A model generated the notes under the pieces. It was not told where the DNA came from. It ran no database searches and was given only the letters and a program-made list of their open reading frames with translations. This document shows positions 1 to 64,000 of a stretch of 64,000 nucleotides of DNA, one piece after another. Position numbers and translations under genes: made by a program. The stretch spans positions 1,578,001 to 1,642,000 of the forward strand of contig NZ_CP092831.1 in assembly GCF_022531965.1 (NCBI RefSeq). The letters are read 5' to 3'. Numbering within the stretch: the first letter of the stretch is position 1; every line of letters begins with the position of its first letter. The DNA is from Paenibacillus peoriae (GTDB lineage Bacteria > Bacillota > Bacilli > Paenibacillales > Paenibacillaceae).

Positions 1-713
1 ACGCCATGAACCTTCGCTTCTTGTGAAAGATCACCTTGAGCAATTTTTTCGCTATGACGAACCAATTCAGCAATGGGTTTTACAACTTTACGTATCACGA
101 GGGTAGAAATAATTCCGCCCAGCAGGAGTGTTGCCACTGTAATACCTATGCAAATCCATAGAATTTGTTGGGATTTTTCTTGTACGAATCCAACATCTTC
201 GTTCACGCCCAGAACTAAATTACTACCCGATATAGCAAAGAAGGCGGTTTTGTGTACTCCGTACGAATCGCTATAAATTTCACTGATATTCATCTCGCCT
301 TGTTTTGCTTTTTTTACATCCTCTACAGGAATGAGTGCATCCTTGACCTTGTATACTGATTTTACATTCCGTGCGACGACTTCGGCTTTACCATCCTTCA
401 CTACCGCGATATATGCCGATTCTAATTTGAGGGTATCGACTTTGTCCTGCAGATAGGATTCCATCTGTATAGCGGAGCCGGAATCAGAACCGCTTCCTTG
501 CCCGGCCTGAACAGCTAAGGAAATATTGAGATCCTGATATACATTTTTAGCTCCAATTTCTAGTAATTGGTCTACCTGAGGCATGACACTGTTATTAATG
601 ATACTCATGGATATTGCATAGAAACTGATGCTGAACAAAAGGGATGCAAAGAGCTGAATCAGCAAAAACATAATTCGTAATTTCGCGCCAATGGAACGAT
701 TAAAACTCTTCAT
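1..713 (-). CDS. Methyl-accepting chemotaxis protein, N-terminal part (runs off the left edge)
   Basis: A reading frame starts at an ATG (complement of 711-713) behind a GAGGAG ribosome binding site and stays open to base 1. The visible 237 residues begin MKSFNRSIGAKLRIMF. They contain a first membrane helix at about residues 13-35, an extracellular sensor region of about 150 residues, a second helix at about 184-206, and the start of a HAMP domain (KPIAELVRHSEKIAQGDLS). This is the standard order of a transmembrane chemoreceptor; the methylation helices and signalling tip would lie outside the window. The ligand cannot be told from the sensor region. It is transcribed away from its right neighbour, so it probably has its own promoter in 714-1000. 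I am confident of the class and not of the signal it senses. Confidence 0.85.
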   Translation of the reverse strand, partial: MKSFNRSIGAKLRIMFLLIQLFASLLFSISFYAISMSIINNSVMPQVDQLLEIGAKNVYQDLNISLAVQAGQGSGSDSGSAIQMESYLQDKVDTLKLESAYIAVVKDGKAEVVARNVKSVYKVKDALIPVEDVKKAKQGEMNISEIYSDSYGVHKTAFFAISGSNLVLGVNEDVGFVQEKSQQILWICIGITVATLLLGGIISTLVIRKVVKPIAELVRHSEKIAQGDLSQEAKVHG

Positions 714-1214
714 GAAAATTCTCCTCTCACATGATGGTAATAAAGTCAGACGAATTCCCCTGCTTGATGTAGGCCGCTTGTCCAATAAGATGCTAGACAC
801 GCCATGATCTACTTGTTTTCCTCTCCTTGCTTGAAGAAAAGACTGAAAATGTTCGGATTCTATGTATATTTCAGCTGTATTCAAGGAACAAGAATGTGAA
901 AGGGAAGTAATCCATGATTTACTAAAAAGTAGGTTAGACCTATTTTACATAATTAACAGGCGGTTGAATAGTCATATTTGCCCAAAAACAAACAAAAAAT
1001 ATATAACTATGGTCTTAGGTGTTTAGATGTAAGTTTGATGTAAATTATCAGGTGCATAAAAACGAATAGATTACTCCTTCTATAAAACTATTGTAAAAAA
1101 GAAGTAATATAAGTAGCATAAGGAATACCGCTTTTACGACAATATTCTTCTAAGCTTGGTTTGGTAAGTTCGAAAGTGGTCTTCAATATACATATAAAAG
1201 GGGAAAAGGTAGTT
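714..1214. other. Divergent intergenic region with no gene
   Basis: About 500 AT-rich bases separate the leftward chemoreceptor from the rightward PTS permease. Both promoters must lie here, but I could not assign a convincing -35/-10 pair to either gene. No conserved open frame, RNA motif or strong hairpin was seen. Confidence 0.5.
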
Positions 1215-2450
1215 ATGAATGGAGATTTACTTTCCAAAGAAATGATTTCGCAGGTCAGAGGCGAAGATGAACTAGAGCCGACTTCCGGTAGTAACAGAGC
1301 TGCTGCAGGGGGAAATCCGATAAGTCGTCTATTAGATTATGTATCAGGCGTATTCACTCCGATCTTGCCGGCAATGATTGGGGCAGGAATGATCAAGGTA
1401 ATTATATTAGTTTTAATGTCCTTCGGTTTATTGTTGTCTGATCCGCAGGTATATACTATTTTAATGGCTATCAGCGATGGGGTGTATTACTTTCTACCTA
1501 TTTTTGTTGCGGCAAGTGCGGCAAGAAGGCTGCGCAGCAATGTATTTGTTGCGGCAGCCATCGCAGTATCCGTATTCCATCCCCAACTAACAAGTTTATT
1601 CCAGTCAAGTGAGGAGGTACGTTTTGCTGGTCTGTCAGTTATAGACCCACAAGCTGCTTCATCTATAGTACTCATACTTGTTGTCGTTTGGATAGCATCG
1701 TGTGTCGAAAGATGGTTAGACAGGTATACCCCTTATTCACTTAAATTATTGGTTGTCCCGACTTTGACACTGATAATCACTATACCTTTGATGGTGTTCG
1801 CTTTCGGGCCACTGTGGAGTTATCTCGGCCAACATGTATCGGATGGACTAGGCTGGTTGTTTGACAATGCAGAAGTGTTTACAGGGTTGTTGCTCGGAGG
1901 CGCGATGTCTTGGCTTATTATTGCAGGCATGCAATATATAATGCTACCGATTATGATCAGCTCGCTTACAACATTGGGTTACGACCATATTTTTCCCGTG
2001 GTCATTGCAGCGGCTTTCGCTCAGGCTGGCGCAACATTTGGCGTATGTGTTAAATCCAAAAATCCCAAAGTCAAAACGCTGGCTGCGTCCACAGGTTTGT
2101 TAGCCATGCTGGGAATCATTGAACCGGCCATGTATGGTGTCAATATCCGTTTCAAAAAACCGTTAATAGCAGTTATGATTGGTGGAGCCGTTGGTGGGGC
2201 TTGTATGTGTTTGTTTAAAACAGAGCTTACTGCTATTGGTACGTCTGCTGGGCTGCTCAGCTTACCTTTATTTTCTGAACCCACGCTTGTGTACGGTATT
2301 GTGGGTATACTGATTTCGTTTGTTACGGCTGGCGTAATTACGTATTTTATGGGCTTTGTGGATGAAAAAGATGAGCATTCGCAAGTAGTATCTACATCTG
2401 GCATGAATGCTTCTCCGAACTCGGTTGTGGAAAAGAGCCCCGGCAGCTAA
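1215..2450 (+). CDS. PTS system EIIC permease (glucose/beta-glucoside family) with a deleted EIIB domain
   Basis: This 411-residue membrane protein matches the EIIC domain of glucose/beta-glucoside PTS permeases. It has the entry motif of the family (DYVSGVFTPILPAMIGAGMI) near residue 41, about ten hydrophobic segments, and the conserved LGIIEPAMYGV stretch near residue 300 that contributes to sugar binding. In this family an EIIB domain of about 80 residues with a phosphorylated Cys normally precedes EIIC. Here only its first helix seems to remain (LLSKEMISQVRGEDELE, residues 5-21), joined to a short linker, and there is no Cys in a C-x-T-R-L-R context. No EIIA domain follows and no glycosidase is adjacent. 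I chose the ATG at 1215 because AAGGGGAAAAGG precedes it; an in-frame TTG at 1161 has no good site. It may be a partnerless permease, may use an EIIB encoded elsewhere, or may act as a sensor. Confidence 0.8.
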   Translation: MNGDLLSKEMISQVRGEDELEPTSGSNRAAAGGNPISRLLDYVSGVFTPILPAMIGAGMIKVIILVLMSFGLLLSDPQVYTILMAISDGVYYFLPIFVAASAARRLRSNVFVAAAIAVSVFHPQLTSLFQSSEEVRFAGLSVIDPQAASSIVLILVVVWIASCVERWLDRYTPYSLKLLVVPTLTLIITIPLMVFAFGPLWSYLGQHVSDGLGWLFDNAEVFTGLLLGGAMSWLIIAGMQYIMLPIMISSLTTLGYDHIFPVVIAAAFAQAGATFGVCVKSKNPKVKTLAASTGLLAMLGIIEPAMYGVNIRFKKPLIAVMIGGAVGGACMCLFKTELTAIGTSAGLLSLPLFSEPTLVYGIVGILISFVTAGVITYFMGFVDEKDEHSQVVSTSGMNASPNSVVEKSPGS

Positions 2451-2478
2451 ATCGAATACGTGTCGTTGTGTCAGGATA

Positions 2479-2526
2479 ACAAACAGCAAGCCTTCATCTT
2501 ACGAAGGCTTGCTGTTTGTCATTTTG
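2479..2526 (+). terminator. Terminator hairpin after the EIIC gene
   Basis: A 17-bp perfect stem (2479-2495 with 2503-2519, loop of 7) is followed by CATTTTG. The T tract is short, but the stem is strong and lies 28 bases after the stop codon. Confidence 0.65.
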
Positions 2527-2666
2527 ATAAATCTAAGGCTGGAGCAGATTTATTATTTTTATTTCAATAAAACCTACAAAAATAGTTGGCTTTGTGATAT
2601 AGTAATCTTCGGATTGAAGGGTCACTTTAGAAAACATCTTACGTTGAAGTTTGGAGGAAATGATAT

Positions 2667-4064
2667 ATGGATACCTTCTTTATTATTTTGAATGTCATCG
2701 TGCTGCTTGCACTGCTCGGCGTGTTGGTCTGGATGCAGAAAAAGCACATCTCCTTTACAAAAAGGGTATTTGCCGCACTTGGCTTCGGACTGATCTACGG
2801 GGCTATTCTACAATATGCCTATGGGGCAGGCTCAGAGGTCATTACAAAATCAGTTGATTGGTTCAACCTCGCAGGTAATGGTTATGTCCGTTTGCTGCAA
2901 ATGGTCGTTATTCCGCTTATCATGGTGTCGATTATTTCGGCTATTATGAATTTGAAGGGAAGACAGAACCTTGGCAAAATCAGCGTGTCCATTATTGCAG
3001 TACTACTGATTACAACGGCAATTGCTGCTTCAGTGAGTATTGTAACCAGTCTGTCATTTGATTTAAAGGCCATTGAGATTCAAGGTGGAGAAAAGGAACA
3101 AGCACAGGGCTTGAAGATGGAAGAGCGCCTTGGAACAGTTCAGGACATGACCATTCCACAGCAGGTGCTGGAATTTATTCCTTCAAATCCTTTTGAGGAT
3201 ATGACGGGAGCACGTCGTACGTCGACGCTGGCGGTGGTTATTTTCTCGGCTTTTATCGGGGTGGCTGTGCTCGGATTGGATCGTAAAAAACCGGAACAGG
3301 CGCAAACCTTCCGTAAAGTGATCGATGCAGTGTACGCTGTAGTGATGCGGATTGTAACGCTGGTGCTGAGATTGACACCTTACGGTATTTTAGCACTGAT
3401 CACTAAAGTAGTAGCTACGACCAATCCAGATGAAATTTTGAAGCTAATCAAGTTTGTGCTCGCTTCTTATGTGGCTTTGTTGGTCATGTTTATCATTCAT
3501 CTTATTTTGCTGGCCTTGTTCGGCTATAATCCGGTGACGTATGTGAAAAAGGTATTGCCTACACTGGTTTTTGCTTTTACTTCTCGTTCCAGTGCGGCGA
3601 CCATTCCGTTAAATGTTGAAACACAAACGAAAAAGCTGGGTGTGTCCGACGGCATCGCGAATCTGTCTGCGACCTTGGGAGCGACTATTGGACAAAACGG
3701 CTGTGCTGGTATTTATCCGGCAATGCTGGCGGTTATGATTGCTCCAACCGTGGGTATTGATCCAACGAGCTGGGATTTTATCCTCACGCTGATTCTGGTC
3801 GTTACGGTCAGCTCGTTCGGCGTGGCGGGTGTAGGCGGTGGTGCCACTTTCGCTTCCCTGATCGTGCTTTCCACCATGAATCTTCCAGTGGCATTGGCAG
3901 GATTGCTCATCTCAGTCGAACCGTTGATTGATATGGGTCGCACAGCGTTAAATGTCAATGATTCTATTACCGCAGGTCTCATTTCAGGCAAGGTGCTCAA
4001 AGAGAACGATCAAGACGTGTTCAACAATCAAGGTATGGATTTGGATGCAACGGCGCACTCTTAA
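2667..4064 (+). CDS. tcyP: L-cystine uptake symporter TcyP
   Basis: This 465-residue integral membrane protein belongs to the dicarboxylate/amino acid:cation symporter family and matches the length and sequence character of B. subtilis TcyP (about 463 residues), a sodium- or proton-coupled cystine importer. Visible family features are the N-terminal helix followed by KKHISFTKRVFAALGFG, the serine-rich reentrant loop AFTSRSSAATIPLN near residue 310, the GATIGQNGCAGIYPAM segment near 335, and the substrate-site region around VGGGATFASL and MGRTALNVNDS. The ATG at 2667 has TTGGAGGAAA at the correct distance. The gene stands alone between two terminators. I saw no T-box or S-box upstream, so a link to cysteine control is not visible here. 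Related glutamate and serine symporters are the alternative, but the segment order and C-terminus fit TcyP better. Confidence 0.9.
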   Translation: MDTFFIILNVIVLLALLGVLVWMQKKHISFTKRVFAALGFGLIYGAILQYAYGAGSEVITKSVDWFNLAGNGYVRLLQMVVIPLIMVSIISAIMNLKGRQNLGKISVSIIAVLLITTAIAASVSIVTSLSFDLKAIEIQGGEKEQAQGLKMEERLGTVQDMTIPQQVLEFIPSNPFEDMTGARRTSTLAVVIFSAFIGVAVLGLDRKKPEQAQTFRKVIDAVYAVVMRIVTLVLRLTPYGILALITKVVATTNPDEILKLIKFVLASYVALLVMFIIHLILLALFGYNPVTYVKKVLPTLVFAFTSRSSAATIPLNVETQTKKLGVSDGIANLSATLGATIGQNGCAGIYPAMLAVMIAPTVGIDPTSWDFILTLILVVTVSSFGVAGVGGGATFASLIVLSTMNLPVALAGLLISVEPLIDMGRTALNVNDSITAGLISGKVLKENDQDVFNNQGMDLDATAHS

Positions 4065-4150
4065 GTAAAAGATAGACAAGATGGTGTAAACTACAGTCTC
4101 ATATCGCATCTATCGCATATGTAACACATGCACTGTGCACCTCAATACTC

Positions 4151-4184
4151 AGAGTCGACCTTAAGGTCGGCTCTTTATATTAGG
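4151..4184 (+). terminator. Rho-independent terminator after tcyP
   Basis: The arms AGAGTCGACC and GGTCGGCTCT pair around a TTAA loop (one G-U pair) and are followed by TTTATATT. Confidence 0.75.
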
Positions 4185-4267
4185 CTTAGGACAGTGTGAA
4201 TTATAGCTGTTCACGAATCCTAATCTATGATACATTAAAATAATGTTTTTCCGGCTTGCTTCGGATG

Positions 4268-4310
4268 AACCGCGGTTCGCAACCATCCCGCGCTATCAAA
4301 ACTAGGAGGA
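4268..4310 (+). promoter_or_regulatory. preQ1-I riboswitch overlapping the ribosome binding site of the queuosine-precursor transporter
   Basis: The bases from 4271 read CGCGGTTCGCAACCATC, then CCGCG at 4288-4292, then CTATCAAAACTAGGAGG. This fits the class I preQ1 aptamer: a 5-bp P1 stem (CGCGG with CCGCG), a GTTC-type loop entry, and an A-rich tail ending in ACTA that folds back to make the pseudoknot. The tail merges with the AGGAGG of the next gene at 4304-4309, so ligand binding would hide the ribosome binding site. The downstream gene is a preQ1/preQ0-type transporter, the expected partner. Only the motif has been seen; no covariance model was run. Confidence 0.85.
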
Positions 4311-4314
4311 TTTT

Positions 4315-5013
4315 ATGTTTAATCTTTTATGGGGGGCAGCTTTTGTCCTCGTCAATTTTATGTTCTTTTTGTTATGTTTTCGGTTGTTCGGTAAAAAAGG
4401 GCTGTACGCCTGGATTGGTGTTGCTACTGTACTAGCTAACATTCAGGTAACCAAAACGATTGATCTGGTCGGCATTACCACGACATTGGGAAATACGATG
4501 TATGTTTCTATGTATATGGCCAGCGACTTGCTGAATGAAAAATATGGGCCTAAAGAGGCGCGTAAAGCTGTGTGGTTCGGCTTTTTCACTCTGATTATGA
4601 CGACGGTCACGATGCAAATGGTGCTGCAATTCGAGCCTACTGCAACGGATTTTGCCCAGACCCCGATGCAACAGCTGTTTGGATTGTTGCCAAGGCTTGC
4701 GCTGGCCAGCTTGACAGCCTATGCAGTTAGTCAATTGCTGGACGTGCGTCTGTACGCCTGGATTCGCAAGTTTTTCCCGGAACGTCATCAGCTCTGGATT
4801 CGCGGCAATGGCAGCACGATGATCAGCTCGTTTATAGATACGCTCATTTTCTGTACTATTGCCTTTTACGGTTATGCGTGGGGGATATGGATCGAGATAT
4901 TATTCACCACCTACATTTTAAAATTTGTACTGACCGCGGCGGGTACACCCATTTTGTACATTGCACGCAATTTCCGCTTTATAGAAGAGGAGGGGCAAAC
5001 CCTAAAGCCATGA
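4315..5013 (+). CDS. yhhQ: Queuosine precursor transporter, YhhQ/VUT family
   Basis: This 232-residue protein has five to six hydrophobic segments and matches the VUT (vitamin uptake transporter) family, which imports 7-deazaguanine precursors of the tRNA base queuosine. Typical stretches are NIQVTKTIDLVGITTTLGNT at residues 42-61, the acidic DLLNEKYGPKEARKAV loop after it, and LRYGN-like RGNGSTMISSFIDTLIF near 162, where the family keeps an Asp within a helix. The ATG at 4315 follows AGGAGG, which lies inside the preQ1-I riboswitch tail. Function and regulation therefore agree: uptake is shut off when preQ1 is plentiful. The last codons lie inside the terminator stem. The gene is monocistronic and no queuosine synthesis genes are nearby, which fits a salvage role. 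Confidence 0.9.
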   Translation: MFNLLWGAAFVLVNFMFFLLCFRLFGKKGLYAWIGVATVLANIQVTKTIDLVGITTTLGNTMYVSMYMASDLLNEKYGPKEARKAVWFGFFTLIMTTVTMQMVLQFEPTATDFAQTPMQQLFGLLPRLALASLTAYAVSQLLDVRLYAWIRKFFPERHQLWIRGNGSTMISSFIDTLIFCTIAFYGYAWGIWIEILFTTYILKFVLTAAGTPILYIARNFRFIEEEGQTLKP

Positions 5014-5038
5014 TGGCTGGGGTTACCCCTCCTTTTTT
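4989..5038 (+). terminator. Terminator whose stem begins inside the yhhQ coding sequence
   Basis: GGAGGGG at 4989-4995 pairs with CCCCTCC at 5026-5032, with further pairing inside (AGCCA/TGGCT around the TGA stop at 5011), followed by six T. The stop codon sits in the apical loop. It may also serve the convergent peptidase gene that ends at 5070. Confidence 0.8.
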
Positions 5039-5069
5039 CTGCTTTTTATATAATGAATAGCAAATGGAT

Positions 5070-6158
5070 TTATCCGAGCACTGTCAGTTCTTTTGGAAAA
5101 GAGGTAAGCACTTCAACACCATCAGAGGTGACCAGAACGTCATCTTCAATCCGCACACCGCCGAGGCCTGGCACATAGATGCCGGGTTCGATTGTGAACA
5201 CGAAGCCTTCATGAAGCAGATCGCTATTGCCTCCGTGTACAGATGGATATTCGTGAACACTCATGCCAAGGCCGTGTCCAACTCGATGGTTAAAGGCAGG
5301 GCCATATCCAGCGGATTCAACAACAGCCCGTGCTGCCTGATCTACGGATGCGCAGGAAACTCCCGGGCGAATGGCGGCAATTCCCGCTTCGTTCGAGCGA
5401 AGAACTGTATTATAAATCGTTTCCAGCTCAGCCGATAGCTTTCCAAAAGCAAAAGTACGCGTAATATCCGAAGCATAACCATCGGAGTATACGCCCATAT
5501 CAAACATGAGCAGATCGCCGTATTGCAGCTTGCGGGTGCCCGGAACACCATGAGGCAAGGCTGTTTTGGGTCCAGACAGCACTGTTGTGTCAAAAGACGG
5601 ACCATCTGCGCCGATTTTTTTCATCTGGTATTCGATTTCGGCCACCAGCTCGACTTCCGTCACCCCTTCACGCACATGGGTGAGACCGTGACGAAGGGCA
5701 TCTTCTACCAAACGAGCTGCATGTTTCAGACGTTGTACTTCCTCAGGAGTTTTTCTCACACGCATTTCTTGAAGCACTGGACCCAGGTCCACATATTGAG
5801 CCGCGCCAATGGCAGTATGTAGCTGTTCGTAACGGAGGACGGAGACGTGCTCCTTTTCCAGCGCGAATGCTTTCACACCGGTGCCTGTGCGTTGACGCAG
5901 CAGATCATATGGATTGTCCGTATCGGTGTGGGTGGATATACGAGTCACAGAAGAAGCAGCTTGGGCGGCTTCTGCATCCAGGGCGGGTACGATCAGTTCT
6001 GGTTCTTGGTCCCGAAGCAACACCAGACCAAGAAAACGCTCATGCGGATCACTGGCAAAGCCCGTCAGGTAGTAAATATGTTTAGGATCGGTCACAAGCA
6101 GGCCGTCCCAAGACTGTGACTTCAGTTCATCATACAGTCGGGTTATTTTCTCATTCAT
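5070..6158 (-). CDS. M24 family Xaa-Pro peptidase
   Basis: This 362-residue cytosolic metallopeptidase should cleave Xaa-Pro bonds in dipeptides or short peptides. It has an N-terminal creatinase-type domain (about residues 1-130) and a C-terminal pita-bread catalytic domain. All five metal ligands can be placed: D220 (MFDMGV), D231 (ASDITRTF), H295 (HRVGHGLGM), E324 (TIEPGIY) and E338 (RIEDDV). The length matches Bacillus YkvY/YqhT-type enzymes. The ATG at 6158 follows AGGAATGAGACTTTATGA, a modest site. It lies 72 bases from the next leftward gene, so the two may share a transcript. Aminopeptidase P and prolidase cannot be told apart by sequence alone here. Confidence 0.9.
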   Translation of the reverse strand: MNEKITRLYDELKSQSWDGLLVTDPKHIYYLTGFASDPHERFLGLVLLRDQEPELIVPALDAEAAQAASSVTRISTHTDTDNPYDLLRQRTGTGVKAFALEKEHVSVLRYEQLHTAIGAAQYVDLGPVLQEMRVRKTPEEVQRLKHAARLVEDALRHGLTHVREGVTEVELVAEIEYQMKKIGADGPSFDTTVLSGPKTALPHGVPGTRKLQYGDLLMFDMGVYSDGYASDITRTFAFGKLSAELETIYNTVLRSNEAGIAAIRPGVSCASVDQAARAVVESAGYGPAFNHRVGHGLGMSVHEYPSVHGGNSDLLHEGFVFTIEPGIYVPGLGGVRIEDDVLVTSDGVEVLTSFPKELTVLG

Positions 6159-6230
6159 AAAGTCTCATTCCTTTCTGCCTATTTATTCATTATAGCTCTT
6201 CATACATCATTATTTATAGCATGGAATGAC

Positions 6231-6959
6231 TTATTCTCTTTCCTGACTTAATGTTTGCAGACGTGCCTGTACATTCTGATCAAAGTAACCACCATGGTAG
6301 CAGAGTACCTTTTCAACATCCAATACAGTCAGTTTATCGAGGCTCTTTAGGGCCAGCGGCATATCCGGCGTAGCCGACTCAGCGGGACCGACCAGTTCAC
6401 CCTCGACTACAAGCAACTCATCTGCTGCCAAAAGTAGCTTTTGTGCGGGCACATACAAGCTGATATGCCCGGGCGTGTGGCCGGGTGTATGTATAATCTG
6501 TATTCCTCCACCATAGGGTAGATGCTCACCGTCCTCAAGAATATGAGCAAAGCGCAAATCTGGCAGGCGGCGAATCAGATCCTCTGCTTGTTGCTTGAGC
6601 GTAGTATCCAACTGATTAATCCGTTCCGGCGTCAACTTCACAAACGGTCGCTCTCCTGTCATATAAGGGACGTCATCCTTATGGGCTAACAGGGCAGTAT
6701 TAGGCAGCAAGTCCAGTAGTGCATGAACATTTCCGATATGGTCAATATCCTGATGTGTTAAAATAATTCTTTTCAGGCGGCTGATATCCTCACCCACATC
6801 TGAAATAGCCTTGCGTAATGGCTCCAATTGGCCGAGCATTCCCGTGTCAATCAGTGTAAGTCCATCCTCATCCTTGAGCAGTACAGGATAAATGGTCGTT
6901 TTTCCAAAAAAAGATTCCATAGGTATTTCCAAAATCAAGAGTTGAGTTCCAATATTCAT
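6231..6959 (-). CDS. MBL-fold metallo-hydrolase
   Basis: This 242-residue protein has the metallo-beta-lactamase fold. The metal-binding motif reads THQDIDH (residues 68-74), so the second His of the usual HxHxDH is Asp, a variant common in one branch of the family. Further ligands are likely H161 in the HTPGHTPGH stretch and D180 in LAADELL. The DTGM motif of strand 4 is at residue 38. The substrate cannot be told: relatives include glyoxalase II-like thioesterases, lactonases and phosphodiesterases. No signal peptide is present. It lies upstream of the M24 peptidase on the same strand, possibly co-transcribed. Confidence 0.85.
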
Positions 6960-7155
6960 ATTAAGCTGCTTCAGAATCCTTGACTCCGAAACATACCTCC
7001 CGTCTCATCGTGTTAAATTGCTTACCTCGTTTTTGTTTTTCCTCAGCTCTATTATAAAACCCTTTGGGACTAATCCGCAAAACAACTCGATATGGCTGAT
7101 CGGGCGCTTGTCTTGTACAATAAATAAATCACACAATAGGAGGCAGATACGAATA

Positions 7156-7668
7156 ATGAATAAGGACCAATCTTTTTCCATTGAATTTGCGCGCAAAGAG
7201 GATCTTCCCGATATTGTGGACATTTATAATTCTACGATCGCAGGACGAATGGTCACGGCAGATCTGGAACCGGTGACAGTGGAGAGTCGAATTCCATGGT
7301 TTGAGGCTCATCAGGAAAATCACCGCCCTTTATGGGTTTTAAAACAAAAGGGTACAATTGCCGGATGGGCCAGCCTTCAGTCCTTTTATGGGCGTCCAGC
7401 TTATAACGGTACAGCAGAAATTAGCATATACGTCCATGAGGATTCTCGTGGAACCGGAACAGGAAGTCGACTGGTACAGCATCTGCTAAATGAATGTCCG
7501 AGACTGGGGATTACAACGTTGTTGGGATTTGTTTTTGGTCATAACGAGCCAAGTATTGGGCTGCTACGGAAGTTTGGTTTTGAGCAATGGGGGTACTATC
7601 CGCGTGTAGCTGTGCTGGATAGCATAGAGCGAGATTTGGCGATATTGGGTAAGCGAGTGGATGAATAA
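7156..7668 (+). CDS. GNAT acetyltransferase, phosphinothricin acetyltransferase-like
   Basis: A protein of 170 residues starting [20 protein letters not shown]. It carries the GNAT fold, with the acetyl-CoA loop in [20 protein letters not shown] (about residues 92-111) and the C-terminal [17 protein letters not shown] signature. The order of motifs and the early [17 protein letters not shown] segment match the Pat/YwnH group, whose members acetylate phosphinothricin or methionine sulfone-like amino acids. I chose the ATG at 7156 because AGGAGG lies at 7138-7143; the frame is open further upstream to 7018 but without a site. It is divergent from the MBL-fold gene. Specificity is inferred. Confidence 0.85.
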
Positions 7669-7707
7669 TAGCTTATGACATATAAATATTCTTTGTAACG
7701 TGTACAG

Positions 7708-7773
7708 AAAAAGGCTGTTTCCAAAATCGTCTCATACACTGCAGATGTACGTGATTGTGGGAGCAGCCTCTTT
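7708..7773. terminator. Possible bidirectional terminator between convergent genes
   Basis: AAAAAGGCTG at 7708-7717 pairs with CAGCCTCTTT at 7764-7773 across an imperfect long stem. It lies between the ends of the GNAT gene and the leftward exporter gene. The stem has mismatches, so the call is tentative. Confidence 0.45.
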
Positions 7774-7795
7774 AACTTTTCTATTTTCATCGCTT

Positions 7796-8230
7796 TTAGC
7801 GCTGTGGTTTAAAACGTATACTGTGAAAAATCTGATTAAGTACCTCTGACAGCACCAAACCGACAGCAATCGCTCCTGCGATCATCAGCGTGCTCATCGC
7901 CAGCTCCAGTGCCTGCGGATAATGTTGTTGTACGAACTGGCGCATGGCATTATAGGCCATTCCCCCTGGAACGAGCGGAATTATGCCTGCGACACTGAAA
8001 ATAATCACAGGCATTTTGTACAGCCGCGCAAAGCCTTGACTGACGATGCCGATGAGGATCGTTGCCAAAAGGCTGGCGCTCACAGGTCCCATGCTGTCCG
8101 TAGTTGAATAATAGACCAGCCAGCCTAGCATACCGACGAAACCGCATTGCAGCAGCGAGCGCCGGGGGGCATGGAAAAGTATGCCGAATGCAGCGGTGGC
8201 AATAAAGCTTGTGAATAATTGTGCAAGCAT
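7796..8230 (-). CDS. Threonine/serine exporter, small ThrE_2 (YjjB-type) subunit
   Basis: This 144-residue membrane protein has about four helices and starts MLAQLFTSFIATAAFG. It matches the C-terminal half of ThrE transporters, which in many Firmicutes and enterobacteria is a separate protein (YjjB, DUF3815). The motif VAGIIPLVPGGMAYNAMRQ is typical of the half-repeat and is mirrored in its partner as VMPLVPGLLITNAIRDL. I chose the ATG at 8230 because GGAGGAG lies 14 bases upstream; the open frame extends further but overlaps the upstream gene. The two genes are 20 bases apart, so they form one operon and one transporter. In E. coli the YjjPB pair exports succinate, so the substrate is uncertain. 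Confidence 0.85.
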   Translation of the reverse strand: MLAQLFTSFIATAAFGILFHAPRRSLLQCGFVGMLGWLVYYSTTDSMGPVSASLLATILIGIVSQGFARLYKMPVIIFSVAGIIPLVPGGMAYNAMRQFVQQHYPQALELAMSTLMIAGAIAVGLVLSEVLNQIFHSIRFKPQR

Positions 8231-8250
8231 AGACTTGAATCTCCTCCGAA

Positions 8251-9006
8251 TCACATATAAGAAATGATCACCGCAACGCCAGCTCCAATGCCGAAAGACG
8301 TCAGGCAAGCATCGGCTCCCTTGGAAAGACCCGAAACAAGGTGCCCGGACATTAAATCACGGATGGCATTTGTAATTAACAAGCCTGGAACCAGTGGCAT
8401 GACAGAGCCAATAATAATTTTATCCATCATCTGTCCCCAGCCTACTATCGTTAATAGAGCCGCCAGCAAACCGATTAGAAAAGATGCAGAAAACTCTGAG
8501 AAAAACTTAACCTTAACGAGTCTGTGAAAATACTGTACGGCTGCAAATCCGATACCTCCGCATAACACAGCTGCGGGGAAATCTCGCCAAACTCCACCAA
8601 ACATGATCATAAAGCAACCGCTGGCCAACGCAGCAGCCATCAGCTGTATACGGTTAGAATAACGGAGGGGACCACATTCAATCTCCGAAAGCTCCTTGAC
8701 GGCAGCGCGGGGAGACAAATCACCTGTGCTGATTTTACGTGAAATGGAATTGACCTCTGTCACCTTGTGCAAATCGGTGGTCCGCTCTACGATGCGAATG
8801 AGCGTGGCAGGCTCCGAGTCATTAATGGCAAAAAAAATCCCAGTTGGTGTGACATAGCTATGGGACTGGGATATGCCATAGGCCGAAGCAATGCGGGACA
8901 TCGTGTCTTCAACACGATAGGTTTCGGCTCCATTTTGCATCATCAGTTTGCCCGCCAACAGACAAACCTCAATGATTTCAGGAGTAGGATAGGAATGATT
9001 ATTCAT
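8251..9006 (-). CDS. Threonine/serine exporter, ThrE N-terminal-type (YjjP, DUF1212) subunit
   Basis: This 251-residue protein has a cytosolic N-terminal region with the family signature LLAGKLMMQNGAETYRVEDT at residues 17-36 and about five membrane helices after residue 120. It is the larger partner of the split ThrE exporter and is encoded immediately upstream of the small subunit. The start ATG at 9006 follows a GAAAGAGAGCG site. Amino acid or dicarboxylate efflux is the family role; the substrate is not visible from sequence. No regulator lies next to it. Confidence 0.88.
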   Translation of the reverse strand: MNNHSYPTPEIIEVCLLAGKLMMQNGAETYRVEDTMSRIASAYGISQSHSYVTPTGIFFAINDSEPATLIRIVERTTDLHKVTEVNSISRKISTGDLSPRAAVKELSEIECGPLRYSNRIQLMAAALASGCFMIMFGGVWRDFPAAVLCGGIGFAAVQYFHRLVKVKFFSEFSASFLIGLLAALLTIVGWGQMMDKIIIGSVMPLVPGLLITNAIRDLMSGHLVSGLSKGADACLTSFGIGAGVAVIISYM

Positions 9007-9066
9007 GCTCGCTCTCTTTCATTCGTACCGGGCCGTTCGACCCTATTATTTTCATTTATTGTAGCA

Positions 9067-9093
9067 CAAAAAGCCGCCTTTTCGGAGGCGGTT
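9067..9093 (-). terminator. Terminator of the leftward gene ending at 9120
   Basis: Read on the minus strand, AACCGCCTCCG and AGGCGGCTT form a hairpin followed by TTTTTGTG. It lies 27 bases past the stop codon of the SUKH-like gene and upstream of the ThrE pair, separating the two units. Confidence 0.8.
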
Positions 9094-9119
9094 AGGTTAG
9101 GGGAAATCCAAGGAATTCG

Positions 9120-9974
9120 TCATGATTCTATCATATCAGGAATAACGGTATAGTAGGACTCTTCCAGATATGTTGCGGCCTCAGATAGGCCCATCAACTT
9201 AAGCTGTCCAGCTACAAAAGCACGAAGGGCAGAATGGGTGAACAGATGCCGTGTCTGGGCATCTCGAATAAAGGCCAGTCTGGCTTCACGCGAACCGTTG
9301 TGGAATAACTCACGCACAGCTTCGCCTTGTTGTTCCCAAAGGAAAGGCTCCGTTACGGTCAAGAGGGCACTCTCCTTAGAAGAGCTATGCTTCGCAGAAG
9401 AAGATACCTGAATGCCCAAGCCGTTCAGCGTAGGAGCTGCTTCATTGTGCTTCCGTTCTGTACGCAAACTATCGATATAGGCAGCCATATCCTGAATCGG
9501 TTCGATACCAAAGCGTTCCCGGAAGCATTCGCGTACAAACGCGGTACGTTCATCTACAACCTGAGGCAGTCGCTGACCTGCATGTCCAGAATAGTCATCT
9601 CCACTGGCGTAGTATCGTTGTAATGAACTGTTCTCTGTATAAACAACACTTAAAAAATCCTGCAAATGACGGGCAACCACCCATACACCCGTCCAATCGA
9701 CGGGAGATACGCATACGATAGGGGCCTGTGAAAGGTCCTTTTCAAGACCAAAATCCGTTAAAAAGCCATAATGTATTCCGTCCACCCCTGCATGGGCAAA
9801 AGGAATAACATCTGGTGGTGTAGCCATATATCGTGGCGCGCGGCCCTGCTCCATAATCAATCCCAAATCAAAACTCAAAGAATGCCGGTTCGCTTCGAGC
9901 TCCTTTTCAAATTCTATAAGTGCCTCAATCAAAGGTGTAGCTGATCCATAGGCTAGGTTAGAACCGGAATCCAT
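9120..9974 (-). CDS. Uncharacterised protein with a SUKH (SMI1/KNR4)-like N-terminal region
   Basis: A protein of 284 residues starting MDSGSNLAYGSATPL. I chose the ATG at 9974 because AAGGGAGGC lies seven bases upstream; the open frame continues to 10073 without a site. Residues 40-130 contain PPDVIPFAHAGVDGIHYGFL and a following SPVDWTG stretch, which resemble the ligand-binding face of SMI1/KNR4-type proteins (IPFAxxGGxxxxxFxxD). The C-terminal half is charged and helical with no known motif. Many SUKH proteins are immunity proteins, but no toxin gene is adjacent, so a housekeeping or orphan immunity role are both possible. It is monocistronic. Confidence 0.6.
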   Translation of the reverse strand: MDSGSNLAYGSATPLIEALIEFEKELEANRHSLSFDLGLIMEQGRAPRYMATPPDVIPFAHAGVDGIHYGFLTDFGLEKDLSQAPIVCVSPVDWTGVWVVARHLQDFLSVVYTENSSLQRYYASGDDYSGHAGQRLPQVVDERTAFVRECFRERFGIEPIQDMAAYIDSLRTERKHNEAAPTLNGLGIQVSSSAKHSSSKESALLTVTEPFLWEQQGEAVRELFHNGSREARLAFIRDAQTRHLFTHSALRAFVAGQLKLMGLSEAATYLEESYYTVIPDMIES

Positions 9975-10332
9975 CGTGTCTGCCTCCCTTATCCAATACA
10001 TCCATAAAGCGTCCATCCCTAAAAGGTACGTGATTTTACACGAAATGTAAACCTGTATGACGAATCTTTTCAAAAATGTGACCTTTTACCCGTGTGTTGT
10101 CAAATAAAACGCTTTCGGGCAAAGCAGGACAAGATACCTATATTAGCTCGGTAGAGAAGTAAAGTGAGTTTGCGAAAATGCGGTCTTTTCAGTGTATGTT
10201 AGCAACCGTGAAGTGTGATTGCAGGATGCGCAATGTGAAGGGCAGGGTGCAACGTAACAGGCCAACGGGTATAATATCAGGACAAGGTGAAAAGGAGCGA
10301 CATCCGAAGATTTAACAGAAAGAAGTGGGTAT
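9975..10332. other. Divergent intergenic region
   Basis: This 358-base gap lies between the leftward SUKH-like gene and the rightward HAD gene. A TATAAT at 10270-10275 could be the -10 element for the HAD gene, with only a weak -35 upstream. No other structure was seen. Confidence 0.35.
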
Positions 10333-11064
10333 ATGAACTTGCAAAAGAAGGCTGTTTTTTTTGATGTAGATGATACGATGTACGATCATTTGCACCCTAC
10401 ACGCGATGCATTGCGAACAGTATTAGGATTGAGTGAGCGTTTTCCTTTTGAGAAAGCCTACCATCGTATTCGCTATTACAGCGATGTACTATCGGCTAAA
10501 GGAGGACTACTGGAGGGGAAGGCAGGGACGCATGAACTGGATGAGATGAGAGAAGGCCGTTTCATTCTGGCTTTACAAGAATTCGGGATAGAAATTACCC
10601 GTGAGCAGGCAGTACATGTTCAACAAGAATATTTGGATCGTCAGTACCGAATTGAGCCTTTTGAGGGGGCTACCTCGTTAATAAATGATTTGAGCTCGGC
10701 TGGCTTTTTAGTTGGATTAATTACCAACGGTCTTGAAGAACACCAGATGAGCAAGATCAAGGCTATGGCGTTGGAAAATCATGTTGCAGCAGAGCATATC
10801 TTTGTATCTGGAACCGTTGGCTATGCCAAGCCTGATCCGCGCATTTTTGAAGTAGTGAACGAACGGACAGGAACGTTAGCAGAGCACTGCTGTTACATTG
10901 GGGATTCCTGGCGCAATGACGTGGCGGGAGCTATAGCTGCGAATTGGCAGGTGATCTGGTTCAATCACAGGAACGCTCCCCCGGAAACTGACGTGCTAGG
11001 AATCTATAAAACAGCGGCAAGCTATGCAGAGTTAAGAAGGTTGCTTTTGCCGGACGCTCGTTAG
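10333..11064 (+). CDS. HAD-superfamily phosphatase (YfnB-like)
   Basis: This 243-residue cytosolic enzyme has all four HAD motifs. Motif I is FFDVDDTMYD with the nucleophile D11 and the acid D13, motif II is LITNG (T131), motif III is K166 in AKPDPRIF, and motif IV is GDSWRNDVAGA with D191 and D196. A helical C1 cap lies between motifs I and II. This layout is typical of phosphoglycolate phosphatase-like and nucleotidase-like enzymes; the substrate is unknown. The ATG at 10333 follows an AGAAAGAAGTGGG site. It has its own transcription unit. Confidence 0.85.
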   Translation: MNLQKKAVFFDVDDTMYDHLHPTRDALRTVLGLSERFPFEKAYHRIRYYSDVLSAKGGLLEGKAGTHELDEMREGRFILALQEFGIEITREQAVHVQQEYLDRQYRIEPFEGATSLINDLSSAGFLVGLITNGLEEHQMSKIKAMALENHVAAEHIFVSGTVGYAKPDPRIFEVVNERTGTLAEHCCYIGDSWRNDVAGAIAANWQVIWFNHRNAPPETDVLGIYKTAASYAELRRLLLPDAR

Positions 11065-11201
11065 ACACGGCACATACCGTTTTTTCTAAAAGAATCAACC
11101 TATTTTGAAGCCATTCCCAAAGCTAACCCGTAATACTATTTATCTGTTATAGATCTAATTTCATTGGTAATGGTTTAGAACAGAAAAGGAGGGGATCGCG
11201 C

Positions 11202-11882
11202 ATGGTAGAACAATGGAGGCAGGCAGAAGACATCATAAGTCAAGTGACCGTATACAGTACAGAGGATAATGATCCGGTTACCATTAAAACAGCCACTCAA
11301 GACGTCCGCTGTATTGGCATCGGGACAGATGCGGCCGTATTTACGCTGGATACGTTGCCAGGCTACGCATTCAAGGTGTACTCAGACATGGCGATCGACA
11401 AGAAAGATGCGGAGGCCGACGTATATGAGCGTTTGCGAGGGTCTGACTTTTTTCCTCATTATTACGGAAAAGGCGACAAGTATATTGTCATAAGTTATGA
11501 ATCCGGTATTACGCTGCTGGATTGTTTGCTGCAAGGAATTCCTGTGCCAGAGCAGGTCATTCTGGATGTGGAAAAGGCGAGAGAATTTGTCCGATCCAAG
11601 GGGCTGAACCCCCGTGACATCCACCTCAAGAATGTACTCATGCAAGACGGGCGTGCCAAGGTATTGGACGTATCTGAATACGTGAAGGAAGGCGATGACA
11701 AGCGCTGGGAGCATTTGGTGTGGGCGTATCATACGTTTTATTCTGGTATCTCGGAGGTTAAAGTTCCCTCATGGATTTTGGATACGATTAAAAAATGGTA
11801 CTACAAGCTGGACAACTCCAACTTTAATCTGGAGGAATTTGCCCAGCGTGCCAGTCAATTGTTCTCTAAATGGAGGTCATAA
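11202..11882 (+). CDS. Small protein-kinase-like protein (YrzF-type)
   Basis: This 226-residue protein is a minimal eukaryotic-type kinase fold without regulatory domains. Visible pieces are a glycine-rich loop (CIGIGTDAAVF, 37-47), the ATP lysine K58 in AFKVY, a helix C glutamate at about E71, a catalytic loop PRDIHLKNVLM with D139 and N144, and LDVSEY with D156 at the DFG position. The catalytic His of HRD is replaced by Pro-Arg and DFG by DVS, so activity may be unusual. Bacillus YrzF is the closest type I recall. The ATG at 11202 follows AAGGAGGGG. Its substrate is unknown. Confidence 0.75.
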   Translation: MVEQWRQAEDIISQVTVYSTEDNDPVTIKTATQDVRCIGIGTDAAVFTLDTLPGYAFKVYSDMAIDKKDAEADVYERLRGSDFFPHYYGKGDKYIVISYESGITLLDCLLQGIPVPEQVILDVEKAREFVRSKGLNPRDIHLKNVLMQDGRAKVLDVSEYVKEGDDKRWEHLVWAYHTFYSGISEVKVPSWILDTIKKWYYKLDNSNFNLEEFAQRASQLFSKWRS

Positions 11883-11925
11883 CCGCTGTGAAGATAACGG
11901 ATATGCAGTCTGATCTTTCCATAGC

Positions 11926-11969
11926 AAAAAGGATTGCACCCGCATTTAGGGGAGCAATCCTTTTCTTTT
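11926..11969. terminator. Bidirectional terminator between the kinase-like gene and the malic enzyme
   Basis: The arms AAAAGGATTGC (11927-11937) and GCAATCCTTTT (11954-11964) are perfectly complementary and flanked by A and T tracts on both sides. It lies 45 bases after one stop codon and just past the other. Confidence 0.85.
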
Positions 11970-13386
11970 ATCTGAAATCCCGAGGCACTCTTCTCGCTGT
12001 ACCACTCGCAATTGCGGCTTGAATTACCTTTTCACGCACCCGTTGAACCGCACTCTCGTTAAATACACCAGGGATTATATACAGCTTGTTTAGTTCTTCA
12101 GGACGGATCGTGCCTGCGATGGCCTCGGCGGCCGCCAGCTTCATCTCTTCGTTGATTTCACGGGCACGGCAGTCGAGCGCTGCTCGAAAGATGCCTGGGA
12201 AACAAAGCACATTGTTAATTTGGTTAGGATAGTCCGAACGTCCGGTGGCGATGACACCCGCAATGTCCTCGACGTCCTCTGGCGCAATTTCGGGAACTGG
12301 GTTAGCCATAGTGAACAGTACCGGGGCTTCTTTCATACGTTTCACGTCTTCTCGTTGCAGTAGTCCGCCTGCCGAGAGTCCGATAAACACGTCAGCGTCC
12401 TTCAGAACCTCGGACAGCGTGCCAGACAGCCGTTCGGGGTTGGTATGCTGCGCATACCAGTTCCACATCTGATGCTCGTATGTTTCATCCGCTGTAAGCG
12501 CTCCGTGACGATCTACGCCAATGATATTGACTGCTCCTGCAGATAGCAAAATTTTCGTACAGGCCACACCCGCAGCCCCGATACCACAGACGACAATTTT
12601 GACGTCAGACAGGGCCTTGCCGACAACCTTGAGCGCATTGATCAGCCCTGCGTACAAAACGACAGCTGTACCGTGCTGATCGTCATGAAAAACAGGTATG
12701 TCCAGCTCGTTACGTAACCGCTGCTCAATCTCAAAGCATCGTGGCGATGAAATATCCTCCAGATTAATACCGCCAAAGGCTGGGGCCAATTGCTTAATGG
12801 CCTTAATGATTTCTTCGGTGTCCTGCGTATCCAGACAGATGGGAAAGGCATCGACGGACCCGAGCTGCTTGAACAGCATAGCTTTGCCTTCCATAACTGG
12901 CATGGCTGCATAGGGACCGATGTTGCCTAGCCCGAGGACAGCGCTTCCGTCAGAGACGACGGCGACCGTGTTGCGCTTGATCGTCAAACGGAAAGCTTTG
13001 TCCGGTTCCTCGTGAATCGCCATACATACGCGTGCCACATCGGGGGTATATACCCGGGATAAGTCATCGCGGTTTTGAATGGGGACCTTGGGCTGCATTT
13101 CAATTTTGCCCCCGAGGTGTAATAGGAAGGTACGATCAGAGATGGATAATACCTTAACACCTTGTGCTTTTTTAATCCGGGCAATCATTTGATCGATTTC
13201 TGCTGGATCAGCAATGGTGACTGTAATATCTCTCACAGTGACCTTCTCAGAGGTGCGGATGACGTCAATGGCGATTACATCCCCGCCATGTTCGTTTACC
13301 AACGTAATCAATTGACCAAATTGGATGTGCTCTGTGGAAATTTCCAGTCGTAAAATGATATTTTTACCGCCAATACCGCCTTGCAT
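11968..13386 (-). CDS. NAD-dependent malic enzyme with an N-terminal ACT domain
   Basis: This 472-residue enzyme should oxidatively decarboxylate malate to pyruvate. Residues about 8-80 form an ACT-type regulatory domain (LRLEISTEHIQFGQLITLV). The catalytic part follows with YTPDVARVC, the Lys-bearing VVSDGSAVLGLGNIG, the metal-binding DISSPRCFEIE and PVFHDDQHGTAVV, and the NAD fold GIGAAGVACTKILL. The Asp-rich FHDDQHG motif and the small size fit the bacterial malic enzyme branch (YtsJ/MalA type), not the large MaeA branch. ACT-malic enzymes are known in Bacilli. I chose the ATG at 13386 because AAAGGAGGAA lies immediately upstream; an earlier in-frame ATG at 13410 lacks a site. It is monocistronic, between terminators on both sides. 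Confidence 0.92.
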   Translation of the reverse strand: MQGGIGGKNIILRLEISTEHIQFGQLITLVNEHGGDVIAIDVIRTSEKVTVRDITVTIADPAEIDQMIARIKKAQGVKVLSISDRTFLLHLGGKIEMQPKVPIQNRDDLSRVYTPDVARVCMAIHEEPDKAFRLTIKRNTVAVVSDGSAVLGLGNIGPYAAMPVMEGKAMLFKQLGSVDAFPICLDTQDTEEIIKAIKQLAPAFGGINLEDISSPRCFEIEQRLRNELDIPVFHDDQHGTAVVLYAGLINALKVVGKALSDVKIVVCGIGAAGVACTKILLSAGAVNIIGVDRHGALTADETYEHQMWNWYAQHTNPERLSGTLSEVLKDADVFIGLSAGGLLQREDVKRMKEAPVLFTMANPVPEIAPEDVEDIAGVIATGRSDYPNQINNVLCFPGIFRAALDCRAREINEEMKLAAAEAIAGTIRPEELNKLYIIPGVFNESAVQRVREKVIQAAIASGTARRVPRDFR

Positions 13387-13566
13387 GCAAATTCCTCCTT
13401 TGTCTTCCATGACAAAATCATACGTAGGATCGATTGATTGCGCTTACAATATGAAGCGGATGTAAAATCTATGCTGATATTTTAAATTAGTGGTTTCTTC
13501 CCCTATCATAGTGAACAATCACTCGCTTGTACAGATCAAGTTGAGTAATATCTTTTATTTTGTATC

Positions 13567-13620
13567 AAAAAAAGGACGAAAGCCTGGCTGTATTTCAGTC
13601 CAAGCGATCATCCTTTTTTT
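13567..13620. terminator. Terminator after speD
   Basis: A runs and GGA at 13567-13576 pair with TCCTTTTTTT at 13611-13620 in an interrupted stem that also pairs GC and TGG/CCA inside. On the minus strand it ends in seven T, 40 bases past the speD stop codon. Confidence 0.7.
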
Positions 13621-13659
13621 CAATGAAATGATTCACTTTATTTTCACGCATTCGATCTG

Positions 13660-14466
13660 TTACGTCATATTTTTACCGTAGTAAATTTCGTCCATTTCAA
13701 TTTTGAGACGTGTTGATATATTTTGTTGCTCTTTTTCAGTCAGACTTTCCTTGGTGTAGCCGAACAGGTAATTGTCTAAATCGAATTGTTTTAGCTTACA
13801 TTTGGTATGGAAAATATTTTCCTGATACACATTCACGTCGATCATGTCATACTGACTGCGCACTTCGTCTGGAATATAGTTTTGAATGGAGCCGATATCA
13901 TGGTCGATGAAAAGCTTATGTCCATTCATATCACGTGTGAAGCCGCGTACCCGGTAATCAATCGTCATAATGTCGGTGTCGAAAGAATGAGTCAAATAGT
14001 GGAGTGCCTTGAGCGGGGAGATTTCCCCACAGGTAGAGACATCAATATCTGCTCGAAACGTACTGATCCCCTCGTCTGGATGATATTCCGGGTAGGTGTG
14101 AACCGTAATGTGGCTTTTATCCAGCTGTATCACGACAGATTCAGGTAGGGGGCCTGGTGACTCGGCATAAGATTCAGTCGGAACCTCCACAATGGGTCCC
14201 TCTGATATAAGTACTGTCACGCTGGCTCCTTGAGGAACATAATCCTGCTGGGCTACGTTGAGCACATGGGCGCCGATAATGTCAGATACATTCTTTAAAA
14301 TAGCTGTCAGCCGATCTGAGTTATATTGTTCATCAATATATTCAATATACGCCTCGCGTTCTTCTTTGGTTTTGGTGTAACAAATATCGTACATATTGAA
14401 GCTCAATGATTTGGTCAGGTTGTTAAATCCGTGCAGGGTAATCCGCTGTTCCGGTGTTATGGTCAT
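13660..14466 (-). CDS. speD: S-adenosylmethionine decarboxylase proenzyme, long (E. coli-type) form
   Basis: This 268-residue proenzyme decarboxylates SAM to provide aminopropyl groups for spermidine. It aligns over its full length with the E. coli SpeD type (264 residues): [13 protein letters not shown] at residues 11-23, [29 protein letters not shown] and the C-terminal EIYYGKNM. Self-cleavage should occur at LDK-S118, turning S118 into the pyruvoyl cofactor; HTYPE and the STCG cysteine follow. B. subtilis uses a short form of about 126 residues, so this is the other structural class. The ATG at 14466 follows AAGGGGAAA. No speE lies nearby. Confidence 0.93.
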
Positions 14467-15150
14467 AGGCTATTTCCCCTTATAGTCGCAGTATTCATAC
14501 ATAATATTCCCAACACGCCTTTTCATATACCGATTCATAAAATCAGTTCTGTAGCTGTTAGATTAAAGGCTTGAACAAGTATGTCTTACCCGTTTGGCAT
14601 AATTAAAAACAGGCAGGGGAGTGGCTTTGTTTTTACATGTATGGAAATTTTAATGTATATATACTTTATTTCTTACTCAGCAATTTTTAAGTAACAGGAC
14701 TTATAATATGAACTATGTATACGAAGAAGGAACTGAACTGACAGAGAACTCGTAGTAGAACTTAAGAACCAGGTTAGTAATTCAGTAATTTAATGTGTAT
14801 CACCTTCACAATGCCGAAAGCTTAACCGAATATGATTATAGACCCGGAAAAATAGTGATTTTGTATATTGCATAAATCGAGAAAGCAACTTCAGCTAATA
14901 ATATGCGTATAATAAAATAAACGTAAGAAGCTGAGAATTATGAAGTTAAAATGAATTTGTTAGCGAGTTTAATTTACAAACCGATCCCATGTTACTGTCA
15001 GGATTTTGCACAATTCGATTCCAGTCGCTCCGAAGTGCAAGATATAGACGAACTAAACTACTTCGTTCTATACCTTTGTTCATTGGAAGTCGCTTATTGG
15101 ATTTTTGCAAAATCCTTTACTGTAAGAAAAACGGTGGAAGGAGTATCAAG
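14467..15150. other. AT-rich divergent intergenic region
   Basis: Nearly 700 bases between speD and the zinc-knuckle gene. A TATAAT at 14908-14913 may be a promoter element for the rightward gene. A short frame at 14951-15229 overlaps the next gene in another frame and lacks a ribosome binding site, so I do not call it. No riboswitch fold was recognised. Confidence 0.4.
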
Positions 15151-15999
15151 ATGCTGGCTTTGTCCGATCCGGCCTGGACTCTGCTCCAAGGCCCTTATGG
15201 TTCTTCTCAATACGTCCCGGAAATGTTGAAGCAGCTCCAAGCCGGATATGATGGCGAAATGGCTGACACCTTGTATTGGGAGGAGCTGTATCACCAAAAT
15301 ACGTTGTATACTTGTACATTTGCGGCTGTACCTTACCTTGTAGACATTGCGTTAAAAAGTTCTGATATAGGGATTCGTGCAGATATATATAACATTTGCG
15401 GAATATTCGAAGCGAAGAATAACAATCCCTTACATACCAAAGTTCCTTTGGAATTTACAAGGGATCAGGTGAAAGTGGATTCTAGTCTGGCTGAATATAT
15501 TTACGCGCAATATCGGTGTGCCATTGTCCGACTTGCAGAATTGACTGAAGAAATGGTGCTGTATGCGAAAGAACACGAAGGAGATGTCGGTAAACGCTAT
15601 GTTCTGGCTGCGGGTGCCGCTTTTCAGGGTTATCGCTGCGTAGCTTATATGCTACAAAGCTTCGATACTGGTGACGAATATACGCTGGATTGTCCGCATT
15701 GCGGTACCCCGCTCTATATTTGGCCTGATGAACAGAATGACACCTTGGTTGTCTATGATAAGGATCCTGTAAATTCAGATAATCTGGTTCCCCAACCGAT
15801 TCGCCCCCGTTCATTGGACCATAGAGGTGCTAATATGCAGTGGTTGCACGAATATGCCCAAAAAATTGAAGAGAACAAGCTGATTGCCCAATTACCCTAT
15901 TTAAATGGTTGGGTAGATTGTCCAGTGTGTAATACGCCCATATATATATGGGATGAGTTGATGAAAATGGCTGATGGTGTTCGGAGGTATACCGCTTAA
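15151..15999 (+). CDS. Uncharacterised protein with two matching zinc-knuckle motifs
   Basis: This 282-residue protein starts MLALSDPAWTLLQGPYGSSQ. The ATG at 15151 follows GGAAGGAG; the frame is open upstream to 14989 but without a site. Residues 40-170 are helical and rich in AVPYLVDIAL- and YVLAAGAAFQGYRCVA-type repeats that look like HEAT/ARM helices. Two near-identical motifs follow, DCPHCGTPLYIW (C181, C184) and DCPVCNTPIYIW (C257, C260), 76 residues apart. The four Cys could build one zinc ribbon with a long insert, or two half-sites that dimerise. Similar HEAT plus ribbon proteins sit near polymorphic toxin immunity genes in other genomes, but nothing here shows that link. Function is unknown. 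Confidence 0.65.
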   Translation: MLALSDPAWTLLQGPYGSSQYVPEMLKQLQAGYDGEMADTLYWEELYHQNTLYTCTFAAVPYLVDIALKSSDIGIRADIYNICGIFEAKNNNPLHTKVPLEFTRDQVKVDSSLAEYIYAQYRCAIVRLAELTEEMVLYAKEHEGDVGKRYVLAAGAAFQGYRCVAYMLQSFDTGDEYTLDCPHCGTPLYIWPDEQNDTLVVYDKDPVNSDNLVPQPIRPRSLDHRGANMQWLHEYAQKIEENKLIAQLPYLNGWVDCPVCNTPIYIWDELMKMADGVRRYTA

Positions 16000-16005
16000 T
16001 CAATC

Positions 16006-16036
16006 AAAAAAGGGTGCTGTCCTTCTACAGCCCCCT
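16006..16036. terminator. Terminator between convergent genes
   Basis: Read on the minus strand, AGGGGGCTGT and ACAGCACCCT form the stem, followed by TTTTTTG. It lies 50 bases past the stop codon of the RluA gene and just after the zinc-knuckle gene. Confidence 0.75.
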
Positions 16037-16085
16037 CATTTCCTCTTCTATTTTTCTATCTAATCTCCGTATGCTTTGCTCAATT

Positions 16086-17099
16086 CTACTCCCGGAACGG
16101 ATTCAAAAAGGTTTTAGGGATGTCGGATTCAAAACGCAGCAATACCCCGGTGACGGGATGAATAAAAGACAATACCCTCGCATGTAGGCCAAGGCGCCCA
16201 ATCGACTTGGATTTGGAACCGTATTTTTTATCTCCAACAATGGGATGACCGATATCCTCCATATGTACGCGGATTTGATTTTTGCGTCCGGTCTCCAAAC
16301 GTACTTCCAGCAAAGAAAAATGCCGATTGGCTTGAAGTAGCTTGTAATGAGTGACTGCGTGTTGTCCGTCATTCGGATAAGGACTGGAATACATTTTTAG
16401 CGTCTTGCTTTCTTTCAGCCATGAGGTGATTGTACCCTCAGCTTTTTTAACCTGTCCTTCTACAAGAGCAATGTATGTTCGTTCATACACAACTTCCTTC
16501 CACGCTTTTTGCATTTCCTGCTGTATGGCTTCGCTTTTCGCAAACATCATCACTCCTGATGTATCACGATCCAAACGATGCAGTACAAAAATACGATTGT
16601 ACGGATGCTCGCGTCTCACATGGGCCGTAAGCTGGCGATAGGCTGTTACTTCCTGCTCCTGCGCTGAAGCCACGGACAGCAACCCGGCATCCTTATGGAT
16701 AACGATAATGGCTTCATCCTCATGCAAAATACGTAGCCCAGTCAGTGGTACGACGGGAATTACCTTTTCCTTGGAAAGAGCGACAGTCTGACCTTGCTCC
16801 AGTGGAAAATTATACACGGTACGCGGAATGCCGTTGACGGACACCTGCCCACGAGCCAGTGCTGATTTAATGGAGTTGCGACCCATGCCAGTCACATGCT
16901 CTACTAAAAAGCTTAACAGCTCGGCAGGCTCCTGGACGATGTATGTTTTGGCAGGGGCTTTATCAAAAGCATTCGTTCCCCGTGGAGCTTCCGGTCTATG
17001 GGAGCCAGATCTTCCGGCAGGTTTATGACTGCGTTTGGAATGGCTTGCGTTTGACGTAGATTTTGTATGATTTTTCCGTTGGGGTTTCCGATTGTTCAT
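16086..17099 (-). CDS. RluA-family pseudouridine synthase with an S4 domain
   Basis: This 337-residue enzyme isomerises uridine to pseudouridine in rRNA or tRNA. It has a very basic, low-complexity tail (residues 1-50, rich in K, R, S and H), an S4 RNA-binding domain (about 55-112), and the catalytic domain with HRLDRDTSGVMMFAKS, where D177 is the nucleophile. Its target cannot be predicted from sequence: RluC, RluD and YjbO/YlyB types are all possible. I chose the ATG at 17099 because GAAGGAGAAAG lies upstream. It is divergent from recQ. Confidence 0.88.
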   Translation of the reverse strand: MNNRKPQRKNHTKSTSNASHSKRSHKPAGRSGSHRPEAPRGTNAFDKAPAKTYIVQEPAELLSFLVEHVTGMGRNSIKSALARGQVSVNGIPRTVYNFPLEQGQTVALSKEKVIPVVPLTGLRILHEDEAIIVIHKDAGLLSVASAQEQEVTAYRQLTAHVRREHPYNRIFVLHRLDRDTSGVMMFAKSEAIQQEMQKAWKEVVYERTYIALVEGQVKKAEGTITSWLKESKTLKMYSSPYPNDGQHAVTHYKLLQANRHFSLLEVRLETGRKNQIRVHMEDIGHPIVGDKKYGSKSKSIGRLGLHARVLSFIHPVTGVLLRFESDIPKTFLNPFRE

Positions 17100-17322
17100 G
17101 GGTTCTTTCTCCTTCTTGGAACCGTGTCTCTTCATAATTATGGACAAATTTTCGGCACCGTGTTCACTATATCATGAGAAAACAGCGAACGCCATAAGGG
17201 ACTAAACCAGATTGGTAGTCTTCTAGCGGTTGAACATTACCCTGAACCCCGGTAAACTAAAGGTAACGAAAGAAAAGCCGATATGCGTCAAGGACGCTAG
17301 AAATATGAGGAGTTTTGAAACT

Positions 17323-19221
17323 ATGAGTGTACAAGCACCAACCTTGGAACGGGCGCAGGACTTGCTGCAAAAATTTTATGGCTATCCCGATTTCCGGGAG
17401 GGACAAAAGAAAATTGTGGCCAGTATGCTGGAGGGCAACGATACGTTGGGCATCATGCCGACAGGGGGCGGAAAATCGATATGCTACCAGATCCCCGCAT
17501 TGTTGCATGAGGGGCTGACCATTGTCGTGTCACCGCTCATTTCGCTGATGAAGGACCAGGTGGATGCGCTGACCACGATGGGGATTGCTGCTGCCTACAT
17601 CAATAGTACGTTGAGTGGTCGAGAAGTGAATGATCGCATACGAGCCGCACGGAATGGTGACTTGAAGTTACTGTATGTCGCACCGGAACGACTCGAACTG
17701 GACTGGTTTCGCGATGAAATGGCTCAGTTGCCGATTTCCTGCGTAGCGGTAGATGAGGCTCACTGCGTATCCCAGTGGGGCCATGATTTCCGTACCAGCT
17801 ATCTGGCTGTGGCTCCATTCGTGGACGGGCTGTATGAACGTCCAATCGTGGCTGCGTTTACGGCAACGGCGACACCGCAGGTCATGGATGACATCGTGCG
17901 CTTGCTTCGTCTGCGCTCACCGGAGACGTTCGTTACAGGCCTTGGACGGCCCAATTTGGCGTTCAGTGTGCTGCGCGGGGAAGACAAACGCAGCTTTTTA
18001 CTGAATTACGCCCGTGAGCATGAGGGTGAATCCGGCATTATTTATGCTGCGACACGTAAGGACGTGGACGATTTGTACCAACGGCTGCGTGACGCAGGCA
18101 TGGCGGCTGGACGCTATCATGCCGGGATGACAGATCAGGAACGTGCAGATAGCCAGGAAGGGTTTCTGTACGACGATATCCGTGTCATTGTAGCAACCAA
18201 TGCCTTCGGCATGGGGATAGATAAATCGAACGTACGCTATGTCATTCACTACAACATGCCTAAAAATATGGAGGCGTACGTGCAAGAGGCGGGACGCGCA
18301 GGACGTGATGGCGACCCGAGTCAATGTATTTTGCTGTTCGGACCGCAAGATATTGTGACGCAGAAGTTCCTGATTGAGCAAAATCCACAGGATGAAGACC
18401 GCAAGCGTAATGACTATCGCAAGCTCCAGCAGATGGTTGATTATTGCTACACGACTCGTTGCCTACGTACAGCACAGCTTGAGTATTTCGGAGAAGCGGA
18501 GGAGCATAAAGCTTGCGGCATATGCAGTTCATGTACAGATGAACGGGAACTGGTTGATATGACCATAGATGCGCAAAAGATTTTTTCGTGCATTCATCGC
18601 ATGCGGGAACGTTATGGGGTCTCGATGGTCGCCTCGGTGTTGAAAGGCTCGCGTAACAAAAAAGTGCTGCAGTATGGTTTTGACAGCCTACCAACCTATG
18701 GCGTGATGGGCAACCGGACGGAAAAAGAGATCGCCGAAATCATCAATGTTCTTGTTTCGGAAGGCTATCTGATGTTGTCCGAGGGACAATATCCGGTCGT
18801 ACGCTTGCAGCAGCTTGCCGCTGAAGTGCTGAAGGGCCAGCGAGAAGTCATGCAGCGTGTGGTGCGACATGCCACGGCTTTTGCAGGTGGAGCAGGTTCA
18901 CGCGGACGACAGGGACGCGATGCATACCCGGCTGCAGTCAACGAAACCGTGTTCGAGCAATTGCGCCTGATCCGCCGCGATCTGGCCGCTCAGGAGCATG
19001 TACCGTCTTATATCATTTTCAATGATGCGACGCTGCGTGAGATGAGCGTAGCGAGCCCACAATCCGAGGCAGAGATGTTGCGGATCAAGGGTGTCGGAGA
19101 AGTGAAGTTCCGCAAGTACGGCAAGCCGTTTCTTGATTTTTTTCATAATCAGGGGAATATCGGGGGAACGGTAAGTGAGGACGAGATTTATGCAGACGAT
19201 GTGTACGAGGATTTTGAATAG
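17323..19221 (+). CDS. recQ: ATP-dependent DNA helicase RecQ
   Basis: This 632-residue 3'-5' helicase acts in recombination and fork repair. Visible domains in order are the helicase core with Walker A GIMPTGGGKS (K51) and DEAH at 144-147 followed by the RecQ loop HCVSQWGHDFR, a second RecA lobe ending in the arginine-rich QEAGRAGRDG, a zinc-binding region with four Cys (CYTTRCLR and CGICSSC), a winged helix, and an HRDC domain near the C-terminus. The ATG at 17323 follows GAGGAG. It is one of the two RecQ forms usual in Bacilli, the long one with HRDC. The gene 54 bases downstream may be co-transcribed. Confidence 0.95.
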   Translation: MSVQAPTLERAQDLLQKFYGYPDFREGQKKIVASMLEGNDTLGIMPTGGGKSICYQIPALLHEGLTIVVSPLISLMKDQVDALTTMGIAAAYINSTLSGREVNDRIRAARNGDLKLLYVAPERLELDWFRDEMAQLPISCVAVDEAHCVSQWGHDFRTSYLAVAPFVDGLYERPIVAAFTATATPQVMDDIVRLLRLRSPETFVTGLGRPNLAFSVLRGEDKRSFLLNYAREHEGESGIIYAATRKDVDDLYQRLRDAGMAAGRYHAGMTDQERADSQEGFLYDDIRVIVATNAFGMGIDKSNVRYVIHYNMPKNMEAYVQEAGRAGRDGDPSQCILLFGPQDIVTQKFLIEQNPQDEDRKRNDYRKLQQMVDYCYTTRCLRTAQLEYFGEAEEHKACGICSSCTDERELVDMTIDAQKIFSCIHRMRERYGVSMVASVLKGSRNKKVLQYGFDSLPTYGVMGNRTEKEIAEIINVLVSEGYLMLSEGQYPVVRLQQLAAEVLKGQREVMQRVVRHATAFAGGAGSRGRQGRDAYPAAVNETVFEQLRLIRRDLAAQEHVPSYIIFNDATLREMSVASPQSEAEMLRIKGVGEVKFRKYGKPFLDFFHNQGNIGGTVSEDEIYADDVYEDFE

Positions 19222-19275
19222 CCATACTAAGGTAAGGATATAACAGTCCATGCAAACTATAGAAGGTTGTGACCT

Positions 19276-21132
19276 ATGAAAGTCATTTTATCAACGTTAA
19301 ATGCAAAATATATTCATACCTCGCTGGCCATCCGATGTCTCAAAGCCTACAGTGAAAAGGACTTTGATATCGAGCTGGCGGAGTACACGATTAAGGACCC
19401 GGTGATGAACATCGTATCCGATTTGTTTCAACGGGGGGCAGATGTCATCGGCTTTTCCTGTTATATTTGGAACATTGAAGAGACGATTAAAGTCATCGAT
19501 GTATTGAAAAAGATTATGCCCGAAGTCAAAATTGTTCTGGGTGGTCCAGAGGTATCCTACGATACGGATCACTGGATGAAGCGTTTGGCGAATGTGGACT
19601 TTATCGTGGTTGGTGAAGGAGAGGAAACATTCCATCAACTGCTGCAGGAGCTGGAAGGGGATCGCAAGTTCCATTTTGTGTATGGACTTGCTTACCGTAA
19701 GGGAGAAGAGGTTATTCAGATGCCCGGTCGTCCGAAAGCGGACTTGAACGAGTTGCCGTCGCCCTATCGTTTTGCTGAAGATATACCGGAACTCGGGAAA
19801 CGGGTTGTTTATTTCGAAACGAGCCGGGGCTGTCCGTTCAGCTGCCAGTTTTGTCTGTCAAGCATCGAAGTTGGGGTGCGCTATTACGATATCGAGCGTA
19901 CAAAGTCAGATATTCTGTATCTGATCGACAATGGAGCCAACCTAATTAAGTTCGTGGATCGGACGTTTAATATTAAACGCGATTATGCACTGGAAATGTT
20001 CAAATTTTTGATTGAAAATCACCGTGGATGTGTCTTCCAGTTTGAGATTACGGCAGATATTATGCGTCCCGAGGTATTGGATTATTTGGCGGAAAACGCG
20101 CCGCCGGGCGTATTTCGTTTTGAAATCGGCGTCCAATCAACGAATGATCCTACCAATGAGCTGGTTAAGCGTCGCCAGAACTTTACCAAACTTTCTCGTA
20201 CTGTTACAAAGGTCAAACAAAGCGGTAAAATCGACCAGCATTTGGATTTGATCGCCGGATTGCCCTTGGAGGACTACAACACATTCCGTAAAACGTTTAA
20301 TGACGTTTTTGCGCTCGGCCCGGAAGAGCTTCAACTTGGCTTCCTCAAAATGCTGCGTGGCACCGGACTGCGTATCGACGCAGACAAGTATAACTATACG
20401 TATATGGATGTTGCGCCGTATGAAATGCTGAGCAATGACGTCCTTTCCTTTGCCGATATCGTCCGGCTCAAGCGCTTGGAAGATGTATTGGAAAAGTATT
20501 GGAATTCTCATCGTATGGATCATACAGTCAACTATCTGATTGAGCGTGAATTCTCGTCCGCCTTTGATTTCTTTCAGGAATTCGGAGACTACTGGGAAGG
20601 ACAGGGCTGGCAAAAAATCGGGCATCAGCTCGAAGACTTGTTCACGCGTCTCCAGTCCTTTCTAGAATCGCGTGGAACAAAGCGAATGGATATGGTGCTT
20701 GGACTGATGAAGCTTGATTATTTCCTTAACCATAAATATAAGCCGCGTAAAATTTGGTGGGAGCATGCCTTGGAGAAGAATGATTGGTCCAGCTATATGA
20801 AAATGGTTCTCCAGCATCCGGATGCGCTGTTGTCACCTGTGGTGGCAGATGCGAGCAAGGAGAGTACAGGTGAGACGGATGTAGGCAGTCAACAGCCGCA
20901 GCCATACCGCGAGATTATCCCAGCCTTTGCTTCCTTGAAGCTGAGTGAAAAAGAACTGCAAAAGCACGCTGTGCTGGATGTACTGCCGTTCAGTCTGGAT
21001 CATATCCTGAGTGGGGGTAGCCCATTGACTGCCGAAGGCCGCACGCTTCTGCTTGTAGTCTATCAGCAAAATGGACAGCAAAAGCCGCTCTACTACACCA
21101 TGCCGATCGGCAAAAATATCGCTGCGATTTAA
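19276..21132 (+). CDS. B12-binding-domain radical SAM protein (DUF4080)
   Basis: This 618-residue protein has an N-terminal cobalamin-binding-like Rossmann domain (residues 1-150, with DVIGFSCYIWN and VLGGPEVSYD) and a radical SAM domain whose cluster motif is CxxxCxxC at C186, C190 and C193 in SRGCPFSCQFC. The C-terminal 200 residues match DUF4080. Enzymes of this type do difficult methylations or rearrangements using a 4Fe-4S cluster and SAM; the substrate of this subfamily is unknown to me. The ATG at 19276 follows AGAAGGTTG. It follows recQ by 54 bases on the same strand, so it may share its transcript. Confidence 0.88.
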   Translation: MKVILSTLNAKYIHTSLAIRCLKAYSEKDFDIELAEYTIKDPVMNIVSDLFQRGADVIGFSCYIWNIEETIKVIDVLKKIMPEVKIVLGGPEVSYDTDHWMKRLANVDFIVVGEGEETFHQLLQELEGDRKFHFVYGLAYRKGEEVIQMPGRPKADLNELPSPYRFAEDIPELGKRVVYFETSRGCPFSCQFCLSSIEVGVRYYDIERTKSDILYLIDNGANLIKFVDRTFNIKRDYALEMFKFLIENHRGCVFQFEITADIMRPEVLDYLAENAPPGVFRFEIGVQSTNDPTNELVKRRQNFTKLSRTVTKVKQSGKIDQHLDLIAGLPLEDYNTFRKTFNDVFALGPEELQLGFLKMLRGTGLRIDADKYNYTYMDVAPYEMLSNDVLSFADIVRLKRLEDVLEKYWNSHRMDHTVNYLIEREFSSAFDFFQEFGDYWEGQGWQKIGHQLEDLFTRLQSFLESRGTKRMDMVLGLMKLDYFLNHKYKPRKIWWEHALEKNDWSSYMKMVLQHPDALLSPVVADASKESTGETDVGSQQPQPYREIIPAFASLKLSEKELQKHAVLDVLPFSLDHILSGGSPLTAEGRTLLLVVYQQNGQQKPLYYTMPIGKNIAAI

Positions 21133-21139
21133 TATAAGA

Positions 21140-21179
21140 GGCATCGACTTTGATATACCAAGAGTCGGTGCCTTCTTTT
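21140..21179 (+). terminator. Terminator after the radical SAM gene
   Basis: GGCATCGACT (21140-21149) pairs with AGTCGGTGCC (21163-21172), followed by TTCTTTTG. Confidence 0.8.
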
Positions 21180-21210
21180 GTCTTATAAAAAACAGGTGAG
21201 CACTCCAAAT

Positions 21211-21249
21211 TTTACATTCGTGTAATCTATTGCTTTACGATACTTTACA
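21211..21249 (+). promoter_or_regulatory. Putative Pho box (PhoP-binding repeats) before the alkaline phosphatase gene
   Basis: TTTACA at 21211, a weaker TGTAAT at about 21222, TTTACG at 21234 and TTTACA at 21244 lie at 10-11 base spacing, close to the TTAACA direct repeats with 11-base period known for B. subtilis PhoP. An AT-rich stretch with TATCATATAT follows at about 21270 as a possible -10 region. The downstream gene is an alkaline phosphatase, a classic PhoP target. Confidence 0.6.
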
Positions 21250-21308
21250 AAGCAGATATATGATTACTTTATCATATATGAATATTAAATTTATTGGAGT
21301 GTGACCTT

Positions 21309-22622
21309 GTGAAAAAGCGTTCGATGAAAAAGAGTATCCTTGCTTTAGGTGCTATTACCGTTTTGAGTGCGCCATTGTTATCTGCTAATATCCCTAACGC
21401 TTTTGCAGCCTCATCTAATACCAAGTCTACTACGACACAGGTATCCAAAGGACAGAAAACCTCGTCAGCGAAAGTCGATGCCCCTAAGAATGTCATTCTC
21501 TTCATCGGCGATGGTATGGGAGAAGCAAGTCGCAACGCGATTCGCTTGGCGACGGTAGGGAAATCGGGATTACTTGAAATGGACAACATGCCTGTAACCG
21601 GCCTGGTTAGCACAAGTTCAGGGGATAACCTGGTTACGGATTCTGCCGCCGCTGCGACTGCCATTGCAACAGGTGTGAAAACGTATAACGGCGCGATTGG
21701 AATGGATTTGAATAAAAAACCAGTGACAACGATTATGGAGCTGGCTAAAAAAGCAGGCATGTCTACAGGTGTCGTGACGACAAGCCAAGTGACAGACGCA
21801 ACGGGGGCTGCCTTTGGTGCGCATGTCGAAAAACGCTCCGCTCAAAGCGAGATTGCCAAACAGTATTTGGAGAAAAGCAAGCTGGATGTTATTCTGGGCG
21901 GTGGTGAGGATTTCTGGTACCCTGCCGGAACAGTAGGCAAACATCCAGATGCTCCGGCAGAAGATCCTGAGGAAGCGAGTAAGGGAACTCAAGGGAATTT
22001 GGTAGAACAAGCGAAGAAGCTGGGATATAGCTATGTGACGGATCAGACAGGAATGAAAGCAGCCAAAGGTTCTAAGTTGCTGGGGCTGTTCGCCAATGAA
22101 GAGATGTTCCAAGCTCACAACAAGCAGGGTAACTCTTACAATCCAACGGTTTCTTTACCGGATATGACGACCAAAGCGATTGATGTTCTTTCCAAAAACC
22201 AAAAAGGTTTTTTCCTGATGGTAGAAGAAGAAGGAACGGATGAGATGGCGCATGACAATGAAGGTGAGCTAACGATTAAGGCTGGGCAACAGCTCGATAA
22301 GGCCGTTAAAGTAGCTAAAGATTATGCCAAAGCACATCCAGATACATTAGTGTTGGTGACGGCAGATCATGAAACGGGCGGTTTGGCGATTGAAGGCGAA
22401 GATGCGGAGGATGAATCCGGTGAAGGCGTCTCCAAAGAGGATGGTCCTTTTACTGTAAAAGGCTCTAATGAAAAGTTTTATATTGACTGGACCACGGGAG
22501 GACATACATCTGTTGATGTGGCGTTAACCGCGATGGGCCCAGGCTCTTCTCAGTTTAGCGGGAATTACCCGAATACTGCCATTCATGATAAGCTGGTTAA
22601 GTTGCTTCAATTAAAGAAATAG
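21309..22622 (+). CDS. Secreted alkaline phosphatase
   Basis: This 437-residue metalloenzyme releases phosphate from organic esters outside the membrane. It starts at the GTG at 21309, nine bases after GGAG. The first 33 residues are a signal peptide (KKRSMKKS charged end, hydrophobic core, AFA-A cleavage site). Active-site motifs include FIGDGMGE with D68, the nucleophile S112 in VTDSAAAATAIATG, the metal-binding TADHETGG near residue 357, and GGHTS near 396. Size and motifs match PhoA/PhoB of B. subtilis. It is monocistronic, behind a Pho-box-like promoter and with a hairpin after the stop, so it is probably induced by phosphate starvation. Confidence 0.92.
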   Translation: MKKRSMKKSILALGAITVLSAPLLSANIPNAFAASSNTKSTTTQVSKGQKTSSAKVDAPKNVILFIGDGMGEASRNAIRLATVGKSGLLEMDNMPVTGLVSTSSGDNLVTDSAAAATAIATGVKTYNGAIGMDLNKKPVTTIMELAKKAGMSTGVVTTSQVTDATGAAFGAHVEKRSAQSEIAKQYLEKSKLDVILGGGEDFWYPAGTVGKHPDAPAEDPEEASKGTQGNLVEQAKKLGYSYVTDQTGMKAAKGSKLLGLFANEEMFQAHNKQGNSYNPTVSLPDMTTKAIDVLSKNQKGFFLMVEEEGTDEMAHDNEGELTIKAGQQLDKAVKVAKDYAKAHPDTLVLVTADHETGGLAIEGEDAEDESGEGVSKEDGPFTVKGSNEKFYIDWTTGGHTSVDVALTAMGPGSSQFSGNYPNTAIHDKLVKLLQLKK

Positions 22623-22654
22623 CTCGGGGTGTAAGCCGCCACTTTAAAGGCTTT

Positions 22655-22676
22655 CCATATTGGCAATATGGTTTTT
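22655..22676 (+). terminator. Terminator after the alkaline phosphatase gene
   Basis: CCATATT and AATATGG form a 7-bp stem with a 3-base loop followed by five T. Confidence 0.65.
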
Positions 22677-22793
22677 CCTGTGATAAACTAAAGCTAATAA
22701 GTATATACTGAAAAATAGCAAAGATGCAGCCAACATCCTCACTCTTTTACAACAGCCGCTTATAGGGGCGGTAGTTGTAGGGTTGGATTAGTA

Positions 22794-22837
22794 AAATAGA
22801 CCGCTAACCTTTTCCAGAGGGCGGTCTATTTCTTTTT
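22794..22837. terminator. Strong terminator at the end of the holin-like toxin remnant
   Basis: AAATAGACCGC (22794-22804) and GCGGTCTATTT (22821-22831) form an 11-bp stem; the plus side ends in CTTTTTG, the minus side in TATTTTAC. It could end a plus-strand RNA from 22680-22790 as well as the leftward toxin transcript that it overlaps. Confidence 0.75.
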
Positions 22838-22908
22838 GTTGAAGGAAAGAATCAAGATCACCAATGTCGCAAATTGAATCATCACATCAATGTATCTTTA
22901 ACCTCCAC
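22826..22908 (-). pseudogene. Remnant of a holin-like type I toxin gene with a frameshift
   Basis: On the minus strand AAAGGAGGTGATG is followed by GTG at 22908 and the codons MEVKDTLM, then a TGA stop at 22882-22884. Skipping the two bases TG after the eighth codon opens the frame for MIQFATLVILILSFNKKK and a TAG at 22826. The joined peptide (26 residues, a short charged head, one hydrophobic helix, a basic tail) looks like the putative holin-like toxins of Bacilli related to BsrG/TxpA, which start with exactly this kind of ribosome binding site. The DNA at the break reads GATGTGATGATT, so a short duplication is a likely cause. A 19-residue frame starting at the second ATG could still be made. 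A sequencing error is the main alternative. Confidence 0.6.
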
Positions 22909-22953
22909 AGGCATCACCTCCTTTGCAGGAGACTAGCCGAACGTGTTCTACCT

Positions 22954-23559
22954 TTACTCCTCCGTTGTTTTCTTCCCCCATACTAATTTCATTATAAAAA
23001 ATATAATGGTCAGCATGATGACAAGCAATGCCATCTGCAAGCCATAACGATGGATTAGTTCTCCTACTGCCTGTACATGATCGCCAAAGATACGTCCGAG
23101 TAGAAAGAAGATCAGCGTCCAGATCAAACCCGTTGAATAAGAGAAGAGGGCGTAGCGCTTGAAGCTCATTTTATTGATTCCGACAATATAAGGAATAATG
23201 TGACGGACGATCGGCAGCAAATAACTGATGCAAATAGTGAAGTTTCCATACTTATGTATCAATTTTTCCGAAAACGTAATGTACTTGTCCATTTTTTTCT
23301 TCCGGCGTAAACGTTCTAGAATCGGTGTGCCCACGGTTCTCCCCAATACATAACCTAAGGACAAGCCTGATATAACCCCAAGATATACAATTAAAAAAGC
23401 GGGTAACGGGTGAAGTATGCCCATGCCTGTTACAGCCCCGCCAGTCATCACAATGACTTCATCCGGGATGGGCAGACCCACAATCCCCAGCCATAGAGAA
23501 AAGAATAATGCTGCATAGCCGTATTGTTCGATGATGGAAATTAAATATTCCACGTCCAT
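22954..23559 (-). CDS. DedA-family membrane protein
   Basis: This 201-residue protein has about five membrane segments and the DedA signature GLPIPDEVIVMTGGAV at residues 28-43, GYVLGRTVG, and a basic-charged region before the last helices. DedA proteins are thought to flip or recycle lipids such as undecaprenyl phosphate or phosphatidylethanolamine and need the proton gradient. The ATG at 23559 follows AAGGAGT, 15 bases after the stop codon of the upstream methyltransferase gene, so the two form one operon. The neighbour is a phospholipid-methyltransferase-like protein, which fits a membrane lipid role. Confidence 0.88.
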   Translation of the reverse strand: MDVEYLISIIEQYGYAALFFSLWLGIVGLPIPDEVIVMTGGAVTGMGILHPLPAFLIVYLGVISGLSLGYVLGRTVGTPILERLRRKKKMDKYITFSEKLIHKYGNFTICISYLLPIVRHIIPYIVGINKMSFKRYALFSYSTGLIWTLIFFLLGRIFGDHVQAVGELIHRYGLQMALLVIMLTIIFFIMKLVWGKKTTEE

Positions 23560-23574
23560 ACCCGTACTCCTTTC

Positions 23575-24150
23575 TTAAGCTTTCTTTCGGCATACATACA
23601 CGAATGCGGGTGGAACATTCATGGGCACAAACTTGATTTCTTCAATATCAAACCATTCACCTAACTGCTGCTTCATCTGTTTAGAGTATTGAAAGGCCAC
23701 AAACATTCCTCCATCCCTGAGCGATAGATGAATTTGTTCTACAATTTGATTCCGCATCGCTTGTGGAAAATTGAAAAAAGGCAGCCCGCTGATTATGCAG
23801 TCAAGCTGTTCTATTTGAGCATTTTTCATAGCAAGCTGAAGCTCACGCGAGTCGGAATAGCATAGATAATTCGGGAATCTTCTTTTTAAACTCTGCTGCA
23901 TGGTTTGGTCTTTCTCAAAGAGTAAAACCTTAGGTTGAAATTCAGCAGCAGACGGGATGTATTGAGTAATAGCCCCTGTTCCAGCACCAAGCTCGGCAAC
24001 AGCATGAACTTCACTCCATGGAATGGATTCTATCATATTTTTAGCTAAAAATCTGGAACTTGGTGTTACACTACCCACGTATGCAGGCGAGTACAAAAAT
24101 TTGACCAGGAACATAAGTCTCTCGTGAACCAAATGGCTAATACGGATCAT
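23575..24150 (-). CDS. SAM-dependent methyltransferase, phospholipid N-methyltransferase-like
   Basis: This 191-residue class I methyltransferase starts MIRISHLVHERLMFLVKF, with an amphipathic N-terminal helix, YSPAYVGSVTPSSRFLAKNM, the SAM loop ELGAGTGAI (53-61) and the SGLPFFNFP motif in place of the usual NPPY. This combination is characteristic of PmtA-like phosphatidylethanolamine N-methyltransferases and of the related KsgA/Erm fold. True phosphatidylcholine synthesis is rare in Firmicutes, so the lipid or other substrate is open. It is co-transcribed with dedA. The ATG at 24150 follows AAAGTAGGGAAATG. Confidence 0.8.
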   Translation of the reverse strand: MIRISHLVHERLMFLVKFLYSPAYVGSVTPSSRFLAKNMIESIPWSEVHAVAELGAGTGAITQYIPSAAEFQPKVLLFEKDQTMQQSLKRRFPNYLCYSDSRELQLAMKNAQIEQLDCIISGLPFFNFPQAMRNQIVEQIHLSLRDGGMFVAFQYSKQMKQQLGEWFDIEEIKFVPMNVPPAFVYVCRKKA

Positions 24151-24437
24151 ACATCATTTCCCTACTTTCAATTTTTAAAATACGTTCATTTATTCTTTGC
24201 TAAGAGTAACAAATTATCCCTTTACTTACTCCTGTCTCAAGTAGGGTTGATCCCCCCGTCTTGCGGAGGGTATTTTCCTTGACTATGGTCTAGGAAATAA
24301 TAAAAGGGTTACGGTATTAATGAGTCTGTATTGATTCAGTTATCATTCAGCATACCCTCAGGTTGCATTCAGATTTGCTACCGATGAAAGGTAGGTGGGC
24401 AGCCAAAAACATTATGTACACTGAGAGGGGATCTATT

Positions 24438-24695
24438 TTGTCACTATCCATTAACAGACATCTTATCACGACTTCCTATGATCATTCGAATACGGTGAAG
24501 TCACATGAGAATGGACTAAATACCGCGGGTCATACCACACACAAGAAATCTAACGATTCACTCGAATTGAGTAAGGAATTCATGGAATACACGGGAGGAA
24601 TGCAGGCTCCGCTTCCTACGAATGCCACAGATGAAGAAATATCGGCTTTATTCGATAAAATCGCTAAGACTTTTGAACAATCTGTATCATCGTAG
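24438..24695 (+). CDS. Uncharacterised small protein upstream of a FlxA-like gene
   Basis: An 85-residue protein that most likely starts at the TTG at 24438, seven bases after GAGAGGGG. The N-terminal half is polar (NRHLITTSYDHS), the C-terminal half reads LELSKEFMEYTGGMQ and DEEISALFDKIAKTFEQ, an acidic helical tail. No family was recognised. It lies 86 bases before the FlxA-like gene on the same strand and both have a polar, low-complexity head, so they may be expressed together. Confidence 0.55.
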   Translation: MSLSINRHLITTSYDHSNTVKSHENGLNTAGHTTHKKSNDSLELSKEFMEYTGGMQAPLPTNATDEEISALFDKIAKTFEQSVSS

Positions 24696-24781
24696 TCATA
24701 GTCATTAGAGTGCAACACCATAGCTTAGAACCGGTTAGCCCACACGTGTAAACTCATACTTTTATAAAGGGGAAATCTCGT

Positions 24782-25135
24782 ATGAACATTTCATCCACAT
24801 CCAGCAGTTCTATATCTATTTCAAGCACTTCATCTTCATCCAGTACCAACGATACAGCTAGTCTGGAAAAGCAAAAAGCTCAACTTGAAGCGGAGTACAA
24901 CAAGGTACAGCAAAGTAAGGATAATAAAGATACAAAAGAAACAAAAATGAAGCAGCTTCAGCAACAAATTAAACAGATTGAAGCTCAAATTGCACAGCAA
25001 AGTTCGCAATCCAGCAGTACGTCAACTCCAAAAATGGAAAAGCCCGCTCCAAGTAACACAGAAACAACTCGTATCAACAGCGCTAACAGCAGCGATATTA
25101 CGGGAATTGGGAGATCACTGGATATTTCAATTTAA
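24782..25135 (+). CDS. FlxA-like family protein
   Basis: This 117-residue protein begins with a Ser/Thr-rich stretch (residues 3-26, mostly S, T and I), then a coiled coil at about 28-75 (SLEKQKAQLEAEYNKVQQSK and QLQQQIKQIEAQIAQQ), then a polar tail ending GRSLDISI. Heptad spacing and the QLQQQIKQIEAQI repeat match the FlxA-like family, named after a sigma-28-controlled E. coli gene of unknown role. The ATG at 24782 follows AAAGGGGAAA. The Ser-rich head is typical of Paenibacillus and Bacillus members that end with GxSLDIxI-like tails. Function is unknown. Confidence 0.8.
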   Translation: MNISSTSSSSISISSTSSSSSTNDTASLEKQKAQLEAEYNKVQQSKDNKDTKETKMKQLQQQIKQIEAQIAQQSSQSSSTSTPKMEKPAPSNTETTRINSANSSDITGIGRSLDISI

Positions 25136-25181
25136 TCATCCCCTCTCTTCTCCTGTATGGCAGACGATGGATATAAAGGAT

Positions 25182-25217
25182 AGCAGGTTCTCCGTTTCAG
25201 AGGGGCCTGCTTTTTTC
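25182..25217 (+). terminator. Terminator after the FlxA-like gene
   Basis: AGCAGGTTCTC pairs with GAGGGGCCTGCT around a 7-base loop, followed by six T. It closes the two-gene unit 24438-25135. Confidence 0.8.
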
Positions 25218-25431
25218 GTTACTAAATATTTTGCATGAATCCAGGGAACGACTTTAATCAGCGATATTTAGATTAGAATAATTCTGTCCATCTAAATTGA
25301 ATCATGTGACTAAACATAGAAAAGTATATACAATATATAACAGTAGGAAGATGAAAGTATTTTAACCCTATTATTTTCTATATTTAAATCAGTAAGTGCT
25401 AGTAATCATTTCAAATTGGAGGATTTATGCC

Positions 25432-25869
25432 ATGACGCTGGAACCTCAGATGAATCGAAGTAGTAGAGATGAAGCGCGTTTAGTCAGAAACAAGTTGATT
25501 GAGTTTAATGCGAAACACGTTCCAGCAGATATTCGAACCCAATACGAAGAGATTAATCTTACGCTTAAAAATGAAGACGGTCAGGTGATAGGCGGTCTCC
25601 TAAGTGTACTATGTTGGAACTGGGTGGAGGTTGATATTTTGTGGGTAGATCAGAGCTACAGAGGAAAGGGCTACGGTTCACAACTACTTGGTGAAATTGA
25701 ACAAATTGCTAAAAAAAAAGGGTGTGATTTTATACAACTTAATACCTTTACTTTCCAAGCGCCCGAATTCTATGAAAAGCAGGGGTATGAAGTCGTTGGT
25801 GTCATTGACGATGCTCCGAGAGGCTTTAAACACTATTATTATAAGAAAAATATACTGAGGACTCTATAG
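25432..25869 (+). CDS. GNAT-family N-acetyltransferase
   Basis: This 145-residue protein has the acetyl-CoA loop VDQSYRGKGYGSQLLGEIE (about residues 70-88) and the C-terminal APEFYEKQGYEVVG signature of GNATs. The early NEDGQVIGGLLSVLCWNWVEVDILW stretch, in which an inner strand precedes the loop, is typical of the YtmI/Bacillus small GNATs. The substrate is unknown. I chose the ATG at 25432 because TTGGAGG lies nine bases upstream. It abuts the next gene with no gap. Confidence 0.85.
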   Translation: MTLEPQMNRSSRDEARLVRNKLIEFNAKHVPADIRTQYEEINLTLKNEDGQVIGGLLSVLCWNWVEVDILWVDQSYRGKGYGSQLLGEIEQIAKKKGCDFIQLNTFTFQAPEFYEKQGYEVVGVIDDAPRGFKHYYYKKNILRTL

Positions 25870-26331
25870 ATGCGCGTACAGATCAAGGAAATAAATAAAG
25901 ATCAGCATATCATCATTCGTAGTATTGGCGAGGAAAAAGTATACGGCTACTGGACATATTTTTGGCATGAACTGACCTCCGGATATGCGTATGTTGTCCC
26001 CTATGAACATAGCTTGAATAAGATGATTCCCGGTTGTGTAATTTCGGTCGAGACTTCTCAGTCCAGTATAGAGGGGTTCAGAAGGCTGAAGTCTACTGAA
26101 GAGACAGGGATTTTTCGACCTCAACCAAAGCTAGGCGACTATTGGATTCAAGGAACGATACATCAAGTGATGCAAGGCGAAGCAGACGAGATAGAATGTG
26201 TGGAGATTGTAGTAGGAGACACTACGTTTATTTTGGATTCTGAAGAAATGAATGGTGATGTCAACGTTAAAGCGGGCGACGGTGTCGCCTTTGAAATCAT
26301 AGGCCTACAGTTGTTTGACGAGGGACTGTGA
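25870..26331 (+). CDS. Uncharacterised protein coupled to a GNAT
   Basis: This 153-residue protein starts at the ATG directly after the TAG of the GNAT gene, so translation is coupled. It is acidic and beta-rich, with HELTSGYAYVVPYEHSLNK, RRLKSTEETGIFRPQPKLGD and a C-terminal half alternating charge and hydrophobic strands (VKAGDGVAFEIIGLQLF), which resembles a small beta-barrel. I do not recognise the family. The tight link suggests that it works on the same substrate as the GNAT or is a partner. Confidence 0.6.
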   Translation: MRVQIKEINKDQHIIIRSIGEEKVYGYWTYFWHELTSGYAYVVPYEHSLNKMIPGCVISVETSQSSIEGFRRLKSTEETGIFRPQPKLGDYWIQGTIHQVMQGEADEIECVEIVVGDTTFILDSEEMNGDVNVKAGDGVAFEIIGLQLFDEGL

Positions 26332-26367
26332 GCGTTCTATAGCGATTGATTCGAAAAGAGGTAACAC

Positions 26368-27183
26368 ATGTCTAATGATAATAGTAAATCGAAAACGTTG
26401 GGAGCTTTTCTGAAATCACGTCGAAATCGACTTCAACCAGAGCAGGCAGGTCTTAGGCTTTCACAGGGCCCGCGAAGAAGAACACCGGGGCTTCGCCGAG
26501 AAGAAGTTGCTATGCTGGCAGGTGTCAGTGCGACGTATTACACATGGCTGGAACAAGGTAGAGAAGTAACAGCATCTAAGGAGATTATCGAAAGTATAGG
26601 AGAAGCTCTACAATTAACTCATGATGAGAGAGCGCATCTAATTCAATTGTGGAATCCCAATGAGACGGTTGCGATTTCGCCCATCCAGACAATGCTGAAT
26701 CCACAGTGGCAACGTATTATTGATCAGTTGTCCTATCCTTCCTTTATCAGCAATGAAAAAGCGGAAGTGCTTGCTTGGAATAGCGCGGCGAATGAGGTGA
26801 TTACCGATTTTTCTTCCCTGTCCGTTTCTGAACGTGTCATGATTCGTTTATTGTTCGTGGATTCCGAATTACGTCGTCGAATGGTTAACTGGGAAGAATT
26901 CGCGTCCTATTCGGTAGCTGTTTTTAGAACCTATTATGACAAGTATTTAGGAGATCCTTGGTTTGAGGAGACGGTAGAACGGCTGCGTGTGGAAAGTATG
27001 GAGTTTGACACCATGTGGAAGCAGCATCATATCCAGCTCAAAAAAGTGAATCGGGTTTCCCTTCAAATCCCTGGCGCTGTGGAAGCAGTTTCCTATGATA
27101 TTAATTCTTTAGCAAGTATTACGGACCAACCGGGTCTGCACTTTTGTATCTACACGCCAGTAAGCCAATCCTCTACCTGGTAA
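26368..27183 (+). CDS. XRE-family regulator with a MmyB-like ligand-binding domain
   Basis: This 271-residue regulator has an N-terminal helix-turn-helix (residues 10-80, LGAFLKSRRNRLQPEQAG and GLRREEVAMLAGVSATYYTWLEQGR) and a C-terminal MmyB-like domain, a PAS-like fold that binds a small molecule, probably a fatty acid. Such regulators often control an adjacent oxidoreductase gene. An aldo/keto reductase starts 106 bases downstream on the same strand, so that gene is a likely target. The ATG at 26368 follows AAAGAGG. Confidence 0.88.
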   Translation: MSNDNSKSKTLGAFLKSRRNRLQPEQAGLRLSQGPRRRTPGLRREEVAMLAGVSATYYTWLEQGREVTASKEIIESIGEALQLTHDERAHLIQLWNPNETVAISPIQTMLNPQWQRIIDQLSYPSFISNEKAEVLAWNSAANEVITDFSSLSVSERVMIRLLFVDSELRRRMVNWEEFASYSVAVFRTYYDKYLGDPWFEETVERLRVESMEFDTMWKQHHIQLKKVNRVSLQIPGAVEAVSYDINSLASITDQPGLHFCIYTPVSQSSTW

Positions 27184-27288
27184 TCTTGTTACTAGTATAA
27201 ACGTACTGTGGTTGCCTTCATAAGGGTCTATTAGAATGAGTACATGTTCATTCCATCCATTTACCCAAAGAAAAGAGGGAACCATGAT

Positions 27289-28245
<957 letters not shown>

Positions 28246-28281
28246 AAAACGGAGTATTGGCATGATGATTAAGTTTAGGAT

Positions 28282-28346
28282 AAGACCGTTCCTTTCTGGA
28301 GCCGCTTGGTAGTACCAGCGGCTCTGCAGAAAGGCGGTCTTTTTTT
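28282..28346 (+). terminator. Strong terminator after the aldo/keto reductase gene
   Basis: AAGACCG at 28282-28288 pairs with CGGTCTT at 28334-28340, with two further stems inside (CCTTTCTG/CAGAAAGG and AGCCGCT/AGCGGCT), followed by seven T in total. Confidence 0.9.
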
Positions 28347-28511
28347 ACTAATTTTGAACGACTTAGGCATGAGTTCTCAAGTCTAGTCTATGGTTAGAGT
28401 TATTGCGCTCTACAAAATAACGAGTTAAAGTATGGGAAATGCCATATTTAACCACAGTTTGTCGGTGTGAAAGTAAAACTAGATTTTAGTGAATCGTGAA
28501 TAAAGAAAGGT

Positions 28512-29003
28512 ATGATCGGATTGACAACAGAAGTGACACATAAAATATATACCATGTGTATGATTCAGGACGGAAGTAAGGTATTGCTTATGAATAGACC
28601 CAATCGAAAGGGGTTTCCGGGTTATATTGCTCCAGGAGGAAAAGTAGAGTTTCCAGAAAGCATTGTGAATGGGGCCATTCGTGAAGTAAAGGAAGAAACA
28701 GGCTTAGCCGTTACGGAAATTGTATTTAAAGGAATCGACGAATATTGTGACCCAAGCCAAGGGCTGAGATATATGGTCTTTAACTATTTGGCTACAGCCA
28801 CTGAGGGTGAATTATTAAAAAATCCCCCCGAGGGAGAACTGCTGTGGGTGGATATGAAAGAAGCGCTAAATCTGCCGATGCAGGATTGGTTTAAGCGGAG
28901 ATTTCCATTGTTTTTTGAGCCAGGAACGTTTGAAGTTAGTTCCGTGTGGCTGGCGGATACAGATGAAACTCTGGAAGCAACGATTAAGAGCTATGGTGTA
29001 TAG
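28512..29003 (+). CDS. Nudix hydrolase (MutT/8-oxo-dGTPase-like)
   Basis: This 163-residue protein carries a complete Nudix box at residues 43-65 (G43, E49, R57, E58, E61, E62 and G64 in the GX5EX7REUXEEXGU pattern). The early VLLMNRPNRKGFPGYIAPGG stretch resembles the 8-oxo-dGTP diphosphatase group of B. subtilis (MutT/YtkD). It hydrolyses a nucleoside diphosphate linked to some group X; the true substrate is unknown. It starts an operon of four genes, 2 bases ahead of the phosphotransferase gene. The ATG at 28512 follows AAAGAAAGG. Confidence 0.88.
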   Translation: MIGLTTEVTHKIYTMCMIQDGSKVLLMNRPNRKGFPGYIAPGGKVEFPESIVNGAIREVKEETGLAVTEIVFKGIDEYCDPSQGLRYMVFNYLATATEGELLKNPPEGELLWVDMKEALNLPMQDWFKRRFPLFFEPGTFEVSSVWLADTDETLEATIKSYGV

Positions 29004-29005
29004 AG

Positions 29006-30004
29006 ATGACGACGACCATATATTTCTCATCTAATCGGCTAGGCGAGGTAACAATTGAACAAGTGCAAAGGATGCTGAATCGTTTTGATTTGGGACGTTT
29101 GCTGTCTTACGAAAAAACGGCAGAAGGTGTCCTAGGGCAAACTCTTTATGTTTCCTCAACGGCTGGGCAGTTTGTGCTGAAGGGGAACCCACTTTTTCCA
29201 GGGCAATGGGTAGAAGAAAAATTTATGGTGGAGCAAATACAGACGCGGACTCCAATTCCCGTGCCAACACCGTATCTTGTGGATCATACAGAGGACATTT
29301 TTGGCTGGAGCTATGCACTTATGCCCCGTCTATACGGTCAGCATATACATACACCTGAGTTGCAAGCAAAGCTGACCTCGCTGGATAAACAGCAAATGGT
29401 TGAAATGCTTGCTACTGTTTTGTTAGAGCTTCATAGATGGAAGGTTAAGAACAGTGGAGAGCTGGATACAACAACTCTAGGCATTCGTCCTTTTGAAGTC
29501 TCTTATCGAGTATGGTTGTATGGACGAATTCGCTATTGGCTAGAGGATGCCAAAAAATACTCGAACATTTCTGTACAGGATATGGAATGGGTAGAGGAAA
29601 TATTGGAAGGCTCCCGTCAAGCATTCGATCAGCTGGAAGCTGCCACTTTCGTGATGGGGGATTTTAAACCGCAAAATTTCCTTGTGCAGAATGGGAATAA
29701 GGGCTGGGGAGTCAGTGGTCTTTTTGATTTTACGACAGCCTATTTTGGGGATGGGGTTGCAGATCTTCCGAAAATAACCATCATGTATCTGGAGAACGGC
29801 GAAGAAGAATTGGCAAAAGGTTTTCTTACTGCTTACGCACAAGGGATGGAAGCTAAAGAAGGATTTACTGAGCGTTTCCGGGTGCATATGCTGCATCAGC
29901 AGGTTCTAAACTGGGGATGTGCCAAAGCGATGAAGCAAATCACTTGGGATGATAAGCTCTCTTTTGCAGATTGGGCGCAAAAATTCATGGATATTGAGGT
30001 ATAA
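29006..30004 (+). CDS. Aminoglycoside-phosphotransferase-family kinase
   Basis: This 332-residue kinase has the APH fold. The catalytic loop reads VMGDFKPQNF with D219 and N224, and the metal-binding Asp is D241 in LFDFTTAYFGDG. The His usually found before the catalytic Asp is replaced by a Gly-containing MGDF, a variant also seen in antibiotic and homoserine-type kinases of this family. The substrate is not aminoglycoside by necessity: fructosamine, macrolide and choline kinases share the fold. The ATG at 29006 lies 2 bases after the Nudix stop codon, so the two are translationally coupled. Confidence 0.82.
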   Translation: MTTTIYFSSNRLGEVTIEQVQRMLNRFDLGRLLSYEKTAEGVLGQTLYVSSTAGQFVLKGNPLFPGQWVEEKFMVEQIQTRTPIPVPTPYLVDHTEDIFGWSYALMPRLYGQHIHTPELQAKLTSLDKQQMVEMLATVLLELHRWKVKNSGELDTTTLGIRPFEVSYRVWLYGRIRYWLEDAKKYSNISVQDMEWVEEILEGSRQAFDQLEAATFVMGDFKPQNFLVQNGNKGWGVSGLFDFTTAYFGDGVADLPKITIMYLENGEEELAKGFLTAYAQGMEAKEGFTERFRVHMLHQQVLNWGCAKAMKQITWDDKLSFADWAQKFMDIEV

Positions 30005-30051
30005 AGCAATAGCAGACAAATTGAGTGTTTAAAGAGGAGGTAGTGAGTGGG

Positions 30052-30573
30052 ATGCAGACTGTCAGATTGGTAAAGCCGGATCAGGACTGGAAGGAAGCTT
30101 ATCTTTCATTTTATGAGGAATGGAAACAGAGCCAGGAGCATATGGTACCTTGGGTGATCTCTGTAGAGCCGTACGATTTTGAAGGTATGCTGACGTTTTT
30201 AAGTAATCAGGAAAATGGAATGAACCTGTCTGAAGGCTGGGTTAAAAGCTCCACATACTGGCTTGTGAATGCGAATGAACAGGTTGTGGGAGCGGTGAAT
30301 ATCAGGCATGACCTTAACGAACACCTAATGAATGCCGGAGGTCATATCGGTTACGGTATCCGTCCTTCTGCACGAGGGAACAGGTACGCTGTTACAATGC
30401 TGGCCTTGGCGCTGGAAAAAGCAAAAGAGCTGGGGATTTCCCGAGTCCTGGTCGTATGCGACTCCGATAATATTGCCTCCAAAAAAACAATCATACAAAA
30501 CGGCGGAATGTCGGACAAGGATTACATAGAGGAAGACGGAAACCGTGTAAACCGGTTTTGGATCGAACTGTGA
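30052..30573 (+). CDS. Predicted acetyltransferase (COG3981 type)
   Basis: This 173-residue GNAT begins MQTVRLVKPDQDWKEAY, has the acetyl-CoA loop YGIRPSARGNRYAVTMLALALEKA (about 100-125) and ends with NGGMSDKDYIEEDGNRVNRFWIEL. That beginning and ending are characteristic of the COG3981 group. I chose the ATG at 30052 because GAGGAGGT lies 10 bases upstream, though GTG at 30043 is possible. It is 47 bases after the kinase gene on the same strand, so the four genes 28512-31051 look like one operon of small-molecule modification enzymes. Confidence 0.85.
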   Translation: MQTVRLVKPDQDWKEAYLSFYEEWKQSQEHMVPWVISVEPYDFEGMLTFLSNQENGMNLSEGWVKSSTYWLVNANEQVVGAVNIRHDLNEHLMNAGGHIGYGIRPSARGNRYAVTMLALALEKAKELGISRVLVVCDSDNIASKKTIIQNGGMSDKDYIEEDGNRVNRFWIEL

Positions 30574-30601
30574 GTGAGAAAGAGGGGAACGCGAGAAGCT
30601 C

Positions 30602-31051
30602 ATGAAATTATGGCCTGAATATGCGCAAAATATCATTGTTGGTGTTATTTTTGAAGGAAAATGGAATTGGTATGTGACGGCAAGAGAATATTGGTTTTTG
30701 AATACCGAGATGGAGGAACGGTTTGGTATCCCTATTTTGGATGAAACCACAGCAGGAGCATTTTTGGATCACATCTGTGAATATAAGGTGGCTACAGGGG
30801 AACTAACTTCAATGCTCCAGTTGCTGGATGATGCTATTCACCATCAGGATGAAGTGTTGGAGTTCTATCCTGCTCTGTATGTTAACTTTGATGAGAAAGT
30901 TCTCTATTCGCTATTTCCTGAGCCAGCTTCGTTTGAACACTATGTCCCAGTGGGGTGGAAAGGGGAATATCAAAACTTTTTGAACAGGGTACCTTCACCT
31001 GAACAGTATTGGATGATCGGTGGAAGTAACTTTTTTGAAACATTCACTTGA
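30602..31051 (+). CDS. Uncharacterised protein, last gene of the Nudix-kinase-GNAT operon
   Basis: This 149-residue protein starts MKLWPEYAQNIIVGVIFEGK and is soluble, acidic and rich in aromatic residues (YNFDEKVLYS-like segments, EHYVPVGWKG). No known domain was recognised. It lies 28 bases after the GNAT gene, with GAGGGGAACGCGAGAAGCTC as a poor ribosome binding site. Its position suggests a role with the same substrate as the three preceding enzymes. Confidence 0.6.
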   Translation: MKLWPEYAQNIIVGVIFEGKWNWYVTAREYWFLNTEMEERFGIPILDETTAGAFLDHICEYKVATGELTSMLQLLDDAIHHQDEVLEFYPALYVNFDEKVLYSLFPEPASFEHYVPVGWKGEYQNFLNRVPSPEQYWMIGGSNFFETFT

Positions 31052-31172
31052 TAGAACGAAAGAGGAAATGAATATATGGATGCTTCCATGCATGAGTAGC
31101 TATATTAACCCATAAAATGTAGTTCTAAGGTCACGAAAACCTCTCCAAGGGCCATGTTTTTATTTTCTAATT

Positions 31173-31200
31173 GATATTGATAATTATTATCACTTATAAT
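31173..31200 (+). promoter_or_regulatory. Fur box with -10 element before the ferredoxin-NADP reductase gene
   Basis: TGATAATTATTATCA at 31178-31192 matches the 7-1-7 Fur consensus TGATAATNATTATCA at every defined position. A TATAAT at 31195-31200 follows directly, so a bound repressor would block the promoter. Confidence 0.88.
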
Positions 31201-31240
31201 AAGAGCAGACATATTACGCTATGATAGGGAGAGTTGCAGA

Positions 31241-32275
31241 GTGGCAGTGTCCTTGGAATTATATGATGTAACGATCATCGGCGGTGGTCCTGCCGGTATG
31301 TATACCGCATTTTACAGTGGAATGAGAGATATCAAGACCAAGCTGATCGAAGCCAAGCATGAGCTGGGCGGACGGATGCGCATATACCCAGAGAAGATGA
31401 TATGGGATGTCGGAGGGGTCACCCCGGTTTTATGTGAAAAGCTGATTGATCAGCTGGAGCAGCAAGCGCGGACGTTCGAGCCTACCATTGTGCTGGGGCA
31501 GCAGATCACTGGTTTGGATCGGCAAGAGGATGGCACGTTCCTGCTAACTTCTGCCACAGGGGAACAGCATTGGACACGCACGATCGTTCTGGCAGTAGGC
31601 TATGGTATTCTCAAAATGGCTAAGCTGGAGATTGAGGGGGCGGACCGCTATGAGGTTACGAACCTGCATTATACTGTACAAGAGCTAGAGCCATTTCGGG
31701 GCAAGCACGTCCTGATTTCCGGTGGGGGCGACTCAGCAGTGGATTGGGCGAATGAGCTGGAGTCTATTGCGGCGAGTGTGACCGTCGTACATCGTCGGGA
31801 TCACTTTGGCGGACATGAGAAAAATGTAGCTCGTATGAAGTCATCTTCGGTCCGTGTTCTCACACCATACGCGGTAAGTCAGCTACATAGTAACAATGGA
31901 GAGACGATTGAACAGGTGACGATCAGTCATATAGATACGGACGAAATACAGGTGTTGAATGTCGATGCAGTCATTGTAAATCATGGACTAAAATCCGATT
32001 TCGGCCCGCTTCGGAATTGGGGACTGGATATGGGGGAGTGGCATGCCCGAGTGAGCGAAAAGCTGGAAACGAATCTGCCGGGGATTTTCGCGGCAGGCGA
32101 TTTTGTCGAGTACGGAAGTAAGCTGTATCTGATTGCCGGTGCGTTCACAGATGCTGCCCTTGCACTAAACAGCGCCAAGCTGTACATTGATCCGGCAGCT
32201 GACAAAGCGGCATATGTATCTTCTCATAACAGCCGCTTTAAGGAGAAGAACCGCGAGCTTGGTGTCGTGGAGTAG
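31241..32275 (+). CDS. Ferredoxin/flavodoxin-NADP reductase, thioredoxin-reductase-like type (YumC/YcgT)
   Basis: This 344-residue flavoprotein has the FAD-binding [14 protein letters not shown] motif at residues 14-27, the NADP-binding [15 protein letters not shown] around 160, and [27 protein letters not shown] near the C-terminus, but no CxxC dithiol, so it is a ferredoxin reductase and not thioredoxin reductase. B. subtilis YcgT of this type belongs to the Fur regulon and may supply electrons for siderophore iron reduction. The start is GTG at 31241 after GGGAGAG. A consensus Fur box lies just upstream. It is the first gene of the iron island. Confidence 0.9.
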
Positions 32276-32421
32276 AGTAAGATACGGAATTAAGTTATAT
32301 AGGATTAGAGATAGGGTAGGGAAAATGTAAAAGAACTTCCGCGACTACGATTGATGTGGTTTGCATTAAAAAATCAAACGAACCTACCATAGAAAGTATG
32401 GACTGGATTGAAAGGTGACAT

Positions 32422-33105
32422 ATGAAGAGACGAACGGAGCAACAGGAAGCGATTTGTGCAGATATTATTCAAAAGGCAGAGCCCTTTGTACAGCAGCAGT
32501 TGGAGCATGATCATAGTGGTCACGATTGGTGGCATATAGACCGGGTGAGAAAGCTGTCTCTTAAAATTGCTGCCAAAGAGGGCGCAGATTCATTTATTTG
32601 TGAACTGGCAGCACTGCTGCATGATGTAGCGGATGAAAAATTAAATGATTCCAAACAAGCCGGGCTGGATAAAGTAGAGCAGTGGCTGCTTCTGCATGTA
32701 AGTGATCTGGATATAATCGCGCACGTGATGACTATTATTGCTACGATGTCCTACAATGGTGGACAAAACCCGCCCATGGAGACGCTGGAGGGTCAAGTTG
32801 TGCAGGATGCGGATCGGTTAGATGCTCTTGGAGCAATTGGGATTGCAAGAACCTTTATGTATGCAGGCTCAAAAGGCAGTATGATGCATCACCCGGATAA
32901 AGATTTTTCACAGCATGAGTATCGTGCCGCAGGTAAAAGTGCCATATACCATTTTTACGAAAAGCTGCTCAAGCTCCAGGATTTAATGAATACCACTTAT
33001 GCCCGAGAGCTGGCGGAGGTTCGGCATCAATGGATGGAGCTGTACCTGGAGCAGTTCTATAGAGAATGGAATGTGGATGATGTTCAGCAGAGAGAGGAAG
33101 GCTGA
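32422..33105 (+). CDS. HD-domain phosphohydrolase (YedJ-type)
   Basis: This 227-residue protein has the HD motif LLHDVAD with H67 and D68, upstream His ligands in HSGHDWWHIDRV (H34, H38), and a distal Asp in QDADRLDALG. This is the small HD family typified by E. coli YedJ, a metal-dependent phosphatase acting on nucleotides or small phosphates. The ATG at 32422 follows GAAAGGTGACAT. It sits between the reductase gene and the feu operon; it has no visible Fur box of its own, so it may be a bystander or read through from the reductase gene. Confidence 0.8.
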   Translation: MKRRTEQQEAICADIIQKAEPFVQQQLEHDHSGHDWWHIDRVRKLSLKIAAKEGADSFICELAALLHDVADEKLNDSKQAGLDKVEQWLLLHVSDLDIIAHVMTIIATMSYNGGQNPPMETLEGQVVQDADRLDALGAIGIARTFMYAGSKGSMMHHPDKDFSQHEYRAAGKSAIYHFYEKLLKLQDLMNTTYARELAEVRHQWMELYLEQFYREWNVDDVQQREEG

Positions 33106-33199
33106 TGCTTCTTAGATGCAGTGATTCCAAGGAAAAAAGCTCACCTTTTTAATAAATATTAGAAAAAATATTGCAATGCACTGATTTCTCTCCTACTAT

Positions 33200-33236
33200 T
33201 GATAATAGTTATCATTGATAATGATAACTATTATCT
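33200..33236 (+). promoter_or_regulatory. Double Fur box: 35-bp palindrome before feuA
   Basis: Bases 33201-33235 form an inverted repeat with perfect 16-base arms, GATAATAGTTATCATT and its complement AATGATAACTATTATC, around GAT. It contains TGATAATAGTTATCA at 33200-33214 and TGATAACTATTATCT at 33222-33236, two overlapping 7-1-7 Fur boxes. Two dimers could bind side by side, giving tight iron control of the siderophore uptake operon. Confidence 0.9.
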
Positions 33237-33269
33237 GTAATCAAGCAGTAGAGGGGAGCCATTCAGGTT

Positions 33270-34250
33270 ATGAAGAAGTTTGCAGTAGGGGTGTGTACTT
33301 TATTATCGGCAAGTTTGTTGTTGACAGCGTGTGGTGGAAAAGTGCAGGAGGTGGATAGCTCGGCTCAAACGAATTCCAATGCATCGACACAGACGTCAGT
33401 TTCCGACGGAGAAAGTGCCAAGACGATTACATATCTAGATAAGACTTATAAGCTGACCAAGACGGATCATATTATTGTAGCAAGTCTGGAAGCGATGGAA
33501 GATGCGGCTGTCCTGGGAGTAAAGCCGACTGGGGCGGTTACTTCGGGAGGAAAATTCCCCGAATACATGGAAAAAGCGATGGAAGGAGCCGCAGATGTTG
33601 GTGACCGAATGCAGCCTAGTGCTGAAACGATCCTGAAACTGAAGGCAGATGTGATTCTTGGGAGCTCCAAATTTCGACCTGCGGTGGCAGAACAGCTGGG
33701 GAAGGTCGCTACATTGATTCCAGTATCTCATATTTCAACGAACTGGGAAGCGAACCTGCTCATGTTGGGGCAACTTACGGGCAAAGAGGCGAAGGCGAAA
33801 GAGATACTGAACAAGTACAAGCGAGATGCTCAGGCGGCCCAACAGAAGCTCAAGCCATTATGGGAAAACAAAAAGGTGCTTATGGTACGGATTCGTACAG
33901 GTAATCTGTATGTATATCCTGCAGATGTATATTTCAATCCTTCGCTATATGTTGATCTGGGAGCTAAGGTACCGGAAGAGTTAAATACAGTAAAGGCACA
34001 AGAGGCAGTTTCTTTGGAGAAGTTGGCTGATATGAACCCTGATTATCTGTTCGTGCAATTCTCAGAAGGAGAGAACAAGGATCAGCCGCAGGCATTAGCA
34101 GATCTGGAGAAAAATCCGATTTGGAGCAGTATCAGCGCCGTAAAGAATGGGAAAACCTTCGTCAACATCGTAGATCCCAATGCTCAAGGCGGTACTTCAT
34201 GGAGCAAACTAGCCTTTTTGGAAGCGGTTATGAACCGACTTTCGCAGTAA
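33270..34250 (+). CDS. feuA: Ferri-bacillibactin-binding lipoprotein FeuA
   Basis: This 326-residue protein is a class III substrate-binding lipoprotein. The signal peptide ends in LLLTAC, with lipidated C21. The mature protein aligns with B. subtilis FeuA along its length: EAMEDAAVLGVKPTGAV, KFPEYMEKAMEGAA, PVSHISTNWEANLLMLGQLT, VLMVRIRTGN and VNIVDPNAQGGTSWSK. It should bind ferric bacillibactin and related catecholate complexes and deliver them to FeuBC. The ATG at 33270 follows GAGGGGAGCC. It leads the operon feuABC-besA behind a double Fur box. Confidence 0.92.
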   Translation: MKKFAVGVCTLLSASLLLTACGGKVQEVDSSAQTNSNASTQTSVSDGESAKTITYLDKTYKLTKTDHIIVASLEAMEDAAVLGVKPTGAVTSGGKFPEYMEKAMEGAADVGDRMQPSAETILKLKADVILGSSKFRPAVAEQLGKVATLIPVSHISTNWEANLLMLGQLTGKEAKAKEILNKYKRDAQAAQQKLKPLWENKKVLMVRIRTGNLYVYPADVYFNPSLYVDLGAKVPEELNTVKAQEAVSLEKLADMNPDYLFVQFSEGENKDQPQALADLEKNPIWSSISAVKNGKTFVNIVDPNAQGGTSWSKLAFLEAVMNRLSQ

Positions 34251-34260
34251 AGGTAGGAAC

Positions 34261-35268
34261 ATGGGAAAAAAATTAATCTCTCCTTACCTTATCATCTTCG
34301 TCTCTCCCTTGTTTATCGTGTTAACGTTACTGCTGTCTGTGATGTACGGAGCCAAGACGATAGAATGGGAGACGGTAATTGCTACCTTTTTCCATTTTGA
34401 TGCTGGGAATGTAGATCATCAGGTCGTATTAAACTCTCGTCTGCCTAGAGCGGTCGGCTCTATATTGATTGGTGCTTTTCTCGCGATTTCAGGAGCCATT
34501 ATGCAGGGAATGACGCGGAATTTCTTGGCTTCACCCTCCATTATGGGCGTGTCAGATGGAGCGGCATTTGTGATCACCTTAATGATGATCCTCGCGCCGA
34601 ACTCCACTTCGATGGGGCTGATCGGCAGTTCTTTTGTAGGATCGGCTCTTGGGGTAGCTATTGTATTCGGTTTAGCCTGGATGATTCCCGGGGGTCTTGC
34701 TCCGGTTCGTATGGCCATTTTGGGAACAATCATCGGCACGTTTTTAAGCAGCCTGTCGGCCGTTCTTTCCATTTATTTTAATGTATCGCAAAATGTAAGC
34801 TTCTGGTTTAACGCACGACTGCATCAGATGGATCCCGGGATGATCCAATTGGCAATTCCCTTTGCTCTTGTGGCAGTTGTGGGGGCGATGCTGCTGGCCA
34901 AGCCAATAACACTACTGTCGCTAGGCGACGACGTGGCCACAGGCCTGGGACAGCGGTCATTACCGGTCAAGCTGGGGGCGATGCTCTGTGTAGCATTGCT
35001 GACGGGTGTTTCTGTTGCGCTGGCAGGAAAAATTGCTTTTGTTGGCTTATTGATTCCGCACATCACCCGATATTTAATCGGAGTAGATTACCGTTGGGTC
35101 ATTCCATGCTCTGGTTTGATCGGTGGCGTTTTTTTGGGTATGTCTGATGTGTTGAGCCGTTTTCTAAATTATCCGTTTGAAACGCCTATTGGTGTGGTTA
35201 CCTCAGTCATTGGCATCCCTTTCTTTCTGTACTTAATACGTAGAAAAGGAGGGGGAGAGCATGCGTAA
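34261..35268 (+). CDS. feuB: Iron-siderophore ABC permease FeuB
   Basis: This 335-residue membrane protein of the FecCD/BtuC permease family has about nine to ten helices. Family segments include LNSRLPRAVGSILIGAFLAISG, GMTRNFLASPSIMGVSDGA, and the coupling-helix region FVGLLIPHITRYLIG near residue 260 that contacts the ATPase. It starts 10 bases after feuA with GTAGGAAC. It overlaps feuC by eight bases. With FeuC it forms the channel. Confidence 0.92.
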   Translation: MGKKLISPYLIIFVSPLFIVLTLLLSVMYGAKTIEWETVIATFFHFDAGNVDHQVVLNSRLPRAVGSILIGAFLAISGAIMQGMTRNFLASPSIMGVSDGAAFVITLMMILAPNSTSMGLIGSSFVGSALGVAIVFGLAWMIPGGLAPVRMAILGTIIGTFLSSLSAVLSIYFNVSQNVSFWFNARLHQMDPGMIQLAIPFALVAVVGAMLLAKPITLLSLGDDVATGLGQRSLPVKLGAMLCVALLTGVSVALAGKIAFVGLLIPHITRYLIGVDYRWVIPCSGLIGGVFLGMSDVLSRFLNYPFETPIGVVTSVIGIPFFLYLIRRKGGGEHA

Positions 35269-36283
35269 AATCAGTGCAAAACGCCTGTGGCTCGTACTTT
35301 TAAGCGTGGCTGCGCTCATTTTAGCAGCCTCCTATATTAGTCTGACCCATGGGGAGTTTGACATGACTCTGCAGGAAGTGGTTCAGACGTTGTTCCGTAT
35401 TCATCCTACTCCGCAGTTGGATTTGGTAATTTTTGATTTTCGGCTACCTCGTATTGTGATTGCCGCCTTGGTCGGTCTGGGGCTGGGGATTGCTGGGGCG
35501 GCGGTACAGGGAGTTACACGGAATGGCTTGGCTGATCCCGGCATTTTGGGCATTAATGCAGGGGCGGGGGCAGCCATCGTCATATTTATGTTCTTTTACC
35601 AAGGACAGATGGAAACGACAGGCTGGACTGCGGCGTTGGCTATGCCCTTTTTTGGCTTGATTGGAGGATTGATGGCTGCCCTGCTGATCTATTTGTTTGC
35701 ATGGAAAGCAGGACGCCTGGATCCACAGCGGCTGCTTCTCGTAGGTATCGCGATTGGCTCTGGCTTCGGTTCCTTAAGCTTATATCTATCGCTGAAAATG
35801 AAAGCCTCGGATTTCGAGATGGCGACAGTATGGATGTCGGGCAGTATTTGGAGTGCGGATTGGAAGCTGGTTGCCGCCGTAATTCCGTGGCTTGTCATTT
35901 TGATCCCTGTTATTTGGTTGAAATCGTATGTTCTGGATCTATTTCAATTGCATGAACATACAGCTAAAAGTCTCGGCGTTGCGACCGAAAAGGAAAAGTC
36001 TATTCTTCTGCTGTCCAGCATTGGACTGGTGAGTGCCTGTGTGTCTGTTTCAGGAGGAATAGGCTTTGTAGGATTATTGTCCCCTCATATCGCCAGAAGA
36101 TTGGTTGGCCTTCATCATCGTCTTGTGATTCCCGTATGCGGCATGGTGGGTATGGTGCTGGTACTGTTGTCTGATTTTGTTGCCAAAACGGTGGTTGCGC
36201 CTGCGGAAATTCCCGTTGGGCTGATTATTGCGGTGATCGGGGTCCCTTATTTTGTAGTCTTGCTCATGAAAAAAACGGCCTAA
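35261..36283 (+). CDS. feuC: Iron-siderophore ABC permease FeuC
   Basis: This 340-residue FecCD-family permease is the partner of FeuB. It has FRLPRIVIAALVGLGLGIAG near residue 60, GVTRNGLADPGILGINAGAG and GIGFVGLLSPHIARRLVG, in the same order as FeuB. The ATG at 35261 lies inside the feuB stop region after AAAGGAGGGGG, so the two are coupled. No ATPase gene follows, so the transporter must use an ATPase from another locus, as B. subtilis does with YusV. Confidence 0.92.
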   Translation: MRKISAKRLWLVLLSVAALILAASYISLTHGEFDMTLQEVVQTLFRIHPTPQLDLVIFDFRLPRIVIAALVGLGLGIAGAAVQGVTRNGLADPGILGINAGAGAAIVIFMFFYQGQMETTGWTAALAMPFFGLIGGLMAALLIYLFAWKAGRLDPQRLLLVGIAIGSGFGSLSLYLSLKMKASDFEMATVWMSGSIWSADWKLVAAVIPWLVILIPVIWLKSYVLDLFQLHEHTAKSLGVATEKEKSILLLSSIGLVSACVSVSGGIGFVGLLSPHIARRLVGLHHRLVIPVCGMVGMVLVLLSDFVAKTVVAPAEIPVGLIIAVIGVPYFVVLLMKKTA

Positions 36284-36320
36284 TTGAATTGAAATTGAGG
36301 TTCTATAGGAGGTTATTCCC

Positions 36321-37172
36321 GTGAAAGACCTATTTACGCATGTTCATCGTTCCAGTGATGCACATGGAGCTGTGTACGTTCCTCGAAGTCAGCATCGAGT
36401 GATGTATTCACAGGCTGAAAACCGTGAGTATCATATTTATATTGCGATCCCTGCTGAAGAACCTCCTGTATCCGGGTATCCAATTATTTATGTACTGGAT
36501 GCCAATTCTGTTTTTGGAACCCTGGTGGAAGCGGTGCGTGTTCAGGGCAGACGACCCGACAAAACGGGTGTTGTCCCAGCTATCGTTGTAGGAATAGGCT
36601 ACCCAACAGAAGCTCCGTTCCATCCTTCTCGATATTACGATCTTACACTACCAAGGACGGCAGTAGAGCTTCCTGTAAGACCAAACGGAGAAGCACCTAT
36701 TGAAAGCGGGGGAGCCGAGCATTTCCTGTCATTTATTGAAGATGAGCTAAAGCCTAAAATGGAGCGTGATTTTCACATCGATCGCAGCCGACAAACGATC
36801 TTCGGTCATTCATTAGGGGGCCTGTTCGTATTACATACCCTGTTTACAAGACCCGGCTCTTTTCAGATCTATGTGGCGGGAAGTCCCTCTATTCACTGGG
36901 GTGGGAGGGCCATTATGGAGGAAGAGAAACACTTTTTAGCCTCCACAGATCAGGAACAGCGGAACAAAAGGCTGTTGATTGCGGTGGGTGAGCTGGAAGC
37001 AGGACATTCAAGTGGTATGCAGGAAAAGGCCAGGGAGCTTGCCGAGCGTTTAACAAATGTGAATGATTCGGGCTTGCATGTAGAATTCCGTGAATTTGCA
37101 GATGAAGGCCATATATCCGTGTTGCCAGTACTGGTGAGCAGAGCCGTTCGTTTTGCTTCGGTTTGTCACTAA
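36321..37172 (+). CDS. besA: Ferri-bacillibactin esterase BesA
   Basis: This 283-residue cytosolic alpha/beta-hydrolase opens the trilactone ring of ferric bacillibactin so iron can be released. The nucleophile elbow is GHSLGG with S164, and the catalytic His is likely H268 in DEGHISVLP. Length and segment order (YPIIYVLDANSVFGT, GIGYPTEAPFHPSRYYDLT) match the BesA/Fes-like putative esterase family. The start is GTG at 36321 behind AGGAGGT, 37 bases after feuC, so uptake and release genes are one operon; the palindromic terminator follows. Confidence 0.9.
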   Translation: MKDLFTHVHRSSDAHGAVYVPRSQHRVMYSQAENREYHIYIAIPAEEPPVSGYPIIYVLDANSVFGTLVEAVRVQGRRPDKTGVVPAIVVGIGYPTEAPFHPSRYYDLTLPRTAVELPVRPNGEAPIESGGAEHFLSFIEDELKPKMERDFHIDRSRQTIFGHSLGGLFVLHTLFTRPGSFQIYVAGSPSIHWGGRAIMEEEKHFLASTDQEQRNKRLLIAVGELEAGHSSGMQEKARELAERLTNVNDSGLHVEFREFADEGHISVLPVLVSRAVRFASVCH

Positions 37173-37236
37173 AACTATAAAAAGAATCAAAAAATGAAGA
37201 TATATAAAGGGATATAGAGTATAAAAAGGGATAAAA

Positions 37237-37280
37237 TTCAAAAAAACCTCTCCAATGCTAGCAGGAGAGGTTTTTTTGAA
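37237..37280. terminator. Perfect bidirectional terminator after besA
   Basis: TTCAAAAAAACCTCTCC pairs with GGAGAGGTTTTTTTGAA, 17 bp without mismatch, loop of 10. It separates the feu-besA operon from the dhb operon. Confidence 0.95.
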
Positions 37281-37377
37281 TTGATAATTTTCTTAAATGT
37301 ACAAATATGGACTAAAACAGACGATTTTCAACATTGACTGTAATTGATGGTTTAGTTATCATATTTTGTAACTCTTA

Positions 37378-37398
37378 ATTGATAATGATTATCATTAT
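37378..37398 (+). promoter_or_regulatory. Fur box before dhbA
   Basis: TGATAATGATTATCA at 37380-37394 is a perfect match to the Fur 7-1-7 consensus and lies in an AT-rich promoter region 96 bases before dhbA. It should repress the whole dhb operon when iron is available. Confidence 0.92.
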
Positions 37399-37489
37399 TA
37401 GTTATTTAAATTCAAAATGAATGATGATTACAGCAGAAACTGAGCGTTAAACTGCTTCTTTTGATTTCGCTGGAAAGGGTGGAATGAAC

Positions 37490-38275
37490 ATGAGTGATGA
37501 CGGAATACATGGGAAGGTAGCTCTGGTTACAGGTGCTGCCCAAGGTATCGGTGCTGCTGTGGCGCGTTCTCTGGCCGAATTGGGAGCAATCATTGCCGCT
37601 GTAGACCGAAACGCAGAAGGTGTGAGCAGGCTGGTAGACGAGCTGGTGCGTGACGGCTATCGTGCAACGGCTTTTCCTGTCGATGTCAGCCATCGTGCGG
37701 CTGTCGATGAGACGGTAGAGCAGATTGAGCATCATCTCGGACCAGTTGGCATTTTGGTGAATGTTGCGGGTGTGCTACGAATTGGGCTAGTAGACACGCT
37801 CCGTGACAGTGACTGGACGGAAACCTTTGCTGTAAACACAAACGGTGTCTTTTACATATCCCGGGCTGTGGTGAAGCATATGATTCCCCGGAAATCGGGT
37901 TCGATTGTCACGGTGGGTTCCAATGCGGGAGCTGTACCTCGTATGTATATGGCAGCTTATGCAGCTTCAAAGGCCGCTTCGGCGATGTTTACTAAATGCT
38001 TAGGATTGGAGGTTGCCTGCCATCATATTCGCTGTAATGTGGTGTCCCCAGGTTCTACGGAGACAGAAATGCAGTGGTCCCTGTGGTCTGATGAAAGTGG
38101 GGCACAAGCAGCTATTGACGGATCGCCGAACGCTTACAAGGTCGGCATTCCACTGCGAAGGTTGGCTGATCCGGCAGATATCGCGGATGCTGTTGTTTTT
38201 CTTGCTTCGGACAAGTCACGCCATATAACGATGCATGATTTGCGCATTGATGGTGGCGCTACGTTAGGTGTCTGA
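37490..38275 (+). CDS. dhbA: 2,3-dihydro-2,3-dihydroxybenzoate dehydrogenase DhbA
   Basis: This 261-residue short-chain dehydrogenase oxidises 2,3-dihydro-2,3-dihydroxybenzoate to 2,3-dihydroxybenzoate with NAD. The NAD motif is TGAAQGIG (14-21), and the catalytic residues are S144, Y157 and K161 (AAYAASKAA). The length equals that of B. subtilis DhbA. I chose the ATG at 37490 because AAAGGGTGG lies seven bases upstream; an ATG two codons earlier is too close to it. It opens the dhbACEBF-mbtH operon. Confidence 0.93.
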
Positions 38276-38352
38276 GTGGAATGCAGCAGTCTTGTATGGG
38301 AATAGATGATGGCAATCGTGACAGAAAACAATGGAACAGGAGGCAATAACGT

Positions 38353-39639
38353 ATGAAATCCAATACTGCGCTTGAAGTACAAGCGACTCACTTGCTAAAA
38401 GATTACAAGCCAGGCTCTTCCTTCTTTTTTGCGTCACCCACCCGGACTTTACTGGCCCAAGGTACGTTGGGGGCATTGCCGCATGGGGAGGCAAGCGATA
38501 CGGAGGGCGGATTGACCGGGCGTGTAGCCACGTTGCTCGAGAGTGTGCGTCAGTCCCACGGTGGACATCCGATTGTGGTGGGAGCTATTCCCTTTGATGC
38601 TTCACGGGCTGCACAGCTTCTGGTTCCGGCAGAGACTCGCTGGGCGGGGCCGCTTCATTCTCACTCTACGAACTGGCACTCCGAGAATGGGAAAGCTGCC
38701 GATTCAGCGAATGCTGCCAGCCGTGTGAACCCGACAAAGCTTGGGCAGGCTCCGGACTACGGTATTCGTTCCGTGCCCGATCCGTCGGAGTTTGTACAGG
38801 GGGTGGAACAGGCCCTGAAATATATTGCGTCCGGGGAGCTGAACAAAATCGTGCTCTCCAGAACACTACAGCTGGATACTTCGGAACAAGTAGACGTTCC
38901 AAGTTATTTGCATAATTTAGCCAGACATAATACCAAGGGCTATACCTTCGCTGTTGATTTACCCGCTTTGGAGGCGGAAGAAGCAGGCTCGGACGGGGCT
39001 GTTGTCGGTGTGGAACAGCGAACGCTGATTGGAGCTAGCCCCGAGCTGCTCGTTTCCCGAGAGGGGCTGCATCTGACGGTTAATCCGCTGGCTGGCTCTG
39101 CACCTCGCAGTGATGATCCTGTCGAAGATAAGCTGCGGGCTGCGGCATTGCTGGAATCAGTCAAGGACCGGCATGAGCACGCGGTAGTCGTTGAAGCGGT
39201 GGCCTTGGCACTCAGACCGCTATGCCGGAGACTGGATGTGCCGCAGGAGCCTTCGCTGATACAAACAGAGACGATGTGGCATCTTTCGACTGAAATTACG
39301 GGGGAATTAGTGGATTTGACGGTTTCATCTTTGGCCGTTGCCCTGGCGCTGCATCCTACGCCAGCCGTATGCGGTTCGCCTACAGAGCAGGCCAAAAAGG
39401 TTATCCGAGATATCGAATCGTTTGATCGGGGCTTTTACACGGGAATTGTTGGATGGTGTGATGCAGCCGGAGATGGAGAATGGGTGATTACGATCCGTTG
39501 TGCAGAAGCTGCAAAGCATTCCTTGCGTTTGTTTGCAGGGGCAGGCATTGTGGCGGCTTCAAACCCGGAAGACGAACTGGCGGAAACAGCAGCCAAGTTT
39601 GGAACCATGCTTCAGGCATTGGGACTGAAGCATGAATAA
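38353..39639 (+). CDS. dhbC: Isochorismate synthase DhbC
   Basis: This 428-residue chorismate-utilising enzyme turns chorismate into isochorismate, the first committed step of catechol synthesis. Visible motifs are IASGELNKIVLSRTL near residue 157, LIGASPELLVSREG, NPLAGSAPRSDD, the metal-binding LHPTPAVCGSPTEQA near 332 and RLFAGAGIVAASNPEDELAET near the end. It is about 30 residues longer than B. subtilis DhbC, mostly in the N-terminal third. The ATG at 38353 follows AGGAGGC. Confidence 0.92.
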   Translation: MKSNTALEVQATHLLKDYKPGSSFFFASPTRTLLAQGTLGALPHGEASDTEGGLTGRVATLLESVRQSHGGHPIVVGAIPFDASRAAQLLVPAETRWAGPLHSHSTNWHSENGKAADSANAASRVNPTKLGQAPDYGIRSVPDPSEFVQGVEQALKYIASGELNKIVLSRTLQLDTSEQVDVPSYLHNLARHNTKGYTFAVDLPALEAEEAGSDGAVVGVEQRTLIGASPELLVSREGLHLTVNPLAGSAPRSDDPVEDKLRAAALLESVKDRHEHAVVVEAVALALRPLCRRLDVPQEPSLIQTETMWHLSTEITGELVDLTVSSLAVALALHPTPAVCGSPTEQAKKVIRDIESFDRGFYTGIVGWCDAAGDGEWVITIRCAEAAKHSLRLFAGAGIVAASNPEDELAETAAKFGTMLQALGLKHE

Positions 39640-39669
39640 CGAGAACGATACAGAAAGAGGAGGAATATC

Positions 39670-41325
39670 ATGATGTTGCCCGGATGCCCTACATGGCCGC
39701 AGGAATTTGCCGAGCGTTACCGGAAGGCAGGCTACTGGGAGGAAGTGACCTTTGGAGAAATGTTGCGGGAGCGTGCAGTATCGCAAGGTGACCGGACGGC
39801 AGTGACGGACGGCCAAACAAGTACAAGCTACCGTGAATTGGACGAAAAAGTAGATCGTCTGGCAGCCGGATTTTACCAATTGGGAATTAGATCGACGGAT
39901 CGGGTCATCGTTCAGTTGCCAAATGTTACGGAGTTTTTTGATGTATGCTTTGCGCTGTTCAGATTGGGGGCGTTACCCATATTCTCGCTTCCGGCTCATC
40001 GAAGTAGCGAGATTGCCTATTTCGGTGAATTTTCCGAGGCGGTTGCTTATATCATTCCAGATGTATATTCGGGCTTTGACTATCGTGGACTAGCCAGAGA
40101 GGTACAAGCCAGAGTGGCAACCCTGCGTCATGTCATTGTTGTGGGCAAGCCGCAGGAATTTACGGCTCTATCCGGATTGTATATCCAACCTGATCAGTCG
40201 TTACCCCAGGTGCTTGCGGGGGATATTGCCTTTCTCCAGCTTTCCGGTGGGAGTACAGGCTTGCCCAAGCTAATTCCAAGGACACACGATGATTATATTT
40301 ACAGTCTGCGGGGCAGTGTTGAAATATGCGGTCTGGATGAAGATAGCGTGTATTTAGCTGCGCTTCCCATGGCTCACAATTACCCGCTCAGTTCTCCGGG
40401 TGTCTTCGGAGCCTTATATGCGGGAGCTAAAATTGTACTTGCGCCTACGCCGAGTCCAGATGATGCTTTTCCATTGATTGAACAGGAGCAGGTGACGATT
40501 ACTGCTTTGGTCCCGCCGCTTGCGCTGGTATGGCTTGATAGTGCTTCGTCGAGAACCTGTGATTTGTCCAGTCTTCAGGTGCTTCAAGTAGGGGGAGCCA
40601 AATTCAATGAGGAGGCTGCTCGTCGCATAAAGCCGGAACTTGGGTGTACCCTGCAACAGGTGTTTGGTATGGCGGAGGGGCTGGTCAATTATACCAGACT
40701 GGATGATCCGGAGGATATCATTGTAGCAACTCAGGGACGTCCCATTTCAATCGACGATGAAATTAAAATATTGGATGATGAGGACAAAGAAGTGGCACCG
40801 GGAGAGGTAGGCCATTTGCTTACACGCGGACCTTACACGATTCGGGGTTATTATAAGGCGGATCAGCATAATGCAAGAGCATTTACGCGGGATGGATTTT
40901 ATCGTACGGGCGATTTGGTGAGGTTGAGTCCCGATGGCAATGTGATTGTGGAAGGCCGAGCGAAGGATCAAATTAACCGGGGCGGAGAAAAGGTGGCGGC
41001 TGAGGAGATTGAAAATCATTTGCTGGCCCATCCCGGTGTGCATGATGCAGCGATTGTAGCCATGCCTGACGAATATTTGGGTGAACGTTCCTGTGCTTTT
41101 ATTATCCCGTATGAGATGGTACCGACCGTAACGGAGTTGAAGAAATTTCTGCGTGAACGTGGTTTGGCGGCTTACAAAATTCCTGACAGAATTGAGTTTA
41201 TAACAGCGTTTCCACAGACCAGTGTAGGCAAGGTTAGTAAAAAAGCATTGCGGGAAATGATTACACAGCAGCTAGCATCTGCACCTGAACCGCATGGAGA
41301 CATAACGATGAGCAAGAACACATAA
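39670..41325 (+). CDS. dhbE: 2,3-dihydroxybenzoate-AMP ligase DhbE
   Basis: This 551-residue stand-alone adenylation enzyme activates 2,3-dihydroxybenzoate with ATP and loads it on the aryl carrier of DhbB. The core motif A3 is [10 protein letters not shown] (about 191-200); the A4 region HNYPLSSPG has Asn where amino-acid domains have Asp, as expected for an aryl acid. [13 protein letters not shown] (A7/A8) and the catalytic Lys in [11 protein letters not shown] (A10) are present. It follows dhbC by 30 bases, with GAGGAGG before the ATG at 39670. Confidence 0.94.
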
Positions 41326-41369
41326 CGCAAGACAGATACTCGTAATGAAAAATGAAAGGAAGCGATATG

Positions 41370-42419
41370 ATGGCTATTCCTCCAATTTCAGCTTATCCGA
41401 TGCCGAGTGCTTCGGATATGCCCCAAAATAAAGTGGCATGGCGGCCTGATCCCAGACGTGCAGTGCTATTGATTCATGATATGCAGCAATATTTTGTTAC
41501 CGCTTTTGAGGCTGGGCAATCTCCGGTCAAGGAGTTGATCGCTAACATCCAGTTGTTGAAAAGCCACTGCCAGCAGCTTGGGATACCTGTAATCTATTCG
41601 GCGCAGCCGGGAGGTCAGGCTCCGGAGAAAAGGGGGCTACAGCAGGATTTTTGGGGCAAGGGGATGGATGATGGACCTGTTCAAAAGGAGATTGTGAACG
41701 AGCTTGCCCCTTCGGATCAGGATATGGTTATGACGAAATGGAGGTATAGCGCATTTCAAAAAACCAATTTAGACGATATATTGCGGCAATATCATCGCGA
41801 TCAGATCATGATTACCGGTATTTACGCACATATTGGCTGTCTAATGACCGCGACCGAGGCATTTATGAAGGATATACAGCCTTTTTTTGTAGCTGACGCC
41901 TTGGGGGACTTTTCACTGGAATACCACAAAATGGCCCTGACTTACGCTGCTGAGCGTTGCGCGGTTACGATGCTGACTGCCCCCTTGATTGACGAGTTGG
42001 AGACTACGAAGGGGGCAGCAACGGAAGGTACTCAGGTGCAAAGTGTAAATATGGCTACAGCTCAGACAGGTATAGCTGACCAGAAGCCTGGTGAAAGAGA
42101 AAGCGAGGCAAAGACTTCAGATTCAGCAATGGCTGAAAAGGAAGTGCCTGCGGCTCCGCAGTTAACTGAACAATTGGTACGTGAGCAGGTCGCAGGACTG
42201 CTGCAGGAATCAGCGGAAGGATTGGCTACCCACGATAATCTGATGGATAGGGGACTGGATTCGATTCGTATGATGAGTCTTGTGGAAAAATGGCGCCGCT
42301 ACGGGGCAAGGGTGACGTTCGTGGAGTTGGCTGAACGTCCGACACTTGCTGATTGGTGGAAGCTATTGTCTTCGCGAACTAGGCAGTCAATGCCTAATTT
42401 AGACTATTTTTCCCTTTAA
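41370..42419 (+). CDS. dhbB: Isochorismatase with C-terminal aryl carrier domain, DhbB
   Basis: This 349-residue bifunctional protein hydrolyses isochorismate to 2,3-dihydro-2,3-dihydroxybenzoate and then carries the activated aryl acid. The isochorismatase part (1-208) has D37 (IHDMQ) and K124 (KWRYSAF), with TGIYAHIGC following. The aryl carrier (about 263-349) has the phosphopantetheine serine S298 in RGLDSIRMM. The linker 209-262 is Gln-, Glu- and Ser-rich and accounts for most of the 37 residues it has beyond B. subtilis DhbB. I chose the ATG at 41370 because the Bacillus homologue begins MAIP; AAAGGAAG precedes it. Confidence 0.93.
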   Translation: MAIPPISAYPMPSASDMPQNKVAWRPDPRRAVLLIHDMQQYFVTAFEAGQSPVKELIANIQLLKSHCQQLGIPVIYSAQPGGQAPEKRGLQQDFWGKGMDDGPVQKEIVNELAPSDQDMVMTKWRYSAFQKTNLDDILRQYHRDQIMITGIYAHIGCLMTATEAFMKDIQPFFVADALGDFSLEYHKMALTYAAERCAVTMLTAPLIDELETTKGAATEGTQVQSVNMATAQTGIADQKPGERESEAKTSDSAMAEKEVPAAPQLTEQLVREQVAGLLQESAEGLATHDNLMDRGLDSIRMMSLVEKWRRYGARVTFVELAERPTLADWWKLLSSRTRQSMPNLDYFSL

Positions 42420-42433
42420 AGGAGGGTTTGTGT

Positions 42434-45400
42434 ATGCTCAAGCATCAGGCTATTCGTCTTCCTTTGTCGGGAGCGCAAGCGGGCATTTGGTTTGCCCAAC
42501 AGATGGATTTGCAAAATCCGGCCTATAATACCGGTGAATACGTTGAGATTCACGGGCCGGTCGATCCCATTTGCTTTAAGGAAGCACTTCGCCGCACGAT
42601 GGCAGAGGCTGAATCACTGCATTTGCGGTTCGGAGAGGATGAGGATGGACCCTGGCAGATGATTATGCCTTCTGGGGAATGGACGCTGCACCAAATCGAT
42701 GTAAGCGCAGCTCCTGATCCTCGTAAAGTTGCTGAAGTCTGGATGAGGGATGATTTGCTGAAGCCGATTGATCTTACCCAAGGGCCACTGTTTACACAGG
42801 CATTTTTTCGGGTAGGTCATCATCAATTTTTCTGGTATCAGCGTGTTCATCATATTGCATTGGATGGTTTTGGCTTTTCGCTCATAGCGCAGCGGGTGGC
42901 TCAACTGTACACATCTTTAGCGGAAGGCCGCTTGGACGAAGAGGGTTGCTTTCCGCGGTTTAGCCAACTATTGGAGGAAGATTCGGTCTATCGCGTCTCG
43001 GAGAAGTTTGGACAGGAGCGTGAATTTTGGATCAAACGCTTTGCTGATGGGTTCGAGGTGGCCAGTTTGGGAGACCATGCGACGAGAAACTCCAGGCATG
43101 TAGCTTCGAAAGAAGCGATGGCTGGAGGTTTCGTACGCGTTACAGCCCATGTCACCTCTGCGGAGCGTGAACGTCTTCAGATGGCTGCGGAACGTCTCAA
43201 CGTGAGCTGGCCGGATGTAATTTTGGCGGCAATGGCTATTTATATTCACCGGTTCACAGGTGCACAAGACGTTATACTTGGCTTGCCAATGATGAACCGA
43301 TTAGGCTCAGCCTCGCTCCGTGTGCCGGGTATGGTGATGAATTTGTTGCCGCTGCGTTTGTCGATTCAGCCAGGAATGAAGGTAGCCACATTGCTCCGTC
43401 AATTGGTACAGGAGCTGGGTGAGATACGGCGTCATGCAAAATACAGGCATGAGGAGCTACGGCGTGATCTGCGCTTGCTTAGTGAAAACAGGAGATTGTT
43501 TGGTCCATTGGTCAATATTATGCCATTTGACTATGAGCTGAATTTTAACGGTTCTCGCGGAATTACACATAATCTGTCGGCAGGCCCGGTTGATGATCTG
43601 TCCTTGAATGTCTATGACAGGTCGGACGGATCTGGATTGCGCATAGATTGGGATGCCAACCCTGCTATGTATAGCAAACGGGAAATAGAAGAGCATCAAC
43701 AGCGTTTCTTGCAGTTGCTTACAAAGGTCGCAGCTTCGGAACCAGAACAGCCGGTTGGACAAATCGACCTCCTGCTGCCTGCGGAGCGTCAGCTTATACT
43801 GAAGGGCTGGAATCGTTCTTCCAGTCCGATGCCAGTCGCTTCCTTACAGGAAATGCTCCAGCTACAGGCGGAACTTAGACCTGATGCTGTAGCTGTGGAA
43901 TGTGACAACGACATGGTGGTTAGCTATAAGGAGCTGAATAAGCGGGCGAACCGATTGGCCCATTGGCTGATTGCTCATGGGACAGGACCTGAGCAGATCG
44001 TTGCCCTGATGCTCCCTCGCTCCGTCAATATGGTTATAGGGATGCTGGCTGTGCTTAAAACGGGCGCGGCTTATGTTCCACTGGACCCTGATTATCCGCA
44101 GGATCGTGTTGCTTATGTGCTGGAGCATGCGTCTCCGGTCTGCATTTTAACCAATGCCCAGGTAGCGGACCGCATACCGGCAGACATTTCTGTGCCACGT
44201 ATGTTTTTGGATGGAGGAAGCGGCCAAGGGGATTCGGCGGCTGTTTTGAACGGACATAATCATGAACTATCAGCCTACCCGGATACGAATCCTACGGATC
44301 GTGAACGTGTTCAGCCTTTATCCACGGACCATCCTGCGTATATTATTTATACCTCTGGCTCAACGGGCAAGCCGAAGGGAGTCGTTATTACTTTCAAGAG
44401 CCTGACAAATTTTTTGCTTGCCATGCAGGATCAATTCACGTTGTGTGAGCAGGATCGACTGCTGGCAGTTACGACGATATCCTTTGATATCTCCGGACTG
44501 GAAATCTATTTACCCTTGTTGAATGGTGCGCAACTGATTATTGCCCGGAAGGAAACCGTTCAGGAGCCGTCTGCTTTGGCCGAGCTGATTAACCGTTCAC
44601 AGCCTACCCTGATGCAGGCGACGCCTACGCTGTGGCATGTGCTGGCAACAGAACATGCAGAGGCTATTCGGGGTTTGCGGGTGCTGGTTGGAGGCGAGGC
44701 TCTTCCAGAGGAATTGCTGCATGCACTCCAGCGTCTGGATTGCCGCATTACGAATCTGTACGGTCCCACCGAAACGACGATTTGGTCTACTGCAGCTTCC
44801 ATCGAAAAAGGGGACACGGGAACACCGGCTATCGGCAGACCTATCCGCAATACGCAAGTGTACGTGCTTGACGGTAGTCTTCAGGCAGTTCCGGCAGGGG
44901 TCACAGGGGACCTGTACATTGCCGGGGATGGGTTGGCTCGGGGATATTATGGGCGCCCGGATTTGACAGCGGAGCGTTTTGTAGCCAATCCGTTTGGCCC
45001 TCCGGGGAGCCGCATGTATCGAACTGGAGATTTGGCCCGCTGGAGATTGGATGGATCTCTTGAATACGGGGGGCGTGCGGACCACCAGATTAAAATTCGC
45101 GGCTTCCGCGTAGAACTGGGTGAAATTGAAGCCGTTTTGGCGCGGCATTCCGATGTAGCCCAGGTTTCTGTGATTGTCCGTGAGGACCGAGAGGGCGATC
45201 AGCGGCTGGTTGCCTATATCGTACCGATCGCTGCCGCAGCAACGCCGGTGCTTACCGGAGCTGAGACAGAGACTATTCAGCAGGAGCCGGGTAGGTCATC
45301 GGGACAAAGTGAGCAATCCGAACAAAAAGCGCCTGCCGAACCTTTTGGATATCAAAGTATAAGAGGGGACTTGGGCTCATCGCCTCATCGTTTGCATTCA

Positions 45401-48400
45401 CTGGCGTTACGTGAATATGCCGCTGCGAGTCTGCCCGATTATATGGTACCTTCAGCGTTTGTGATGCTGGGGGCCTTGCCGCTCATGCCTAATGGGAAGC
45501 TGGACCGTAAGGCATTGCCTGCTCCTGTTATGGATAAGATTCTCCACGTCCGTACTCCCAGAACACCACAGGAAGCCATGTTGTGTGACCTGTTCGCAGA
45601 AGTGCTGGCACTACCGATAGTCGGTATTGATGACAGTTTCTTTGATCTGGGCGGTCACTCGCTACTTGGCGCACGCTTGATGGCAAGAATCCGGGAGGTA
45701 TTCGGGGTAGAACTGAATATAGGCCGCCTGTTTGAAACTCCTACGGTTGCCAGTTTTGCGGAACGACTGGACCAAGGGCAGAGCTTAAGGCCCTCATTGC
45801 TTCCGGCCGTACGTCCACAACGAATTCCTCTCTCCTTCGCCCAGAGCCGATTATGGTTCCTGCATCGGATGGAGGGACCAAGCCCTACATATAATATCCC
45901 ACTCGTTATCCGTATGTCGGGGGATGTAAATGTGGAGGCACTTCAAGCTGCCTTAGGAGACATCGTGGCCCGCCATGAGACGCTGCGTACGATTTTTCCA
46001 GATGTGCAAGGTGTAGCGCAGCAGGTCATTCTGGAAATGCAGCAAGCTTGGCCTGTACTCCGTGTGACGAAAATTTGTGAGGCAGAGCTGCCACACATGC
46101 TTGCTGAAGGGTCACGTTACTGCTTTGATCTTGCAGTGGAGCCGGCTTTGCGAACCGAACTGTTCACGCTGTCTGCTGACCAGCATGTGCTGCTTATGAC
46201 GTTGCACCATATTGTCGGAGATGGCTGGTCGCTGAATGCACTCACACGTGATTTGGCAACAGCCTATGCTGCGCACATCGACCGTAATGCACATGCGGAA
46301 CAATCCGCACATCCTGAAAGCATGGCACCGGTGTTGCCGATGCTGCCTGTACAATATGCGGATTATGCGCTATGGCAGCAGGATCTGCTTGGCAGGGAGA
46401 ACGAGACTGGCAGCCTGATGAACAAGCAGCTTGCTTATTGGCACGACGCATTGAAAGGTCTGCCGGATCAAATAGATCTGCCTTCAGACTATCCACGCCC
46501 TTCCGAGGCCAGCTACCGGGGAGATACCGTTGTATTGCGTATCGCTCCCGAATTGCATGAGCAGTTGCTGCGTTTGGCTCGTGAAAGTCGGGGCAGCCTT
46601 TTTATGGTGGTGCAGGCTGGGTTGGCCGCATTGCTAACCCGATTGGGTGCAGGAACGGATATCCCGGTGGGCAGCCCGATAGCGGGACGTAACGCAGAGG
46701 GACTGGATCATCTCGTGGGCTTGTTTATCAACACGCTGGTGCTTCGTATCGACACATTGGGCGACCCTACTTTCCGTGAGCTTTTGGAACGGGTCCGTCG
46801 CACTTGTCTGGATGCGTATGAACATCAGGATGTACCCTTCGAGCGGCTTGTAGAGATGCTGAACCCTACACGTTCCAGATCGAGACATCCATTGTTTCAA
46901 GTTATGCTTGCTTTACAAAACACCCCTGATCCCGAATTGCTGTTGCCCGGTGTGGAAACTCAACTGCAATTGGCCAGTGTGGGTGCAGCGAAATTTGATC
47001 TGACGGTGGAGCTGCGCGAGTGTCGGACCGCAGACGGGCGACCTGATGGAATCAAGGGATGGATCGAATACAACACCGATTTATTTAAAAGAGAAACGAT
47101 AGAAGCTATGAAGGTACGGCTGGAGCGACTATTGGTGGCCGCGGTGGCTAATACAGAACAACCGATAGGGGCCCTGGATATTTTGGGACCAGAGGAACGA
47201 CACGAAATCCTCGTGAAGTGGAACGGTGACACGAACGCGAGCACTCGTCCTAACCAAGCGTCTACCTCAAGCTTGCCTGCTCTATTCGAACAACAGGCTG
47301 CCCGTACCCCGGGAGCTGTTGCAGTTTCATACGAAGGCAACCAGCTAAGTTATGAGGAATTGAACGCGCGTGCCAATCGACTGGCGCATCTGCTGATAGC
47401 GCGTGGTGCAGGTCCAGATCGCATTGTGGCGCTGGCGCTTCCTCGGTCACTGGATATGGTTATTGCATTGCTGGCTGTGCTTAAATCGGGAGCCGCCTAC
47501 TTGCCGCTAGATCCTGATTATCCGGCAGATCGTCTCGCATATATGCTAGAGGATGCTTCACCTGCTCTGATGATTACCAGCATTCACGTGACAATATCCT
47601 CAATTCCGGTAACAAGCACGGTATTCCCGGTTGTACTGGAGGATCCTCAGACAAATAAGGAGCTGAAGTCATATCCCGACCGGAACCCGGTGGATGCAGA
47701 CCGTCTGATGCCTTTGTTGCCGCTTCATCCTGCTTATATTATTTATACGTCCGGTTCTACCGGAAAACCAAAGGGAGTAGTTATTCCTCATCAAAATGTC
47801 GCGCGTTTGTTTGATTCGACGCAGCCCTGGTTTCATTTTGGTCCATCGGATGTATGGACTCTGTTCCACTCCTATGCGTTTGATTTTTCAGTATGGGAAA
47901 TTTGGGGACCGTTGCTGCATGGAGGCCGTCTTGTCATTGTGCCGTATACTGTCAGTCGTTCTCCGGAGCAATTCCTGCAATTGCTGGTGAACGAGAGTGT
48001 AACGGTGCTCAATCAGACACCTTCGGCATTTTATCAACTGATGCAGGCTGATCTTGAACAGCCTGTCCTTTCACAAAAGCTGGCGTTGCGTTATGTCGTA
48101 TTTGGTGGTGAGGCTCTGGAACTGGGCCGGCTGCCTGCATGGTATGAGCGTCATGCAGACGATGCTCCTACCTTGGTGAATATGTATGGGATTACGGAGA
48201 CAACTGTACATGTCAGCTATATTGCGTTGGACCGTGATATGGTGGCTGAAAAAGCAAACAGTCTGATTGGGCGTCCCATCTCTGATCTGCAAGTGTATGT
48301 GCTGGATGATCGACTTCAGCCTGTCCCGCCGGGTGTAACGGGTGATTTATATGTCGCCGGTGCTGGATTGGCACAAGGCTATTTGGGAAAACCCGCTTTA

Positions 48401-49906
48401 ACGGCAGAGCGTTTTGTAGCCGATCCGTATGGTTTGCCGGGGAGCCGGATGTATCGGACAGGTGATTTGGCCCGCTGGCGGTCTGACGGCTCGCTGGAGT
48501 ATGCCGGACGTGCTGACCAGCAGGTCAAAATACGTGGTTTTCGCATGGAGCCGGGAGAAATTGAAGCGGTGCTGGTTCGGCATGATGATGTGGCTCAGGC
48601 AGCGGTCATTGTCCGCGAAGATCAGCCGGGGGACAAACGACTCGTCGCCTATATTGTTCCTGTACCTGGCGGTGAACCGCAAGCGTCCAGACTCCGACTG
48701 CATGCAGGAGTCAGCTTGCCTGATTATATGATACCGTCAGCTTTTGTCACGGTATCCGATCTCCCGCTTACACCTAATGGCAAGCTGGATCGTAAAGCAT
48801 TACCTGCTCCCATGCAGATGGCTGCGGGTGGAGGAAGGGGACCGCGAACGCCACAGGAGGAAATCCTGTGTGATTTGTTTGCCGAGACGCTTGGCATGGA
48901 GCGAATCGGTATAGATGATGGCTTTTTTGATCTGGGAGGTCATTCATTGCTGGCTGTGAAGCTGATTAGTAGAATCCGCGAGGCATTGGGTATCGAGTTG
49001 GGCATTGGCAACCTTTTTGGAACGCCAACAGTGGCTGGCCTAGCCGAGCAGTTGAACGTAGGTGCCAGTCAAGGGGCTTTGGACGTTTTGCTGCCTTTGC
49101 GGGCAAGCGGATTGCAAGCTCCGTTGTTCTGTGTACACCCGGCAGGCGGATTAAGCTGGTGTTATGCGGGCTTGATCCAGTCCATGGGCAAGGATTATCC
49201 GATTTATGGCTTACAGGCTCGCGGGATCGCCCGACAGGAGGAATTGCCGCAGACGCTGGATGATATGGCAGCCGATTATATTCGTCATATTCGCACAATT
49301 CAGCCCACAGGACCGTATCATCTGTTGGGGTGGTCTTTGGGAGGGAATGTAGCTCATGCAATAGCGACACAGCTTCAATACGAAGGAGAGACAATTGCGA
49401 TTCTGACCATGCTGGATTCCTACCCAAGCAACCATTTGCCGCTGCGGGGAGGACCAGATGAGGAGGAAGCGTTAATCGCTCTGTTGGCTCTGGGGGGTTA
49501 TGACCCGGATAGTCTGAATGATGAGCCTTTGCGGCTTTCCACCGCCCTGCATATCTTACGAAGCGATGGTAGCGCCTTGGCCAGCCTCAGCGAGGAGACG
49601 ATTTTAAACCTCAAGGATACTTATGTAAATTCTGTGCGTATCTTGGGGGAGTACGTTCCGAGACGGTACAAAGGTGATATATTATTTTTCCGATCTACAA
49701 TTATCCCAGATTGGTTTGAGCCAATTGCTCCGGAAACCTGGCTTCCCTATATTGATGGACAGCTAGAGCAGCATGAACTGGATTGCCGTCATAAGGATCT
49801 GTGCCAGCCGGGACCCTTGGCTCATATTGGAAAACTGATGGCAGCAAAACTATACAGGCTTTCTAAATCAATACATCACAATCGCAAGGAGGAAAACAAA
49901 CCATGA
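42434..49906 (+). CDS. dhbF: Dimodular bacillibactin nonribosomal peptide synthetase DhbF
   Basis: This 2490-residue synthetase has the order C-A-T-C-A-T-TE. C1 has HHIALDG at 139-145 and should join 2,3-dihydroxybenzoate from DhbB. A1 reads D-I-L-Q-L-G-L-I-W-K at the ten pocket positions, the glycine code. T1 has S1076 in GGHSLLG. C2 has HHIVGDG at 1258-1264. A2 reads D-F-W-N-V-G-M-V-H-K, one conservative change from the DhbF threonine code. T2 has S2171 in GGHSLLA. The TE has S2301 in GWSLGG and should assemble three DHB-Gly-Thr units into the cyclic trilactone. No epimerase domain exists. A linker of about 60 extra residues (around 932-992) lies in A1 before its final motif. I chose the ATG at 42434, seven bases after GGAGGG. 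Confidence 0.95.
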
Positions 49907-50121
49907 TTAATCCTTTTGAGCAGAATGAAGGTGGTTATTTAGTGCTGATGAATGGAGAAGGACAGTATTCACTCTGGCCTGATTTCCAGCATGTACCGAC
50001 TGGATGGGAGGTCGTTCACCCGACAGACAGCCGTGAGGCATGTATGAATTATATCAGCACACATTGGACAGATATGAGGCCGGATTCCTTGCATCCCAAG
50101 GCCGATGCAGTGCGTCGCTAA
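49903..50121 (+). CDS. mbtH: MbtH-like NRPS accessory protein
   Basis: This 72-residue protein has the MbtH signature: [19 protein letters not shown], the paired tryptophans of [16 protein letters not shown], and the WTDMRPDSL end. MbtH-like proteins bind adenylation domains and improve their folding and activity; the partner is DhbF. The ATG lies at 49903 and overlaps the dhbF stop codon as ATGA, so the two are coupled and made in a set ratio. It is the last gene of the dhb operon, with a terminator following. Confidence 0.95.
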
Positions 50122-50265
50122 TCGGGGAGTCATCATATCTTTATACAACTATACAACTGTTGCTCATATATGACCCATGAAATGATGACAAATGTAACGC
50201 CTTTTGATGATACCATACAATTTTTCGTGATCTTTAAAGTTTCATAGGAAGGCAGAGAACGAATT

Positions 50266-50317
50266 AGGCTGTTTCCTCTAACCGAGCGTATCGGAGGGGA
50301 AACGGCCTTTGTTTTTT
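50266..50317 (+). terminator. Terminator of the dhb operon
   Basis: AGGCTGTTTCCTCT at 50266-50279 pairs with AGGGGAAACGGCCT at 50295-50308, with small mismatches, followed by TTGTTTTTT. Confidence 0.8.
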
Positions 50318-50364
50318 ATAAATGTCATATTGATATTATCGGGAACATGTGTTATTTTATTGTT

Positions 50365-50389
50365 AATAACAAAATGATAATAACAAAAT
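50365..50389 (+). repeat. AT-rich direct repeat before the SPFH gene
   Basis: AATAACAAAAT occurs at 50365-50375 and 50379-50389, 14 bases apart, with a partly inverted copy (ATTTTATTGTTA) just before. It may be an operator or only an AT-rich promoter. Confidence 0.45.
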
Positions 50390-50422
50390 AATATAAATTG
50401 TAAAGAAAGCGGGGAAGCAGCT

Positions 50423-51484
50423 ATGTTTGGATTTAATTTTGTTAAATTTCAGCCCAGTGAATATGTGATGAAGGTGAAAAACGGGAAGGTGGTTCGGGAG
50501 GGTGTTGGATTATCCTTTTATTACTACGCCCCGACCACCTCGGTTGTTGTCGTGCCCGTCTCTTCTATTGATGCGCCGTTCATGTTTGAGGACATGACAA
50601 ATGATTTTCAGGCGGTGACGGTACAGGGGCAACTGACTTATCGAATTGTGGATTATCGGAGAACGACGCAGATTTTAAACTATACGTATGACTTGAAGGA
50701 ACGACGTTACATTTCGGATGATCCAAGCAAGCTGGCCCAACGGGTGATTAACATTGCCAAGGTGCTTACCAAAAAGTATTTGGAGCGTGTCCCGCTCAAA
50801 GAAGCTGTTCAGTCCAGTGAACGTCTGGCCCAAAACATGACAAAGGATATTGCTCAGCATACGGAAATGGAAAAGCTCGGCATTGAGGTTATGGGGCTGT
50901 CGATTTTGGCGATTCTACCTAATAAGGAGACGATGAGAGCGCTGGAGGCTCAAGCGAGGGAAGAGATTCTTCGCAACGCGGATCATGCTTTGTATGAGCG
51001 TCGTAATGCATCTATTGAGCAAGAGCGGCGTGTGAAGGAAAACGAGCTGAACACTGAGATTGCAGTGGAGACGAAAAAAAGGCAGATCCGTGAAACTCAA
51101 CTTGATGCCGAGCGTTCCGTAAAGCAAAAGCAAAGTGAGATGAAAGAGGAGCAGCTACGATTTGACACGGCCTTGGAGGAGAAAAAACGCGAGCTGATTG
51201 AGCTGACCGTAACGAATAAAAAGGCAGAAGCCGATGCCAAGGCCTATGAGCTGACAGCCGTCATGAAATCGTTGCAGGATGTTGAACCGAACGTACTTCA
51301 AGCTATGGCTAACATGGATATGAGCCCGGATAAACTAATTGCGATTGCATTCCAGGAGCTTGCAGAAAATGCAGGGAAAATCGGTCAGCTGAATATTACG
51401 CCGGATCTGCTGCAAGGTCTCATGTCAGATACGGGAGCAAGCGGATCAGGAGGATCGAGAGGGTCTGGAGGAAGAACACGATGA
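50423..51484 (+). CDS. SPFH/Band-7 domain protein
   Basis: This 353-residue protein has an SPFH domain (about 10-175, with VKNGKVVREGVGLSFYYYAPTT and VPVSSIDAPFMFEDMTNDFQ) and then a long charged coiled coil (about 180-275, repeats such as ERRVKENELNTEIAVETKKR). The tail ends in a Gly/Ser-rich stretch. There is no N-terminal membrane helix, unlike HflK and flotillin, so membrane association must come through the SPFH face or a partner. The ATG at 50423 follows GCGGGGAAGCAG. Its stop codon overlaps the start of the next gene as ATGA, so SPFH and the NAD-kinase-like protein form one coupled unit. Confidence 0.85.
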   Translation: MFGFNFVKFQPSEYVMKVKNGKVVREGVGLSFYYYAPTTSVVVVPVSSIDAPFMFEDMTNDFQAVTVQGQLTYRIVDYRRTTQILNYTYDLKERRYISDDPSKLAQRVINIAKVLTKKYLERVPLKEAVQSSERLAQNMTKDIAQHTEMEKLGIEVMGLSILAILPNKETMRALEAQAREEILRNADHALYERRNASIEQERRVKENELNTEIAVETKKRQIRETQLDAERSVKQKQSEMKEEQLRFDTALEEKKRELIELTVTNKKAEADAKAYELTAVMKSLQDVEPNVLQAMANMDMSPDKLIAIAFQELAENAGKIGQLNITPDLLQGLMSDTGASGSGGSRGSGGRTR

Positions 51485-52482
51485 GCGGCCGAATGACAGA
51501 GCAGAAGATCATTTTGGTGAAGCGTAAAACGCGACTGGAGGAACTGATTGTCCGATACAATACGGTGCAGCAGGCTCGCTTCTTTATGGAACGGCTGGGT
51601 GCGGATTTCAGTGATTATGTGCTGGAGGACGAAAATTACCGCAGGGCGGTGGCAACGGCAACGTCGGAGTTAACGGCCTTGGGTCGTGTTCAGATTGTGG
51701 AGCGGGAGCATGTGCCGAACTTTATTTTTGGTGAGCAGGATACAGTGGTGGTGCTGGGTCAGGATGGGCTGGTAGCCAACACCTTAAAATATTTGACCGA
51801 GCAGCCGCTTATCGGCGTGAATCCAGATCCATTGCGCTGGGACGGGGTATTGCTGCCGTTTACCGTATCCGACCTGCGCTGGGTAGTGCCGGATGTATTC
51901 GTGCACAGACGGCCAATTAAGGAAGTTACGCTGGCTAAGGCCCGATTAAATGATGGCCAATCCTTGTATGCTGTAAATGATTTGTTCATTGGACGCAAAA
52001 CTCATGTTTCCGCGAGATATGAGCTAAGGCTGGAGGATCAAGTAGAGCAGCAATCCTCCAGCGGCATTATCGTTTCAACCGGATTGGGAGCGACAGGCTG
52101 GCTGACCAGCGTACTGGCTGGAGCGGCCGGAATTGTCGGCAGTGCTACACGGCATCCAATCTCGCTGACTCCAAGCCAGCTGATGCCAGGTACAGCCTTC
52201 AGTCAGGAAGGGACAGCAGACGGAATGAGTCATGATCATCGTGCAACCTGGAGTTCGCCATCGCTTTATTTTACGGTGAGAGAACCATTCCCCAGCCGAA
52301 CGACTGCTGCGGATCTCGTGTTTGGTCAGGTAGCAGCCGAAAAACCGTTACGGATTGCATCGCAGATGCCGGAAAACGGAGTTATTTTCAGTGATGGAGT
52401 AGAAAGTGACTTTCTGGAGTTTAATGCTGGCATTGAGGCGATCATTGAACCCGCGGAGAAAAAAGGGCATCTGGTCGTGTAG
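51481..52482 (+). CDS. Divergent NAD-kinase-like protein coupled to an SPFH protein
   Basis: This 333-residue protein follows the ATP-NAD/diacylglycerol kinase fold. The GGDGT motif of NAD kinases reads GQDG at 93-96 (VVLGQDGLVANTLKYL); the second motif NE/D reads NDLFIGRKT (166-174); and the TPTGSTAY segment reads STGLGATGWLTS (199-210). Thus the fold markers are present but the catalytic Asp and Thr residues are changed. It may be an inactive or altered-substrate kinase. The C-terminal 120 residues look beta-rich. It starts within the ATGA overlap with the SPFH gene. Similar pairs occur in actinobacteria in my recollection, not checked. Confidence 0.72.
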   Translation: MSGRMTEQKIILVKRKTRLEELIVRYNTVQQARFFMERLGADFSDYVLEDENYRRAVATATSELTALGRVQIVEREHVPNFIFGEQDTVVVLGQDGLVANTLKYLTEQPLIGVNPDPLRWDGVLLPFTVSDLRWVVPDVFVHRRPIKEVTLAKARLNDGQSLYAVNDLFIGRKTHVSARYELRLEDQVEQQSSSGIIVSTGLGATGWLTSVLAGAAGIVGSATRHPISLTPSQLMPGTAFSQEGTADGMSHDHRATWSSPSLYFTVREPFPSRTTAADLVFGQVAAEKPLRIASQMPENGVIFSDGVESDFLEFNAGIEAIIEPAEKKGHLVV

Positions 52483-52559
52483 AGGTTTGTACAGGACGGC
52501 AATGGGTAATTATGAGTAAGGTACAACCATCAGATGAAATTAAAAAAGGAGGAATCAAC

Positions 52560-52739
52560 ATGAGCGACCACACTCAAGACGAAGCGAAAATCCGCAACAA
52601 GAAGGACGAGGACGGAGATTCCTTGATGGAGAAAACGAAGCTGGAAAATGGCGTGGATATCGAGCCTGAGGCTGATGAATGGATTGCGAAGCCCTCACCA
52701 GTGTCATACGATGATACGAACTCCTCTTCGAAGAAATAA
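52560..52739 (+). CDS. Small charged protein downstream of the NAD-kinase-like gene
   Basis: This 59-residue protein begins MSDHTQDEAKIRNKKDEDGD and is very acidic and hydrophilic, with no Cys and no hydrophobic core; it is likely disordered. I chose the ATG at 52560 because AAAAAGGAGG lies just upstream. It ends just before a strong terminator, so it closes the SPFH operon. No family was recognised. Confidence 0.6.
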   Translation: MSDHTQDEAKIRNKKDEDGDSLMEKTKLENGVDIEPEADEWIAKPSPVSYDDTNSSSKK

Positions 52740-52769
52740 GGCTCTGGCATTCCAATAGAGCAGTGATGC

Positions 52770-52808
52770 AAAGACAGATGATCCCTAATCGGGTCATCTG
52801 TCTTTTTT
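52770..52808. terminator. Strong bidirectional terminator
   Basis: AAAGACAGATGATCCC and GGGTCATCTGTCTTT pair almost fully around a short AT loop, with T6 on the plus side. It separates the SPFH operon from the convergent LuxR gene. Confidence 0.93.
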
Positions 52809-52815
52809 ACATAGG

Positions 52816-53832
52816 TTAATTGAATCTGGAATATACCTTCCATACTAGCTCACGACGGCTGCTTACATCTGTTTTCAAGAAAATCGCTTTCAGGTGATCC
52901 TGCACCGTGTAGGCAGTAATATGAAGTGCGCTGGCCAGCTCCTTGGTCGAAAAGCCCTGAACAATGAGTTGGACAATTTGTCTCTCTCGTTCGGACCATG
53001 AGTACACCTCAGCCATAAGCGGTAGCATGTCAGTTGCTTTAGCAGCCTCAAACCATACGGCTAGCTGCTTCTGTCCCGTATGCTTCTGTCCGCCTTGCAG
53101 AAGGGTGGCTCTGATGGTTACCCATGGGGCTCCTGCGTCTGTGGAAGGGATACATAGTCGTGCTGGTGCAGTGGCAGTGGATAGCGCTCGCAAGCATACC
53201 ACCCGGACGGGAGCCGGAAGACCGTCTTCATGGATTCCCTCCTGCTGCCGAAGCAACTGTAGCCACTGCTCTGCTACTAAATTGGACGAAATCGGTTTTA
53301 GCTTATCGGAAAGCATGAGAACTCCTGGCTCAAGTCCATTTTCCGTGATCATGGCAGGGGATGGAGATAAACCGACACTGGCCTGACGCAGATGATAGGC
53401 TATGGACGGCGCTAACGCTTCAAGCACTTGTTGCTCTTCCTCGCTGAATACAGGTTTTCCATGATGACGGAACAACGTAAGAAATCCCCAACAGCTCCCT
53501 TTGTACATAAACGGAACACGTAGCTCATCTCCGAATCCGGCGGGTTGCAAAACATCTCTATATCGTGTGCTCCGATCCGGTTGGCCATGTGTAAACCCAT
53601 GTAGCGTCGCTACAGACTGTCCTTCTCGCACCAACTGATCATATTTCATCATATCGGCGTGCAGGTATTCGTATTCTAGTAGTTTGTTATGAATGTCCTC
53701 CACACCCGACTCTGTAAATGCCCCTGTGGAAAGCAGCGTACGCGGATCTACTGAGGTACAGCACGCCGCATCGAAAGTAACCTGAGTACGCAAGCGGTCG
53801 ATTAGGGTGTGCTTGTAGTATGCGTTCATCAT
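52816..53832 (-). CDS. LuxR-family regulator with a GAF-like sensor domain
   Basis: This 338-residue regulator has a GAF-like domain (about residues 20-165, with TYYRDVL-like and LRVPFMYKGSCWGFLTLF) and a C-terminal LuxR helix-turn-helix (about 275-330, WSERERQIVQLIVQGFSTKELA then ITAYTVQDHLKAIFLKTDV). No receiver or AHL-binding domain is present. The GAF part may bind a small ligand. The ATG at 53832 follows TAGGAG. It is divergent from the methyltransferase operon, and a Fur-type box lies in the 170-base gap, so it may control or be controlled with that operon. Confidence 0.85.
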   Translation of the reverse strand: MMNAYYKHTLIDRLRTQVTFDAACCTSVDPRTLLSTGAFTESGVEDIHNKLLEYEYLHADMMKYDQLVREGQSVATLHGFTHGQPDRSTRYRDVLQPAGFGDELRVPFMYKGSCWGFLTLFRHHGKPVFSEEEQQVLEALAPSIAYHLRQASVGLSPSPAMITENGLEPGVLMLSDKLKPISSNLVAEQWLQLLRQQEGIHEDGLPAPVRVVCLRALSTATAPARLCIPSTDAGAPWVTIRATLLQGGQKHTGQKQLAVWFEAAKATDMLPLMAEVYSWSERERQIVQLIVQGFSTKELASALHITAYTVQDHLKAIFLKTDVSSRRELVWKVYSRFN

Positions 53833-53919
53833 TTACTCCTATCGAGAAAGCTGGAGATTCTCAAGCGCGATTATTAAATCCCACATTTATGGGATGGTGG
53901 ATATTCGTATTGTCTTTAT

Positions 53920-53941
53920 AATTGAGAATGATTCTTAATTA
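53920..53941. promoter_or_regulatory. Fur-type box between the LuxR gene and the methyltransferase operon
   Basis: ATTGAGAATGATTCTTAAT at 53921-53939 is a near-perfect palindrome (one mismatched pair). The core TGAGAATGATTCTTA matches the Fur 7-1-7 consensus at 11 of 14 positions, and the TGAGAAT half is a common Fur variant. It lies about 60 bases before the methyltransferase start. Confidence 0.65.
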
Positions 53942-54001
53942 AATCTACAATAAATGAATGGTCTGAGAAGATCAAGGCTAAATGTTTGGAGGAAAGCACA
54001 T

Positions 54002-54763
54002 ATGAGACATACCCCTATTGGAAATACGGACTCAAATCAACCTATGAGCTGGAATCATCCGAATGTGCATAAGTACGCGGATACGATTGCTTTAAAAATA
54101 CCTGGATATGCTCATTTGTACGAGATGACAGACGGTTTGATAGCCGCACAGCTTGAAGCACAAACTCATATTCGAAATATAGATCCAAATGTGCTAATTG
54201 TCGGAGCTGGAGGCGGTCAGGAATTGATTACGCTCGGAGGGCGCCATGATGCATGGTCCTTTACGGCAGTTGATCCCTCTGAGCACATGCTGGATTTGGC
54301 ACGTAAGCGTGTAACACATGCGGGCATCAGTTCAAAAATATCGTTTGTTGCAGGTACGTTGGAAGAGTTGTCTGGAGAACAGCCTGAAGAACAGCGCGAA
54401 AAGCACAGCGAAGAATCATGCAGAGAACCGGTCTATGACGCTGCAACCTGCCTGCTGGTGCTTCATTTTCTTCAAAGCTTGGAAAGTAAACAGGCGTTGC
54501 TACGCCAGATATCTACTCGACTCAAGCCGGGTGCGCCTTTTTGTTTAGCTTCTATTAATGGGAATTCACAGGAGCCTTCTTTTTCCATCCAAATGCAGGC
54601 GTGGAAAGGTCATATGCTGAGCCAGGGCATTTCACTGGAGGATTGGGAACGATTCGCTGCTTCCATCGGTCGTGAGTCAAACCCAGTGTCCAATGCGGCA
54701 ATACAGGAACTGTTGATAGATGCAGGCTTTACCCACATCACCCGGTATTATGGTGCTTTTTAG
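54002..54763 (+). CDS. Class I SAM-dependent methyltransferase, first gene of a Fur-type operon
   Basis: This 253-residue methyltransferase has the SAM loop LIVGAGGGQELITLGG (66-81), an acidic residue ending strand 2 in FTAVDPSEHMLDLARKR, and AATCLLVLHFL as motif IV. Overall it resembles tellurite-resistance/UbiE-like methyltransferases. The substrate is unknown. I chose the ATG at 54002 because TTGGAGGAAAG lies upstream; an in-frame ATG at 53954 has none. It is 39 bases from the next gene, a saccharopine-dehydrogenase-like protein, with which it forms an operon. Confidence 0.8.
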   Translation: MRHTPIGNTDSNQPMSWNHPNVHKYADTIALKIPGYAHLYEMTDGLIAAQLEAQTHIRNIDPNVLIVGAGGGQELITLGGRHDAWSFTAVDPSEHMLDLARKRVTHAGISSKISFVAGTLEELSGEQPEEQREKHSEESCREPVYDAATCLLVLHFLQSLESKQALLRQISTRLKPGAPFCLASINGNSQEPSFSIQMQAWKGHMLSQGISLEDWERFAASIGRESNPVSNAAIQELLIDAGFTHITRYYGAF

Positions 54764-54802
54764 TAAATGCATGGTTTGCAGTTAAAGAGGGAGGGACAGC
54801 TT

Positions 54803-55888
54803 ATGACAAAGGATAACATCATCATCATTGGCGGGTATGGCCATGTTGGAAAAATTGTATGTACAGAGTTAAGTGAAATGTTTCCCGGCAAGGTATTTGC
54901 CGCAGGTCGTAGTCTGGAACGGGCCACTGAATTTAGCCAACGATCGAATGGTAAGATACGGCCCTTGCAGCTTAATATTCATGAGCCGATGGACCCGTCG
55001 ATATTAGAGCAAGCCAAATTGGTAATCATGTGTTTGGATCAGGACAATACGGCCTTGGTACGTGCCTGCCTTCGACATGGGGTGCATTACATGGATATTA
55101 CCGCGAATGCGGACTTTTTGAGTCAGGTGGAGCAGTGTCATCAGGAGGCCCGAGCTCATCAGGCCACAGCCCTGTTAAGTGTAGGATTAGCTCCGGGACT
55201 GACCAATCTGTTGGCACTGCAAGCGACACAGCTCATGGATCAGACGGATGAGTTGAATATATCTTTGATGCTGGGTTTGGGAGATCGACACGGTCAGGCT
55301 GCTATTGAGTGGACAGTAGATCAGATTCATGCCGATTTGGAGGTTATAGAACAGGGACGTCCTGTGATTCGAAAAAGCTTTACTGGCGGAATAGTGGCAG
55401 ATTTTGGTGCAGGAGTGGGTCGTCATCGGGCGTATCGATTTCCTTTTTCAGATCAGCAGACACTTCCTCGTACGCTCAAAGTTCCTACGGTTAGCACACG
55501 CCTTTGCTTCGATTCGCGCTTGACCACTCGGCTTCTGGCAGGGCTTCGGACGATAGGAGTTTCAGGTCTACTCCGACAGCAAACCGTGCGTGATGCAGTG
55601 GTTCGCAGCTTTAGCAAGGTACATATAGGTGGGAATGCTGTAGCGGTCAAGGTAGATGCTCGAGGAACTCTCAATGGCAAGGAGACGAAGGTCGAATGTC
55701 GGCTAAGGGGTCACCATCAGTCTGATTTAACCGCTAAGGCAGCCGTCTTTGCAGCGCTCGCCCTGTACCGTTCAGAACTTCCATTCGGTGTATTTCATAC
55801 GGAGCAGGTTTTTTCATGGAATCGCATGCGGGCTTGGTTAGGGCAGCAAGTAGCCGCAGATATTCAGGTGAACGGACAGCAAGCATAG
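54803..55888 (+). CDS. Saccharopine-dehydrogenase-like oxidoreductase
   Basis: This 361-residue NAD(P)-dependent enzyme begins with the Rossmann motif IIIIGGYGHVGKIVCTEL (5-22), then GRSLERATEF, a mid-domain GLAPGLTNLLALQA (132-145) and the C-terminal segment ELPFGVFHTEQVF. This pattern is the saccharopine dehydrogenase family (C-terminal domain of LOR/SDH type or carboxyspermidine/opine-like dehydrogenases), which form or break a C-N bond between an amino acid and an oxo acid. The ATG at 54803 follows GGGAGG. Paired with a methyltransferase and a Fur-type box, a role in making or altering an opine-like metallophore is conceivable but unproven. Confidence 0.82.
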   Translation: MTKDNIIIIGGYGHVGKIVCTELSEMFPGKVFAAGRSLERATEFSQRSNGKIRPLQLNIHEPMDPSILEQAKLVIMCLDQDNTALVRACLRHGVHYMDITANADFLSQVEQCHQEARAHQATALLSVGLAPGLTNLLALQATQLMDQTDELNISLMLGLGDRHGQAAIEWTVDQIHADLEVIEQGRPVIRKSFTGGIVADFGAGVGRHRAYRFPFSDQQTLPRTLKVPTVSTRLCFDSRLTTRLLAGLRTIGVSGLLRQQTVRDAVVRSFSKVHIGGNAVAVKVDARGTLNGKETKVECRLRGHHQSDLTAKAAVFAALALYRSELPFGVFHTEQVFSWNRMRAWLGQQVAADIQVNGQQA

Positions 55889-55920
55889 AAGTCATACATT
55901 CTAATAAATGAATCTCATAT

Positions 55921-55970
55921 AATCCAAGCTTATTCAGCAACGCATTGCGGATAGGTCTTGGATTTCTTTT
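55921..55970 (+). terminator. Terminator after the saccharopine-dehydrogenase-like gene
   Basis: AATCCAAG pairs with CTTGGATT across a long loop with a possible inner stem, followed by TCTTTTCC. Confidence 0.6.
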
Positions 55971-56033
55971 CCTGTTAGATTACACTAGAATGAAGTACAT
56001 ATTTTTGGAAAAGACCTAAGGGGATGATATGAA

Positions 56034-56429
56034 ATGTGGAACCCCTATGAAAATAGCAGACAGCATCCGCACGATTTTATAATAAAATATCGATTTTACA
56101 CACCGGAAGAAGGAGGCAGGAAACAGCTGCCTATTCAGGGTTATCGCTGTGATTTTGCCTATGAGGGTGACGACATCGGGAATACGGGAATTTATGCCAT
56201 ACATCCTGAGTTTGAAGATGGAGATGGTCAACTGATTATGGATGTTGGTCGTCCTGTTCAGCGGGAAGGGCAAGCGAGAATGTGGATTTTGTTTGGAGAA
56301 ATGAGGAAAAAGGTACACCGACATCGGATACAGGTAGGAACAAGGGGATATTTCATGGAAGGTCCGCGCCGTGTTGGTGAAGTTGAAGTTACAAGCCTGG
56401 TAGGCCTCTTGACCAATCCGGTCAACTAG
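56034..56429 (+). CDS. Uncharacterised small protein resembling an EF-Tu C-terminal barrel
   Basis: This 131-residue protein starts MWNPYENSRQHPHDFIIKYR. It is beta-rich; QVGTRGYFMEGPRRVGEVEV (about 101-120) resembles the last strands of the EF-Tu third domain (G-x-R-F-x-E-x-x-x-x-G-x-G), and GQARMWILFGEMRKK fits the strand before it. There is no GTPase domain. Similar free-standing barrels are annotated as EF-Tu-like hypothetical proteins in Paenibacillus. The role is unknown. It begins a run of three small unrelated genes. Confidence 0.55.
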   Translation: MWNPYENSRQHPHDFIIKYRFYTPEEGGRKQLPIQGYRCDFAYEGDDIGNTGIYAIHPEFEDGDGQLIMDVGRPVQREGQARMWILFGEMRKKVHRHRIQVGTRGYFMEGPRRVGEVEVTSLVGLLTNPVN

Positions 56430-56454
56430 GTAGTTGCTGAGGAGTCGATAAGAG

Positions 56455-57012
56455 ATGGATATCGCTTATATCATAGATTTATTACGTAAACACGATGTGA
56501 CCCTAGCTCCAGGCTTATCCATGCAGGAGATTACCGACGTCGAAAGCAGGTATGATATTCACTTCCCGCCCGATTTGCGGGAGCTTCTGATGAGTGTTCT
56601 TCCCATCGGTAAAAGCTTTATCCCTTGGAGAGATACGTCACCACAGCGGATGGGTGTAATTCGGCAAAGGTTGAATTGGCCGTTAGAAGGTATGATTTTT
56701 GATGTAGAGCAGCATGTATTCTGGCCTCCCGAATGGGGCGAAAAACCGACAGATTCGGCGGAAGCTGTTGATATATGTAAACGTGAGTTTTTACGTGTGC
56801 CCAAGCTAATCCCAATCAATGGACATCGATATATCCCAGAGCAGCCATCTGAAGAAGGAAATCCGGTATTTTCCGTATATCAAACGGATATTATCGTGTA
56901 TGGGGAATGTTTGCAGGAGTATTTCAAGCTGGAATTTGGGGAGAAGCCTTATGAACAAATTGATTTTAATGCCGTAAAAAAAGTGCGTTTTTGGAGCAAC
57001 TTGTGTGAGTGA
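56455..57012 (+). CDS. SUKH (SMI1/KNR4)-family protein
   Basis: This 185-residue protein has the SUKH start EITDVESRYDIHFPPDLRELLMSVLP at about 22-47 (E-x-x-x-x-x-x-F-P-x-x-x-x-x-L-L). Later strands include HVFWPPEWGEKP and IPINGHRYIPEQP, and SVYQTDIIVYGECLQEYF ends it. SUKH proteins are widespread as immunity proteins against polymorphic toxins, but no toxin gene is near. The ATG at 56455 follows AAGAGATGG-like bases, a weak site, 26 bases after the previous gene. Confidence 0.75.
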   Translation: MDIAYIIDLLRKHDVTLAPGLSMQEITDVESRYDIHFPPDLRELLMSVLPIGKSFIPWRDTSPQRMGVIRQRLNWPLEGMIFDVEQHVFWPPEWGEKPTDSAEAVDICKREFLRVPKLIPINGHRYIPEQPSEEGNPVFSVYQTDIIVYGECLQEYFKLEFGEKPYEQIDFNAVKKVRFWSNLCE

Positions 57013-57058
57013 GTGTCAGGAAGATGAATAAGTCGAAACGAAGGAAGGGGAGCATGAT

Positions 57059-57229
57059 GTGAAGGTGGAGCAGGATTTGGAAGAAATCAAAGAAAGGTTG
57101 ACCCAGATCGAGACCAAACTAGAACAAAAGTCGACCTCCAAGAGAATCTTGAAGTACATGATCATTATTTTCTTGTCTATTTTTTTTCTTTTACTTCTAA
57201 TAGGAATTATTCAGTTTGTTTCAGCCTAA
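57059..57229 (+). CDS. Small coiled-coil membrane protein
   Basis: A 56-residue reading frame starts at GTG (57059) eight bases after AAGGAAGGGG: MKVEQDLEEIKERLTQIETK, then LEQKSTSKRILKYM, and a hydrophobic helix IIIFLSIFFLLLLIGIIQFV. Residues 3-24 have heptad spacing for a coiled coil, residues 34-53 a single membrane helix. It is too short for gene finders that use longer cut-offs. No family was recognised. It follows the SUKH gene by 46 bases and precedes the HAD gene by 33. Confidence 0.7.
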   Translation: MKVEQDLEEIKERLTQIETKLEQKSTSKRILKYMIIIFLSIFFLLLLIGIIQFVSA

Positions 57230-57262
57230 TCGGTGTAAGAGGATGAAGGAAGGGAGCTATTT

Positions 57263-57976
57263 ATGTCCATAGAAGCAATCATTTTTGATCTGGATAATAC
57301 TCTTATTCATCGTAAACAGGCGTTTGCCGCATATACAGAGCGCTTTATAGAACGATTTATAGTGGCAGAAGAACCGGCGATCCGCGCGGCTGTCGTTGAA
57401 CAGATACGATTGGCGGATCGGGACGGATACCGGGATAAGAGGGAACTGTATACCGAGCTGCATACAGACTTGGAACTGAAAAATCCCGATACGTCAGTAC
57501 AAGAGATGCTGGGCTTTTGGTATAGTGAATTTCATAAGTTTACGGTGTTGATGGACGGGGCCAAGGAAGTATTGTCCGAACTGCGGTCGCGTGGCTTGAA
57601 GCTCGGTATTATTACCAACGGCTCACTCCGCACGCAGCAAGCGAAAATCGACCGAGTTATGCTGAGGGATTATGTGGATTCTATTATCGTATCGGGTGGC
57701 GTCAACATCCAGAAGCCTCATCCTCGAATTTTCGAGTTGGCTCTGAATGAGCTGGACATTGTCGATCCCGACCATGCCTGTTATGTAGGCGATCACCCGA
57801 CAAATGATATTCGTGGTGCACAAAGTGCAGGATTGCATACCATCTGGCTGGAAGGCTTTATGACGTGGCAGGAAACGGGCATTGTACCGGACTATCAGAT
57901 TGGGAGTTTGCGTGAAATCACAGGTTGGCTGGATCGTCGCAGTTATTCAACGAATAAGGAGGAGGGTGCATCATGA
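57263..57976 (+). CDS. HAD-superfamily hydrolase
   Basis: This 237-residue phosphatase has D9 and D11 in IIFDLDNTLIH (motif I), GIITNGS (motif II), the Lys of KPHPRIFELA (motif III) and GDHPTNDIRGAQ (motif IV). It is of the same broad type as the enzyme at 10.3 kb but not a close copy. The ATG at 57263 follows GAAGGAAGGGAGC. Its end overlaps the next gene by four bases, so the GNAT is translated with it. The substrate is unknown. Confidence 0.85.
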   Translation: MSIEAIIFDLDNTLIHRKQAFAAYTERFIERFIVAEEPAIRAAVVEQIRLADRDGYRDKRELYTELHTDLELKNPDTSVQEMLGFWYSEFHKFTVLMDGAKEVLSELRSRGLKLGIITNGSLRTQQAKIDRVMLRDYVDSIIVSGGVNIQKPHPRIFELALNELDIVDPDHACYVGDHPTNDIRGAQSAGLHTIWLEGFMTWQETGIVPDYQIGSLREITGWLDRRSYSTNKEEGAS

Positions 57977-58560
57977 GTATGGAGCAGCAACCGAATCCGA
58001 TTCTCTTATCGTTCCCTGATCAATTCCAAACGGAACGATTGACCATACGCGCCCCGCAGTGGGGGGATGGGGCGGCAGTCAATGAGGCGATGCGAGAGAG
58101 TGCGAATGAACTGCGGCCTTGGCTTCCGTTTGCAAGAAATCTTCCTACGGCAGAGGAATCTGAAATCCGTTCGCGCCAAGCCAGACTTAAATTTCTGGAT
58201 CGGTCTGATATGATGTTGTATATATTTGATACGGTTTCGGGAGAATTTGTAGCCAGCAGCGGTCTGCATCGTATTGATTGGGATGCACGAAGATTTGAAA
58301 TTGGGTATTGGCTCAGAACATCATGGACCGGAAAAGGCATTATCACAGAGGCCGTGCACGGTATTACGAATTTTGCCATACAGCATTTGAATGCCAATCG
58401 GGTGGAGATTCGTTGTGATTCCAGAAACACACGCAGCGCCAAGGTAGCGGAACGTGCAGGTTTTACACTGGAGGGGATTTTAAGAAACGTCGAGTATGAT
58501 GAAGAGGGAAGCATGGCACACGAAATGGTTTTTGCCAAGGTGCGTGGTATTGAATTTTAG
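57973..58560 (+). CDS. RimJ/RimL-type GNAT acetyltransferase
   Basis: This 195-residue acetyltransferase has the RimL signature: FQTERLTIRAPQWGDGAAVNEA near the start, YWLRTSWTGKGIITEAVHGI as the acetyl-CoA loop, and NRVEIRCDSRNTRSAKVAER before the C-terminal AGFTLEGILRN. Members acetylate N-termini of ribosomal proteins or small molecules. It overlaps the HAD gene (ATGA) and follows AAGGAGG. Confidence 0.88.
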   Translation: MSMEQQPNPILLSFPDQFQTERLTIRAPQWGDGAAVNEAMRESANELRPWLPFARNLPTAEESEIRSRQARLKFLDRSDMMLYIFDTVSGEFVASSGLHRIDWDARRFEIGYWLRTSWTGKGIITEAVHGITNFAIQHLNANRVEIRCDSRNTRSAKVAERAGFTLEGILRNVEYDEEGSMAHEMVFAKVRGIEF

Positions 58561-58621
58561 TATCCTCACATGAACAGTTTGGAAGTTGCTGATGGTTTGT
58601 ACGATATTACGGAGGCTCATT

Positions 58622-58786
58622 ATGATTAATTATTTTATGAAAAATACAGACAAGTTGGTGTGCATACAATATGTCATCAGCAAAAGGTTCAGCAATCTTG
58701 CAAGCGCTAACCAAAAGAGGATGCTTTACGAATTTCCAGCAGCTTGGCGAAGATGTCCCAGCATTAGGACAGGTGATTTAGCATGA
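58622..58786 (+). pseudogene. Short frame-ambiguous gene upstream of DUF2809
   Basis: An ATG at 58622 with GGAGGCTC upstream opens a 54-residue frame MINYFMKNTDKLVCIQYV that ends in the ATGA of the next start. A second frame from the ATG at 58671 reads MSSAKGSAILQALTKRGC, then FTNFQQLGEDVPALGQVI to a TAG at 58779-58781. The second frame looks more protein-like, the first has the better start. This suggests a gene remnant with a frameshift near 58640-58670, or one short leader peptide. I cannot name a family. Confidence 0.35.
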
Positions 58787-59265
58787 GGAGCGTTCGTAAG
58801 AGCGTCAGCAGGAAGGCCAATCGGGAAATAAAGGCGAAATTCCGCTGGAAGGCCCGTGCTGCGTACCTAGTTGCTGTGCTGGTCACGATCTTGTTGGGTT
58901 TGGGAAGCCGAGTTTTCTCCTCCCAGTTGCCTGAATTCGTTGCTAATCACTTTGGGGATGCCTTGTGGGCGTGCATGATTTATTTTGGGCTGAGAATGTT
59001 GGGGGTGAATCGTCAATTGTCCGTAGCCCTGTGGGGCAGCTTGCTGTTTTGCTTCGCCATTGAGTTCAGCCAGATGTACCAGGCTCCCTGGATTAACCAC
59101 ATTCGGGCAACGACACTGGGCGGCTTGGTGCTTGGGAAAGGGTTCCTGACCGCGGATCTGATCAGGTACACGGTTGGCATTGTGGTATCCTGGGCGCTAG
59201 ACCAAGGCTGTCAAAAGCTGGCGGGGATCAATACACGTATAGACGATGACAAACCACTCAAATAA
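58783..59265 (+). CDS. DUF2809 membrane protein
   Basis: This 160-residue protein has a basic N-terminus (residues 1-25) and then about four hydrophobic helices, with the DUF2809 motifs GLGSRVFSSQLPEFVANHFGD and FCFAIEFSQMYQAPWI near 100, both characteristic. The family is found next to a wide range of genes and its role is unknown. The ATG at 58783 overlaps the end of the short upstream frame; no strong ribosome binding site is near, so coupling with that frame is likely. Confidence 0.8.
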   Translation: MRSVRKSVSRKANREIKAKFRWKARAAYLVAVLVTILLGLGSRVFSSQLPEFVANHFGDALWACMIYFGLRMLGVNRQLSVALWGSLLFCFAIEFSQMYQAPWINHIRATTLGGLVLGKGFLTADLIRYTVGIVVSWALDQGCQKLAGINTRIDDDKPLK

Positions 59266-59286
59266 TCTGAAAAGCGAGGGTTGCGC

Positions 59287-60537
59287 TTGAAACAAAAGGG
59301 AAAGCGTCACAGGTTGTTCGGTAAGATGATTGGATTATGCGCAGGGTTCAGCTTGTTGTTTGCAACCATACTTATCCCAGGGCAGGCATTAGCCGAAAAA
59401 CAGCTTGTGGCACCTCTTCGTTTTGATTTTGGCCCCGGCAAGGTAGCTGACGGCTACACCCAAGTCACTGCCAATGATGTTTACACGCCTGAGCGAGGCT
59501 ATGGATTTACCGATCTTTCCAAAGTGAATGAAGAAGATCGTGGTGGAAGTGATGCTATACGCTCAGATTTTGTTCGTGTTCAAGGATCATCCTTTGTTGT
59601 CAATTTACCACCTGCGGATTACACGCTTTCCCTGATTGCCGGAGATACTGCCGGAAACACAGACATTACGGTTAAAGCCGAGTCCATCGTCAAGGTAGAA
59701 CCTACTGCCAAAACAGCAGGACAATTTGTGGAGGCTGGATTTGAGCTTGCACTCATCGACGGCCAGCTCGAATTGTATTTCTCAGGTAATGAAGCGAAGA
59801 TTAACGCTTTGGTTATTACCCCAAAGGATGCTCGAACGGCTGGAGAACATCCTTCGGTATACCTTGCGGGAGATTCTACGGTTCAAACCTATAAATCCGC
59901 GATGAAGCCTCAGGCGGGCTGGGGGCAAATGATTGCTCCGTTCTTCACAGATGAGCCTATTTTTGTGAACCGTTCTATTGGTGGACGAAGCACGAAAACC
60001 TTTCTGGTACAAGGGCGGTTAGATGATATTTTACGCAATATCCGTCCAGGAGATTATCTGCTCATTCAGTTTGGGCATAATGATGCCGCGATCAACAACC
60101 AAGAGCGTTATGTTTCACCCGCGGATTACAAAGTTTACTTAAAAACCTACATTCAAGGAGCCATCCAACGCGGTGCAACACCTGTGCTAATTACTCCTGT
60201 TGGCCGCCGGGATTATGATGCGGCAAGTGCCTCGTTTCGGATTAGTTTCCCGGAATATGTGCAGGCCATGAAGGAAACAGCATCGGAGACAAATGTTGCA
60301 CTGGTCGATCTTAGCCGCTTGAGCGTAGCGTACTATGATACACTTGGACTGGAAGGAACACTCCCGTTATTTTTGCATGTGGAGCCAGGGGTGTATCCTG
60401 CATTTCCTGACGGAGTGAAGGATGATACTCATTTTCAGGAATATGGTGCGGAGCAAATAGCTCGGCTGGTAGCTCAGGGAATACGTGAGCTGAATATTCC
60501 TTTATCCTCTTATGTACAGGTGGAAGATTCGCAATAA
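59287..60537 (+). CDS. Secreted SGNH/GDSL esterase, rhamnogalacturonan acetylesterase-like
   Basis: This 416-residue protein has a signal peptide (about residues 1-34, ending near ALA), an N-terminal beta-sandwich (about 40-180, LRFDFGPGKVADGYTQVT like the carbohydrate-binding part of Bacillus YesT/RGAE), and a C-terminal SGNH hydrolase. The nucleophile is S197 in LAGDSTVQT, the Gly block follows in NRSIGGRST, the Asn block is GHNDAA, and the catalytic pair is D379 and H382 in DDTHF. It should deacetylate pectic rhamnogalacturonan outside the cell. I chose TTG at 59287 because GCGAGGG lies seven bases upstream; TTG at 59281 would be too close to it. No other pectin genes are near. Confidence 0.85.
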   Translation: MKQKGKRHRLFGKMIGLCAGFSLLFATILIPGQALAEKQLVAPLRFDFGPGKVADGYTQVTANDVYTPERGYGFTDLSKVNEEDRGGSDAIRSDFVRVQGSSFVVNLPPADYTLSLIAGDTAGNTDITVKAESIVKVEPTAKTAGQFVEAGFELALIDGQLELYFSGNEAKINALVITPKDARTAGEHPSVYLAGDSTVQTYKSAMKPQAGWGQMIAPFFTDEPIFVNRSIGGRSTKTFLVQGRLDDILRNIRPGDYLLIQFGHNDAAINNQERYVSPADYKVYLKTYIQGAIQRGATPVLITPVGRRDYDAASASFRISFPEYVQAMKETASETNVALVDLSRLSVAYYDTLGLEGTLPLFLHVEPGVYPAFPDGVKDDTHFQEYGAEQIARLVAQGIRELNIPLSSYVQVEDSQ

Positions 60538-60579
60538 AACATTATTTCCATAGCCATGGTATACTTAGAAAATAAGCTG

Positions 60580-60623
60580 GCCCTACCCAAAGATAACATT
60601 GTTTAGGCTTGGGTAGGGCTTTA
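60580..60623 (+). terminator. Terminator after the SGNH esterase
   Basis: GCCCTACCCAA and TTGGGTAGGGC form a perfect 11-bp stem followed by TTTAA. Confidence 0.8.
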
Positions 60624-60652
60624 ATGTTCTGGATCTTAAGGAGGAAGCGAGA

Positions 60653-61597
60653 ATGACAGTCGCTCAACTTCATAAACTTATTAACGGTCAACTCCTGTAC
60701 AATCAGCATCGGAGTTTATTTTATATGCGCGAGGGTTCTGTTCTGTTAGGACCTTCAACGGAAATGACGTACTGGCTGACGCAGAGAAGCTCAGAACTGA
60801 TGCTCATGCTTCAAGGCTTGAAGCGCCAGCATATGTATAACGCTTTTGTGACGGATGTAGCGGCTAAAATACTGTCCCAGTTTGTAAATACCAATCAATA
60901 TCTACATTTTCACACAGCTCATGTGAGGGAGCTTACGGAGCTGTATGATCGACTTTTCACCCGTATTGAGAAACTGTTCCAGAAGAAATTTATAGATAGA
61001 GCAACCTTGGACTTACTGCTTCAGCAGCATTACGGGCATTTGAGAGATTTTTTAACTCGTACCAACGGACGTGAAATGTTTGCTAAGTATGCAGAGTGTG
61101 AGTATACCTTTTGGATACCTTGTGAGGAATATACGCCGGAGTTGCAAGCCAATCTGCTAGGATTGGACATTGCTCGTTTGCAAGAGCCTGTTCTAGATGT
61201 TGGTTGCGGATCTGAGGCACGGTTGGTTACTTATTTACGTGCCTGTGGAATTGAGGCTTACGGAACAGATCGGTTGGCTGAAACAGAAGGTTGGGTCACT
61301 CAAGGAGATTGGTTAGAGACCACCTTTGGGGAACGCACATGGGGAACGATCGTTTCACATATGGCATTCTCCAATCATTTTATACATCATCATCTGAAGG
61401 CAGATGGTAATATTCATGAGTACGCTCGCAAATATATGGAATTGCTTAGAGCCATTCGGCCCGGAGGGAGTTTTATTTACAGTCCGTGCCTTCCATTTAT
61501 GGAAGGGCTTTTGGATGCCCGAATGGGTTATCAGGTAGAGTATATCCAGTCATCTGAAGGTTACAGGGCCACGAAAATAACGCGTATACATTCATAA
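60653..61597 (+). CDS. SAM-dependent methyltransferase with a helical N-terminal domain
   Basis: This 314-residue protein has a helical N-terminal region (1-175, LHKLINGQLLYNQHRSLF and many heptad-like helices) and then a short class I methyltransferase core with LDVGCGSEARLVTYL (about 183-197), YGTDRLAETEGW, and SFIYSPCLPFMEGL. The SAM motif is complete but the C-terminal half is short. No known substrate. The ATG at 60653 follows AAGGAGGAAGC. It is monocistronic, between terminator 60580-60623 and an empty stretch. Confidence 0.78.
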   Translation: MTVAQLHKLINGQLLYNQHRSLFYMREGSVLLGPSTEMTYWLTQRSSELMLMLQGLKRQHMYNAFVTDVAAKILSQFVNTNQYLHFHTAHVRELTELYDRLFTRIEKLFQKKFIDRATLDLLLQQHYGHLRDFLTRTNGREMFAKYAECEYTFWIPCEEYTPELQANLLGLDIARLQEPVLDVGCGSEARLVTYLRACGIEAYGTDRLAETEGWVTQGDWLETTFGERTWGTIVSHMAFSNHFIHHHLKADGNIHEYARKYMELLRAIRPGGSFIYSPCLPFMEGLLDARMGYQVEYIQSSEGYRATKITRIHS

Positions 61598-61903
61598 GCG
61601 CTAGTAGTAGTCCATTCATTTGTCAGATTCCTTCTTGGAATGGTATTATAAGGATAGATATTACTCTATTTGGGATTCAGTTGATGATAGAAATTCTCAT
61701 GACGCTAATTTGACACCATAGAGGATGATCATTAGCAGCATGGCTGCACTGAATAATAATGATTAGCCTACGGATAACTGAATTTTAGGGAAGATTAAAC
61801 CATATTTTCCTAAAAGCCGATATATGGGAATGAGGCGAGAACATACTGTTATTAAACCCGCCCGAAAATGGATGTATATAATTGGGTTAGGAGAGTAGAA
61901 GAA
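61598..61903. other. Intergenic region with no gene
   Basis: About 300 AT-rich bases with no convincing frame, hairpin or promoter pair. An ATG at 61868 is in frame with the next gene but has no ribosome binding site. Confidence 0.4.
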
Positions 61904-62461
61904 GTGTCAGATCTGTATACGAAAAAAGAAGTAGAAGATTATGTAACCAACGTGGTTTTCGAACGACCTTTAGGTGTAAGCATTTCAGCCATTTTATTGA
62001 TCTTTAATGGAGCACTTCTGTTGGTGACCCAGCTATTGACGCTTAATGCATTAAATGAGGCTGCTACGTTAGTAGGCATTTGTAGGGGCATGTTTCAAGG
62101 ATTTATCGCGTTACTTGGTTTGGCAGGGACGACTGCCGGTATCGGCATGTTATTTGGTAAGAAGTGGGCTTGGTGGCTGGCAGTATTTTATTTTACATAT
62201 GAGACCATGCGTTATACGTGTGCAATTCTGTTTATTCCAGATGTCCCTCCAACGTTGGGCGGTGTACAGTTAAACCCTGCTTTATACTACGTAAAATATG
62301 GTATGCGTATTATTTGGAATTTGTTGTTTACGTTGTTCATGTGTCGTAGTAAAGTGACGGGTTTTTTTCAAACAAGTGGAATCAGCAAGTGGAGAGCATG
62401 TATTGCATTATTCTTCATCAATGGAGTGATAGTTGGGATTGGCTGGTGGCTGATAAGATAA
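61904..62461 (+). CDS. Uncharacterised four-helix membrane protein
   Basis: This 185-residue protein has four hydrophobic segments (about residues 20-40, 60-88, 95-115 and 155-180) and short polar loops. I chose the GTG at 61904 with AGGAG 10 bases upstream, over the ATG at 61868 that has no site. The N-terminal cytosolic part reads DLYTKKEVEDYVTNVVFERP. No family was recognised. It is followed after 30 bases by a GNAT on the same strand. Confidence 0.65.
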   Translation: MSDLYTKKEVEDYVTNVVFERPLGVSISAILLIFNGALLLVTQLLTLNALNEAATLVGICRGMFQGFIALLGLAGTTAGIGMLFGKKWAWWLAVFYFTYETMRYTCAILFIPDVPPTLGGVQLNPALYYVKYGMRIIWNLLFTLFMCRSKVTGFFQTSGISKWRACIALFFINGVIVGIGWWLIR

Positions 62462-62491
62462 GGTTCTTCGATGTGAAGGAGGAGATAGATC

Positions 62492-63052
62492 ATGGCAATG
62501 GAAACGTTTCCGATTTTAGAAACTGATCGGCTTCGTTTAAGACAGCTTACAGTAGGGGATGCGGAGGATGTATTCGGTTATTTCTCCAAGGATGAGGTCA
62601 CACAATATTATGACTTGGAAAGCTTTACAGAGGTAGAGCAAGCCGAAAAATTTATTCGTTCGATGCTAACCAGATATGAGAAGCAAGAGGGCTTTCGTTG
62701 GGGGATTACATTAAAAAAAGCTCCTGAGCGGATCGTGGGTACAATTGGATTTCATAACTGGCAGAAGGAGCACTCCCGTATTGAAATCGGCTATGAGCTG
62801 GCACCGGAATATTGGCGGCAGGGTTTGATGACAGAGGCGATGACGGTGGTAGTGGATTATGGCTTTCATTTGCCGCAGGTTCACCGTATAGAAGCCTTCA
62901 TTGATCCAGATAACGAAGGCTCCAAACGGCTGCTACTCAAAAGTGGCTTTACTAAAGAGGGTCACCTGAGAGACTATTTTTATGAAAAAGGTCAATTTGT
63001 CGACGCTATTATTTTTGGATACCTTCGGGAAGAGCATCCCGTGGATTGGTAA
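62492..63052 (+). CDS. RimJ/RimL-type GNAT acetyltransferase
   Basis: This 186-residue acetyltransferase begins MAMETFPILETDRLRLRQLT and has the acetyl-CoA loop YELAPEYWRQGLMTEAMTVV and the C-terminal SKRLLLKSGFTKEGHLRDYF. The pattern is the RimJ/RimL group with an unknown target. The ATG at 62492 follows AAGGAGGAG. Its stop is one base from the convergent GIY-YIG stop, with no room for a terminator between them. Confidence 0.88.
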   Translation: MAMETFPILETDRLRLRQLTVGDAEDVFGYFSKDEVTQYYDLESFTEVEQAEKFIRSMLTRYEKQEGFRWGITLKKAPERIVGTIGFHNWQKEHSRIEIGYELAPEYWRQGLMTEAMTVVVDYGFHLPQVHRIEAFIDPDNEGSKRLLLKSGFTKEGHLRDYFYEKGQFVDAIIFGYLREEHPVDW

Positions 63053-63053
63053 T

Positions 63054-63395
63054 TTACAAATACCCTTTGTCCCCGTAAGGCTGGAGTCGATCAAGCCAGG
63101 TCTGCTCCAGCTTTGCTAGTGCATCCTTGACATCAAAGAACGCGGATTCCATTTTCTTCAAAACGTCCAGCACTTCAAATTCAAACGAATCTTCGCCATA
63201 CTCATTCCATTCCTGTTGCAGTTGTTTATTCTTAAATCCACCCATATTTAGCTCAAAACGCCGTCCATTCAGCGACTTTAAATTCGGCGTGGAAGAGACG
63301 AAAATTTTCCCATTACGTGTATTGCGAATGCAATAGATTCCTGCCTCTGTCTTCATCTCTATGTATTGCTGCACCAGTTCTTTTCTTCGATTCAT
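63054..63395 (-). CDS. GIY-YIG domain protein
   Basis: This 113-residue protein has the GIY-YIG start AGIYCIRNTRNGKIFVSST (residues 18-36), in which YIG is replaced by the KIFV stretch, and the following basic strand. The domain is a nuclease fold, but catalytic Arg and Glu positions cannot be confirmed by eye and the protein has no DNA-binding partner domain, so it may be inactive or act on structured DNA. Similar small proteins are common in Bacilli. The ATG at 63395 follows AGGAGGATTCGAC. Confidence 0.78.
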   Translation of the reverse strand: MNRRKELVQQYIEMKTEAGIYCIRNTRNGKIFVSSTPNLKSLNGRRFELNMGGFKNKQLQQEWNEYGEDSFEFEVLDVLKKMESAFFDVKDALAKLEQTWLDRLQPYGDKGYL

Positions 63396-63414
63396 TGTCG
63401 AATCCTCCTATTTG

Positions 63415-63530
63415 AGCATTTTGCATAAATCCCAAGAGCCTTTTCAAATCAGCAATGTATAGATCGAAACGCTTTAGTTCGTCTATATATTGTACCTACG
63501 AGCGTTGGGAATCGAATTATGCAAAATGCT
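63415..63530. repeat. Long imperfect inverted repeat between two leftward genes
   Basis: AGCATTTTGCATAA at 63415-63428 is exactly repeated in inverted form as TTATGCAAAATGCT at 63517-63530. The arms extend inward with CCCAAGAGC and its near-complement GCGTTGGG after a 4-base offset, leaving about 70 bases in the centre. This could be a small MITE-like repeat or a long operator. Confidence 0.65.
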
Positions 63531-63550
63531 GATTTCATAAGCGCCTAGCT

Positions 63551-64000
63551 TCAAGATTCCTTCAACCAATATTCACTGCCATCCGGTTTGCGATCCAACA
63601 GACTGTATTCAATCATATATCTTCGCACCGTGACATAATCGTCATACACTTCCTGTAAAATCGCATTGATATCCTTCTCATGATATATTTGTCCCTTCAC
63701 AAAACGGCTCGCAATTTCACGCAGCACAATCAGCTTGTGCTTTTCTTGCATTTTAAAGGTCTTAAGGCGTCCGTCTGTACCATTCGGAAAATACTTCGTG
63801 AGTACCTTTTGTCTTTCGTCTTCCGTAATGTTATAGCGTTCGTCCACCATCCGTGCTCCTATGGGTACTTCTACAATGGCGGGAGCGTGACGATCTTTCT
63901 CCTTTAGTAGCTCCATTAATGTGAGAAATACTTTGGCCTGTCGTTCTTTTTCTTTGAGACCAAAGCGATGATTGCGTATGGTGGATGCGCTACCGATTCC
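63551..64000 (-). CDS. DUF2087-domain regulator, C-terminal part (runs off the right edge)
   Basis: The frame runs leftward to a stop at 63551 and is open to the right end (150 codons seen). The outer part GIGSASTIRNHRFGLKEKER looks like the end of a helix-turn-helix and linker; the rest matches DUF2087 (ADIVEVPIGARMVDERYN-like segment, KYFPNGTDGRLKTFKMQEKHKL and VRRYMIEYSLLDRKPDGSEYW). In whole proteins, DUF2087 follows an HTH and may respond to a metabolite. The start lies outside the window. The ATG at 63916 is likely internal. Confidence 0.75.
   Translation of the reverse strand, partial: GIGSASTIRNHRFGLKEKERQAKVFLTLMELLKEKDRHAPAIVEVPIGARMVDERYNITEDERQKVLTKYFPNGTDGRLKTFKMQEKHKLIVLREIASRFVKGQIYHEKDINAILQEVYDDYVTVRRYMIEYSLLDRKPDGSEYWLKES

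Follow-up and report, generated by a model that had tools for sequence, protein, structure and literature searches.

A predicted Fur-type box and a LuxR/GAF-linked palindrome at the promoter of a methyltransferase/dehydrogenase operon in Paenibacillus and related genera

Introduction

The window analysed here is a stretch of 64,000 nucleotides of a 5.84-Mb Paenibacillus genome, and its nearest named protein matches are those of Paenibacillus polymyxa and its kin. It contains an operon for a methyltransferase and a saccharopine-dehydrogenase-like enzyme, in front of which the original prediction placed a Fur-type box. The locus raises the question whether this operon is controlled by iron and whether iron is its only input. 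No account of the methyltransferase/dehydrogenase pair or of its iron response was found among the best-ranked literature matches, in agreement with the original statement that the pair had not been seen described under iron control; PchK and catDE are precedents. The earlier observation is sound and has more support than was then available, but its interpretation is half right: one half of a two-input promoter had been found. What began as a guess on one site is now a promoter of two defined elements, present in three genera and marking an enzyme family without a known product.

Gene arrangement of the locus

The features of the locus are listed in Table 1. As originally described, the box lies between a gene for a LuxR/GAF regulator and the two-gene operon. 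Alignments make the later of the two candidate starts the likelier one for both enzymes, and a methyltransferase that begins there falls about 18 residues short of P0121 (271 aa), its nearest relative. An NRPS ORF, in what was originally called the bacillibactin island, ends at 49906; the interval from there to the pair includes, among others, two genes, one with a Band_7 domain and the other with no match in Pfam.

Table 1. Features of the locus (window coordinates). Positions −42.5 and −6 to +9 depend on a transcription start assumed about 7 bases past TATAAT.
Feature	Coordinates	Strand	Basis or remark
LuxR-type regulator with GAF domain, predicted activator	52816..53832	−	PF00196 and PF01590; divergent to the pair
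Palindrome ATCCCA-N6-TGGGAT, predicted LuxR/GAF operator	53878..53895	.	centre at about −42.5; found in 52/81 loci
−10 element TATAAT	53917..53922	+	sequence; near-constant palindrome spacing across loci
Fur-type box TGAGAATGATTCTTA	53923..53937	+	about −6 to +9 of predicted start
Class I SAM-dependent methyltransferase ORF	53954..54763	+	PF08242/PF13649; fold; likely start 54002
Saccharopine-dehydrogenase-like enzyme ORF	54767..55888	+	PF03435; model; likely start 54803

The Fur-type box in its own genome

The box abuts TATAAT directly downstream and has the 7-1-7 layout of a Fur-type site at a promoter. The near-perfect 19-bp palindrome with 11 of 14 Fur bases that had been reported here is present as described: eight of nine positions of ATTGAGAATGATTCTTAAT (53921-53939) pair around the centre, and the 15-bp core matches TGATAATNATTATCA at 11 of the 14 specified bases. 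The core is not in excess in the window, where three matches are obtained with up to three mismatches versus a mean of 2.94 expected. The motif TGAKAATNATTMTYA occurs at 22 distinct sites in the whole genome, with 20 matches per strand versus one per strand for the reversed control, or 46 versus eight when one mismatch is allowed. Eighteen of these sites are symmetric, with C at position 14, and four, including the box at the pair, have T at this position. One of the other three T14 sites lies within a long ORF (L065), and the promoter placement of the remaining two (L069 and L071) is uncertain. Because the box is one of only four asymmetric sites, the count in a single genome does not make it significant. 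What makes the box a convincing candidate is its conservation, and not its count in one genome.

The surroundings of 13 of the 18 symmetric sites were inspected. A plausible ORF lies near ten of them, and each of these ORFs was compared with Pfam. They encode five PF01497 binding proteins, a FecCD permease, a flavodoxin, an AraC-type HTH protein, a Pyr_redox_2 reductase and, at 37 kb, an SDR protein, and all ten fit iron genes. No iron-type ORF was seen close to the other three inspected sites (L056, L064 and L072).

A composite promoter linked to the LuxR/GAF gene

A set of 81 loci was assembled from the window and the best 80 (the named loci) of 205 relatives obtained by a scan of species genomes. 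The regions upstream of all 81 were scanned for a composite promoter consisting of ATCCCA-N6-TGGGAT (up to two mismatches), 18 to 24 bases, and TATAAT (up to one mismatch). This promoter is present in 52 of the 81 loci, with a spacing between palindrome and TATAAT of 21 bp in 42, 22 bp in nine and 20 bp in one. Applied outside the searched regions, to 3.2 Mb (both strands), the same scan gives ten matches. Seven of them result from reading these palindromes on the opposite strand, one is a second palindrome at the same locus, and two are unrelated.

The LuxR/GAF gene is found in the window and in 45 of the 80 named loci, and the composite promoter accompanies it in all 46 cases, while six of the 52 composite promoters lack the gene in their locus. 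Within the same 81 loci (best 80 of 205 relatives), the promoter is present at none of the 24 loci with a MarR-type regulator and at none of five other loci. An inverted repeat near −42, by the assumed transcription start, is thus tied to the kind of regulator gene (46/46 LuxR/GAF loci versus 0/24 MarR-type loci). A centre near −42.5 is the usual place of class II LuxR-type activators. Because the palindrome tracks the LuxR/GAF gene across loci, it is likely the operator of the LuxR/GAF protein. The exact N6 form of the palindrome occurs once in this genome, so that this operon is likely the only target of the regulator. The LuxR/GAF protein matches the profile of the BagY/FevT LuxR regulators over nearly its full length (E 6.5e-44), but with 150 bits it is below the cut-off of 700.

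Conservation and loss of the box

Matches to the dehydrogenase, many of them distant, are present in 35 of 59 related genomes. In the P. polymyxa group, the box is present in all six close relatives in which the LuxR, methyltransferase and dehydrogenase genes were all found; it is identical in five and differs at the free central base in one. Another member of this group (G015, locus L051) has a decayed module without the box.

For the wider set, the 15 bases past TATAAT were compared with TGAGAATRATTCTTA or TGAGAATNATTCTTA, and a box was called at up to two mismatches. We estimate that, with equal base frequencies, about three in a million sequences at a given place fit within two mismatches of 14. 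The box is present at the same place in 27 of the 52 composite promoters (window and best 80 of 205 relatives), with no mismatch at the 14 fixed bases in 18, one in seven and two in two. The original prediction had named conservation in relatives as the check that could refute it, and the box is conserved both in the P. polymyxa group and in this wider set. The promoters with the box span Paenibacillus, Brevibacillus and Bacillus, and outside the P. polymyxa group the dehydrogenases of these loci are only 46-58% identical. All 27 boxes have G at position 2 and T at position 14, where the symmetric C never occurs, and their centre is A in 15 and G in 12. In 21 representatives, picked by hand to thin near-copies, the majority base has a mean share of 0.94 across the box, compared with 0.59 for the 21-bp spacer and 0.55 for the 25 bases past the box; the value of 0.94 is inflated, since the box rows were chosen by match.

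The remaining 25 of the 52 composite promoters (window and best 80 of 205 relatives) have the palindrome without the box, which argues that the LuxR element does not include the box. It is absent from all 11 composite promoters of the P. amylolyticus/xylanexedens clade. A different inverted repeat, GAAATTAGAC...GTCTAACTTC, occupies the place of the box in one clade of 11. Mapped on the tree of all 81 dehydrogenases, presence of the box requires eight changes (well-supported branches force at least three), versus an average of 22.9 for shuffled labels. This result indicates that the box is old or has been regained several times, and that it has been lost in whole clades.

The idea that the box is confined to the P. 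polymyxa group was rejected, because the wider set includes boxes from other Paenibacillus as well as from Brevibacillus and Bacillus. It had come from an earlier sample, in which all 13 loci of other lineages with all three genes lack the box at this place. The box does not seem to be a motif in general use elsewhere either. The 21-mer TATAATTGAGAATNATTCTTA, with up to one mismatch and T14, occurs at 13 sites in 148 genomes of the family, and 11 of the 12 sites inspected stand at dehydrogenase modules, the exception being L174.

Proposed regulation of the operon

The box behind the Fur-type control proposed originally is conserved, but that proposal overlooked another conserved element, the palindrome ATCCCA-N6-TGGGAT, which stands 21 bp in front of TATAAT. 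These two elements suggest that the operon is likely iron-gated, with a second, local input. We give a probability of about 0.58 to the reading that the LuxR/GAF protein switches this conserved operon on only once the box is free of iron-loaded Fur. The palindrome would be the site from which the LuxR/GAF protein acts as a class II activator, and iron-loaded Fur on the box would block the promoter until iron becomes scarce. The resulting gate would be 'signal AND low iron', and iron scarcity would be the main condition under which the pair makes or alters a small molecule. Strains with the box are predicted to express the operon in an iron-dependent manner, and strains that have lost the box but retain the same palindrome are not, so that they form a natural control set. 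If confirmed, this regulation would represent a new branch of the iron response in plant-associated Paenibacillus.

Two known systems resemble parts of this arrangement. PchK reduces an imine of the siderophore enantio-pyochelin. In Pseudomonas Pf-5, PchK is an annotated saccharopine dehydrogenase of the enantio-pyochelin cluster, and its transcript increases under iron limitation (PMC3377617). It differs from the present enzyme in its location in a siderophore NRPS cluster, and its likeness to the dehydrogenase lies in the annotation. The catDE operon of Bacillus subtilis has a Fur box past its transcription start, which is bound weakly, and is controlled jointly by Fur and the chemical-sensing regulators CatR and YodB (PMC6212828). 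It encodes other enzymes, and CatR and YodB are repressors, whereas LuxR/GAF is associated here with a predicted activator site.

The two enzymes and opine metallophore pathways

The enzyme kinds originally assigned to the pair agree with the profile and fold matches. The dehydrogenase matches PF03435, the saccharopine dehydrogenase NADP-binding family, with 45.3 bits (cut-off 25.1). Its model (pLDDT 91) has, in a Foldseek search, carboxyspermidine dehydrogenases, a lysine dehydrogenase and saccharopine reductases as its top matches over the whole length. The TM-score to carboxyspermidine dehydrogenase and saccharopine reductase is about 0.7, but the identity in these matches is 11-19%; the dehydrogenase is predicted to have their fold. 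The methyltransferase is a class I enzyme (PF08242/PF13649), and its model (pLDDT 84) is nearest to CysG/BelI, 3dtn and CmoA-type enzymes. The CysG/BelI carboxylate O-methyltransferases give its best structural matches and a profile match, but at about 21% identity. Such enzymes have a His-His-Asp metal site (PMC11408123). The first His of this motif is aligned in the methyltransferase, but the second is replaced by Phe, so that the full CysG metal motif is absent. An assignment as an aminobutyrate transferase was rejected, because the Pfam and other profile matches and the structural matches give no support for it.

Both enzymes are consistent with the processing of a small amino or carboxy compound. 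The dehydrogenase might join or split a secondary amine, from an amino acid or amine and an oxo acid or aldehyde, or might reduce an imine, and the methyltransferase might modify the compound of the dehydrogenase. In some relatives, the small molecule might be exported by an MFS protein or taken up by an NMT1-type ABC importer.

This arrangement resembles the staphylopine, pseudopaline and bacillopaline clusters in that a SAM-using enzyme adjoins an opine-type dehydrogenase near a metal-type box, and in that an MFS exporter or an ABC importer is present, here in some relatives. It differs from them in that no NAS-family gene was found, in that the dehydrogenase matches PF03435 instead of PF10100, and in the type of importer, which is NMT1-like in relatives of the pair. 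In keeping with the original remark that no nicotianamine-synthase-like gene is present, PF03059 (NAS family) has no match in the genome, although the control matched in Methanosarcina only; the methyltransferase itself does not match it either. PF10100, the staphylopine-type opine dehydrogenase family, has no match in the genome, but its controls are equally silent. A staphylopine-type (CntL/CntM) pathway was rejected, because no NAS-family gene was found in the genome.

It is quite unlikely, though conceivable, that the pair belongs to a widespread, undescribed system of Bacillales for a small opine-like and possibly metal-binding metabolite, made by a route unrelated to CntL/CntM. The enzyme with the saccharopine-reductase fold would then join an amine and an oxo compound, and the methyltransferase would finish the product. 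The promoter, with its LuxR/GAF operator and conserved asymmetric Fur-type box, would restrict production to times when iron is short and a chemical signal is present as well; the exporter or importer would be that encoded in the operon of relatives.

Neighbourhoods in relatives and a possible role in stress response

The stretch examined around the 26 named loci with the box contains the methyltransferase in 15, a gene of the MFS cluster in eight and an NMT1-type ABC importer cluster in four. Five of the eight MFS genes are in the gene run of the dehydrogenase (L100, L109, L120, L125 and L132), one is a fragment (L155), and two stand apart (L096 and L147). At L086, L088, L111 and L147, the promoter is separated from the methyltransferase gene by the importer genes, which were checked with Pfam in L111. 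Other neighbours of these 26 loci are nitroreductase (five), DinB (four) and glyoxalase/dioxygenase-family (two) genes.

The nitroreductase, DinB and glyoxalase/dioxygenase-family neighbours suit another reading, that the module serves detoxification or a response to antibiotic or aromatic stress and is primed by Fur during siderophore production, as for catDE, where Fur acts with chemical sensors (PMC6212828). An MFS gene is also present in 11 of the 24 MarR-type loci, and the one tested (L097) is of DHA2 type, above the cut-off. However, these neighbours vary between clades, and the predicted fold of the dehydrogenase is that of amine-forming dehydrogenases. Moreover, the methyltransferase of the pair is present in none of the 24 MarR-type loci (within the best 80 of 205 relatives), and in two of them, which are clostridial, the dehydrogenase is paired with a methyltransferase of an unrelated family (PF00891), a pairing that fits a joint pathway. 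This reading is possible but doubtful. The absence of the methyltransferase and the composite promoter from all 24 MarR-type loci and that of the box from 25 of the 52 like promoters speak, in turn, against a dedicated iron metabolite, and the product could belong to stress defence as well as to metal uptake.

Ten of the 80 named loci (best 80 of 205), from about five clades, have genes of the FecCD permease cluster no more than 10 kb away from the dehydrogenase. These loci are L087, L091 and L095 of one clade, L092, L101 and L147, and four (L135, L141, L144 and L152) in a clade without the box; two of the ten were checked with Pfam. About 4% of random genes are expected within 10 kb of FecCD, by our estimate from 18 full genes at 11 places in this genome. 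This neighbourhood is a lead towards iron control, not a proof, and its presence in the clade without the box speaks against that control.

The probable protein on the box

Fur is the protein that we infer to act on the box, and the genome encodes a Fur equivalog with a score above the cut-off. TATAAT followed directly by TGA[GT]AAT is also found at the flavodoxin, FecCD and Pyr_redox_2 genes of kin, and TATAATTGATAATGATTCTCA, a Fur-type box at a like place in an iron promoter, precedes the flavodoxin gene of kin. The box departs from the symmetry of most other motif sites of the genome, with T14 in 27/27 boxes versus C14 in 18/22 motif sites of the genome, and Fur alone does not explain this conserved asymmetry.

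The box could instead be the operator of PerR or of a second PerR-like protein, and the operon would then answer to peroxide or to the balance of iron and manganese. Two of the four Fur-family genes of the genome score best against PerR models, below their cut-offs. At 12 of 14 positions the box agrees with TTAGAATNATTCTAA, which in kin precedes genes that by eye are sufC-like and ahpC-like, and the two share the core AGAATNATTCT; because of this likeness PerR stays a candidate. However, PerR-type sites have T at position 2, as do the sites of the TTAGAATNATTCTAA type, and the boxes have G there without exception. Moreover, five of the 18 symmetric sites in this genome have the left half of the box, TGAGAAT, as one of their half-sites. 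Control by PerR or the second PerR-like protein is unlikely.

It is very improbable that the box binds no protein and is only an initially transcribed sequence favoured by LuxR/GAF-driven promoters. Its constant place directly next to the −10 element and its conserved asymmetry would suit this reading, but the same palindrome stands without it in 25 of the 52 promoters, and a quite different inverted repeat takes its place in one clade of 11.

With Fur as the probable protein on the box, the conserved asymmetric base at position 14 offers a way to test how Fur-family proteins tell their sites apart.

Methyltransferase frame and its relatives

The methyltransferase frame of the window stops sooner than the frames of its relatives, within 54740-54800 and adjoining a T run. 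When the start is assumed at 54002, alignment shows that the encoded protein is approximately 18 residues shorter than its nearest relative (P0121, 271 aa). This early end represents either a strain variant or a sequencing error. Intact copies of the gene are present in relatives. In these, the frame extends into the start of the dehydrogenase gene, an overlap that suggests that the two are translated in a coupled manner. In two clostridial relatives (L112 and L129), a MarR gene accompanies the dehydrogenase, and its partner methyltransferase is an unrelated one of PF00891, a family assigned by a Pfam run for L129 alone of the two.

Replacement and loss of the box

In a clade of 11 loci (L133, L135, L136, L140-L144, L148, L150 and L152), an inverted repeat, GAAATTAGAC...GTCTAACTTC, stands in place of the Fur-type box, directly behind TATAAT. 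The module is decayed in one species of the P. polymyxa group (G015). When its locus (L051) was searched for the LuxR, methyltransferase and dehydrogenase genes, LuxR and the dehydrogenase matched only in pieces and the methyltransferase was not found; the box is absent.

Related sites elsewhere

Other features of the window are listed below.

Further Fur-type sites and a methyltransferase-domain protein in the window
Feature	Position	Context	Pfam hit
Symmetric Fur-type site	31178-31192	before Pyr_redox_2 reductase	
Symmetric Fur-type site	37380-37394	before SDR gene, itself upstream of NRPS region	
Weak methyltransferase-domain protein	60653-61597	few kb downstream	PF13489, 20 bits, below cut-off

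In kin, TTAGAATTATTCTAA adjoins TGAGAATCA-type half-sites at L200, L202, L203, L206, L208, L211-L214, L217 and L218. This arrangement suggests a conserved region for iron/oxidant control, and it precedes an ORF named by eye as sufC-like in 8 of the 11 loci.
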